From the NCBI RefSeq assembly GCF_026210795.1, contig NC_089430.1, positions 2,914,001 to 2,978,000 on the forward strand: 64,000 nt of DNA, read 5' to 3'. The notes beneath the pieces were generated by a model. That model made no database searches, had not been told where the DNA came from, and worked only from the letters and a program-made list of their open reading frames with translations. The DNA is from Rhizophagus irregularis. Lineage: Eukaryota > Glomeromycota > Glomeromycetes > Glomerales > Glomeraceae. The position numbers and the translations under genes are program-made. Each line of letters opens with the position of its first letter. The stretch's first letter is position 1. Positions 1 to 64,000 of the stretch are shown here, piece by piece.

Positions 1-3000
1 TGTCGCGAGAAAAAACTTGACCAAATTTAGATTATAACAAAATAAAACAATTATTCCTGTATTATTTCCTGTCAAAAAAATTTTTACATATTTACCAAAT
101 TTATCAATATTGTTTTAAAAAAATTTGTCATAAAAAAAAAACAATTTTTTTTTAATCGTTTTTTACGATCTTTTACGATCTAAAAAAAAAAAATATTATG
201 ATAATTGCTTTTTTGTGTTATCTTTTTTATTTTTAATTGATTAAACCAATCAGAATGTATAATTGTAAAACAACACATGTCATTTTTATTTATCTGCAAA
301 ATAATGCAAGGAAAAAAAAGATCATTATTTAAAGAGAGAGGACAAAAAAAAATTTTTTTTTTCTTTCTTTTCGTTTCTTTCTTTTTGAATGAGAAAATGG
401 ATATAAATTTGTCACTCTTATCAATTTCCATATGTACATATAAAATTTGAATATAGTATGAAATTAATCTGATAATATAGATAAATTTGATCATAACGCG
501 TCTTTCATAAAAAAATTAAATTGTATGTTACGCAAAAAAAAAATGGCTGTTACACCGCGTGTGTTACCCTTTGATACCCTGGTATTGAAATCTGTTGTGT
601 AATTGCATTAATATGTAAAATGTTGTCACTTTAATCTAATTAGGTATATCAATTATTCTTAAAACAGAAAAGAGAAATAAAGTTGACCAAAGACTACAAT
701 TTGAATTAAAATTTCCCGGAGAATCATACAAAAAAAAAACAAATACCTTGCTCACGACATGTGATAGAATTAAAGTAAAATGGAAATGATTACGGTTAAT
801 TAGAAACGCACGCAGCGTAATTTTTATTCATAATGCTTTTGCTTGCTGAATTTCAAAGGGGGTTGAAAACGAAACGGAATTTAAAAAAATTTAAACCAAT
901 ATTTTCTTTCTTTTACGCCAAAATTTATTTGTGTTACATAACATGGGTTTAAATTGGAATTTTGGCTTAGTCCAGTCACATCATCGCGAAAAAAAACAAA
1001 AACTTGTTTGTTACTTGTTTTTCAATGTGTTTATAATATGTTGTTAATGTTTATTTGTGTATCATATCATACTACTTAAACAAATTATTGTATATTACAA
1101 GGGTAAACTTTGTTACTCTAACCTAATCAAGGATGCTCAACTTTTTTTAATAAGGGATCACAAATAACACTTTATCCTATCGTCATCTTTAACCTTAGCC
1201 TATTTCCATCCTCCATTGTTCTTACTCCGGTCCAGCTTCTTAATAGTAATGTTGTACGATTGCTACATACAGTCAAATTATTTATGTATAAATAGCAATC
1301 ACCTGTTATGTTAGATGATATAAATAAATCGTTCATTATATATTATTTTTTTTTTTCATGCATGCAAATTCTTTATTATTTTTTTTTTTTTTTTTTATAG
1401 ACATGCAAATCATTTTGAATTCTTCTTCTGATTTCTTCGCTTTTTTTTTCTCGTTCCACATTTTATTAATTTTAATAATCATTTCAATTCGTTCCTCTCG
1501 AGTTCATCAATTACTGAGTTTATTTTTGTATAATAAAATACTTGTATAATAATATTATTATTTATCCCATTATTAGATTATTATTTCATCCCTTCTTGCA
1601 TAAAATACAATAAATATATACATAAATATATACATTTTAAAATTATTCTTTATTATTATATATATATATATATACTAATTAATAATGAATAAACTATCCC
1701 GAACGTCTCGAACCTTTTGAATAAATATATATTTAACTATTCGAAACAAACAAAAGAAATTTATTTAAACCGGAATATTTCATAAGCACACCGTTTGTAT
1801 TTGTCCCTTTTGTCATCATTTACATGTATAAAAAAAACTATTTAAATAACACCATTAATATATAAAGAGCTTACAAAGAAAAAAAAATATTTTTTTTTAA
1901 AAAAAAATAAATTTCTTAAATTTCTCTTCCCTTTTAAATTATTTAATAAAATAAAAAATCCTTTCGTATAGTTAAGTTAGGTTTCTCACTTTTAAACTTC
2001 CTTGGCAAAAAGAAAACCCGGGAAAAGAACAAATTACGTGACCTCTATTTATTTATTAAATTATAACAATAATTAATACTAGAAGAAAAAAAAAAAAGAT
2101 TCACAACGCGTGAATCGATACACAAATTTTTTTGTCATCAAGTAATTATATTACATTTATTTATTTTTTTTTTTTATTTTCATTCATTATAAATATTTAT
2201 TTCATTCTAATCCTTTAATCCCTTTATCATTTATATATTATTCATAGAAATCTTTGTGCATTATTTATTTGAATATCTTTTAGACTTATTTTATACCACA
2301 CATTAATCTATATAATCTGTCCCCGAAATACTTATTTGTTGTGGTTCGGTTTGGTTTCGTTATATTTTGTTCAAAATTTTAATTATCCGAACTATCAACA
2401 AAAAAAATTTCCCAAAATTATTTTCCCAAAAAAAAATTTTTTTTTCTTTTTTTTTTTTTATATTATATTACTTTAATCTTTTTAATCTAGATACTTTCAC
2501 AAACTTAATTAAAAAATCTTTATTTAACCTTAAAAAAAAATAAGATTTTATTCTTCTTTTTTCGTTTCACAAAATTAAATTATTTAAATACTCAACTTTC
2601 GTTTTTTTTTAAAAAAAAAAACTTTGTCCCTTAAAAAAAAAAATTATTATTATTTTAAAAGAAAAAAACATAACTTATTTTATTTATTTATTTATTTATT
2701 TTTTTTTTTAAAAAAAAAATTATTTTAACGTGAAAAATAATCATTAATAATTTCTCTATTCTTAAACGATAAGCAAAAAAAAAATTTATTTTATTTTATT
2801 TTATTTATTTATTTTTTTTTTCCTTATCATAAATCTTAAATCTTTTAACCGAAAAAAAAAAAAGAATTCTATTATTTTTAAGAAAAGAAATTTCTTTTTT
2901 CGATCAAGAAAAATTTCTGCAAGCACTTAATTTTTTTTTTTTTTCGAAAGGAAAGAAAAAAAAAATTTTTTTCCTGCACAAATTTAATTTTCCTTCAATC

Positions 3001-3541
3001 CCAAACACGTAAGTAAAATCACGTTATTTTTTTCTATTAATAGAGACAAATAAAATTGTTTCTTTTAAATTTTTTAATCAAATATCTTAATAATAATATT
3101 TATTTATTTATTTTTTATTATTTTATTTATCCGAACAAATTTTTATTTTATTTTTTTTTTAATTGTCTTAAAAAAGAAATCTTTATATTTTTAATAATTC
3201 CCATCCCCGCTGCATGACCTGTTACTATAAACATCAATACGGTTATCGTTATTCAGCCTTTTTTGTCACGATACTTGTCATAAAACCTGTATACTTATAA
3301 ATTTTATATATATTCCTCATCAGCCAGTCGTATTCAAAAAAAAAAAAAAAATTTATTAATCATTCCAACCTTTCAATTTGAAAGTTGGTTCATCATCATT
3401 ACCCAAACATCTTTTTATCATTAGATAATTTTTTTTTTTTCGTTTTGTTTCTCGTACAAAAAAGAGAAACAAAACAAAAAAAAAATAACCTTCCTTTTAA
3501 ATTTTTCATAAATCAAATATTCATTACTTGGAACGAAAAAA
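1..3541. other. Gene-free AT-rich leader of the PX kinase
   Basis: No supportable gene is seen in 3.5 kb. The stretch is dominated by A and T homopolymers of 8-16 nt, short ATTT/TTTA repeats (around 2680-2700 and 2780-2810) and TA dinucleotide runs (1660-1675). A GTAAGT at 3009 could be the donor of an intron in the 5' untranslated region of the downstream kinase, but no unambiguous acceptor can be chosen by eye. Small ORFs here are low-complexity and carry no recognisable domain. Confidence 0.6.
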
Positions 3542-6642
<3,101 letters not shown>

Positions 6643-7979
6643 GAACTTAAGAAATTAAGATTCTCATCCCTACACGATTTTCATTCATTCATTCAAAAAA
6701 AAAAGACTTTTTTTATATTAGGATAAAAAAAGGGTAGCAATAGGAATAAGTGAAATTCATGCAGGTCTTTGTTTCGTTTAATTCATTTTTTGCTACCTTT
6801 TTTTTAAAAAAAAAATTGTTGCATATTATTTTGTAATTTGTTTGGGTCTCTGTGTTTACATATTATAGTTTGGGTTGGTCTTAATTATGGGTCACAAAAG
6901 TGTAGTTTCTTTTTTGTAAATTTCACACTAAAAAAAATTTTTTTTTTTTTTTAAAAAAAATTTTTTTACATTTTAGAAATGCTTTCATAGAAAAAATTCC
7001 ATTTCATTTTTTTTGTATAATAATTCTATTAATCACATTATTATTCCACACTCACAATTAAACATATTTTCTTTTGCACTAAAAAATTAAGTACTTTCGT
7101 TTTTTGTGAAATAAAATTCTTTGCGAAGAAAATGAAAGAAAAAAGAAAAAAGAAAGTATAATCTTTTTTTTTTCTTTGTAAATATATAGAAAAGAAAAAT
7201 ATTATAATAATAATTTCAATTCAACTTTTTTCACTATATTTTTTTTTCAACATTTTTATATTTATATTTATATATATATTATATATATAATTATTTATTT
7301 TTATGATTATTTTTATAACATATATTATTACTTTCATTTTTTTTTTTTAAGTATTTTTTTTATATATAATTTATGATATTGATATACAGTTATTAATTTA
7401 TACCTAAGTTATTTATATCATTTATATCCATAAGCTTTTTTTTTCTTTCTCCCTTTAGAAGGAAAAATTAGTATTATTATTTTAACCTCATTATACTACC
7501 CTTATTATATATATCATTATTCATTTATTATTTTATGATTTATCTTTTTTAGAAAAATTTTAAAGAAAATTTTATATATACAACTTTTTTTTTTTAGATT
7601 AGATAAAAAGAAATAATTCTGGAAATTTCGATCAAAAAAAAATAAAATTAATAAAAGATCGAATATATTTACAATATACAGTATATAATTTTTTTTTTTC
7701 CCAAAGAATTTATTATTTTATTTTATTTTACCTTTTTTTTTCAAACATTTTAAACATAAGAATTAAATATAACAAAATTATTAAATATAACAAATATCAA
7801 AATAATAAATAAAATATATATATATATAAGACATATATAAAAAATCTATATCAGTTTTAATTGACCGACAAAAAGTTATTATATTGTATAAGAGTTTATT
7901 TTACGCGGTTTATGGTTTATACAATTTGAGAATAGATAATTTGCGTATAGATAATTCGTATGGACTGATAATGGATATC
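6643..7979. other. 3' flank of kinase, AT-rich, no gene
   Basis: About 1.3 kb of homopolymer-rich sequence follows the kinase stop. It presumably holds the 3' untranslated region; TA-rich tracts lie at 7265-7290 and 7812-7827. No ORF with coding character is seen on either strand. Confidence 0.6.
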
Positions 7980-8122
7980 GGTATCGGGACATTTCACCGA
8001 AAGCCATTTCGCCGAAAAATAATCTCTTGCCTGAGTTATTTATAATTCTGCATAATGTTGGCCCTATTTTTCGGCGAAACGTCCTTTCGGCGAAATGGCT
8101 TTCGGCGAAATGTACCGTAACC
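7980..8122. repeat. Short inverted-repeat element built from TTCGGCGAAA units
   Basis: Imperfect inverted arms of about 42 and 58 bp (7980-8021 and 8065-8122) enclose a 43-bp spacer. Each arm is a run of the self-complementary decamer TTCGGCGAAA or close variants (two in the left arm, three in the right), separated by short linkers such as TGGC and CGTCC. It is GC-rich against its surroundings. The structure suits a small non-autonomous foldback element or a hairpin-forming repeat; no target duplication is obvious. Confidence 0.6.
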
Positions 8123-9715
8123 TGGATGGATATCAGATATGGATAATTATTTTACCTTAATTTGAAGTAGCTATTAAATTGTCATATAAAATATATAATC
8201 TTCTGTCGCACTGTGCTCATGATCACCTTCATACTAATTTTAAAAATTGCGAGTGATTAGCTGAGTTTATAAATGACCGGGAATCTTTGTTTACTTATTT
8301 CCCGGCCTCATATAGATATCCGGAAAATTGCTAATTTAAGTTTAAAATAATTGTTAATATTTAATGAGTGACAGGCTCCAGGGATTACCCATTTACTTCA
8401 TGGGAAGGGGAGAATTAAGGTTTTTTTTCCTTCGGGAAAAAACCCTATTATTCCCATTTCCCAACTCCTCATGAAATGAATAATACTTATTTTAGTAGTT
8501 TTTGTGGTGATAACAACGAATGTACAATATTAAATAATATTATTATGTTCATAGAAAATCAAAATCATATTGTAATTGATTTTCCGAATGTTATTACCGA
8601 AACAAATTTTGTGTGATTAGAAACTTAGAAATTAATAATTATTATTTCGGAATGAACTAAAATTTTTTTTTTAAAGAAAATCTCGGAAATCATTATTACT
8701 AATATTGTTTGTATGCATCTCGCGTTTCAAAAATTATTGTAATAATAAAAAGTTATATCTGAAACATCTGAAATAAAATAAATAAAATAAATCAAAAAAA
8801 TGTTTCAAAAATGTGATCGTCCTTGATGATAATGCGGAAAATGATTTAACCCCTTTGAATCATATGCTCGCCGATGTCATTAAATAGCTCAGTACCACTT
8901 CTTTTTTTCTTCCGAAGTAAATCATCGTTAACTGAGTCGGGAACTGTTTTCGAACTTCTTTATCGACCAATTCCTGAGCCGTTCGCTTAGAATTGCTTTT
9001 TATGGAATAGCTCAAGCGCAGAGCCGCAGGCAAATCACGTGTCGCACAATTCAAGATTATTTTATACGGGCTATTTCAAAACGGTACAAATTTTTTAATT
9101 GGAGATTCAGTCGGACTGGAATGACATGAGCTAGTAATTGACCTGCTGTTCAGCCATGGTAATTAGAAGAGCACTCTATATTATTTTTTATTATTATATA
9201 AAATATCATCAATTATAACAAAAATAAAAGAATATATTTCCCGTCTACTAATTGATCACTCGTGAAACTACATGTCGAGGAGTTTAATTCACTAGGAAAA
9301 TACCAATATTATGTAATACCAGGATATCATTTGAAATTCGTACCTCAAATTATTTACCAATTTACTTGGAATTTACATTATTGCAATTATAAGTATTAAG
9401 TATTTTTATACCAAATAAGCTATAAAAAGTAAATAAATAAATAAATAAATGTATATATATATTTTTTAATCATTAATCACGGGTGATGAATATATTAGTT
9501 ATTTCACAGGGAACTGTGGATATCATGGCGCTATTAACTGTACTTACATCACTTCATTTATGCTGACAATTTAGGTATCATTGAGTGACCCTCTAGTTAA
9601 AGAATTAAAGAATAGATTATTTAATTACCATGAATTGGACCTTATCAGTTATTAAATTGTTTGTTTTAGCTTGCAAGAAAACAGAGTTGAAAATTTTTTT
9701 TTTAAAGCAAATAAT
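8123..9715. other. Intergenic region with a TTCG-loop hairpin and a possible gene remnant
   Basis: No supportable gene. At 8419-8445 there is a clean hairpin, a GG plus poly-T stem and poly-A plus CC partner around a TTCGG loop. Bases 8816-9160 are noticeably less AT-rich than their flanks and hold a 64-codon minus-strand ORF (8860-9054) that looks coding in composition but matches nothing recognised; it may be a gene fragment. A TAAA microsatellite lies at 9430-9450. Confidence 0.45.
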
Positions 9716-10888
9716 ATGAATACTTTATCAACTTTCCAACTAGATCATCTTATATCAGCTTTTAAACAACAACAGATTGCCTTTCGGAGAAGTACAGCAA
9801 GTGATTTTAACAATTTATCAAAAATACAAAAAAATGTTTTCTTAGCACTTCAAGGAATTGACAATTTCATAGTAACAGGACCTTCCACTATGACATTTAA
9901 AGAGTCTCAGCAAGTCTATGCTGAAATACTGTTTATATCGCAGTATTTAGGCATAAGACGTGTCATGGAAACCAATATAATTGGATTTGCTGATCGATGC
10001 AAAAGCCTTAATCTTGAATTTATGTTGAAAGATTTCATAGATGCTGGTTTATTAGAATTCCTTTATTCGCAATTTTCTTCCACTTCCAGATGTTTATTAA
10101 GTAAATTAATTCGATGGAAAATTTGTAATTCCATGATTGGAAAAGAAGTAAATTTATGTAAAATCATAAATTCCATAAAAGAGTCAATTGGCAGTTTTTT
10201 ACCGTTAGAATGTCCTTTATGGCCAAAAGTGATCTGTATAATTTCTGATAATCAACAAAAATTATTAGATATTACAACTAGCCCAGGTGTATATTCTGAA
10301 TACAGCCGATTTTTTAATATACAGAGAATTATCAAAGCACCTCAAATATATGTTGATCGTGAATTTTCATATTTTCCATTTCGTAATAAACAAAATTTAA
10401 CTGATCAAGCTACGTTTCATCAATTTTCTGTATCTGCTAAAAAAATCAATTGTGTGGCTATTTCTTTAGAAAAATCATTAGTACAAACACAGAACTTCCA
10501 TTCTAAAGTAAATATAGATAATAGTAATTACATCAGCTACCACTATTTGAGAATAGCAGACTCAGTAGATTTCACAGATAATTTTCAAAATATAACAGAC
10601 CGGCAATCTATATTAATAATTGCTAAAATTAAACCTTGTAAATGATGTAAACATGTATATGATTTTAACTATGAAAAAATTAGTGATGAAACTAAACAAA
10701 TGACCGATTATTATATCATGTGCAATTGTGCAGAAAGTGAAGGTAATATTCACTTAGTAGCTCCACAAATTAAAAGCAAATTTCAGAAATATACAGATCT
10801 AATTATAGATCTTTTTGAAAATAGAGAATATTTAATCTTTATTGGAATTAATTTATTCACTAATTTATTTCATAGATTAAGAGATTAG
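9716..10888 (+). pseudogene. Unrecognised ORF with one in-frame TGA
   Basis: From the first ATG (9716) the frame is open for 309 codons to a TGA at 10643-10645. It then continues in the same frame for another 81 codons to 10888 with similar composition and a Cys-containing stretch (CNCAESEGN). No intron signals bracket the TGA, so it looks like a nonsense mutation splitting one protein of about 390 aa; readthrough or a sequencing error are alternatives. The product is Ile/Asn/Lys-rich, probably helical, without a signal peptide or membrane span. I do not recognise the family. Its position at the edge of the repeat compartment, with no conserved neighbour, suggests a lineage-specific or transposon-derived gene. 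Confidence 0.5.
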
Positions 10889-11739
10889 ATATGGGAACAG
10901 GTAGAGAAAAGCAATAATTACTGCAGTTAACAAAGTTAACAAAAAAAATTGAATCTGATTTATTATATGATATTTTTAAAAATTAATATCATAATAATTA
11001 AAAATTTTATTGTGTAATACTCTTTCTCATAAAATATATAACAAATAATCATTAATATAATGACAAATAGTATATCAAGTATTTTTAATGTCAAAAATTG
11101 GATGATTATTTTATTCTATACTGGATCATCCTTATTACTTCAAATTATTTACATTTAGATGATCAGAATTATCATATAGATAGTCATTTTGATAAACAAA
11201 ATTTTTATAATAAACATTTTTTTTTTTTTAACATAGATTTTTTTATTATATTATTCAATTCTTATTTTTATCCTTTATTTTTTCATTTTTCTATATTTTT
11301 TTGTGTTTTATTTTACATTTTAGTTTTTATAGTTATGTATTTATTATTATTTTCATATTTGTAGATATAGTTTACATTAAATAGTTTAATGGTATATTGG
11401 TTTTGTGAAGGATATCAGTGTCTGATTCTAATTTTATGTGCTGTATGTCAGGACATCTGATATTAGATTACATGACGAATACTACATTTTACTATACAAC
11501 TGTAAATGGGCCTCCTATACGTTTTCTGAAGTTACTGTACTTAGTTTTCTTCCTTTACAGCTGGCCAATCTTAGCCTAAGTGTGCGTGCCTCAGATCCTA
11601 TGACTTGATTAGAGAGGATGACTGGACTACGATTTCTTTGGATACTTGTAGGAGGAGCGATCTGGTTGGAATATTTCTTTTTTCAAATTCTTAACATATC
11701 ATTTTTTTTTTTCTTTTCGTAATGTAGTGCGTCCTGCGA

Positions 11740-11977
11740 ATGCCTTGTGAAGAAGAGGGGCATTTATGCTAAGAATGGCCATTTTTAAATGAACTATACC
11801 TTTTGAGCAAAAATTTTACCTAACAGTACATATGTAGGGTACTCTTTAGTATGACAAATAGTTTAGTAGTTAATAATATTAGATAGCTAGATTAGGTTAT
11901 TTCACAATATGTGTATTTTAATTTTATCACTTGATTATTTAATAAACTATCAAATGCATTACAGAAAAAAAAAAAAA
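11740..11977 (+). repeat. Retroposon-like 3' end with poly(A) tail (copy 1)
   Basis: The segment ends with AATAAA, about 20 nt of spacer and a 14-nt A run (11964-11977). A diverged homologue with the same order of blocks (AAATGAACT, a CAAAAA tract, TATGTAG, ATGACAA, TTTAATAAAC, then poly-A) lies at 49090-49308 in the same orientation. Two dispersed copies sharing a polyadenylated end fit the 3' end of a LINE or another retroposed transcript. No reverse transcriptase ORF survives nearby. Confidence 0.5.
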
Positions 11978-12229
11978 TTCTTATTTTTATGGTTATGGTA
12001 TAATTAGTATGTCATCTGATCATATCTAAAATTTAGAGTAAAATATTAGGTAGAATGACTTCTATTCAATTCTTAAAGGGTTGGATTAATTTACATTCAC
12101 TTGGTGTAGAAATTTTATTGTGTAATAAAAAAATGGTTTCTATTGTTAAAATAAAGATGTGGCGCAGTAATTTTATGTAAGATCAATTTTGTAGATTATT
12201 TCATAGATCTCTTGATTTTCTTGATTTAT

Positions 12230-12420
12230 TTGATAAATCTGATAAATCTAATAAATTTGATATATTTGATTTATTTATTTTATTAATTTTATTTGTTATA
12301 TTTTATTTATTTGATATATTTATTTTATCTTATTTATTTATTTTAGTTATTTTATTTTATTTATTTATTATATTTGTTTTATTTATTTTATCAAATATTC
12401 TTAATTTTTATTTTATTATA
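12230..12420. repeat. Low-complexity GATAAATCT/TTATTT repeat zone
   Basis: Degenerate tandem repetition of GATAAATCT-like and then TTTATTTGATA-like blocks with a period of about 9-13 nt; no coding potential. Confidence 0.6.
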
Positions 12421-12766
12421 AATAGTAATAGGATTTTACTAAGTAGAAGGAGTAGTCAGTTAGTGAGTTAAGAATTGTATTGTAGTTTTCGAGTTATATG
12501 AAAAGAGTATTATTTCCAGTAGTATAATTCAGGATAGTTAATTTCGCAACAAAGAGATTATCTATATTTTTTTTTATCGTATTTAATATTTTATATTATT
12601 TTAATAAAACCTATTTTCTTTAAAACTGAACATCCAACATTATTTTTACGTGATTATTTGTGATCAACTTAAGACTCTCCTATTAAGTTAAACTCCAGTT
12701 AACCTGTTAAAGCATTAAAGTTTTTCAGTCAGTTTTAATCATTGACAGGATAACACTATTTCAATA

Positions 12767-13740
12767 TGGGCCGTTGCAAAAAGATTGATACCTCAGATAT
12801 TGCATCGATAAAAAAAATTTTATTATGTAATTTTCTTTTTTTATTTAATAAATATTATCAGTATATATTGGGAAAGATTTGATATAAATATTACGTTAAA
12901 TCACGTGATCATCATCGAAACTACTATAAGCATCAAATTCATCATCGGTAAATTGTATGTTTTCGTCAGACTCAAAATATTCCTTAGTATTTTTAATTGC
13001 TCTCCTCCAAAGTCCTACAATAACTTTTGAAGAAATTTTTTCTTTAAATGCATTTAGTAGTATTTATTTAACAGATAAAAGGTTTGGATGTGGACTGAAC
13101 GTGCAACTTCACCCTTCACCAACGACCAAACAACTTCAATAGGTTGCAGTTCGCAATGGTAAGGAAGGGTAAAATTAACTTCCCCGTGTTAAATACTTGC
13201 TTCTGCAATTTTAACGCAAGCAAATGGGACCTTTTCTTTGTTCATTCGAACTAGCTCCAAAAGTTCTGGTTTTCTTAATTCATCAGAAAAAGCAATATCA
13301 TGTGCATGTAACCAATCAATAATTTCTTGCTTTTTTGTATTCGAAGTTGGAGAGTTTTATGTGGTGTAAAAGTATTGTCACCACGACTCTTCCAGTCTGA
13401 TACCACCCGCCCAACTGTACATTCCCCTATGCCCAACACCTCAGCAACATGCTTGCGTAGTGTGACCTTCTGATGATCCTCCTTTTTAGAGTTAGCCCCC
13501 GAAAAATAATTGTAAACCTTAATAACCATCAACTTTTTATTGTCGGTTAATGGTGCACCACTCCCTTTTGTAGAGGAAATATCCATGGTAAAGTAAAATA
13601 ATGTTAGTAAAAAATGTTTATTCGAAGTCATTTTAATATATATTTTTTTTTCAGCCCACCTTGTTTTGGTCGCACAGTATTTATCTTAGTGTAGATTATT
13701 TCCTTTTTGGGTGAGGTATCAATCTTTTTGCAACGGCCCA
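12767..13740 (-). mobile_element. Tc1/mariner-type element, internally deleted (974 bp)
   Basis: The ends are near-perfect inverted repeats of about 29 bp beginning TGGGCCGTTGCAAAAAG, flanked on both sides by the dinucleotide TA (12765-12766 and 13741-13742), the hallmark target duplication of the Tc1/mariner superfamily. The interior carries fragments of a transposase on the minus strand. The element is too short for a full DDE domain, so it is a deletion derivative that could move only in trans. Confidence 0.85.
12900..13631 (-). pseudogene. Tc1/mariner transposase remnant
   Basis: The 5' part (13631-13275, 118 codons) encodes a helix-turn-helix region with GIGECTVGRVVSDW, typical of the transposase DNA-binding domain. 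Beyond a frame break the minus strand still reads KPELLELVR and then LPYHCELQPIEVVW (about 13180-13110), which matches the final PYxxxLxPIE block of the DDE domain with its catalytic Glu. It ends in an acidic tail (FDDDHVI, about 12910). The middle of the DDE domain with the first two catalytic Asp residues is missing, so the protein cannot be functional. Confidence 0.75.
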
Positions 13741-14643
13741 TACTAAGAAATTATCAAATTGGTATCTGTTTTATATACTTAACTAATTGAAATTTATTAA
13801 CTACCATTGGTATACATATTGCTCAATATATTATTGTACAATATACTAATGATTATTAAAAAAATAAAAAATATTTTAAAAAAACTGAAATTAAAAGTAT
13901 TTGAAATCCAGTCATATGATCACATAACATAAATCACTAAAGCTGCCAAAAAAGCATTAATTAACCTATCAGAAATAGAAATAAATATTTAAACTTATTT
14001 ATTAAAATTAATCTAAGGTTTATATAATTTAATCTATTTTTATACTATAACTAATTTACTATTTCTACTTTTACCTTTACCTTTTTCATAAATAAAGTTA
14101 TCCATCCTTTTCTTTTTTCATCTTAACATTATAATACTCTTAAGTTCTATTAGAATGACTATTTTAGTACTAGATTTCTTTGGCTGTTTTTTTTATTTTA
14201 TTTTTATTGTCTTCTATTTTTTTTAACCATCTTTTGAAAAATATTTTCATTTTATTACTTTTTTTATTTCCAATTTGTAATGATGTTTAGTCTTTTTTCT
14301 TTTTTTGTTTTCAAAAATAATCAATTTTTATGACCGCCTATTCTGAAGGTTATCTAAAGCTGAATTCGATTATATGACTTGACATTTTATAAATAAGCCA
14401 TTTTTTTATGAACTAAGATTAATGTAAATATGAAAGTTATAAAATAAGTGTATTTTGTCTTGCTTTACAAATTTACTTAATGATAAAAAAGCTGATTTTT
14501 AACACTATTTTTGACTTTACATATGAATGAATAATTTTTGCTGATTATATTTAAAAATGAATGACGAAAATGAAAAAATTCAAATAAGTCAAAAACAGTG
14601 TTTAAAATCCTATATTATGCATTAAGTAAACTTGTACAACAAG

Positions 14644-14857
14644 AGGATCCCGCTTACTTATAAGATAGGTCACCTTCAGATCTAAGGTAAAAATCATATA
14701 TAAAATTTTTTGCAAATACTACTATAAAAGGAAATTTTATGTTACATTGTTATGATTTTTCCTTTTTAGCTAATTAACCAATAATTTAAGAAAAAGTAAG
14801 GTAAAAACTATTAGTAAAGGGCCAATTTTCTACTGAACCATAAGTAAGCGGGATCCT
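14644..14857. mobile_element. MITE with AGGATCCCGCTTACTTAT ends
   Basis: A perfect 18-bp terminal inverted repeat (AGGATCCCGCTTACTTAT) bounds 214 bp of noncoding DNA. A second copy of the right terminus is at 15129-15146 because the region was later tandemly duplicated. No transposase is present; the superfamily is not clear from the flanks. Confidence 0.6.
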
Positions 14858-15255
14858 ACAACGCTAAAATACACATACTATATTAGTATATATATATATA
14901 ACTTGAAAGTTTTATATATTGGCAAAAGTTTTATTTATAAAAAATAAATTTTTACAAGTCACTCGCATCTGCGAAAATCATATATAAAATTTTTGAAATA
15001 CTACTATAAATAAATTTTACGTTACATCATATGATTTTTCCTTTTTAGCTAATTAACCAATAGAATTTAAGAAAAAAGTAAGGTAAAAACTATTAGTAAA
15101 GGGCCAATTTTCTACGGTAACCTTTATTATAAGTAAGCGGGATCCTACAACAGGCTAAAATACACATACTATATTAGTATATATATATATAACTTGAAAG
15201 TTTTATATATTGGCAAAAAGTTTTATTTATAAAAAATAAATTTTTACAAGTCATG
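14689..15255. repeat. Tandem duplication, two units of about 284 bp
   Basis: Unit 1 (about 14689-14966) and unit 2 (about 14973-15255) share the same series of landmarks: AATCATATATAAAATTTT, TAGCTAATTAACCAATA, AGTAAAGGGCCAATTTTCTA, TAAGCGGGATCCTACAAC and the TA-rich ACTTGAAAGTTTTATATATT block, with a few small indels. The duplication is recent relative to the surrounding decay. Confidence 0.85.
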
Positions 15256-15496
15256 TGATTGAATCTAGCTTTAAATGACTTCCTGTAGAGCTTTGCACAA
15301 GTTGGATTAAATCAGATTATCTGGTTAATCTGAACCAAAATTTTTTCAGGTCAGGTCAGATCGGTTAAACCGTTCTGATCTGATCCAACCCATTTGATCT
15401 AAAAGTATTCACGCCACTTTGAATAATTTGGGTTACCTGAAATTTTATTATTAAATATTGTAAAAAAACAGTTTGTAACATTTTTTACTTTTTGTT

Positions 15497-15995
15497 TTTA
15501 TATATAAAACACCAAAACTATTTATTTCGGCATTTTTCCTTTTGATTTTACATGTAAAAATACCAAAACTGATAGTTTCAGAATTTTTTTTTGATTTTAC
15601 ATGTAAAACCACTGGAATCATTAGTTCTAGCATTTTTCTTTTTGATTTTGCATATAAAAATGCTGGAATCATTAGTTCTGGCATTTTTCTTTATAATTTT
15701 ACATGTAAAAACGTCAAAACTAATAGTTTCAGCATTTTTTTTGACTTTACATGTAAAAATGCCAAAACTAATAGTTTTGGCATTTTTTGATTTTACATGT
15801 AAAAACTCCAGAATCATTAATTCCAGCATTTTTCTTTTTTGATTTTACATGTAAAAATACCAAAACTGATAGTTTTAGCGTTTTTTTCAATTGTACATAT
15901 AAAAATGCTAGAATTATTAGTTCTGGTATTTTTCTTTTTGATTTTACATGTAAAAATGCCAGAATCATTATTAGTTTCAGCATTTTTTAATTTAT
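15497..15995. repeat. Minisatellite with self-complementary monomer, about 10 copies of 47-52 bp
   Basis: The block GATTTTACATGTAAAA recurs at about 15543, 15594, 15645, 15697, 15743, 15790, 15841, 15891 and 15940. It alternates with a second palindrome of the form AATGCCA..TTAGTTCTGGCATT. Each monomer therefore contains two dyads, so ORFs of 67-83 codons appear in several frames on both strands with the same Phe/Lys/Leu pattern; these are repeat artefacts. It is not a CRISPR array: there are no unique spacers. Confidence 0.85.
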
Positions 15996-16287
15996 TTGAC
16001 TTAAATATATGTCACATCAACAGGTTGGATCAGGTATCGACTAGCACTGACCTGACTCATGTCAGGTCATGAATAATATTGCTTGCCGAAACCTAGGGGT
16101 TTAGGCAAGATGGTGTTTACGTGCGAAATTCTGCTGAAACTATATTAAAGTTATATTAAAAAACTGGTGAAACTTTGGAGAAAGACGAAACTGCCAAAAC
16201 TTAGGCTGTTCCAATTTAATAGTTTGTTTAACATTCTAACTTTATATAAAAATTGAGGGGGAGAAAGGAGTCAAATTAAGTAAATAT

Positions 16288-16960
16288 TTAAAAATAAACA
16301 TATAAATTAATAACCTTTAGTTTGGCAAAATAAATATATAGTAGTAAATTTTTCTTCAAGCTATCATCTGGCTCTAATAACTCATTTTTTTCCCCATGAT
16401 AAAAACAAATAATTTCTGTTTTTAAATGATAACATGAATAATATACAGCTTCAATTGGACTACTACAATAGATTTTTTGTCTAACATAAACACTGGTAAA
16501 AAAATGGTCTATCCTACACATATCCTACACATATCTTACATATATCGGGTACTCAAAATGTAGAAAATCATACACAAATAATACACATATCATACACATA
16601 TCGGGTACTTATATATATAGTATACCTATCAGTGCCTGATATATGTATGATATATATATTAAGTACCGATATGTGTATGATATGTGTATTATTTGTGTAT
16701 GATTTTCTACATTTTGAGTACCCAATATGTGTAAGATATGTGTAGGATAAATCATTTTTTTACCAGTGAAACTTTTTCATAAAGATTGTATTTCAGGAGC
16801 TATAGGAGATCCACAAATATAAATCACATTATTTAATAAAATTTTTAAATTAGTTTTTTCTTTATCACTCTGCAATTTTACTAAAAATACATCTTGGTTT
16901 ATTACAGATAGTGCAATTGATAAGTTTATGTATATTACTATTATTAATTATACCACTAGA
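16288..16960 (-). pseudogene. Degenerate unknown ORF split by a foldback insertion
   Basis: On the minus strand a reading frame from about 16960 to 16772 (containing YICGSPIAPEIQSL) and another from about 16490 to 16288 (VYVRQKIYCSSPIEAVYYS) fall on either side of the 278-bp foldback element. Removing that element and one copy of its 3-bp duplication brings the two parts together with a one-base frame discrepancy. They look like one former protein carried by the nested element. The family is not recognised. Confidence 0.45.
16491..16768. mobile_element. CACTG-ended foldback element, copy 1 (278 bp)
   Basis: The termini are CACTGGTAAAAAAATG and its inverse. The arms are complementary almost to the centre, so the whole element is one long hairpin of TATGTGTA/TACACATA-type repeats. 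It is flanked by AAA on both sides (16488-16490 and 16769-16771). CACTR ends with a 3-bp target duplication are characteristic of the CACTA (EnSpm) superfamily. A second family member is at 48279-48562. Confidence 0.75.
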
Positions 16961-17464
16961 AATAAGAAATTTTTTTTTATTTATTTTTATTATGAAGACA
17001 TAGATCTGGAAGATTCAAAGAAATTCTTTTAAATATTGACAGATCGGTGATATTGTTATAAATCACGTGATATAATATATGTTTGTTTATTTTTAAAAAA
17101 TTTTCAAAAATGAGGGGGGTGGGGTATGTTAAACAAACTATTAAATTGGAGTAGCCTTATTATAAATGCTGAAATTGCTAAAATTCTGCCGAAACTATAA
17201 TAAATCTATACAGTAGTAAAATTTTAACGAAACTAATCGTAAGATTTTGAAGAGGTTTAGACAATTAACCTTAGTCATGAATATGATGACCTAACCTGAA
17301 TATTTTGGGTCAACCTGTCAGATTACCTGATCTGTCAGTTCAGGTTGCAGAACTCTAACCCCCTGTTCTGGTAAAATGTATTATTTTAATAAAGCCAATA
17401 GATTTTATAATAGATCTTTATTTAATAAATTCTTTTTAAATTTTCATTTGTAGATAGTATAAAT

Positions 17465-19045
17465 TAGAGTTCCAAATGATTCCAGTTTAAACTAGAAACT
17501 AATCTGAAACTGATCAAAAATTCAGTTCAGCTCTCAGTTCAGTTTTAGAACCAGAACTATCTGGTTTAATTCAGTTTTATTTAATTTTAAGAAAAAATGT
17601 GAAAAAATGAATACACACGCATCTAGTGATCATACAAAAACGAACTATAGCTCATTGGATTCCTCTCACTGAGATGCGTCGAATAGTGATAAAATCATAT
17701 TTCTAGCATTGGTAGATTACTCAATAATACATGGTAAGTATTTCTTAAACAATTCATATTAGCAAATGATCCATTAATGCTAGAAACATAAATTTACCAC
17801 CATTCAACTCATTTCAGTGAGATAAATTTAATGAGCTATAATTTGTCTTTTTATAATCATTGGATAGTAGATAAATTTACGTTTCGCATTTTTTAAATTT
17901 TTAAACGTTAAAAATTAAAATGCTGATATGAGCAATTAATAAGGATGGCCCTGAAATTGATTTGGTAAAAATCTGAAATCCAAAATTCTAAATCTGAAAT
18001 CCGAAATTTTTCCAAAATTAATTCATAATTTCATAATTCCAGCCAAAAATCGTAATTCTGGTAAAAACGGATACATCAATCATTTCTATATTTGACGATA
18101 GCCATTCCACAAAAATCGATTTTGGCAGGAACAAATATGGAATCTTGTGTAACATCGATTTCCATTTTAGGAAATTCCATAATTCATGCCGGAATTAAGT
18201 GCATAATTCTGGCCAAATTTATATATTTAATTTCAGCATTTCAGCTGGAATTTCAGATTTCGGAATTTCAGATTTAGCTGGAATTACAGTTACAGTTTCA
18301 AAATATCGGCAAATCTGAAATATTTCGGATTTGGGGCCATCTTTAGCAATTAAATGCTATTTATTGATCACACAAGGACAAATTTTAGCTTATTAGATTT
18401 ATCTTACTGAGACGAGTTAAATGGTAGTAAATTTATGCTTTTAGCATCAATAGATCATTTGCTAATACAAATTTTTTAAAAGATACTCACCATGGATTAG
18501 TGAGCGATCTATCACCACCATTTGATGCATTTCAGTGTGAGGATTCCAATGGGCTATAGCTCATCTTTATACAATCACTGAATTGCGTTTAATCACTTGT
18601 ATCAGCATTTTGATTTTTAACGTTTAAAAATTTAGAAAAAAATGCAAAATGTTAATTTATTTACCATCAAGTGATCATAAAAAGACAAATTATAGTTCAT
18701 TAGATTTATCTCGCTGAGACACATCAAATAATAGCAAATCTATGTCTCTAGCATCAATAGATCATTTGCTAATGCGAATTGTTTAAAATACACTTACTAT
18801 AAATTATTGAACGATTTATCAATGCTAAAGACATGATTTTACCACCATTCAACACATCTCAGTGAGAGAATTCTAATAAGCTATAGCATAATCACTAAAT
18901 GTGTGTGTATTCATTTTTTCACATTTTTTCTTAAAATTAAATAGAACTGAACTGAATCGGACAGTTTCGATTCAGTTCCACTTCAGTTTTTGGTTCTACC
19001 TAAACCACAAAAAAACTGAACTGAATTGACCTGTTCAGAACTTTA
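17465..19045. mobile_element. hAT-type non-autonomous element (1.58 kb)
   Basis: Ends are TAGAGTTCC on the left and TAAAGTTCTG inverted on the right. The flanking 8-mers gtataaat (17457-17464) and gtatagat (19046-19053) match at 7 of 8, fitting a hAT target duplication. Copy B lacks the insertion. The interior is noncoding and made of long subterminal inverted repeats (TCAGTTCAG clusters, then a TGAATACACAC block) and repeated AGCATTRATAGATCATTTGC-like units in both orientations. It contains the nested element at 17940-18345. Confidence 0.75.
17940..18345. mobile_element. hAT-type MITE nested in the preceding element (406 bp)
   Basis: Termini TAAGGATGGCCC and TAAAGATGGCCC (inverted) are bounded by a perfect 8-bp duplication, gcaattaa, at 17932-17939 and 18346-18353. 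The interior is a series of AATCTGAAATCCGAAAT-like subrepeats. There is no coding capacity. Confidence 0.8.
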
Positions 19046-19660
19046 GTATAGATATCGCTATCATTAGACTAGAAAGTATAAATCTTCTTTTATTATCATC
19101 TATAGGTGTTCAATATTTTCAATTGAAAGATTTTTTTTCTTCTCATAAATAATCCAAGTTTAGTCTATGTTAGTAGTTATAACATTATCCTCTAATCCAA
19201 TTGTTTTTTATCTTTAAGGTATAATCTTCTTTAGTTATGTTTTATATATAATTTATATATATTATTTTATAAGCTTTTCATTTACATTTTTTTTTATAGT
19301 TTTGACTGTATAAAAACCAAAAAACTAATGAATCTGTATAACTTTTTTTTATTTTCTATATTAATCTCTATTTTCCAAAAACTTTTAATATATTGATCAT
19401 TATAACATGGTTAATAAATTTATATCAGTATATACTAATTGGTATTTGTAATGTTTTTTAATGGATATATAGTATTTTTTTATTAATTTAATATAAAAAA
19501 TACATCATATGGGCTGATTTGTTTACCTTTAATTAAAATATTAATTTTATTACATTTTTATTATACAAAATACTATATAATATATAGTAAATTAGAAATG
19601 AGTATTAAAAAATTTTTATTTAATGTTATTATACTATAATTTGGTAAATATTTCTTTTAA

Positions 19661-20060
19661 ATTATTGCTGTTTTCTAATTACTGTGATCTAGCATTATTT
19701 AATAAAAAAAAAAATTTTTGAAAAAATATGTAAAAATAAAAATTTTATTGTATTTTCAAATAAAGGAGGTATGATTATAAGCTGAAAATTACAATTTTAA
19801 GAAAAAATTTTCAATTTTTAAATAAGTTTACTTATAAGTAACTTTTTAAATTTTGTATAACAAATCATTTTTTAAAAAGTTATTTATAAGCAAACTTATT
19901 TAAAGATTGAAAATTTTTTCTTAAAATTATAATTTTAGCTTATAATCAAATTTCCTTTATTTGAAAATGCAATAAAATTTTTATTTTCACATATTTTCTC
20001 AAAAATTTTTTTTTTTTATTAAATAATGTTAGATCACAGTAATTAGAAAACAGCAATAAT
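19661..20060. mobile_element. 400-bp near-perfect foldback element
   Basis: Two arms of about 195 bp are complementary over nearly their full length, starting ATTATTGCTGTTTTCTAATT and ending with its inverse, with the axis near 19865. It is noncoding. Such a structure suits a foldback MITE and would extrude as a cruciform in single-stranded DNA. Confidence 0.75.
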
Positions 20061-20085
20061 ATAATTCTTAGCACTTACTATATAT

Positions 20086-20412
20086 GTTAAAAATTTGTAT
20101 CTCAACTTAAAACGTAAATATCTTCAGATCCAGTGATCCAATTGGCAAGCTCTTTTTTCATTCATATAGACCAGATCAAAGGCTTTTCAAAGAGCCTAAA
20201 TTTATAAAAAATGGATCAGTGGATCTTAAGATATTTGCATTTAAGCATGTTAAAAAGTTCATACCTCAACTTTAAACGTAAATATCTCCAGATCTAATGA
20301 TTCAATTGGTGAGCTCTTTTTTCGCCTATAAAGTCCAGAATAGGGGCTTTCCAACGAGCCTAAAATTATAGAAAACGGATCAGTGAATCTTGATATATTT
20401 GCATTTAAAGAT
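20086..20412. repeat. Tandem pair of about 163-bp units
   Basis: Unit 1 (about 20086-20247) and unit 2 (about 20248-20412) share GTTAAAAA, TCAACTT..AACGTAAATATCT, CAATTGG..AGCTCTTTTTTC, a GAGCCTAAA block, GGATCAGTG and ATATTTGCATTTAA in the same order, with about 15-20 percent divergence. No ORF is seen. Confidence 0.75.
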
Positions 20413-20552
20413 GGTAATACAAACTCTGACATAAAATAATTATTTTTATTGTTTGAAAATATTTATTTTGATACCATCTTTTATATGATATTTTTATTAT
20501 ACATTTATAAACATTTATAGCTACTAAGGCTATATAAATTTTCGACGTTACT

Positions 20553-23500
20553 AAACCACACCACTGGTGCCCAACACCACTGGTGTCTGGCACCAGTTTT
20601 TTTTTTCAAAATTTATTTTAGTAAGTGCGAAATTTTTTTTTAAATTAAAGTTATGGTGTATTTTATATTTTGGTTAAAATTATTGTAATCATTACGAAAA
20701 GTTTTTTTTTTTAGAGAAAATTTTATTTGAAAAATATAAATTTATTAAAGTTTGCAAATAAAACTAAGAATTATAGATTATAATAAGCCGTAGACTTCAG
20801 AAATTTTAATTTTTTTTTGGGCAGGTTCGCATATTATGCCCTATTTGATTACAAGTCCCACATCGCCTTGACTTGCTTTTACTACTTTCACCATCTACAT
20901 TCACGTTTAATTCCTCATCCACTAAACAAAAAAAAGGTTAATAGGATGTGAATTCACAAAATAAATATAAAGACCTAGTATATACCTGTATTAAGTGCTT
21001 TTCGAAGCTTTTTATGTGATAATTCTTCAGCAATATTGTTCTCTTTATTATTGGTAGATTCATGTATTTGCTTTCTTTTACCTTTATTCCCACTCATATT
21101 TTTAGGCTTTCGGCCTTTTGTTATAATTCTAACAGGATTGCTGATAGTTTGAGCAAATTCTGTATTATGATCACCTTGTACAATTTGAACCATTTCAGAT
21201 TCCAGTTCCTTAGCAAGATTTTCATGCAATTCATAAAGTTCCTCTATTCTACCTGTTTCAATTGCTAAATCAAGTGTTTTTTTCATTATTCCAAAAGTTT
21301 TTCCCCATTGTTGTTTTCGTGTCATTTCTTGGCAAATTTCCTTGGTAAAAATATGGTGTCCACGAATGTTCTCTAAGTGGGAAAGATCCACTTCAACCAT
21401 ATATTCTACCGTACCAAATTCATTGTCTGATATTACTGAAATTGCTGGTGTGTGTAAAAATATCAAATCCATCTCCATAACTTTTGCATTTGTATACCAG
21501 CGCCGCGGTATAAGTCCAATATGAAATTTAGAAATTGAAGAAACAAGCATTACTGCAAAAAAATGGCGACATACAAGGCCATGGCTTATTAATGTCAGGC
21601 ATGTGCACAGATGCATAGTATTGTCATAAAGTACAATAAAATGCTTGCTTTTTTTATTGATGGAAGAAACACGCCAAAGTTCATTTATTCTGGTTAGATC
21701 CAAATCTGCAATCAATTGTGCAAGTTCTATAACACATGCATCAAACATGTCTTCAGAAAACATGCCTGTTGGTGATTCAGCAGTTTCCTATAAAAAAACA
21801 AAATAATTAAATTTGTATGTCATGGTGAAAATAATAATGAGATAAACATTGATTCATACCTGTTTTTGAAGTTCATTTTCCAAGTTAGCTATATGACATC
21901 GGTAATGCATACTGCGGTTCATTTCATGTCTTTGAAGTTTAAGGACTGCTGGCGTTAAGAATTGCTGACACAATACATCAACTTCTTTAAAATAATGATT
22001 ATGGTAATCTTCTTCTTGGCTTACAGGAAGTTTACCAATAGTTTCATTTAATCTAACATACCGGCTCTCTTTTTCTAATAACCTTTCAATTGTACGCTCA
22101 AGTTCTATAAGGGATGATGATCCACTAACATTATTTTTTATAATACCATTGTATGACTCCACACGTTGTGTACTCTGAATTCCAGCATTAAATGCACGAT
22201 GGGTGAAGCATAATGCCCAGGCTTCTCTGCAAGGATAAAGCTGGCGTTGCAAATAATTTTTTGCATCAGGATATTCATTTAATAATGTAGTCCATCTCTC
22301 TTCAAAAATTGATTCAACCCGACTATTACGTGTAGAACAAAAGGTTGCAAAAAATTTCTTCCACTTTTCACCATGATATTTACTTAGAAAATGCTTCTCC
22401 AAGTTTTTTCTAATATGAAATAAACAAAAATGATGCTTTGTTGCTGGCCAAGAGCTTCTTGCTGCTGCAATCATCGCGGGATCTGCATCAGTATAAAGTA
22501 ATGATGGTGCTAATCCTCCTGTTGCTTTGGAAATACTTGCAAATAACCATGAAAAAGTATCTTTTGTTTCATCTGAAACTATGGCAGTTGCAGCAAGACG
22601 GGAACGATTGTGATTATCTACCAATATTACAACACACAAAATCATAGAAAAACGGTTAGTTTTTGCTGTCGTATCAAGCAAAATAACATCATGAAAATGA
22701 GCCCATAGTTCTTGTTGATTTGGACTCATCCAACAGAGTCCAACAAGATGATTATCATGACCTTCAAAACGTGCATCAACATGAAATGTTGGATTTTCTT
22801 GTTGTTGGTTCATAAGTGCAAGATACATTGAACCGGCATCACTTGTAGTCTGATTTTGATGTCGAAGTGTTTGAACCAAATTGTAAATATTACGTGCATG
22901 AATATATTTTTCTGGATACTTGTGCTGTAATACTTCAATAATTGTACCAGCACGCACTCCACAGGCAGCAAAAAGTGCAACATCGTCATACATTTCTGGA
23001 GTAAGCTTGCGAAAGTGAGGTGTAACCATCCTAATATTATCCACTAAATCATGATTATGTTCGCCATCAATTTTTGTAATATGGATAAGATTGTCTTTTT
23101 TTCGGCGATAAGCATTAACATGAAATTTGCAGTCAGTTGTGTGATGTCCTCTATTACGATTTTCATCTGTATGTGCATTTTTTTGCTGATTGTATGATCG
23201 GCCTTTTGAACATGCATAAATACGACGCCGAGGAAAACCATCTTCTTTATCTTTATCACTATGAGTAATTGTGAATGCAAAACCCCGTTCCAACCCATGA
23301 TTTTCAAGGAATCTTAAATGGTAAAATAAAAAAAAATTTTTTTAATATCATATTATTAAAAAGAATAAATGTGCAATGATAACAAAGTACGAAAAATAAT
23401 TTCCAGTAAACTTACTCGTCAAGTTTTTTCCAGTTTGTGAACGTCATTTCAAGTGTAATAGGATAAAGTGGCTCAAGGTTTTCAATTTCTTCATAGTCAT

Positions 23501-23854
23501 CCTCAAAAAACTCATTTAAAACTTCTTTTTCGCTTGAAATAATTGTTTGTGTATCATCAGAAGTATCTTTTAGAATTTCAAAGTCATTAGTATGGTCATG
23601 TACGTTTTCTTCAATATGAAATGGTGTGGAAATATTGTGGGAAGTCATATTAGTTATATTAGAATAACGGATAAAATAAAACCGATAGTCCGACACGGAT
23701 ATCAGGATAAAAAACTACCAAACAAATAAAAATGATGTAACACGATGTAACTGGTCGACAGGTCGTGTCTGATGTAACTGGTGTAACTGGTAAACAAATA
23801 CTGAAATAAATCACGTGATAATACGATGTGGTGTTGAACACCGCGGTGTGGTTT
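20553..23854 (-). mobile_element. MULE (Mutator-like) transposon with intact transposase
   Basis: Inverted ends begin AAACCACACC (20553 and 23854 inverted) and continue with GGTG and AACACCAC blocks; the ends are rich in CACCA/TGGTG subrepeats. A four-exon transposase gene occupies most of the interior on the minus strand. A 9-bp duplication could not be confirmed at the ends as drawn, so the exact borders are uncertain by a few bases. It lies inside the TA-flanked insertion at 19510-24319 and is missing from copy B. Confidence 0.7.
20806..23696 (-). CDS. MULE transposase (FAR1-MULE-SWIM-CCHC)
   Basis: Exons 23696-23416, 23312-21860, 21787-20986 and 20921-20806; 883 aa, no internal stop or frameshift. 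An alternative start is Met 17 at 23648. Order: acidic N-terminus, a FAR1/WRKY-GCM1-type zinc domain (RRIYACSKG, then a C and HNHD-type end, exon 2), MULE DDE domain with VILLDTT (first Asp), LLYTDADPAM (second Asp), CLFHIRKNL, RVESYNG (Glu), a SWIM zinc finger (LCTC then CRHF, exon 3) and a C-terminal CCHC knuckle (CGTC, GH, TC, exon 4). Family knowledge: cut-and-paste transposition in the nucleus. Intact frame, splice sites and catalytic residues suggest it is potentially active or recently so. Confidence 0.9.
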
Positions 23855-23940
23855 ATAATTTTTGTAAATTTTTATTTTACTTTATATTTTATTAAAATAT
23901 ACTTACTTTTTAATAATATATGTTAAAAATTCCATTTATA

Positions 23941-24098
23941 TGTTGTGCCTTAGATTGATTCTTGCCTCAGATTAAAACTGATCACGTGCATTACATATAT
24001 GGTAATTTTACTATGTAGATCATCACGTGTATATACATAATTCGTCACATCCTATTGGTAGTTTTAATCTGAGGTAAGAATCAATCTGAGGCACAACA
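23941..24098. mobile_element. TA-flanked MITE (158 bp)
   Basis: About 40-bp inverted ends starting TGTTGTGCCT and including TTGATTCTT and CCTCAGATTAAAAC are flanked by TA on both sides (23939-23940, 24099-24100). It is noncoding, with two CACGTG-containing blocks inside. It fits a Tc1/mariner-derived MITE. Confidence 0.75.
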
Positions 24099-24379
24099 TA
24101 TATGAGAAATGGGTTTTTTATTAGTGAAATAGGTTTTTTTATAGCTCTTTTACATTTAATAATTTAAGTTTTACAAATGTAAATTTTTGGTCAACTTATT
24201 ATTTAGTCAAGTGATCATTAATCAGATGATTTTTTGGTATTACAAAACAATTTTAAGTAACAAAAATTGTGAAAATCAATCAATAACTCCTTTTAATACA
24301 GAGTAGACAAATCAGCCCATATGTTAATATTAATAGTTTATTTCTTTTTTGTATTTTTTGTAAAAATGCCAGCTAGACG

Positions 24380-24677
24380 AGGACCTGAATAATATTGATA
24401 CAACTCATATTTGAATTTGCATAGAGTTTATATTAAAATTTTTCAAAAGTTGTATATTATAGGGATATTTTCAAAATTTCGTTATCCTACATACTCCTAT
24501 TTTTAATATAACCAGTAATTCAATTTTAATATCATTGGATTCGTCTTGATAAGAAGATTCTAATGATAGTAAAATTGCATTTCTAGCTTTAATATTGACA
24601 GAGTTATGTCATAAAATATATTTTTATTTCAGTATTTAAAGTTTACTTGTAAGTTATATTAGTATTATTCAGGTCCT
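24380..24677. mobile_element. MITE with AGGACCTGAATAATA ends (298 bp)
   Basis: Inverted termini AGGACCTGAATAATA are flanked by gctagacg (24372-24379) and gctagatg (24678-24685), a 7-of-8 match. Copy B reads without interruption through the equivalent point (about 38309, GGTTAGATGAACTG). An 8-bp duplication suggests the hAT superfamily. No ORF. Confidence 0.8.
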
Positions 24678-24689
24678 GCTAGATGAACT

Positions 24690-25030
24690 GGATTTTAAAA
24701 ATGCAATGTCTATAAATACAGTTGTATCTTTAAATGAAATTGTAAATAAAGTATTATTAAAACTGAAAATTAAACAAGAACCAGCTAACAAAAATTTTCA
24801 AAATTATACATCTTCAGGTGATGCAATATATACTTATAAACACATATAATTCTTTATAAAAGTAACCACATATTAAACAAGAGCTGTTTAATGAAAATTC
24901 TCAGAATTGTGCTTCATTAAATGATGCAAAACCTATAGATGTATTTGTTCCTTCAAATAATATTAAAAATGTGGAACTAGAAATCAAATAAAAATCTGAA
25001 TATTCTAAAAATTCTAAAGATTTTGAATTA
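24690..25030 (+). pseudogene. Degenerate coding remnant, copy A
   Basis: Short plus-strand reading frames with stops and frame changes contain the repeated motif PIDT-V-SNEI and FQNYTSSG, preserved better in copy B (38294-38620). They look like exons of a former Ser/Asn/Glu-rich protein with internal repeats. Function is unknown and no complete frame survives. Confidence 0.4.
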
Positions 25031-26089
25031 AAAGAAATTTAAAAAGAAAAAAGCAAGTAGAAAAAAATAAAAAATAACTTAATTTCGGCATATTTTTATA
25101 TGCAAAATTATGTCCAAATTGTAAAAAAAGTTAATTCTTCTTTGATTAAAAAAAAATCATGCATTTTAAATCCTGTTGTAATTTTAAAAAGTATTAGATA
25201 GAAGAACAAGAATTGACAATAATAATAAAGGTAGTGGACTATAAATGAAACATTTATTAATATTTATTTATTTTTTTTTATAAGTTTATATAATCATTTT
25301 TCATATTTCAAAGGTAAAAGTTCTTTGATTTTTTTTATTTTTTGAATGAAATATTAATAATTAACATTTTATTTTTCTTTTTTAGATTTCAGCCATAGGT
25401 TTTTTTGGGATATTTCAAAAGTAAAGTAAATGAGGATTTCAGGTAAGTTTTCTTTACATTTTTTAATGAAATATTTATTAATATTTTATTTTTATTTTGT
25501 AGGTTCTTGAATGGCTCTTTACATAAAATTTCATTAGATAACTTTTTTATTTTATTTTATTAATTTTATACATAATTTACATTAGATAGTTACAGTAATA
25601 GTGATAAATACAATTTGTAAATACAGTAATTAAATAATATTAATAAAACATAATGCTTTATATAAAATTATATTAATTTATGCATTTTTTTATACTTAAA
25701 ATATGTTGTTAAATGGTGTTATTTTCATTGCTCAACACTTAAATTGAGTTGTACAACGTATTTTTAAATGGTGTCAATTGAGGTTTGTAATACTTTTTAA
25801 CCTAATATTTGTTAACACATTCAATGCCCTAAAAAATTTCCTAATATAATCATTTTAAAGTGATATATTTTTAAAATTTAGTTTAAAAACCTGAACAAGT
25901 ACATGAAAAACAAAAAAATACTTTACTATGTGGTAATCAAACAAATTTTATACTTTGTTTTTCATGTAATAGCCAAATTAACCAAGATGTTAAAATATTA
26001 TTAATTATTGTAATTTCTCCTCCAGTAACAGGTGATACTTCTTTTCAACAATCACAAATAAATAAAATTTCAATTATGATTATCTATCA

Positions 26090-26286
26090 AAAAAATAATC
26101 AATTATTTCCTTTTATTCTACCAGTAAATGGATTTCTTACATATTCCCACTTTTTAAAAATTCTACAGATTTTGTTAACAGTAGCTTTACTAATATACAT
26201 CTTTTAGCAAATTCTTTCTGTGTAAAACCTTCAGCCTGACAGTAAATAATTCACCATCTTAAATCTTCACTTAAACTTTTTTCCAT
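26090..26286 (-). pseudogene. HTH transposase N-terminus remnant, copy A
   Basis: From an ATG at 26286 the minus strand reads a homeodomain-like helix-turn-helix (CQAEGFTQKEFAKR, then YISKATVNKICRIF after a one-base shift) with a TGA in place of a conserved residue. This resembles the paired-type DNA-binding domain of Tc1/mariner transposases. The same remnant with the same damage is in copy B (39770-39957), so the gene was dead before the segmental duplication. Confidence 0.55.
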
Positions 26287-26749
26287 TTCAATCTAAAATT
26301 ATTTTAATAAGTTTTAATGTTAATATAATTTGATTTTGAAAGAATATTCATTATTACTTATTTGAAGGAAAAAACCAGTTTAAAAACTTATATGAAAATT
26401 CGCAAATTTTTTATATGGTGAAAATCGCACCATTTTGCAAAACAGCAATAAAAAGAAACCAACCCACTTCACTATACTACAATTGTTATAATAGCAATAT
26501 CAATTTTTAATAATGATGGTATTTATAGTTAGAGCTTCATAGAAAAATGAAAGAATCAGAAGCAATTAATAATTCATGAAAAAGAAAAGAATCATGCTTT
26601 TTGAAAGATAATAAGAAAAAAAAAAATAAGCATTATGTCTTACTAGTCTCTACTTTTAAAAAGTGGATTATACTTTTGAGATACAATTATGATCTACTAA
26701 TTCTACTTTGAGTATTGATAAGAAGCAAAATTATGTTTCAAAATATATT

Positions 26750-27274
26750 TCAGTAATTTTGAAACACATCAGAGCTTTTTACGCCTATATCTTTGTAATT
26801 ATACAAAAATTTTAGCGGTTCATAACGATAAGACATGTACAATTTACCACTACCACCCAAGTATATCATTGCATTAGTGTCTTCTAAACCAATACAAACA
26901 ATTAAGGTCTCCCCATATTCTTTTAATTCTTCTCCATAAATATAAGTTGATATTGATCCATAGAGATTAAATCCTCGCACATAACCATCTTTATCAACAT
27001 CTAATGGAATATAAGCATAAGGATACTTCGCACAAAGTTCCTCAATTTTTGATTCCTTTTCATCATCCGACTCTAGTGATTCAAGTTCAAGCTGACGAAA
27101 TTGGTTAAGTACCTCAATAGTACGTTTACAAAACCTGTCAGCATCGTTTTCTTTTCTCCAAAAATTATCAGTATACGCTCGTGGAGCTGGTGGCAGATCA
27201 GTGAACAAATCATTTTTAGATTTATCACTATTGGGCTTGGGATGTGTTTCTGGCTTTGGATGTGTCTGTCCCAT
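26750..27274 (-). CDS. Hypothetical protein, 174 aa (copy A paralogue)
   Basis: Single-exon ORF starting MGQTHPKPE with a THPKP duplication, so Gly2 could be myristoylated. The middle has an acidic helix (59-83). A DVDKDGYV segment (92-99) resembles an EF-hand loop start but lacks an acidic residue at loop position 12. There is no membrane span. It differs from the copy B protein only by Y86C, Y105F, S109P and R150H, from five nucleotide changes in 525. Flanking parts of the duplication have many more indels, but the flanks immediately around this ORF are also very similar. I do not recognise the family. Being the only intact ORF of the duplicated core, it is probably a real gene. Confidence 0.65.
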   Translation of the reverse strand: MGQTHPKPETHPKPNSDKSKNDLFTDLPPAPRAYTDNFWRKENDADRFCKRTIEVLNQFRQLELESLESDDEKESKIEELCAKYPYAYIPLDVDKDGYVRGFNLYGSISTYIYGEELKEYGETLIVCIGLEDTNAMIYLGGSGKLYMSYRYEPLKFLYNYKDIGVKSSDVFQNY

Positions 27275-28115
27275 TTTTTTCGTGAAGAGACTTTTCTAGT
27301 CAAAATGATATTACCGTATAAAATTATAAATATAGTCATTTACTCATTGTTGTCTAAAGTAAGTAGTAAATCTTTTATTCCGTTTTTGGCAGTGTATACT
27401 GCATAAGTAATAATATTTCGTGGTACGTCATTATATCACAGGAACAATTGCATATTCTTGTATTAATAACTAACTCGCGTAAAGTTCTTTAAAGATCAAG
27501 TTAACGTAATTTTCCCTTCCAAAATCGATTAGACCCACTACAAATCATATAAAAAGGCGAGGCTCTGGTTAGTGAATTCTTTATCTGTTTTGTACAATAA
27601 AATAAAAATATATTACATCCATTTTTTTTTACTTTTTTGTTTTTCTGGAAAAGCCAAACGTCCACCGCCAATTCGGTCGCACATGGAACGTCTGAAGGAA
27701 GTGAACTCAGTTTGCCACCGCCACTTGGTCTGTACATGAATAGATTTGACGTTCCCAGAAGTTTGCCGCACGAAGCCACCTTGGTGGAGAAAATGACGAA
27801 GAAACACGAAGAGACACTCGGGCGGAGCACCAAGGGAAAAAAAAGGAAAAAGGAAATATCACTTTGAAACGTAAAAGTGTAGAATATCAAAAAAGTAAGT
27901 CACGTGAGTTCACCGACAATCATAAATCACGAGGTTCAGCATATTCAGCATTAATTTTCTTGACGATCCTGCCAGCTTCACATAAAATAAAATCAGCATT
28001 AATTTTCATTAATTTTCATGCAACAAAAATAAACATTTTTATGTCATTTTTTTAATTAACAAGTTACTTCAAAAGTCATACTTTTTCAATATGAAACTCG
28101 CAGAAGATTGTGTAA

Positions 28116-29310
28116 TAAATTCGGTTATGGTATACAGTTACTTAACTTCAGATTTATGGAGTTTAAGGCATTACATTGATTGGATTTTTAACGTGATTTT
28201 CCATTATGGGAGACATGTTTGACAGCCTTTGCTCACTAGGTTAGATAGTTAAGCAAAAATTGGTATTATAACCTATTTGTGTTATTGCTAACCAGATTGC
28301 CAAAAATAAGGAGGTGAATGTCAATAATAAGACACTGCTTTGTCATTTCACCATTTCAGTACAGAATTCCATATAATTCAGCTTTCTGAAACTAAGGTAC
28401 TTATGGAATGATGTATGAACAAATATTCAATGGAAAATATGGCAAATCCATTTATGAGGTTGGTTGATGCTTATTAAAAAGGTTTAGTTTATATTGATTT
28501 ATGATCTAGACTCACATATAGAAAAAAAATAGTCTATGTGCAAAAAGAAGAGGAATATTTGCTTTAGTTGCAAAAATACATTCTAAAAACAAAAGGTAAT
28601 TTACCAGTCTTTATTTTTGACTAAGTAATATTATTCAAGAATACTGAAATTTTCTATTCCTATCCTGTGATCCAAAACAATGGTAATTTAAATAAAGGTA
28701 ATGATCCATCACTCTTATCAACTTCTATCTATGCTAGCAAAACCAATGTTAAGCAGAAAAAGCAAAACTGCTTAACAATTATAGGAAAGTGAGTATAAAT
28801 TCTTTTTGTTAGAAAAGTAGGCAGAAAATAATCTTTTGAGATTGTCTAATATTCAAAACTTTGATATTTAAGGTTTTGGATTGACCTAGCAGATAGGAGG
28901 TCAAACAAATTATTGCTGATGTATAAAATGTAAAAAATACTAATCAAAGGCATTCTTTATACTAGGGCAATAATTACAGAATTACACGAAAATAGAAAAA
29001 AAGGATGGTTTTGCAGACAGATTCATGTGAATTTTACAGAAATTGAAACATTCATAGTGTGATAATTAATGAAACTATTAATGGAACTATTGCAATAGTG
29101 ATATTTTTGCAGTAAGGAAATTAGGTTATTCCAAATTAATTTTTAGTTTAATGTTCTCCCTCTCTCTCTATTTTTGAAAATTTTAAAATAATTTAAACAC
29201 AATATGTTTACATGTTTAAAGCACCTTCTCTTTTTTCTGAAATTTGATACTGAATATTTCTAATTTTACTGAAAACTTCTGGAATTTTAATATGTTTAAA
29301 TATCATGTTT
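28116..29310. other. Spacer between copy A and the composite element
   Basis: No gene. At 29121-29210 there is one terminus related to the element at 16203-17157 (TTAGGTTATTCCAAATTAAT, then a pyrimidine-rich block and ATTTTTGAAAATTTT). Its partner end was not found, so it is probably a solo or truncated end. The remainder is unremarkable AT-rich DNA. Confidence 0.5.
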
Positions 29311-29741
29311 GTTTAAATTAGCATAACAGAAGTCCCATTTTGATCTATTGTTACACAAACTATTTATACAGCGTATACAATAGTATATATATAAGATTTA
29401 CAATGGTCATATTTGCAACACATGAAGGACGCGACCATATACTCTGAAATTTTATCAGTATATTCTTTAAATACTACTCTAACATAATAACTAATGAGAT
29501 CTCTAAGATCTCTTAGTTTGCGAAAGTTTACTTAGACAGGACTTTTGCTTATTATTATACCATATGACATTATAGTTGTTTCATACAATTTCACAAAACA
29601 CAAGCAATAAAATTTAGTAATATCGAACGTATTTGATAATTTACTTGGCAGTTGACATATGATAGGTTTGGTATTATAAATTGTCAATGATTTATTATTT
29701 ATTATTATATAATACAAAAAGTTTAATTCTTACTACTATTA

Positions 29742-32414
29742 TTACCAGTAATTTATATTATTAATTGCTGCTTCTAATGTAGCAGATACATCTATTTCTT
29801 CATCTGCTGTTTCCTCTGATTCTTCCTCTTCCTCTTCATTAATTTCGTCATCTAAATCATCCTGTGTAAGCGTATCTGTTCCTTTTTCAACTCTTTTTAA
29901 AAACGAATTTACATTTTCAAAAATACCTTTCTTATAAAAATTTTCACAATAAACACATCTTCTACCGTAACAAACTGGATGATAACCATGACCACAAGCA
30001 AAAACTACTCCATTATTGTTCAATGGTAGCCCACAATTATCACATAATCCTGACTTTGGTAAATAGGACGTACTGTATGCTGTTGGTAGGTGACGCAAGT
30101 CAACTTCCTTTCCTAAAGTAGCAAGTTTGTATCCTCTTAATTTTTTTTCTTTTTTTCTTGTATTATTGTACAAGGGAGTGCTATTATTTTGGTTATGAAA
30201 TATATTACGGAAGTAATTAAGTAGGAAGAGACTGGTCTTATCAGACAGGAATTTAAGTGTAGATAGATTGTACGAATAATTGCGAGTTTTGCGAAATGTA
30301 TCTTTAAAGATAGGATCATGATCCGCTATTTAAATTGTTAGGAATAAGTAACAAATAATATGTAATGAAAAATTAATATTATTATATTTATTATACCAAT
30401 AACATAAGCCTGTTTTATAATGGTTTCAGCTGTAGCATTTGAAGATGTATTTGCTCTTATTCGGCTATGAGTGTTTTCAACGTAATAGTCATTAAAACAT
30501 GGTAAATAATTTTTAATTGCATCAGCAAATGGGTGATGGTTATCTTGCCAATAAAATAAATCTGATAAAAATATAAGAGGCGCTTTATTATAATTTTTTC
30601 TTTTCCAACGTAAAGCAAATGTCCAAATACGAAACACAGTTTCCACATATTCTTCAAATGAACCTGAGCGAAATAAAACTGCATATACATCAAGTGTAGC
30701 TGGAATAAGATTGTCTAATAAGTCAATTACAGTTCGATATTCAACATCTTTGCATGTTGAACCAAATTTTTGCATAACCTCATTTTTAATTTTAACCCAA
30801 CCACTTCGCGCAAGTTCCAAGAGAAGGTTAATTCTCCAAGGCTTTGGTTTTTTTGCCAGCTTTTTATTTTTGCCAAATACAAAATGAAACATTTGTTCAA
30901 AAAAAGAATGATGAATTATCATAACATGTTCTCTACTATTGAGTGAAAGGTGAAGTGGACCTAGCATCGGTATAAAAGATTCAATTTCTTTTGGAATAGC
31001 AGATTGTAATCCTAATGCATGCAGATGTGTTAATGCTTTTCTGATAAACAGCTGACCTGGCCAATCTGCAACAATAGGTGCAACATAATTATCCAAATAT
31101 TCTGTTTTTCTACTTATAGTTAAAATCATTTGTAAAGCATTCAAGTAGTCCTGCATTGAATGTAAATGCTGTTCTTTAAAGCCAATTAATTGAAGATCTT
31201 TCATTGATCTTTCATCCTTTCGCTCTGCAATAGCATCATCATAACAATGAATAGTTAAAAGTTCAATACGATCAAAAGTATTAGCGTTTTGATATCCTTG
31301 TGAAATCCAATATATCTGACGTTCTGTATATGTGATATCAAAGTTTCCAGTATATTTGTTGCTAAATACCAACAAATTCTTGGTGCTTGAACATTATTTG
31401 GATTGTGAACAGATACTCCATTAAATACAATTGGTACTGCAAAGCATTCCATAACAGGTTTTGCTACGCAAGTAGAAAAATGCTTTGCCGTTGATGTTGT
31501 CACTGTATCTGGTCTACGCTTTTCATGAATGTCGCTGATAATCATCTATGTTATAAATATGCAGGCAATCTCCCTATTACAAATAAAAAAAATCAATTTT
31601 ACAATACATAAAGCATAAACCACTTTTTTAATAATGTTTACCTTTTCCAAAAAGTGATCTTCAATCTTGGTTATGTGATTCAATTGAATCTTCTTCTGAT
31701 AGTCCATAACTGTTTTAGCACAAGCTGAATATCCAATACTTGATAATGTATCAATAGCTTCCCATGTAGCACCTGATGCTACCAAATACAATCCAACTTC
31801 TGTCTTGAATTGGTTAACGAATTTGTTACGCAAACCAGCAATTATATAACATAGAGCAACAATTGATTTTTTGGCTTCCTGTTTATTATATTCTGATCGG
31901 TCTTTAGGAATAATAGCATTAACCATTGAAGGAAAGAATCCTTTTAATTCGGGATTAGCATCTTCAATCATAAGTTGAAATTGTACTGGATCCAATTCCA
32001 AACCAGCAGATTCTCGACGTTATTTGTTGAATAATACAGTTGTTAATATTTTGATATTTGATGCGAAAGTGGGATCTCTATACAAAGCTAAAGAGATATA
32101 AGTTAACCATTTAAAAAGAAGTCTTTCAGCTAGTAACAATTATTTTGAGATACCTTCTTCTTCATTTGTGACTTTCTTCCTACTGCATTCTTGGCTTTTT
32201 AACCTTCTTTTTTATTTCTATTTCTATTAGATTCCACTATTTTGCAATAATGTAAATGGCAAAGTTGTTTTCCTATTTCAAGATAAGGGTATGTTTCTAA
32301 TGTATTTTCCTTTTGGCATTTCTGGTATGCAAGTTCTGTAATTAAACGAAAACTAACATTTCTATATGTACAATTATCTACTGAGCAAGGTCCAAAATTT
32401 TTTTTCGTTACCAT
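29742..32414 (-). pseudogene. DUF6589-like transposon protein, left arm
   Basis: The gene starts at 32414 with a zinc-binding N-terminus (CSVDNC, then CHLHYC). Later exons carry YSACAKTVMDYQKKIQ, the conserved DIHEKRRPDT and PVMECFAVP region, a 345-codon open stretch (31375-30338) with VADWPGQL and IPMLGPLHLSLNSREH typical of DUF6589, and a C-terminal RING-like module (CDNCG, ACGHGYHPVCYGRRCVYC) plus an acidic tail. At least three introns (for example after the LEKG codons near 31656, and at about 30404). Lesions: a missing A near 32210, a TAA at 32020-32022 shared with the other arm, frameshifts near 31530 and 31366. DUF6589 proteins are repeat-associated in fungi; a transposase role is inferred. 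Confidence 0.65.
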
Positions 32415-32585
32415 GATTAATAGATTAATAATTAGTCCCGTGACAAGTTAGATAAAACAAGTAATAAAACCTGTTTATAAGTAAAACACGTGAGCACGCG
32501 TAAAGCACATTTTGGGATCTAGCCAATCACAGTCTTTACAAAACATTTAAATTGTGGCCAATCAGGGGGAAATTCCGTTATGCTG
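32378..32585. promoter_or_regulatory. S1: 208-bp segment with gene start and putative promoter
   Basis: It spans the first 13 codons of the left DUF6589 gene and its upstream region to the element terminus GTTATGCT. It contains a CACGTG at 32487-32492 and two CCAAT boxes at 32523-32527 and 32558-32562, positions suitable for a promoter firing leftward. Base-for-base identical to 35817-36024. Confidence 0.6.
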
Positions 32586-35386
32586 CTCAGTAGATAATTG
32601 TACATATAGAAATGTTAGTTTTCGTTTAATTACAGAACTTGCATACCAGAAATGCCAAAAGGAAAATACATTAGAAACATACCCTTATCTTGAAATAGGA
32701 AAACAACTTTGCCATTTACATTATTGCAAAATAGTGGAATCTAATAGAAATAGAAATAAAAAAAGAAGGTTAAAAAAGCCAGAATGCAGTAGGAAGAAAG
32801 TCGCAATGAAGAAGAAGGTATCTCAAAATAATTGTTACTAGCTGAAAGACTTCTTTTTAAATGGTTAACTTATATCTCTTTAGCTTTGTATAGAGATCCC
32901 ACTTTCGCATCAAATATCAAAATATTAACAACTGTATTATTCAACAAATAACGTCGAGAATCTGCTGGTTTGGAATTGGATCCCAAGTACAATTTCAACT
33001 TATGATTGAAGATCGCTAATCCGAATTAAAAGGATTCTTTCCTTCAATGGTTAATGCTATTATTCCTAAAGACCGATCAGAATATAATAAACAGGAAGCC
33101 AAAAAATCAATTGTTGCCTACGTTATATAATTGCTGGTTTGCGTAACAAATTCGTTAACCAATTCAAGACAGAAGTTGGATTGTATTTGGTAGCATCAGG
33201 TGCTACATGGGAAGCTATTGATACGATTATCAAGTATTGGATATTCAGCTTGTGCTAAAACAGTTATGGACTATCAGAAGAAGATTCAATTGAATCACAT
33301 AACCAAGATTGAAGATCACTTTTTAGAAAAGGTAAACATTATTAAAAAAGTGGTTTATGCTTTATGTATTGTAAAATTGATTTTTTTTATTTGTAATAGG
33401 GAGATTGCCTGCATATTTATAACATAGATGATTATCATGACATTCATGAAAAGCGTAGACCAGATACAGCGACAACATCAACGGCAAAGCATTTTTCTAC
33501 TTGCGTAGCAAAACCTGTTATGGAATGCTTTGCAGTACCAATTGTATTTAATGGAGTATCTGTTCACAATCCAAATAATGTTGAAGCACCAAGAATTTGT
33601 TGGTATTTGCTTAACAAATATACTGGAAACTTTGATATCACATATACAGAACGTCAGATATATTGGATTTCACAAGGATATCAAAACGCTAATACTTTTG
33701 ATCGTATTGAACTTTTAACTATTCATTGTTATGATGATGCTATTGCAGAGCGAAAGGATGAAAGATCAATGAAAGATCTTCAATTAATTGGCTTTAAAGA
33801 ACAGCATTTACATTCAATGCAGGACTACTTGAATGCTTTACAAATGATTTTAACTATAAGTAGAAAAACAGAATATTTGGATAATTATGTTGCACCTATT
33901 TGCTGGTAACATTGGCTGGGTCAGCTGTTTATCAGAAAAGCATTAACACATCTGCATGCATTAGGATTACAATCTGCTATTCCAAAAGAAATTGAATCTT
34001 TTATACCGATGCAGGTCCACTTCACCTTTCACTCAATAGTAGAGAACATGTTATGATAATTCATCATTCTTTTTTTGAACAAATGTTTCATTTTGTATTT
34101 GGCAAAAATAAAAAGCTGGCAAAAAAACCAAAGCCTTGGAGAATTAACCTTCTCTGGAACTTGCGCGAAGTGGTTGGGTTAAAATTAAAAATGAGGTTAT
34201 GCAAAAATTTGGTTCAACATGCAAAGATGTTGAATATCGAACTGTAATTGACTTATTAGACAATCTTATTCCAGCTACACTTAATGTATATGCAGTTTTA
34301 TTTCGCTCAGGTTCATTTGAAAAATATGTGGAAACTGTGTTTCGTATTTGGACATTTGCTTTACGTTGGAAAAGAAAAAATTATAATAAAGCGCCTCTTA
34401 TATTTTTATCAGATTTATTTTATTGGCAAGATAACCATCACCCATTTGCTGATGCAATTAAAAATTATTTACCATGTTTTAATGACTATTACGTTGAAAA
34501 CACTCATAGCCGAATAAGAGCAAATACATCTTCAAATGCTACAGCTGAAACCATTATAAAACAGGCTTACGTTATTGGTATAATAAATATAATAATATTA
34601 ATTTTTCATTACATATTATTTGTTACTTATTCCTAACAATTTAAATAGCGGATCATGATCCTATCTTTAAAGATACATTTCGCAAAACTCGCAATTATTC
34701 GTACAATCTATCTACACTTAAATTCCTGTCCGATAAGACCAGTCTCTTCCTACTTAATTACTTCCGTAATATATTTCATAACCAAAATAATAGCACTCCC
34801 TTGTACAATAATACAAGAAAAAAAGAAAAAAATTAAGAGGATACAAACTTGCTACTTTATAAAGGGTTAAGTTGACTTGCGTCACCTACCAACAGCATAC
34901 AGTACGTCCTATTTACCAAAGCCAGGATTATGCGATAATTAAGTGGCTACCATCGAACAATAAATTGTTAGCTTCGCTGCTGGGCCATTTTCGTTATCAT
35001 CCATTGCTACTTTAGGAAAGGAAGTTGACACGTCAGCCTACCAACGGCATGCAATACGTCACTATTTACCGAAGTCAGGATTATGTGATAATTGTGGGCT
35101 ACCATTGAACAATAATGGAGTAGTTCTTGCTTGTGGTCATGGTTATCATCCAGTTTGTTACGGTAGAAGATGTGTTTATTGTGAAAATTTTTATAAGAAA
35201 GGTATTTTTGAAAATGTAAATTCGTTTTTAAAAAGAGTTGAAAAAGGAACAGATACGCTTACACAGGATGATTTAGATGACGAAATTAATGAAGAGGAAG
35301 AGGAAGAATCAGAGGAAACAGCAGATGAAGAAATAGATGTATCTGCTACATTAGAAGCAGCAATTAATAATATAAATTACTGGTAA
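32586..35386 (+). pseudogene. DUF6589-like transposon protein, inverted right arm
   Basis: Inverted duplicate of the left-arm gene, lacking its first codons (it begins at the codons for CSVDNC). It keeps the reading frame where the left copy is broken (for example KKRRLKKPECSRKK near 32770, and the intact DDYHDIHEKRRPDT region at about 33425). It is broken elsewhere: TAA at 32949-32951 (shared), compensating small indels near 33010 and 33120, TAA at 33907-33909 in place of the VADWPG codons, and single-base losses near 34010 and 34155. The C-terminal RING-like module and acidic tail are intact (to 35386). The start-less 5' end means it cannot be expressed from its own ATG. Confidence 0.65.
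34862..35095. repeat. Imperfect internal duplication unique to the right arm
   Basis: The block from GTTGACTTGCGTCACC through GGATTATGCGATAATT is followed by about 90 bp of extra sequence and then a second, about 10-15 percent diverged version (GTTGACACGTCAGCC through GGATTATGTGATAATT). The left arm has a single version. It accounts for the 165-bp excess length of the right arm and lies in the exon coding for the region before the RING-like module. Confidence 0.65.
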
Positions 35387-35816
35387 TAATAGTAGTAACA
35401 GGTAAGAATTAAACTTTTTGTATTATATAATAATAAATAATAAATCATTGACAATTTATAATACCAAACCTATCATATGTCAACTGCCAAGTAAATTATC
35501 AAATACGTTCGATATTACTAAATTTTATTGCTTGTGTTTTGTGAAATTGTATGTAAACAACTATAATGTCATATGGTATAATAATAAGCAAAAGTCCTGT
35601 CTAAGTAAACTTTCGCAAACTAAGAGATCTTAGAGATCTCATTAGTTATTATGTTAGAGTAGTATTTAAAGAATATACTGATAAAATTTCAGAGTATATG
35701 GTCGCGTCCTTCATGTGTTGCAAATATGACCATTGTAAATCTTATATATATACTATTGTATACGCTGTATAAATAGTTTGTGTAACAATAGATCAAAATG
35801 GGACTTCTGTTATGCT

Positions 35817-36024
35817 CTACTGAGCAAGGTCCAAAATTTTTTTTCGTTACCATGATTAATAGATTAATAATTAGTCCCGTGACAAGTTAGATAAAACAAG
35901 TAATAAAACCTGTTTATAAGTAAAACACGTGAGCACGCGTAAAGCACATTTTGGGATCTAGCCAATCACAGTCTTTACAAAACATTTAAATTGTGGCCAA
36001 TCAGGGGGAAATTCCGTTATGCTG
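35817..36024. repeat. S2: direct 208-bp repeat of S1
   Basis: Identical to 32378-32585, in the same orientation. It places an orphan start codon and promoter facing left at the outer end of the inverted arm, so this promoter would read into the antisense of the right-arm gene. Its outer end forms the terminus of the composite element. Confidence 0.9.
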
Positions 36025-36083
36025 TTTAAATTATTCTCTCTCTCCTTCTCAATTTTTCAGCCAGAAAGTAAGAATGTTTGCCA

Positions 36084-36180
36084 AAACTATTTTTTTAAAA
36101 TTTTAGTTTAGTCAAAATTTAATCTAAAACTATTTTTTTAAAATTTTAGTTTAGTCAAAATTTAATCTAAAACTATTTTT
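36084..36180. repeat. Tandem repeat, 43-bp unit, about 2.2 copies
   Basis: AAACTATTTTTTTAAAATTT recurs at 36084, 36127 and (start only) 36170, each followed by TAGTTTAGTCAAAATTTAAT. Noncoding. Confidence 0.8.
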
Positions 36181-36944
36181 TATAATAAATTTAATTGTTA
36201 AAACTGTTTTTATGTTTTTCTGAAACTAATTATAATTTAGGAAAGTTTCAGATTTACCAATTTTTTCATTAAAAATAAAGTTTTTGAGTTCAGATTTTTG
36301 AATTTTATCGTTAAATAAATTTCAGCAGCAATATTAGTATACATATTGCTCAACACATTGTTATACAGTATACTAATGATTATTAAAAAAAATGGAAAAT
36401 ATTTTAAAAAACTGAAATCAAAAGTATTTAAAACACAGTCATATGATCATATAATATAAATCACAAAATTGCCAAAAAAGCATTAATTATTCTTAGAAAT
36501 AAAATAGGTATCTAAATTTACTTATTAAAATTAATCTAAGGTTTATATAATTTAATATATTTTTGTACTATAACTAATATCTTTCCCTACAATCTCTATC
36601 TTTACCATTTTTAGTACTTCTATCTTTATTTTTTTTATGAAAGTTGTCTATCCTTTCCTTTTTCATCTTAATACTATGATACTTCTTAAGTTCTATTAAA
36701 ATGACTGTTTTAGTACTAAGTTTCTTTAGCTGTTTTCTCATTTCATTTTGAAAAATATTTCCATCTTATTACTTCTTTCATCCTCAATCTGTAAAAATGT
36801 TTAGTCTTTTTTTTTTTTTTGCTTTCAAAAATAATTAATTTTTATAACTACCTATTCTGGTAAAGTGTATTATTTTAATGAAGTCAATAGATTTTGTAAT
36901 AGATCTTTATTTAGTAAATTTTCTTTAAATTTTTGTCTGTAGAT

Positions 36945-37558
36945 AACAGGACAAATATCTTTATATCATCTTACTAATCATTTGCTAATCTTATAGTAAA
37001 TTAGGTAATATTAGACTTTAAAGTTTTAGTCGAAGTTACAGAAGTTTATTAGCTGAAGCTTGAAACTTTTATGGATCATAGTTTAACTGATTTAAAATCA
37101 ATAGCCAAAGTAATTATTTCTAATTTTAGGTAATTAAGAAGTTATGGTTAAATTTATATTTGCAATTATATTTGTTATAATCTATATAATAAATAAAAAT
37201 TTTCAAAATGCAATTTCTCAATCAATTTGACGTAAAAAATTTATGAAATTTTTATTAAAATATTTGTCTTGACAAGATGAATCTAAAAAGCTATAAAGCA
37301 TTTAAAAATTTTAATCACTGGTTGTCACAATATCATTAAAATAATTTAATTTTTTAATTATTATTAAAATTCAGCCCATTTTTGGGTTTTAGTGATTTGA
37401 AAATATTAATTTTCAGGCTTTAGATAAATTTTAATAACAAATAAAATTTATATAATTAAATTTGCAAAAAAATGGTATTTTTTATAAAATAATATTAAAA
37501 TAGATGATTGGCAAAATAATTGGCAATAATATAACAATATAAGGATGTCTATCCTGTT
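36945..37558. mobile_element. MULE-type non-autonomous element (614 bp)
   Basis: Inverted ends AACAGGACAAATATC and AACAGGATAGACATC are flanked by a perfect 9-bp duplication tctgtagat (36936-36944 and 37559-37567). Copy A has no such insertion in the corresponding stretch (about 17455). A 9-bp target duplication fits the Mutator superfamily. No transposase. Confidence 0.75.
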
Positions 37559-37844
37559 TCTGTAGATGGTATAGACTATAGATATTGCTATTATTAGGCC
37601 AGAAAGTATGGATCTCCTCTTATTATCATTTATGGATATCCAATATTCTTGATCAGAATATTTCTTTTCTTCCCATAAATAATCCAAGTTTAGTTTACGT
37701 TAATTATAGTATTGTCCTTTCTGATAGCTACATCTAATTGTTCTTTATCTTTAATATATTAAGACTATTTTTTTTTTTAAAATATACCATTTTTCATACT
37801 TAAAAATATAATCTTCTTTAATTATATTTTATATATAATTTATA

Positions 37845-37999
37845 TGGATTCTTTGCAATAGAAAGGAAGAAAATTACCAAAAAAATTAAATTTATATTTA
37901 TATATTAAAAATGTTTCAAATATTATAATTTATTCAGAATTAATATTAACTAAAAAAGTTTTTTTTTAGCAGTTTCCTTTCTTTCTATTGAAGAACCCA
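37845..37999. mobile_element. TA-flanked MITE (155 bp)
   Basis: Inverted ends TGG(A/G)TTCTT..CAATAGAAAG are flanked by TA (37843-37844 and 38000-38001). Copy A reads TTATATATATTATTTTAT straight across the site at about 19255, giving a paralogous empty site. Noncoding, Tc1/mariner-type. Confidence 0.85.
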
Positions 38000-38293
38000 T
38001 ATATATTATTTTATAAGTCTTTTATTTACATTTTTTTTTTTATAGCTTTGGCTGTATAAAAACTAAAAAACCAATGAATTTGTATAACTTTTTTATTTTT
38101 TTCATTATTTCCTATATTAATGTCTATTTTTCAAGAACTTTTAATATATTGATCATTATAATATGATTAATAAATTTATATTAGTGTATACTAATTGGTA
38201 TTTGTGATGTTTTTTAATGAACATATAGTTTTTTTTATTAATTTAATATAAAAAATACATTAATATTAATAGTTTATTTTTTTTGTATTTTTT

Positions 38294-38620
38294 GTAGAAA
38301 TGCCGGTTAGATGAACTGTATTTTAAGAACGCAATGCCTATAGATACAGTTGTATTTTCAAATGAAATTGTAAATGAAGTATTATCAAAACTGGAGATTG
38401 AATAAAAACCAGTTGACAAAAATTTTCAAAATTATACATCTTCAGGTAATGCAATACTTATAAACACATATAACTTTTTATAAATAAATCAGATATTAAA
38501 TAAGAGCTCTTTAATAAAGATTCTCAGAATTGTGCTTCATCAGATGATATAAAGCCCATAGATACATTTGTCCCTTCAAATGAAATTGAAAATGTGGAAT
38601 TAAAAATCAAATATTAAGAA
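38294..38620 (+). pseudogene. Degenerate coding remnant, copy B
   Basis: Two short plus-strand frames contain related motifs, MPIDTVVFSNEIVNEVL (about 38331-38400) and KPIDTFVPSNEIENVEL (about 38550-38605), the second preceded by NCASSDD. They are separated by stops and look like decayed repeated exons of one protein. Function unknown. Confidence 0.4.
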
Positions 38621-39769
38621 TCTGAAAATTCTGAAAATTCTGAAGATTTGAAATTAAAAGAAATTTAAAAAGAAAAAAACAAGTAGAAAAAAATAAAAAA
38701 TAACTTAATTTCAACATATTTTTATATGCAAAATTATGTTCAAATTGTAAAAAAAGTTAATTTTTCTTTGATCAAAAGAAAATCATGCATTTTAAGTCCT
38801 GTTGTAATTTTAAGAAATGTTAGATAGAAGAACGAGAATTGACAATAATGATAGAGGTAGTAAACTATAAATGAAACATTTATTAATATTTGTTTATTTT
38901 CTTTTATAAGTTTTGTATGGTCATTTTTCTTTTACATGGGTTTTCAGAAACATTTCAAAGGTAAAAGTCCTTTGATTTTTTTTATTTTTTGAATGAAATA
39001 TTAATAATTAATATTTCATTCTTCTTTTTTTAGGTTCCAGGCATAGGTTTTTTTGGGACATTTCAAAAGTAAAGTAAATGAGGATTTCAGGCAAGTTTTC
39101 TTTGCATTTTTTAATGAAACATTATTTTATTAATATTTCATTTTTATTTTGTAGGTTCTTGGATGACTCTTTACGTAAAATTTCATTGGATAACTTTTTT
39201 ATTTTATTTTATTAATTTTATACATAGTTTACATTAGATAGTTACAGTAATAGTGATAAATACAATTATACAATTTGTAAATACAGTAATTAAATAATAT
39301 TAATAAAACGTAATGCTTTATATAAAATTATATTAATTTACACGTTTTTCTATACTTAAAATATGTTGTTAAATAGTGTTGTTGCTATATGCCATTGCTC
39401 AACACCTAAATTGAGTTGTACGACGTATTTTTAAATGCCATCAGTTGAGGTTTGTAACACTTTTTGGCCTGATGTCTGTCAACATATTCAACGCCCTAAA
39501 ATTTCCTGATATAATCATTTTAAAGTGATATATTTTCGAAATTTAGTTTAAAAACCTGAACAAGTACATGAAAAACAAAAAAATACTTTACTATTTAGTA
39601 ATCAAACAAATTTTACACTTTGTTTTGCATGATTAACTGAGATGTTAAAGCAGCTGAAAAAGAACAAAAAAATATTATTAATTATTGTAATTTCTCCTCT
39701 ACTAACAGATGATACTTCTTTTCAACAATCACAAATAAATAGAATTTTAATTACGATTATCTATCAAAA

Positions 39770-39957
39770 AAAAATAATCAATCATTTCCTTTTATTCTAC
39801 TAGCAAATGGATCTCCTACACATTCCCACTTTTTAAAAATTCTACAGACTTTGTTAACAGTAGCTTCACTAATATACATCTTTTAGCAAATTCTTTCTGT
39901 GTAAAACCTTCAGCCTGACAGTAAATAATTCGCCATCTTAATTAAACTTTTTTCCAT
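39770..39957 (-). pseudogene. HTH transposase N-terminus remnant, copy B
   Basis: Counterpart of 26090-26286: the same helix-turn-helix codons (CQAEGFTQKEFAKR) and the same frame break, with an extra 11-bp deletion near the start. Not functional. Confidence 0.5.
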
Positions 39958-40463
39958 TTCAATCTAAAATTATTTTAGTAAGTTTTAATGTTAATATAAT
40001 TTGATTTGAAAGAATATTCGTTATTACTTATTTAAAGGAAAAAAACCAGTCTAAAAACTTATATGAAATTCGCAAATTTTTTATATAGTGAAGATCGCAC
40101 CATTTTGCAAAACGGCGATAAAAAGAAACGAAAAGAAATCAACCCACTTCACTATACTACAATTGTTATAATAGCAATATTAATTTTTAATAAAGATGGT
40201 ATTTATAGTTAGAGCTTTATAGAACATAAAAATACTGTCTGTAACAAGAATACTGAAGCTTAGTATTTATTTAAAATGAAAGAATCAGAAGCAATTAATA
40301 ATTCATGGAAAAGAAAAGAATTATGCTTTAAGAAAAAAAATCAGCATTATGTCTTACTAGCCTCTACTTTTAAAAAGTGGATTATACTTTTGAGATACAA
40401 TTATGATCTTCTAATTCTACTTTGAGTATTGATAAGAAGCAAAATTATGTTTCAAAATATATT

Positions 40464-40988
40464 TCAGTAATTTTGAAACACATCAGAGCTTTTTACGCCT
40501 ATATCTTTGTAATTATACAAAAATTTTAGCGGTTCATAATGATAAGACATGTACAATTTACCACTACCACCCAAGTATATCATTGCATTAGTGTCTTCTA
40601 AACCAATACAAACAATTAAGGTCTCCCCATATTCTTTTAACTCTTCTCCATAAATATAAGTTGGTATTGATCCAAAGAGATTAAATCCTCGCACATAACC
40701 ATCTTTATCAACATCTAATGGAATATAAGCACAAGGATACTTCGCACAAAGTTCCTCAATTTTTGATTCCTTTTCATCATCCGACTCTAGTGATTCAAGT
40801 TCAAGCTGACGAAATTGGTTAAGTACCTCAATAGTACGTTTACAAAACCTGTCAGCATCGTTTTCTTTTCTCCAAAAATTATCAGTATACGCTCGTGGAG
40901 CTGGTGGCAGATCAGTGAACAAATCATTTTTAGATTTATCACTATTGGGCTTGGGATGTGTTTCTGGCTTTGGATGTGTCTGTCCCAT
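40464..40988 (-). CDS. Hypothetical protein, 174 aa (copy B paralogue)
   Basis: Single-exon ORF, same length and start as the copy A gene; 170 of 174 residues identical. It carries the MGQTHPKPE N-terminus, the acidic central helix and the DVDKDGYV segment. The C-terminal half has the aromatic-rich LYMSYHYEPLKFLYNYKDIG. Four of the five nucleotide differences from copy A change an amino acid, so the near identity reflects recency or gene conversion as much as constraint. No family recognised; no signal peptide or membrane span. Confidence 0.65.
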   Translation of the reverse strand: MGQTHPKPETHPKPNSDKSKNDLFTDLPPAPRAYTDNFWRKENDADRFCKRTIEVLNQFRQLELESLESDDEKESKIEELCAKYPCAYIPLDVDKDGYVRGFNLFGSIPTYIYGEELKEYGETLIVCIGLEDTNAMIYLGGSGKLYMSYHYEPLKFLYNYKDIGVKSSDVFQNY

Positions 40989-41819
40989 TTTTTTTGTGAA
41001 GAGACTTTTCTAGTCAAAATGATATTACCGTTTAAAATTATAAATATAGTCATTTACTCATTGTTGTCTAAAGTAAGTAGTAAATCTTTTATTCCGTTTT
41101 TGGCAGTGTATTTTGCATAAGTAATAATATTTCGTGGTACGTCATTATATCACAGGAACATTCTTGAACATAACGATTTTAGATCAAGTTAACGTAATTT
41201 TCCCTTCCAAAATCGATTTAGATCCGCTACAAATCATATAAAAAGGTGAGGCTCTGGTTGGTGAATTCTTTATCTATTTTATATAATAAAATAAAAATAG
41301 TATTACCTCCATTTTTTTTTTACTTTTTTTTACTTATTTTTTTCTGAAACTAGAGGAAGTAAACTCAATTTGTCACCACCACTTGGTCTGTACATGAATA
41401 GATTTGAGAAAAGTTCACTTTTTCAGAGATTAGCCACCACTTGGCTTGGCTGCACGAAGTCTGTCAGGAACTCTTGTAAAAAAATTTAAAGAATATCGAT
41501 ATTTACAGTATATGTCCTTACATATATCAGTATATTTTATTTTTTATTTTTATTTTTCAAAGTTAACAAAGTAACTGTGAAAATTACAAACTCAGTTTGA
41601 ATGATATCAAAAAGATAAGTCATGTGAGTTCACTGACAATCATAAATCACGAAGTTCAGCTTATTTTTTGCGCATAATTTTCATGCAACAAAAATAAACA
41701 TTTTCACGTCATTTTTTTAATCAAATAGTTACTCCAAAAGTTATACTTTTTTCAATATGGAACTTACAGACGGTTATACGATATTGAGTATGATATATAC
41801 TTCTGGTGTTGTGTAGTAT

Positions 41820-41935
41820 AATTGACAAAAATCTATACAGTGTTTTTATCTATACCTTATAATTTTTTATCTATACAGTATAATTTTTATTTATGCAGTA
41901 TAGTTTTTATCTATACAGTACACTATATTATACAA
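41820..41935. repeat. Tandem repeat of about 25 bp (TTTTTATCTATACAGTATAA type)
   Basis: Four to five imperfect units based on TATCTATACAGTATAATTTT. Each contains a short dyad, and the array ends in TATATTATAC. Noncoding. Confidence 0.7.
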
Positions 41936-44900
41936 CATCGGAGGTATATTATCACCCAAAGTATGAAAGTTAAATATGGATAATCTTATCATTTTTTTTG
42001 CAGATCTAACACGTAACTTTTTGTCTTTCTGTTTTAAATAGATACATAAGTATTTCAAACAAAAATTATCTGAATGGAATATTACTGGGTTCCTCAATGA
42101 ATGTGACATAAAAGAGTTTAGAAAAAAGATAAAACATTATTATTTCATCATTTGAGAGTATTGCAAATAACAATGAAGAGGAAGAATGAAGACACAACAA
42201 CTGATTGATAGCTACAGACAGGCAAGTATAAAGTTTTTATGTGATTGGAATGCAGAAAATAAGTGTTGTGATAGGGACCTTTGAGCTCTCCTATCATTCA
42301 AGTCTTTGAACTGAGCACAAAGCTAGTATTATGGGCACAAATGACCTTCAAGTTTGCCTGTAATTAAGTTTGGTGGAATGGAAATCAGGCGGAATGAATG
42401 AAAATATTATATTTTTAAAGATAATATATATTAATGCTAAATCTTCTATTTAAGGGACCAGATACTGATGTAGCAAAGAATTGGGAGAAGGAGTATCCAA
42501 CCAGACCTTTGATTTATATCAATCAACTGATATACAATGGAAGGTCTAACAATATGGGATTACTTAGAATTCACCTAAAAGGATTACATTCTACCTTTGA
42601 TAGCCAAAAATTTGGATGTTGTTTTCTGATCAGAATATTGGTGACATTTATACAAAAAGATATCTAAAAACACAATTGTGGTCAAAAATAAAAAAAAATT
42701 AACTGCTATTGAAAAAGTTACATTATGATCTAGTATATTTAGGATAATTGATTTATTTGCACATATGATGAAAAAGTGGTTTTCTGTTGAAAATAGAAAG
42801 TTTATATAAGTCTATAATATAAATTTTTGAATTAACCAATAAAGAAAGCTTATTTATTATAATAATGTAAGTATTATTAATTTAAATTTAGCTTATACAT
42901 ATGCATATTAATTAATTAATCATTTTTTTTACAGATAGTAATATACAAATTTTGTATTAAAAAGCATATTGATTCTGATAAAAACAGTTACTTATACAAA
43001 TATATTTTAAATTATTAGTGATTTATTTTGATTTATATATTAATGATTTTTTACTATAGAAGTAAAAACAGTAATATGTTGGACTTTATATACATACTAT
43101 AGAAATTGATGTGATTTTAAAACCTGTTCATATATTATTGAAAGGTTAAGGAATAATTTTATAGTATAACAAAAATGGTAGGTATAATAAGATTTGCTTA
43201 CTTTATAATTCCATTTTTATGAGTTATTCTAAAGTTCAAAAGTTTTATTTATAAAGAGAAATTATTAAATAATGATATATATAAAGGGGTGAATTATTCT
43301 ATTCATTAAGCAAGAGTGCAGAATATAGAAGATGATGTATATTTTTTAATAATATCAAGAGTTGATATTGAAAAATAGGAGTTTTTTGCAAAACTTACAG
43401 AAGTAAAAGCAATTAAGTAGTAATCATTTCCATTTTGCTGAATTAACTAGTTTATTTTTAAATGATTTATTTAATTTTAATTTTACTAATAAATAGATTA
43501 AAGAAATCAATGTACCTTTTTTACAGTTTTTTGGTATATTTGATTAGATGTTAGTTGAAAATTTAGTTAAAAGTTTCTATATTATCTTCTCTGAATTAAA
43601 ATTTGAGTTGCTTATAAAGTTTCAACATATCAAAAAACTGAAGTCTTCTATAATTATTATAAAGTTTATTATAGTAAATTTACAATTCTATTTATTCAAC
43701 ATTAGAAATATTTGATTAATTCATTTTTATATTTTATATAAAATATATACAAGAAAATAAATGAAATCATGAAAACCAAAAAAAGTATTAGTAATGCATT
43801 TAACAATATTTTTAATAGTAATGATCTTGATACAAATAAACTTACCAAAATGCATTACAATTTAAAAAAAAAAAAATAATAAATACAAATAAACTCATCT
43901 ATTATAAATCTGAGCTTATTTATAAATTATAGTAATATTAAAAATTATGAGAGAAATAATCAGTAATATGGTGCAGATATCCTGGTATTTTAGATAGATA
44001 AAAAAAAATTATATTTTATTAATTAAGTATAAAAGAATTGTATTTTATAAAAAACATTTATTCTATAAAAAGAATTTTTTTATTATTTTATTTTATTTTT
44101 ATTTATATTATTATATATTATTTTGATAGTTCTGTTAAAATTTTTATTTTTATTATATAATAGGTAGTATAGTAATATCATATAAAATTTTAAAAGTAAA
44201 TTTAAAATATGTATATATATATTTCAGAAGGAAAGGATTTTAAGTAATAATTCCTATTAGGAGAATAATTATTTAAATAATTACTATCTATATAAATTAA
44301 AGCTCTACATAAGTCAGCTTACGAGTCAAAAGTACTTTAAAAATATATTAGCTTGCAAGCCAACTTGTGAGCCAATATATTTTTAAAGTACTTTCCCTAT
44401 AAAAAATATTTTTGCTAAAATATACTTAAAATAAACTTAAAATTTTATTTTATACTTAAAATATACTGAAATAGGCAAAAATTAAATATCATTTAAGTAT
44501 AATTTAAATATATAATAATATACTTAAAATATTCTTATTTTAAATATCCTTAAAATATACTGGAAATGGGTAAAATTTAAATGTAAATTAAATATATTTT
44601 AAGTATATATTAAATACAATTTAATTCAAATTTTGTGAAAATTCAATTTTCAGTATATTTTAAGTATAAAATAAAAAAATTAAGTATATTTTGAAGAAAA
44701 TTAAATATTTTAAATATATTTTAAGTAAAATTTTTTTTTATAAAGTTTTGGCTCGCAAGCTGGCTTATATAAAATTTTAATATAAATGAATAAAAAAATT
44801 ATTTTTATCTATTCCAATAAATATTTTAAATGTTTGAACTTTTTTTATAATGAAAAGATAAAATAATTATTAGTTTCATGAAATTTTCAAGATTTCTTGT

Positions 44901-45246
44901 TTGAAAAATAAATAATTTATATAAAGATAAGTAAATAATTTATTATTTCCTGAATGATGAAAGTTTGATGAATAAGTGTATTTTTGATGATTTGATAAAA
45001 AGTTTTATATTTATTTTTCCATTAATAGAAAAATATTAATGGAAATTTTAATTTAACTTTATGCAAAATAATATTTTTTTTTTTATAAAATTTATTTTTA
45101 TTTTGATTTCATGAAATTTATTTAAGTTAAATTTATTGATATTTGAAATTTTACTATGAGTTATTATAGTAAATAAAATTTTCTTCTCTTTAAAAAATTA
45201 TATACAATTGCTTCAGCTTATTAAGATATTTGCCAATGAGAAGTAC
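41936..45246. other. AT-rich repeat-poor spacer, no gene
   Basis: 3.3 kb with no convincing gene. A 77-codon ORF at 42434-42667 has mixed composition but no recognisable motif and no neighbours; it may be a fragment. One inverted-repeat element lies at 44309-44770. The rest is very AT-rich. Confidence 0.55.
44309..44770. mobile_element. Inverted-repeat element with ATAAGYCAGCTTRCGAG ends
   Basis: Diverged inverted ends (ATAAGTCAGCTTACGAG and ATAAGCCAGCTTGCGAG, then CAAAA and CTTTA) bound 460 bp. A second internal palindrome, AAAGTACTTTAAAAATATATT against its inverse, sits at 44330-44395, and the remainder is AAATATACTTAAAAT-like subrepeats. Noncoding MITE of unknown superfamily. Confidence 0.6.
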
Positions 45247-45248
45247 TA

Positions 45249-47499
45249 CAGTCAAAGCTCGTTATAGTGAACCCTTGCCTGGGCCTAGACTTTTTGTTTA
45301 CTATAACGAATATTTACAAAATCGAAAGTTCTCTTTATAGTAAACTTTATATTAGCACAAAAAAAGTTTCTTTTAACAAAAGTTTTTTGAATTTTATTAT
45401 CAACAATTATGTATTTACATATTTCAAGTATTTAACATAAGTTCATATAACTATCTAATGTAAACTGCTTTACATTATCTTGAATTTTTTTGTTAATTTT
45501 TGATTTTAAAATATTAAGAGATTTCAATTCTGTGTAATTAATTGTAATATCATCGGGTGGATTTTTAAAATAAAGAATTACTTTTTCTAAACTATTCAAA
45601 GCCTCTTTATTAGTAATAATATTTATTTCGGATTCTTCATCCTCTTCTGTATTATTATTTTCAGGATTTGAAATTACCGCATCTATAATTTCTTTATCTG
45701 ATAATGATTCTATTGGAATCTCGTCATCAATACAAATAAACTCCTTAGCTGTAATAGGATCTTGTAAATTTAATTCATTAATAATGTCTTGTAATTCTAA
45801 AGTAATTTCCTTGATATCGTCATCAATAGTATTTTGGTCAAAATCGTCTTCTAAATTTGGTAAAATACACATTTTTCTCCAGCAATTTTTAATTGTACTT
45901 GATTTTACTATTTTCCATGCCTCACTTGCAAATGTTATAGCATCAAGAATATCAATTGGTGTTATATCCGAACTATTTTCTTGAGCCATATCATATGCCT
46001 CCACCCTATTTGCGACCAAAAGTTTTCTATACTGGGCCTAAAAAATATTTAGATAATAAGATATTAAATTATAACAAATAATATTAATAATTAGTGTATT
46101 TATTCTTACTTTAAAACTGTTGATAATACCAGCATCTAAAGGTTGCAAGTGAGAAGTTGTATTTGGAGGAAGAAAATGTACTTTAATATTCGATAATTGT
46201 ATAGTTTCATCAATTAAATGTGTGGGTGCATTATCCGCTAATAATAAAATATTGCGATTTTGTCGTCTCATTAATTGATTAAGTTTATTAAGATAATCAC
46301 GCCATACTGATACTTGCATCCAAGCTGTACGGTTCCAATAATACCAAACGGGTAAATCATCCTTTTTAATTCCCTTTAAAACACGCGAGTCTCGCCACTG
46401 CGTATTACTAATGCAGGTAACTTATGACTACCATCAGCATTACAGGTTAAAACAATTGTAATCCGATTTTTTGATTTTTTAGTGCCAGAAATATAATGAT
46501 CTGAAAGTGTCTTGGATGGTTCTAAATTCCAAAATAAAGCTAAAAAATACAAAATTATTACAATTAATAATGATAATAATAATGATATTTTGTGTAACTC
46601 CAATTGTATTTACCTGTTTCATCAACATTATAGACGTTACGAAGATCATATTGTTCAATAATTTCTTGCAAAGCCACACGTTCTTCTTCTAATGTTTCTA
46701 ATGGTGCACTGTTCGCTTCACCAGCTTTAATAAATTGTTTTATATTATAACGCTTTTTAAACTTTGATAACCACCCATCTGAAGCAGTAAAAGTTGTTGT
46801 TTGTAATTGAGTCGCAAAATTTAAAGCTTTAGCCTTTAATATGTCACCTGTAATTGTTAAATTTGAAGCTAATGCTTGCTGCATCCATAAATATAATACA
46901 GATTCAATTTCTGGAAATTTTGCACCTCTATCCCTTTTTTGATTACTTAATTCTTTATTTGCAATATCAATACACAGCCATTTTTCCTTTTCTTTTAGTA
47001 TTCTAGAAACTTGCGGTTTTGATATATCATATTTTTTAGTAAGATCATTTTGATTATATGATGGATTATCCCTTTTCCACTCACATAATTCTTTTTTTTG
47101 CACAAACGACAAACTTTTTCTTTTACTAGCTTTTTTTACTTCTTTTCCTTTGCCTTTTCCAACGGGTGGCATTTTCAAGAACAACGAAAAAAAGTTGTAT
47201 CACAATAATAGGCGTTTATCATTAAAAAAAAAGGAAATTAAACTAACTACATGTGTTTAAAAATGATTCGCAAATGCAAATCTAATGATTTCACGTGATA
47301 TTTACTATAACGAGAATATATTTATAATATACGTTCTATAGTAAAATTCTAAAAAAGTTTACTATATCTAATATCGAGATTTTATTAGTAAGTTTACTAT
47401 AACGAACAAGATTTATTAGTAAGTGAACCGGGGGAATAAAAAAAGTTTATTATAAGCCAAATTTACTATAACGAGCTTTACTATAATGAGTGTTGACTG
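45249..47499 (-). mobile_element. pogo/Tigger-type transposon (2.25 kb)
   Basis: Ends are CAGTCAAAGCTCGTTATAG and, inverted, CAGTCAACACTCATTATAG, with further subterminal repeats of ACTATAACGA; TA flanks both sides (45247-45248, 47500-47501). CAGT ends, TA target and a CENP-B/DDE_1 transposase identify the pogo branch of Tc1/mariner. It lies outside the duplicated segments. Confidence 0.9.
45432..47172 (-). pseudogene. pogo/Tigger (CENP-B-like) transposase, one frameshift
   Basis: Exons 47172-46614, 46539-46110 and 46037-45432; about 530 aa. Domains: basic N-terminus, a CENP-B/psq helix-turn-helix (KKYDISKPQVSRIL), a Tc5/CENP-B second DNA-binding domain (YLWMQQALASN, ASDGWLSKFKKRY), then DDE_1 with NVDET (Asp 1, spanning intron 1), LLADNAPTH (Asp 2) and LQPLDAGI (Asp 3), and an acidic tail. 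Both introns close in frame. The only lesion is near 46383, where CGCG stands in place of CG, throwing the frame off by two bases before KGIKKDDLPVWYY. All three catalytic Asp codons survive. Either recently inactivated or a sequence error. Confidence 0.85.
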
Positions 47500-48278
47500 T
47501 ATATCACATAATATGTACCTATTATGATCCACTTTTATTTAATAAATTATTGAGATATTAAATTTTGTTCATGGAAATAATTATAGAAAAAGAATTTAAA
47601 TTTATTTTTATTTAGTAAATTATTGAAAAATTAATTTTATTTATAAAGATATTTATTGAAAAGAATTATAGTTCAAAGATTAGATAAAAATTAACTGAAG
47701 TTTATAAATATCTATTGAAAGATCATGTTTAATATTAACTCAGTAATATTTAGTTTAGAAATTTATTTTTCAAAATAAGTAAAAATATGGCAGATTTTTA
47801 TTATATTAAACCAAGCAAGAATTATTGAAGATGCATTAGATCTAAATTGTAAATATTTGTTGTGATTGCATAAGTATACTTTTTATTGCATATTGTGTAG
47901 CAAAATTTAAAAAAATTAATAGTTGCAGTTTCGTTTAACTAATTATTTAGCAGTTAGATTAGATAAATTATTATTAAAAATATATTATTAATAAATTAAA
48001 ATATAATATTATTATTTACAATACATTCTACTTATATTGCAAGAAGCTTTGCAGTTAATTTTAAATTAACTTCATAAGTAACATTATGTGGTTTTGAATA
48101 TTTTCTGAAATCTGCTGGCTAACTAATAACTTTCACTTTAGGTTTAATTTTAGAACAGATAACTGGTTATAGAATTTAATAATTTATTTGATGTAATATT
48201 TGGCCAAACTTTTATCCAATATTATAAAACTAATCGATATTAATTTATTTTTAAACAACTCATAAAGATACTTAATTT

Positions 48279-48562
48279 CACTGGTCAAAAACTAATATAT
48301 TAGGTAGCAGATATGTACCTAATATGTGTAGTATTAATGCTGAAAATCGGGTACCTGATATGTGTAAGATATGTGTAAATATATATATCATATACATATC
48401 AGATACCGATATGTATATGATATGTAAATGATATGTAGACGATATATATATTTACACATATCTTACACATGTCGGGTATCCGATTTTCAGCATTAATACT
48501 ACACATATCAGGTACATATCTGATACATATCTGCTACCCGATATATTAGTTTTTGACCAGTA
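48279..48562. mobile_element. CACTG-ended foldback element, copy 2 (284 bp)
   Basis: It begins CACTGGTCAAAAACTAATA and ends with its inverse (the last base is mutated, CCAGTA). Arms are complementary nearly to the centre and made of ATATGTGTA/TACACATAT repeats. TTT flanks both sides (48276-48278, 48563-48565). Same family architecture as 16491-16768 but a diverged sequence. Confidence 0.75.
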
Positions 48563-49089
48563 TTTCACTTTCAACTATTTTTATACACTTTAAAAGAAGA
48601 AGGATAGAAATAAAGTCATTTTTTTGTGAAGATAATTTTCTTTTATTTTTTTCCATTTTACATTTTTTATTTCTTTTTTTAGTATATTTATTAGATTTTA
48701 TTATATTATGTATTTTTAGAACTTACTTAAGGAGTTTAGAAATTGCTTTTGATTTAAAAAAGCTATTAGTATCTAGTTTTTCTATTTATACATCTGGATA
48801 TTTAATAGTAAATAATAAGTTTTATTTCAATATACAATCCTTTCACAATAAATAGGGTCTTTTCAATTACAACTTTAGAGATTATTTGTAAATATAAGAT
48901 CTTCTTCTTTAATAGCTGATTGGTTTTAATTTAATTGTGTATTTATCAGATTTTATAACTTAATTAGAGAAAGTTGTCTGAAACCTGTTCTCTTTAGAAG
49001 TTTAGAGGAAAGACAATTTAGATTGATTACAATTTTCTTTTTTTTATCAATTATAAAAATCTTTTTTTTCTTTTTAATACTTTATGTAA

Positions 49090-49308
49090 AAAGATGGGTA
49101 TTTGACATTAAAATAAACTATTACAAATGAACTTTACCCTTTTAGCAAAAACTCTATCTGACAATGATTATATGTAGTGCTTTTTGCATGACAAGTGGTT
49201 TTGAAGTTAATGGTATTAGATATTAGTTTGAAGTTTTATTTTATTTTTGTATTTTGGCTTTATCAATTTATTTAATAAACTTTCAAATACATTGCAATAA
49301 AAAAAAAA
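49090..49308 (+). repeat. Retroposon-like 3' end with poly(A) tail (copy 2)
   Basis: Homologous to 11740-11977 with the same order of motifs and ending TTTAATAAAC, 19 nt, then an A run. The two copies are in the same orientation about 37 kb apart and are the only members seen here. Confidence 0.45.
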
Positions 49309-51293
49309 TTAATATTTTTTGAATTTAGAAAATTTTTTTAATTTTTCTTATTAATATTTTTAAAATGCAAATTTTTCCTTTTAATTATTTTTGAATTTTC
49401 AAATCAAATTATTATTTTATATAAAAACTTTGTAAATATATTATATATATAATAAGTAATTTTAGTAAATCTGCTTTACAATTTTTTTAATATATTTTCA
49501 AACTTTAATTATAACTTTTATTTTTACTTTTTATAATTTTTATTCTAAACTTATATAAATAATATGGATATTTGAGATTCTTTTTTTTATCTAAATATAA
49601 AAGGTAAAAAATATTGTTGTATTTTTTATTTTATATTTAAAGATTCTTTATTATTAATAATAAATAGTAGATAAGTTAATTATTAATATAAAAAAAAATG
49701 AACTATATAACTTCAAAAAGTTTTTCATTTCTAATTAAAAGATATTTACTTTTTTTTGAAATATTATTTCAATATTTATTAAAAGTTTATGTTACTTCTT
49801 TTAGTATAACTGATATTATTCTACTAAAATACCTTATATTTCTATTTATTTCTATATTATTATTCTATATAGATAAAATCATAAAAATATTAAAAAACTA
49901 GATTATAAAAATAAGTATTAAAAATAAAAAATGATAATTTATTTTGAAATATTAGGTAATAATTAATAAAAAGAAATTATAACAGTAATAGATTTTAATA
50001 AAAATATAATTTTTAAAGTTTTATGTATTTTAGTTTTTAGGTTATACTTTTAATTATTCAAAAGAATTAATAGTATTTCATTTTTATCTTAAAAGATAAT
50101 ATCAATTAAAAATTAAATTTTCTATTAACCTAGTTATTGATAATTAATTACTAATAGTAAGGTACTACATATAGTAATTTTATTATTAATTAAATTACTA
50201 AAAATAATCTTTATTATTAGTTCTTAATTATAAACTTTTGATACAATATTTAGATTACTAATTCTGACTTTTAACAATTAAGATATAATATTTATATGAA
50301 TAAATATGACTTATAATACTCTTATAATATTTTATTCTTTATTTTAAAATTGTTCTTATTACTAAAATCATATCACTATTCTTATTATTGGTACATTATT
50401 ATATTACTAATTCTTGGCATTATATTATTAAATCTTTTATATTGTTTATAATGGATTTATTTTAAACAATACTAACTTATTAAATAATAAAAATTATTAT
50501 TAATATAATTCCTATTATTTATATAATTTTTCATTTTTTCATAATATTTTTTTTTTCTTTTAACTAAAAGATTATTTCTATTATTTTAAATTATTTTAGT
50601 TTCTTTAAAAATTGTTTATATAAAAATATGCTATAATTACTAATATCTTTTTTTTTTAATAATAAACAATTAAAATTCCATAATTTTAAAGGAAAAACTC
50701 CTTTGATTAAATCTATAAATATTAATATTGCTTTATTTAATTATTAATTATTATTATTTTTTTTATTGAGTAAATGTTTATATCAAATTGTAAAAAAAAA
50801 AGACAAATAAAAAGTCATTGATTATAACTCTTTTATAAAAATTCCAATATACCTGTTACAACACATGTAAATCATTTCTTAATTTATAAAATTCTCACGG
50901 ATTTTTACTATATTTGTCTTAATTACAACCGTTTTTTCGCACCACATACGTGTAAAACTTTCCATTACTAGAAATGTAGAAAATGATAAAAACCAATAGA
51001 TATCATAAAATCATGCAACGTCATGCTATAAGTGATCACAAGGTATTAATATGGTTGTTACACAAGCTTAATTAGATTCGAGTATTTAAAGAACCGCTTG
51101 TTGATAAAATTTTCCCTACCAAAAAGTTGTTATCAATATTGTTAAGGTAAAATAATATTTCAACAATATTATTTGTGTTTTTGGTGTGGGTTTTATAGTT
51201 TCTTACTTATTTATTATCATTGGTTTAAACAGTTAGTTAATGGTCTGTAATTCTGAGAAGAGAATAATTTCATAGGGAAAAAGTTTTTTTTGC

Positions 51294-51301
51294 TATATAA
51301 A
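51294..51301 (+). promoter_or_regulatory. TATA box of the histone H4-like gene
   Basis: TATATAAA lies 37 bp upstream of the ATG at 51331, in a locally less AT-rich stretch. If transcription starts about 30 bp downstream, the leader would be only a few bases long, so another start upstream remains possible. Confidence 0.45.
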
Positions 51302-51330
51302 CACGATACGGGTTAAATCAAACCATTGTA

Positions 51331-51782
51331 ATGGCTAAGACTCCGACGCCCCGTCCAAAAAGCGGTAAAGGACTTGGAAAAAGTGCTAAAGTTAGTGCAA
51401 TGCGGCATAGGGTAAATATTTAAAGTAAATACTAAGTTGATTGGATTGCCTATTCACTTTTTAACTGAAGAATAATTTATTTTATTTTTAGAAATTGCTG
51501 CGTGAGAACATCAAAGCGATCACACGACCTGCTATTCGAAGAATGGCACGTCGAGGTGGCGTTAAACGAATATCGGGCGAAATATATGAAATTGCAAGAA
51601 CTTGTATAAAAGATTTCGTCACGGATGTTCTCAAAGACTGTGTTTCCTATGTAGAATATGAACGAAAAAAAACGGTGGGTGTTATGGAGATGTTGTTGGC
51701 CCTCAAAAGACAAGGACGAACTATATATGGGTTCGATCATGAAATCAGAGGACGACACACCCATGCACATTTTCATTATTAA
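51331..51782 (+). CDS. Divergent histone H4 variant
   Basis: Exons 51331-51411 and 51492-51782; 123 aa, against about 103 for canonical H4. The histone fold is clear: [26 protein letters not shown], and [13 protein letters not shown]. The N-tail starts [17 protein letters not shown], keeping GKGLGK but inserting VSAM before RHR, so the usual K16-K20 spacing is changed. The core has many substitutions ([33 protein letters not shown]). After YGF there is a His-rich extension ([15 protein letters not shown]) absent from normal H4. The single intron falls right after RHR. It is a nuclear, nucleosomal protein by family; a specialised or meiotic variant is inference. It starts the gene-dense part of the window. 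Confidence 0.9.
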
Positions 51783-52387
51783 TAAGAATATCCGTCCCCA
51801 AAAATTTTTGGATTATTTCTTGTATAAAATTGTGACATTGAGAGTTTATCTATAGAGATATAAATAATTCATAAATTATCTGGTCGATACTTGATTCTCA
51901 TTATTTTTTTCTACCGTTATCGATTTTCTCTCCAATTTAAACACTTGTTAAATATAAATTCTATTCTCTGCAAATAACTATCCGTCACCTCTTATTATAA
52001 AAAAAAAAATTAAAATGTATCATAAAAATGAATTTAAAAAAAAATTATGAAAAGATGAGATGTATTTAAATAAATACTTCTCAAACCTAAAAATCATAAA
52101 TCTATATTTTAAAATATTTATTTTTTAAAGATGTTTAAATCTAGATCAAAATAAATTCGAATTATTAAAATTTATCATATATTCATGATTTCAAATGTAA
52201 ATACGCAGCAGCTGAACGCAAAAAAATTGAGCATTACCGTTTTCACGAAAATCAAGATCTAAATTTGGTATCATAATATTTAGTCAACATCTCCGTAAAA
52301 GTTACACTGCTTTCTATTTGTCCAGTAATCTACTAATTATTTGAACATCTCATTTGAGCGTTTCTTTGATTTAATTCTTCGTATTAT
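51783..52387. other. Intergenic region between H4 variant and SelO
   Basis: 605 bp, AT-rich, holding the 3' region of the histone gene and the SelO promoter. No canonical stem-loop of replication-dependent histone mRNAs was noticed. No ORF. Confidence 0.5.
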
Positions 52388-54717
<2,330 letters not shown>

Positions 54718-55106
54718 GATTTGTTTTTTTTATGCATACACTCATTTATTATTCATTCATTTATTTATTTAAAACACACTTTAACAAACTAATGTTTTAT
54801 ACTGATAAAATGTATATTAGTATATAAAATAATTAATAATCGATATTATTTAGGCATTAAATTTTAATAAAGTATTAAAAGATGAAAATAATATAAGTAA
54901 TATAATGTATTAAATGCAATAAATAAATATAAAGTAGACAAATAAAAAAATTTTTTTTTTTTACGTGAGATTTTAGAGTTATTTAAATAACTCCTATAAT
55001 TAGATAAGAAATAAATTAACCCTTTTTGCTAAACATATTGTGTTTTTGTACTGTGATATTTTGTTTGTTACACTTTTTTTTTATGTGAAATGATATTATT
55101 GATAAT
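54718..55106. other. Convergent intergenic region, SelO and UBTD-like
   Basis: 389 bp between two stop codons of facing genes; very AT-rich with several AATAAA-like signals on both strands. No gene. Confidence 0.55.
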
Positions 55107-56224
55107 TTAAATTTTTTCAGAAATAAAAGTTTGTAATATTTGACCATCCTCGAGTGAAATATCATGTAATTTCGTTCTATCATCAAACATACGACCTAAA
55201 AAGAAAAATCTAATATTGAACCTTTTAATATCAATATTTTGGTCCGTACATAATTTTACTTTTAAAGTAGCAATAGTATCCAATTTTGGATTATAATTAA
55301 TTTTAACATCTCTTGTACTTGTTGATAATCTTATTGTAAAAGTGTGTCCTGGACCAACAATTTCTTGTTCAGCAAGTAATTTAGTATCAAGGTTTTCAAC
55401 ACGTTGTGATGTACCTTCATCATAATTATTGTCCGTAATAAGATTTGTCGGATCAACGATACAATATATGGGTATAACATATCTATTTCCAAGTTCATCA
55501 TAACAACCATCAGATAAATTTCCCGTTGGTATAGTAATATTTGCAGAATCAATAATAGCTTGAGATAAAGTCAAATCTTCTGATTCACATGAACATCGAA
55601 GAGCTTGCCAAATTTCCAAACGACCCTTAAAATAAAAAAAAAAATTAAAACTTTTGTCCTAAATTCCATGATATTTCATTATCATTTATCATTCTTACTT
55701 CATAACTAGGTGCAGTATCCCAAAACGCGTCACGTTGTCGTTTTAAATTATATATAGTTATTGGAGAATCCGCTGTCCATGTTATGCCTTTTTTAATGAG
55801 TGGCCTATTACCTATAATTTAAAAATAAATATTACTCAATAATAAGAATTATAAACAATGTATCTAATCTATGGTTTTTTTGAAAAATAAATAATTTGGA
55901 ATAATTATAGGTCATTGATAACAATTGAGATAGTATTGATAGGATTCCACAATCAACAAATTTGGGAAAATTTATTTACAAAACATTTATTATTTTAAAG
56001 AAGCATCGATTTCTATTCATTCAATTAATAATATCTGTTAAATTTTTTTCTATAAATATTTTTCCTAATATTCAAAACCGATTTTGAGTGGTCACCCCAA
56101 TATCATCTGATTATTGAGTTGTCCAATTTATCTTTATAATCTCACCTCCTCTAGGAATAGGGTTACCATCGGCCCCTTCTTGCCTGAGAGAATCATCATC
56201 ATTTCTTGAGGAACAACAACCCAT
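55107..56224 (-). CDS. UBTD-like ubiquitin-domain protein
   Basis: Exons 56224-56146, 55811-55699 and 55625-55107; 236 aa, in frame. The N-terminus MGCCSSRNDDD is a strong myristoylation and palmitoylation signal. Exon 2 and the start of exon 3 encode the UBTD signature: RQRDAFWDTAPSYEGR, IWQAL, SQAIIDSANITIPTG and YDELGNRYVIPIYC. The last 80 residues form a ubiquitin-like fold (FTIRLSTSTRDVKI, FFLGRMFDD, LEDGQILQTFI) without a C-terminal di-glycine. Metazoan UBTD1/2 bind ubiquitin pathway enzymes; membrane anchoring is inferred from the acylation motif. Divergent from COX6 with 933 bp between starts. Confidence 0.92.
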
Positions 56225-57157
56225 AAGTTTCTAATGGAAATTTTTGATGACTTAATTTGACTAGAATGAAAAGAAAATATAATATATATATTAAATGTCA
56301 AAAGTCGCGTAAAAAAAGTATCCGTAACGCGTTCCAAAATGTAAAAATAGATTAAATGTGATAAAGTATTTGTTTATGCTTTGTTTTTTAAAGAAAAACA
56401 ATTAATAATGGAAAGAACGGCTCTAAATGTGACGCTTTCAAGCAAAAGAACGAATCAAATGGTCAAAAGATAAATTATTCGAACTAAAAAAGAGTTAATA
56501 ATTTTAAATAATGAAGTAAATTAGTATCAATAAAAGAATAAAATTATTTTTTGTGTTCAAGATTATTTAAAAAAAAAAAGAAAGTAAGAAAGAGAACATT
56601 TTCAGTTGAATTTCATAATGCGATACATGTGTCGTGTAACTAATATAATTATATCGATTGGCTAAAAATATAGGAGGTTATTTTTTTTGACGTTTGTCAA
56701 ATGACGATTATCGATAATAGATCAATTCCCATGAATAGATTTTCGTTTAACCTTGAACTTTAAGTTAATTTTTGCTGATATCAGATATCTCGGTATGTAT
56801 GTATATATTGCCTGATTTTCTTTTAAAAAAAAAAAATTTTTTCGCGGTAACAATCAACACCTTCGTTCTTCGGACCAAACAAAAAAATTATTGTATTTAT
56901 TAATTTGTTTATTTTGCCTTTTCTATAAATATAATGGAATAAATTTTGTTTGTTAATTTTGGTTTAAATTCTTTTTTTTTAGCATTTGGTCTTTTCTTTT
57001 TTGAATTTAGTATTGTATAGGTAAGAAATGAAAGGGAAGACTATACTCCATATATACAAAGCATTACTTAATGATATTTTAATGAATAGACTTACTATTA
57101 GTGTAAAATATATGTTCCCTTTTGAGGCTCAAAATATCTTTTTTCACTCATCAGAAA
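56225..57157. promoter_or_regulatory. Divergent promoter region, UBTD-like and COX6
   Basis: 933 bp between two start codons. It contains long poly-A and poly-T tracts (56570-56580, 56826-56840, 56980) and a GTAAG at 57020 that might begin a 5' leader intron of COX6. No coding ORF of note. Confidence 0.5.
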
Positions 57158-57670
57158 ATGTATAGACTTAATGCTATCACTCGACCAAGAACTTTCTTGA
57201 GTAATAATCGAATTGCGGTGCGTGCTGCTAAAATTAGTCCCCCTTTAACATATAAAGGTAAGACTATTTATTACTTAAATATAACAAAATTTTAAAAATT
57301 TTTTTTTTTTATAAAATTAACCTTTTTTTAACAATTAGGAGTTCGTCTTTATTCTGATGCTCATGAAAGTGAAACTTTTGAAGAATTTACTGAACGTTAT
57401 GTTAAATTCTTTGAAGGAGTTGATGATCGTTTTGAATTATCGAGAGGTTTAAACAATTGTTTTGCTCATGATTTAGTACCAGCTCCATCTGTCATTGAAG
57501 CTTCACTTAGAGCTGCTAGACGTGTAAATGATTTTTCAACTGCTGTTAGAGTTTTTGAAGGTTTGAAACAAAAAGTTGAAAATGATGGTCAATATAAACA
57601 ATATTTGGAAGAATTGAAGCCAATTAAAGAAGAATTGGGTATTTTGACCAAAGAAGAATTAGGTCTTTAA
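57158..57670 (+). CDS. COX6: Cytochrome c oxidase subunit VI (Cox6/Va)
   Basis: Exons 57158-57257 and 57339-57670; 143 aa. The first 35 or so residues (MYRLNAITRPRTFLSNNRI) form a basic amphipathic mitochondrial presequence. The mature part begins near YSDAHESETFEEFTERYVKF and continues through the conserved GVDDRFELSRGLNNCFAHDL, VPAPSVIEASLRAARR and FEGLKQKV, all diagnostic of the nuclear-encoded helical subunit on the matrix side of complex IV. Length matches the family. One phase-1 intron. No anomalies. Confidence 0.95.
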
Positions 57671-58338
57671 AAAAAATATATATATTATATATTTATTTGG
57701 TGAGTATTTGAATTCTCTCTCTTTTTTTTTATTTTTTTAATTGTACAAATAATGTGAGAATTTTAATTTAGGATTAAATCTTATGTATATAAAAAAGAAA
57801 TAAATGATGATATTTATTTTATGATTTTTACAAGTGATTTTTTAATAATTATATTGATTTAACATCCTAAAAGTAGGTTATATCAGAGCATATAATTTTT
57901 CATATTAATAAATTATATGTTTCACCAATGATATTGGTTAGTAATAAGTTTGTATGATAAAAATAAAGTTCTTCTTAAGTAGGAAATTAAATTATTAATT
58001 ATCATAACATAAATATTTTACAACCTATAAAAGGAAGTAGAATTAAATTAGTAAAAAGTTCTTATCGTCGAATTTTAAGAGTTAAGAAAAAAATTTTTTT
58101 TTTTCAAATTTCAACTATCTTTATTTTATTATAAATGAACAAAAATCATCATTTTTTTTTTTTGGCATATATGTGTGTTCTTTTCTTTTTAATATACATA
58201 ATCAATAATTACAATATTATTTTTTTCTGGGCGTTAATGATTAAATAAAGATTGCAAGTTTAAAACAAAAATTAAAAAAAAACCAAAAAGTTCGTTCCTA
58301 AAGAAATGATAATAATAATTAAACATCTAATTTTTATT
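57671..58338. other. Convergent intergenic region, COX6 and Mpv17-like
   Basis: 668 bp between two stop codons. AT-rich with poly-T and poly-A runs; 3' untranslated regions of both genes. No ORF. Confidence 0.5.
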
Positions 58339-59299
58339 TTAGTCATCTAGTTCATCTTGATCTTTGTTATCAAGTTTACGTTGTTGAACTTTTTTCGCTT
58401 TAGTATTAGCTATGACACCAAAAACAAATCTAATATAAAAAATTAAAAATAAATGAATTATTAATTACTTGTGATAAAACAAAAAGCGTAAATGAGAAGA
58501 CTTACCCAACAAGATTAAAAAATGGTACCCATAACTGTGGAGGCAAGAATCTTTGAGCGAAACCCATTGCCATTGGTGAAACGATCCAACTCATCTTCAT
58601 AATAGGCCATAAAGACTTTCTAACCGTTTTTCTTATTTGAGCTGGATCATTTATACCTCCGATGACTGCCATGGCAATTAAATATACTGAATAAGAGGAA
58701 ATTAAATTATCGTGAGTAAATACAAAAACCGATCAAAAGTTATCAATTTATCACATAATAAGAATTGACATAATCGCGAAAAAAAAACATACCTGTATTT
58801 TGAATCGGAGTGATGATTAATTGAGATGTAAGAATTTGCATCAATTTGGAACTATCACCGGTACGATTTTTAAATAATTTATTAAGCATCTCAAAAAGTA
58901 AATGGTTAAGAGGTCCACTTACCAAGAAACCTAGAATGTTTTTAAATGATCAATCAAAATAATAATAATAATAATAAAATAAAATAAAATAAAATAGTAT
59001 TTTCTCAATTATATTTAATACTCAATTAAGCAAAAATACACACCATACAAGGCCATTTTTAAGATTTTTTCATCAATAAGATTACTTTGGTCTATTTCTT
59101 TGGCTTTTCCCTTTCTTCTCCTACTTGTTCCGCTTAACTCCTGAGCAACAAATTCTTGAAGACCCGATAACACCCCTGAAGTTATTGCTTTTGTTCTTAA
59201 AGGGTTTGTATGTAATTGTTGAAGGTAAAGTGCCAACAAATACGATGGAAAAGATTGAGACTTTTCTTTAATAGGAACAGGTTTCGACTGTGCAGTCAT
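58339..59299 (-). CDS. Mpv17/PMP22 family membrane protein
   Basis: Exons 59299-59044, 58930-58793, 58686-58506 and 58429-58339; 221 aa, in frame. Pattern of the family: N-terminal YLLALYLQQLHTNPLRTKAITSG (first helix), GFLVSGPLNHLLFEML, LTSQLIITPIQN, then WPIMKMSWIVSPMAMGFAQRFLPPQLWVPFFNLVGFVFG ending in a charged tail. These are four-span proteins of the peroxisomal or mitochondrial inner membrane, thought to act as channels. The sequence does not decide the organelle; the lysine-rich insert after the first helix (RRRKGKAK) resembles peroxisomal members. It lies 274 bp downstream of the SGNH hydrolase stop on the same strand. Confidence 0.9.
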
Positions 59300-59573
59300 A
59301 TTTATTATTATATATTAAAAAAAAGACGAAAATGAGAAAAAATGAAAGGAATGGCGTTATTATATGATGATGGTCATTTCATCGGCAGATCAACTGATTG
59401 TAACACAATTTATGGAGATCATAAACGTTTTTTCTTAAAGATTATTTTTATTATTAATAATGTAAAATAGTAAATAGTATGAATAGTATGAATTTATCGA
59501 TATCTTTACATCCAATCGATTACGTAATCCTAAAACCAGTTTTAAGATTACTTGCTTTGGATTTTATATAGTA

Positions 59574-60692
59574 CTATACTAAAAAAGTTAAAAAAATCAA
59601 ATCTCCCATGGTATCATAACCGTAAGGTGTTAAATGAATACCATCAGGTTGATAATACGTTGAGTTATTAGGAATTTTACTTGCTATATCAAACGGTGTT
59701 ACTTTAGGATCTGTATAGTTTCTATAAAAAAAAGTATATTATTTAAATTATAATAACGATATAAAAATGTAAAAATTTATACACATTGTGTCAATTCTAA
59801 CCTTATCAAATCATTTATTTGAAGTCTTGTCGGTTCATGCTCATCCTAAACATAATAAATATATACATAAGAAAGTAAAAAGATTAAAGTGTTAAGATAC
59901 GAACGTTTTTTAAAGATTTTCATAATAATAACTTACATTATTAAAATCTAGAATAGTTAAAGCTAATACATTTGCACCACTACTTTCACAAATAAGATAA
60001 AGATTTTTTAATGCAGCAAATATTTTATCAGATTTATAGCGGTTAAAACAATCATTTGTCCCTAAAAATAAGAGGAGAAATTAAAAAAATTTATTATAAA
60101 ATAGAATTAAATATATTTCAACAAGGCCATAAATGTTATTGTTTTCAGCAAATGTTTGTTCTTTATGCAATGTATTCTAGAAGTGATCCAGTCATCCAGT
60201 TACAAAATATTAAATAATGCTGAGTATATAGAATTCAACAAGGCTAAACAAATAACAAAATGTGAAAAAAAAAATTTTCGCGAGAAAAAAAAATCTCGTT
60301 ACCTCCTAATATGACAACCCAATCGAAAGATTTTCCCTTTGCAGCTTGTTGCTTTAAAGATTCACGAAGACGTCTTTCGAATCTTCCATCTACTACGCGA
60401 TCTCCTGATTGTCCGTTTACAACTATCTATATTTTTTAGTTTAAGCCAAAGAAAGGTTTATTATGCGAAAAAAAAGACATTTAGACATTTAAAAATTTTT
60501 TTATTTTACGTCAGCTTGTATTGAAGCTTTCTCAAAATCTTTCTTCAGTTGAATCGCATAAGGATGATATGTTTGATTGCGCTGAGTATATCCTACTGTC
60601 AAAGAATCTCCTAATAAAAGGATTGAAACTTGAGAAACAACAATCGCAACGTTTAACAAAATGAATAATAAAATATACTTAAATGAATTCAT
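59574..60692 (-). CDS. Secreted SGNH/GDSL-type hydrolase
   Basis: Exons 60692-60510, 60426-60303, 60061-59937, 59845-59802 and 59721-59574; 207 aa, in frame. A signal peptide covers residues 1-21. SGNH blocks: block I GDSLTVGY (Ser30), block II Gly in VVNGQSGDRV, block III GGTND (Asn), block V DGIHLTPYGY (Asp185, His188). These enzymes hydrolyse acyl or acetyl esters; substrate cannot be told from sequence. The 44-nt exon 4 is small but keeps phase. Start chosen for the signal peptide. It diverges from the APS kinase gene across a 555-bp spacer with tandem repeats. Confidence 0.92.
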
Positions 60693-61247
60693 TGTGATTT
60701 TCTAGATTCACTTTTTTTCTATACAGCATATGTTTATAAATAAAATAATAAAATTGGCTAACTTATGATACTCCCATTTTGGGTTTCTTTCACTTTATTA
60801 TATCAGTCAACCATTAACTTAAATTCGCGTTTTTATTTTCACTTTATTCTATTAATATGGAAGAATCGGATTAAAAAACCATTAACTTAAATTCGCGTTT
60901 TTTTTTAATTTCTTTTCACTTTATTCCATTAATATGAAAAGCATCGGATTAAAAAGGTTCACCAACTATTAACTTAAATTCGCGTTTTTTTAATTCCTTT
61001 TCACCTTGCTCCGTTCATATGAAAAGAATAAGGTTCGCCAATCATTAACTTAAATTCGCGTTTTTTTTTTTAGTTAAAAAAAAAATTTTAGCCCCCGTAG
61101 CGCCCCGTATTTTTGTATTACATACATTAATCTCAGATTCTCGGATCGAAGATCACATAAAAGTAACTTTATCCGATATGTAAAAAAAAAAAAGTTATAT
61201 ATCCTTAATATTCTTATTTTAATTTTTAAAAGAACTTAAACTTATTT
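60693..61247. promoter_or_regulatory. Divergent promoter with four tandem repeats (60813-61062)
   Basis: ATTAACTTAAATTCGCGTTT occurs four times, at 60813, 60881, 60968 and 61043, spaced 68, 87 and 75 bp. Between copies is a second conserved block, CACTTTATTCYATTAATATG followed by GAATCGGATTAAAAA. The repeats sit between the starts of the SGNH hydrolase and APS kinase genes, so both could be controlled by them. CGCG inside an otherwise AT-rich context makes the block stand out as a possible binding site. Confidence 0.7.
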
Positions 61248-62181
61248 ATGATGTCTACAAATATTACTTGGCATGAAGGACAAGTAACTCGTTCAGAACG
61301 AGAAAATTTACTTAAACAAAAAGGTTTAACGATTTGGTTTACCGGACTTTCCGCTTCTGGTAAATCAACTTTAGCAAGTGTTCTAGAACAACATTTATTA
61401 CATTTAGGTATATCTAGTTATAGACTTGATGGTGATAATATTAGATTTGGATTGAATAAAAATTTAGGCTTTGGTCCGGATGATCGTACTGAGAATATTC
61501 GTAGAATTGCAGAAGTAAGTTAAATAATATTTTAAATTTCTTTTACAGTCAATGTTAATTACGTAAGTTTAACTAAAATCCAAATAATAAATAATTGGAC
61601 TTATAAAAAATGCCAACACTGTTTATTAATTTACTTATAAATTCATTATTCTTAATATTGAATTAGGTTGCAAAACTTTTTGCGGATTCTACAACAATTG
61701 CGTTGACTTCTTTTATTTCACCATATAAAGCTGATCGTGATTCTGCAAGAAAATTGCATGAAGATAATGGTATCCCATTTATCGAGGTTTTTGTTGATGC
61801 ACCTCTAGAAGTTGTTGAACAACGTGATCCAAAAGGTTTATATAAAAAAGCAAAAGCCGGGGAAATCAAGGGTATTTATTTTTTATTCATATTTTACATA
61901 AAATTCATAAAGTCATTGAATAGGATAAACAATTAAATTGTATTTATAGAATTTACCGGTATTTCTTCTCCATATGAACCACCAACATCTCCTGAGTTAC
62001 ATATTCAAACTGATAAAACTACAATAGAAGAAAGTGTAAAGGTATGGTTCTTTTATATATTTAATATATGCAAAATTAATTAATTAAATAATATTTTTTA
62101 TTTTTTTATTTTTTTTTAATTTTTTATTAACAGATTTTAGTGAATTATCTAAAGGAAAAAAAATATATTTCTACATTATAA
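61248..62181 (+). CDS. MET14: Adenylyl-sulfate kinase (APS kinase)
   Basis: Exons 61248-61514, 61667-61871, 61950-62041 and 62134-62181; 203 aa (202 if the second of two adjacent ATG codons is used), matching the usual length. Motifs: NITWH near the N-terminus, P-loop GLSASGKST (33-41), [59 protein letters not shown] and the C-terminal INYL-like VNYL. It phosphorylates adenosine 5'-phosphosulfate to PAPS in cytosolic sulfate assimilation. Converges with the P450 reductase gene with 215 bp between stops. Confidence 0.96.
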
Positions 62182-62396
62182 ATAATTATGTAAAATGCTA
62201 AATCTCAATAAATCAAGTTTTTTTAATGATTTAAAAAGCGTATAACAAATGTTTATATAAAAAAAAGTTCAAAATTTTCAATTGTTAATTTAAAAAATAA
62301 ATATGATATTTAACGTCTCCATCAAGGAGACGATAATCTTTTTTTACGTCTATATATGAATCTGTCAAATTATTGTAACGAATATTATTTTACATC

Positions 62397-64000
62397 TTAA
62401 CTCCAGACATCTTCTTGATATCTTCCTTTGCTTCTTAAATCTTTAACATAATTTGTTGCACTAGTTTCATCCATTCCGCCACATGATTGAGCAAGTTGAC
62501 CAAGGGCCGTATTAACGTCACGTGCCATATTTTTGGCATCACTGTAGTTAAAAATTAATTTGTATTTAGTAATCAAACTTTTTGATCGCACGAAAAAAAA
62601 ATTATTATGATATATGATACCATACCCGCATACATAGAAATAACCACCAAGATTATGAATCAAATGCCAAATATGTGAACCATTCTCATGAAATTTATGT
62701 TGTACATATACTTTTTGTGACTAATAACAAAAACAAATATAATTTAGTAATCAAGAAGAAAAATTTTTTTAAATATAAATAAAATTCCTTTATTAAAAAA
62801 TAGCATACCTGTTCTCTTGAGAATGCTGTTATTAATTTTCCACTTTCACCGAGAGTGGCAAATAATTCGGTAAATTCATTTTGATATAAAAAGTCCTCAT
62901 CCCGTTTTCGACAACCGAAAAACAATACTGTTTCGCCGACTTCCTCTCCTTGAGCCTTAACAAGTGCTCTCTCGATAACGAATCCTCGAAAAGGTGCTAC
63001 ACCAGTGCCAGGGCCAACCATTACAACAGGAAGTTTTGAATTTTTGGGTAATTTGAAATTAGTATGCCTAACATGTAAAGGCATCTTAATCAAGTTGGTT
63101 CCCTCATCATAATATTTATTTCTTGGTCCAGAATATAAATAGGATGGTGATGTTTCTGGATGTTGAATATTTCTTAATTTACGATGAACTTGCAGTATAT
63201 AATTTGTTGCAAGACCGTATACTTTCCTTTGAGGGGTTGTTTTGGGATTATAGGATAATATGGAGGCAGTAACATGAATTGTCTTTGGTGTAGATTTTGA
63301 AGAGCTTGAAATTGAATAATATCTGGGCTGTACTCTTGGGAGGATTTCAACAACAAATTCTAGAGGGATAGAATCTAAAGGTTTTCCATTTGGAGAAATA
63401 GACTCCAAAAGTTCACCTAAGGAAAGGTGAGCATCAGAGACTTCAATTCTATAAGATTCTTTGTCTGAACCCAAATTAGTGAGCCTAGCTTTGCCTTCTT
63501 CCGTTGACACAAAGGTAGCTAGGGTGGCAATAGATTGGCGAGAAATTGGAGCATGAATATCAAGATAATATCTGAAAATAGTAGCATAAGTTGCTGGAAC
63601 TGGGAATGTATATTTCTTAGTTGTCGATGCTAAAAAGATTTTTTTTTAAAAAAAAAAATCATTATTTAATAAATATTGTAAATACATTAATAATTGCTTT
63701 TGAAAAATAACAAATTATAGTTATGTTCATACTTACGATCAATACTTTCAACCGAGACGATAGTGTCTCTCTTTTCCCAAATACCCAATATTTTAAGTAA
63801 TCTCTCAACATCTTGTTCGGCATTCATGGGCCAAACAGCAACGTGATCACCAGTCTCATATTCAAGACCAGATCCGCTAATGTCAAATTCCATATGAACG
63901 CAGTTACGATCTGTCATATTAGTATTGAAGAGCTCATGAGTAGCAACAATTGGAGAGAAATAAGGATTTCTTGCATCATAAGTTGGACGACTAAATAAGG
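62397..64000 (-). CDS. NCP1: NADPH-cytochrome P450 reductase, C-terminal 440 aa (runs off window)
   Basis: Exons on the minus strand: 64000-63737 (partial), 63629-62809, 62720-62626 and 62541-62397, all in frame. The visible part starts in the linker before the FAD domain (ELFNTNMTDRNCVHMEFDISGSGLEYETGDHVAVWP). It continues with DPSTTKKYTFPVP, the FAD motif PRYYSISSSS, the NADPH motif GPGTGVAPFRGF, FFGCRKRDEDFLY, VYVQHKF, YVCGDAKNMARDV and the C-terminal DVWS with the penultimate aromatic Trp. It supplies electrons from NADPH to microsomal P450s, for example in sterol synthesis. The FMN domain and membrane anchor lie beyond the window. Confidence 0.95.

Follow-up and report, generated by a model that had tools for sequence, protein, structure and literature searches.

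In the 64,000-nucleotide stretch of Rhizophagus irregularis DNA analyzed here (the window), a two-exon gene on the forward strand at 51331 to 51782 encodes a 123-residue H4-like histone, referred to below as H4E (Table 1). The frame of 123 codons is interrupted by a single phase 0 GT-AG intron and ends in tandem stops, with a TAA at 51780 to 51782 and a second in-frame TAA at 51783 to 51785. A preliminary description of this DNA had reported a divergent H4 variant with an open frame and a proper intron, and this is borne out: the locus is a genuine, intact gene for a divergent H4 variant, with none of the marks of a pseudogene.

Table 1. Features of the H4E gene and its upstream region (window coordinates)
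Feature	Position	Strand	Description
TATATAAA TATA motif	51294..51301	+	At -37/-35 from the H4E ATG
H4E exon 1	51331..51411	+	27 codons; N-terminal tail; K5/K8/K12 equivalents retained, K16 replaced by Met
H4E intron	51412..51491	+	80 nt, phase 0, GT..AG (GTAAATAT..ATTTTTAG); between the R19 and K20 equivalents
H4E exon 2	51492..51782	+	Histone fold, strand, and C-terminal extension; 96 codons to 51779, stop at 51780-51782
H4E C-terminal extension	51735..51779	+	15 residues past the F100 equivalent; His-rich end HTHAHFHY

The TATA box upstream of the gene had also been counted against a pseudogene, but it carries little weight in this respect. When 60-bp stretches are drawn at random from the window (26% GC), 17.8% contain the pattern TATAWA on one strand, and the motif is therefore weak evidence, being common by chance in DNA this rich in AT. 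Transcription usually starts about 30 bp downstream of a TATA box; thus, the 5' untranslated region of H4E would be nearly absent. The sequence TATATATAAA is found upstream of both canonical H4 genes on contig C6, starting at -136 and -127, and TATAWA is absent within 250 bp of the canonical H4 gene on contig C15.

A phmmer search of the PDB with the H4E product gave a best E value of 2.7e-34, with query residues 7 to 108 aligned. Ninety-six distinct sequences were matched at E <= 0.001, and the best 60 of these 96 were all named histone H4, one of them being named H2A as well. Pfam and NCBIfam models discriminate H4 poorly. H4E had sub-threshold Pfam matches alone (CENP-T_C and CBFD_NFYB_HMF) and no NCBIfam match; the canonical H4 of the same fungus scored 22.7 bits against a cut-off of 26.4 for PF00125, passed PF15511 (CENP-T_C) and PF02969 (TAF), and had two NCBIfam matches, both below the cut-off. 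A single-sequence structure model of exon 2 (mean pLDDT of 65.2, pTM of 0.34, C-terminal residues mostly <50) contains a single 50-residue helix instead of separate histone-fold helices and is too poor to judge the fold.

Comparison with the canonical H4 genes of the genome

H4E and the canonical H4 core were used as queries against the genome (146,748,485 bases in 32 contigs), and the locus counts given here are lower bounds. The preliminary description had proposed a search for canonical H4 genes elsewhere in the genome, and at least three such loci are found with either query, at 2859.5 kb on contig C15 and at 3229 kb and 3921 kb on contig C6. H4E itself is represented by one locus, on contig C2, among the genome matches listed. 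With the canonical core as the query, the CENP-T locus on contig C31 is also listed, though weakly (E = 0.65). The three spliced canonical H4s are 98.1 to 99.0% identical to one another, whereas H4E is 59.2 to 60.2% identical to each of them over 103 aligned residues (61 or 62 of 103 identical).

The structure and surroundings of these genes differ as well. In the canonical gene on C15, one intron follows codon 68 and the other interrupts codon 88; in both genes on C6, the first follows codon 28 and the second again interrupts codon 88. H4E, unlike these two-intron genes, shares none of the canonical positions, and its sole intron, after codon 27, falls in a different column of the alignment. 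Furthermore, two of the three canonical genes, those on C6, are arranged head-to-head with a divergently transcribed H3 gene about 0.6 kb away; for H4E, no H3 on its contig is among the matches listed from a genome-wide H3 search. A copper-reductase idea for H3 was considered separately and rejected, as the H3 at 3228 kb on C6 has A at the position of C110, which we take to be the site concerned.

Both tails of the H4E protein are longer than those of canonical H4. The N-terminal tail, described earlier as new, has 24 residues before RHRK, compared with 17 in the canonical protein (+7). It contains 5 K and 1 R, compared with 4 K and 1 R in canonical H4, and thus there is no loss of Lys/Arg in this tail. 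The altered spacing reported around K16 to K20 is present as an insertion of 3 residues ahead of the RHRK block, and the K16 position is itself occupied by Met. The equivalents of K20 and of the three lysines listed in Table 1 are retained, and K31 and K77 are replaced by Arg. At the other end of the protein, 15 residues follow the conserved F100, compared with 2 in canonical H4, giving an extension of 13 residues instead of the approximately 16 first estimated.

The many core substitutions noted previously amount to 32 of the 77 positions between residues 24 and 100. They cluster in helices 2 and 3: 5 of 25 positions differ at 24 to 48, 26 of 44 at 49 to 92, and 1 of 8 at 93 to 100 (Fisher P = 0.0024 for the first segment versus the second, the groups having been chosen post hoc from the alignment). 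H4E and canonical H4 have the KRQGRTxYGF block and a further block of 11 residues in common. Of the contact residues known for the nucleosome, H4E also retains 9 of 10 that touch DNA and 7 of 8 in the C-terminal strand, but no more than 5 of 12 in the four-helix bundle with H2B. Changes in the H2B-facing helices include H75Y, V87L, and Y88L. This pattern would be expected if H4E had kept its folding, its wrapping of DNA, and its handling by chaperones and differed in the octamer interface.

Between H4E and canonical H4, dN is 0.36 to 0.37 (NG86) and dS has reached saturation (2.6 and 3.2 in two comparisons, and not computable in the third). Among the canonical copies, dN is 0.009 to 0.018; the H4E branch is clearly faster, although these pairwise dN/dS comparisons involve paralogues, for which dS is saturated, and in part reflect the near-immobility of canonical H4. 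The H4E frame has been maintained over a long time.

Placement among fungal H4E variants and alternative explanations

Flipphi et al. (2024; PMC10878826) gave the name H4E to a histone of Pezizomycotina, basal Taphrinomycotina, and Glomeromycota, including R. irregularis. According to that paper, the H4E genes of Glomeromycota have a single phase 0 intron, which is confirmed for R. irregularis by EST GW123471. The alignment in Figure 2 of the paper includes R. irregularis, G. cerebriforme, and G. margarita, and its structural models include R. irregularis H4E. The traits that it describes are longer tails and, in many members, loss of K16, along with a markedly different number and distribution of Lys/Arg residues in the tails (a paucity generally and in Aspergillus nidulans particularly). 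The variant, its host species, and its single intron are therefore already in print, and the histone is not new. What is added here is the clustering of substitutions in helices 2 and 3 and the genomic setting, in which the canonical H4 genes on C6 lie head-to-head with H3 and the contig carrying H4E has no listed H3 match.

The gene is very probably the Glomeromycota form of this published fungal variant and, on the basis of the species, the intron, and the described traits, is in all likelihood the very R. irregularis H4E that was published. Like fungal H4E (hheA of A. nidulans and H4v of Neurospora crassa), it is an H4 paralogue with a conserved core and longer, divergent tails, in which K16 is lost and the gene structure is unlike that of canonical H4 (PMC10878826). 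It constitutes a second, divergent H4 besides near-identical canonical copies (59 to 60% versus 98 to 99% identity), its tails are extended (N +7, C +13) and carry K16M, and its 80-nt intron after codon 27 matches the single phase 0 intron reported for Glomeromycota. The likeness is not complete, however. The H4E genes of ascomycetes are split by several introns at different positions, compared with one here; the C-terminus of A. nidulans H4E exceeds the canonical one by 7 residues, compared with 13 here; and the published paucity of Lys/Arg is not seen in the N-terminal tail of this gene (PMC10878826). The trees in the same paper leave a common origin of Glomeromycota and ascomycete H4E unsettled, and two of them favor independent duplication. 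Other specialized H4 variants, namely, H4V of Trypanosoma brucei, the testis H4 of Oikopleura, human H4G, and the bracovirus H4 (summarized in PMC10878826), belong to other lineages and have other changes, and they are likened to H4E here by description. The term "histidine" is absent from the text of PMC10878826, and, apart from that paper, none of the titles and abstracts listed by literature searches concerned this gene in an arbuscular mycorrhizal (AM) fungus. A search with the name hH4v led to a paper on an H3 variant of Candida.

The gene is extremely unlikely to be a retro-copy or pseudogene of canonical H4 undergoing decay, with a frame still open by chance. The lack of canonical intron positions is what a cDNA copy would be expected to show, and the substitutions are many, but the 123-codon frame is intact and closed by tandem stops, the GT-AG intron is at a new site, and 61 or 62 of 103 residues are still identical at a saturated synonymous distance. 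The EST reported from R. irregularis and the relatives reported from other members of the Glomeromycota likewise argue against decay (PMC10878826); if they concern the same gene, GW123471 and these relatives therefore also answer the objections, anticipated in the preliminary description, that the variant might have no orthologue or no transcript. An H4 gained from a giant virus or another foreign source is just as hard to credit, even though R. irregularis strain 4401 carries an endogenous Asfarviridae-like region of 1.5 Mb and 59 putative viral regions are reported from five strains (PMC10640383). The H4E gene span has a GC content of 38.2%, which would fit a foreign origin; however, raised GC is common to the canonical H4 coding sequences (44 to 48%, compared with 42% for H4E), and the GC content at 50 to 55 kb of the window is 26.6%, near that of host chromosome 8 (28.0%) and far from that of the viral region (36.6%) (PMC10640383). 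Two scans of IMG/VR viral contigs, in which records near this genome were possibly omitted, yielded 29 and 82 pattern stretches and, at the sensitivity used, no relative by tblastn, which makes a viral source unlikely. Among 10 of the 29 neighboring frames that were scanned, 9 matched known families (two kinases, MULE/FAR1, Tc5-type, SelO, ubiquitin-type, COX5A, a reductase, and a sub-threshold HEPN), and one had no family match. H4E also contains an intron and is 60% identical to the host's own H4, and an independent Marseilleviridae-like origin is without support according to the authors of PMC10878826.

The alternative that H4E is a centromere-specific partner for divergent CENP-A-like H3s, or otherwise acts outside ordinary nucleosomes, is quite improbable. 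Two divergent, putatively CENP-A-like H3 genes are present in the genome (C19:3782397-3782947 and C11:3640950-3641479; GDPIRPxKPRRYRPGT, IMQKDIQLARRIRG), and helices 2 and 3, the most altered part of H4E, face H3 and H2B in the nucleosome. However, CENP-A normally pairs with canonical H4. In A. nidulans, moreover, overexpressed H4E-GFP overlaps the linker-histone signal, and deletion of H4E is without a phenotype, unlike what would be expected of a centromere protein (PMC10878826).

Possible role in chromatin

Most likely, H4E would serve as a minor form of H4 uncoupled from replication, with H3 as its partner in a subset of nucleosomes and a K16 position closed to acetylation. It would be made outside the S-phase supply of H3-H4, pair with H3, and enter a minority of nucleosomes. 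In these, the DNA contacts and the C-terminal strand (Asf1, H2A docking domain) would be retained, and the altered H2B-facing helices, together with the impossibility of K16 acetylation, may result in changed nucleosome stability and no response to K16-based regulation. The H4E of A. nidulans is nuclear, interacts with H3, is dispensable, and is no substitute for canonical H4; its protein level is low in mycelia, and it is well expressed under nitrogen starvation at 37°C (PMC10878826). Even in this species, no function has been identified for H4E (PMC10878826).

A more specific proposal is that the H4E of AM fungi evolved independently and that its His-rich tail, lying beside the strand that docks Asf1 and H2A, gives nucleosomes a response to metal or pH for use in a starvation, spore, or symbiotic state; we regard this as very improbable. 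The projection of the tail from the H2A/H2B face and its binding of metal, both suggested in the preliminary description, are putative properties. Variants of H4 are rare, and genes of the H4E type persist in distant groups of fungi (PMC10878826). In the form described here, the unusual His-rich end and the concentration of substitutions in helices 2 and 3 offer concrete predictions about nucleosome stability and K16-independent chromatin.

H4-like sequences elsewhere and neighbors in the window

In contigs of prokaryotic genomes, 3 of 93 pattern stretches are H4-like, and these are taken for eukaryotic contaminants. One is a canonical H4 (L012), one is an H4 cut before its C-terminus (L014), and the third is a divergent H4 with a C-terminal extension of its own (L013); the HTHAHFHY end is absent from L012 and L013. 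The divergent sequence, which has a long N-terminal tail in addition to the C-terminal extension (FDPGATKGWGKSKGSKKG), lies on PABI01000160.1, labeled an Anaerolineaceae MAG and probably a contaminant contig.

Several other features of the window were observed alongside the gene. Two near-identical open frames of 181 residues lie on the reverse strand about 14 kb apart, at 26750 to 27295 and 40464 to 41009 (by eye). Between them, an apparent inverted gene duplication, also recognized by eye, occupies 29742 to 32019 (-) and 33400 to 35386 (+); the sub-threshold HEPN match comes from the copy on the reverse strand, the one of the two that was scanned, and the end of the duplicated gene looks Cys-rich and RING-like. 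The two transposase frames are on the reverse strand as well, the MULE/FAR1-type frame at 21857 to 23341 and the Tc5-type frame at 46567 to 47199.
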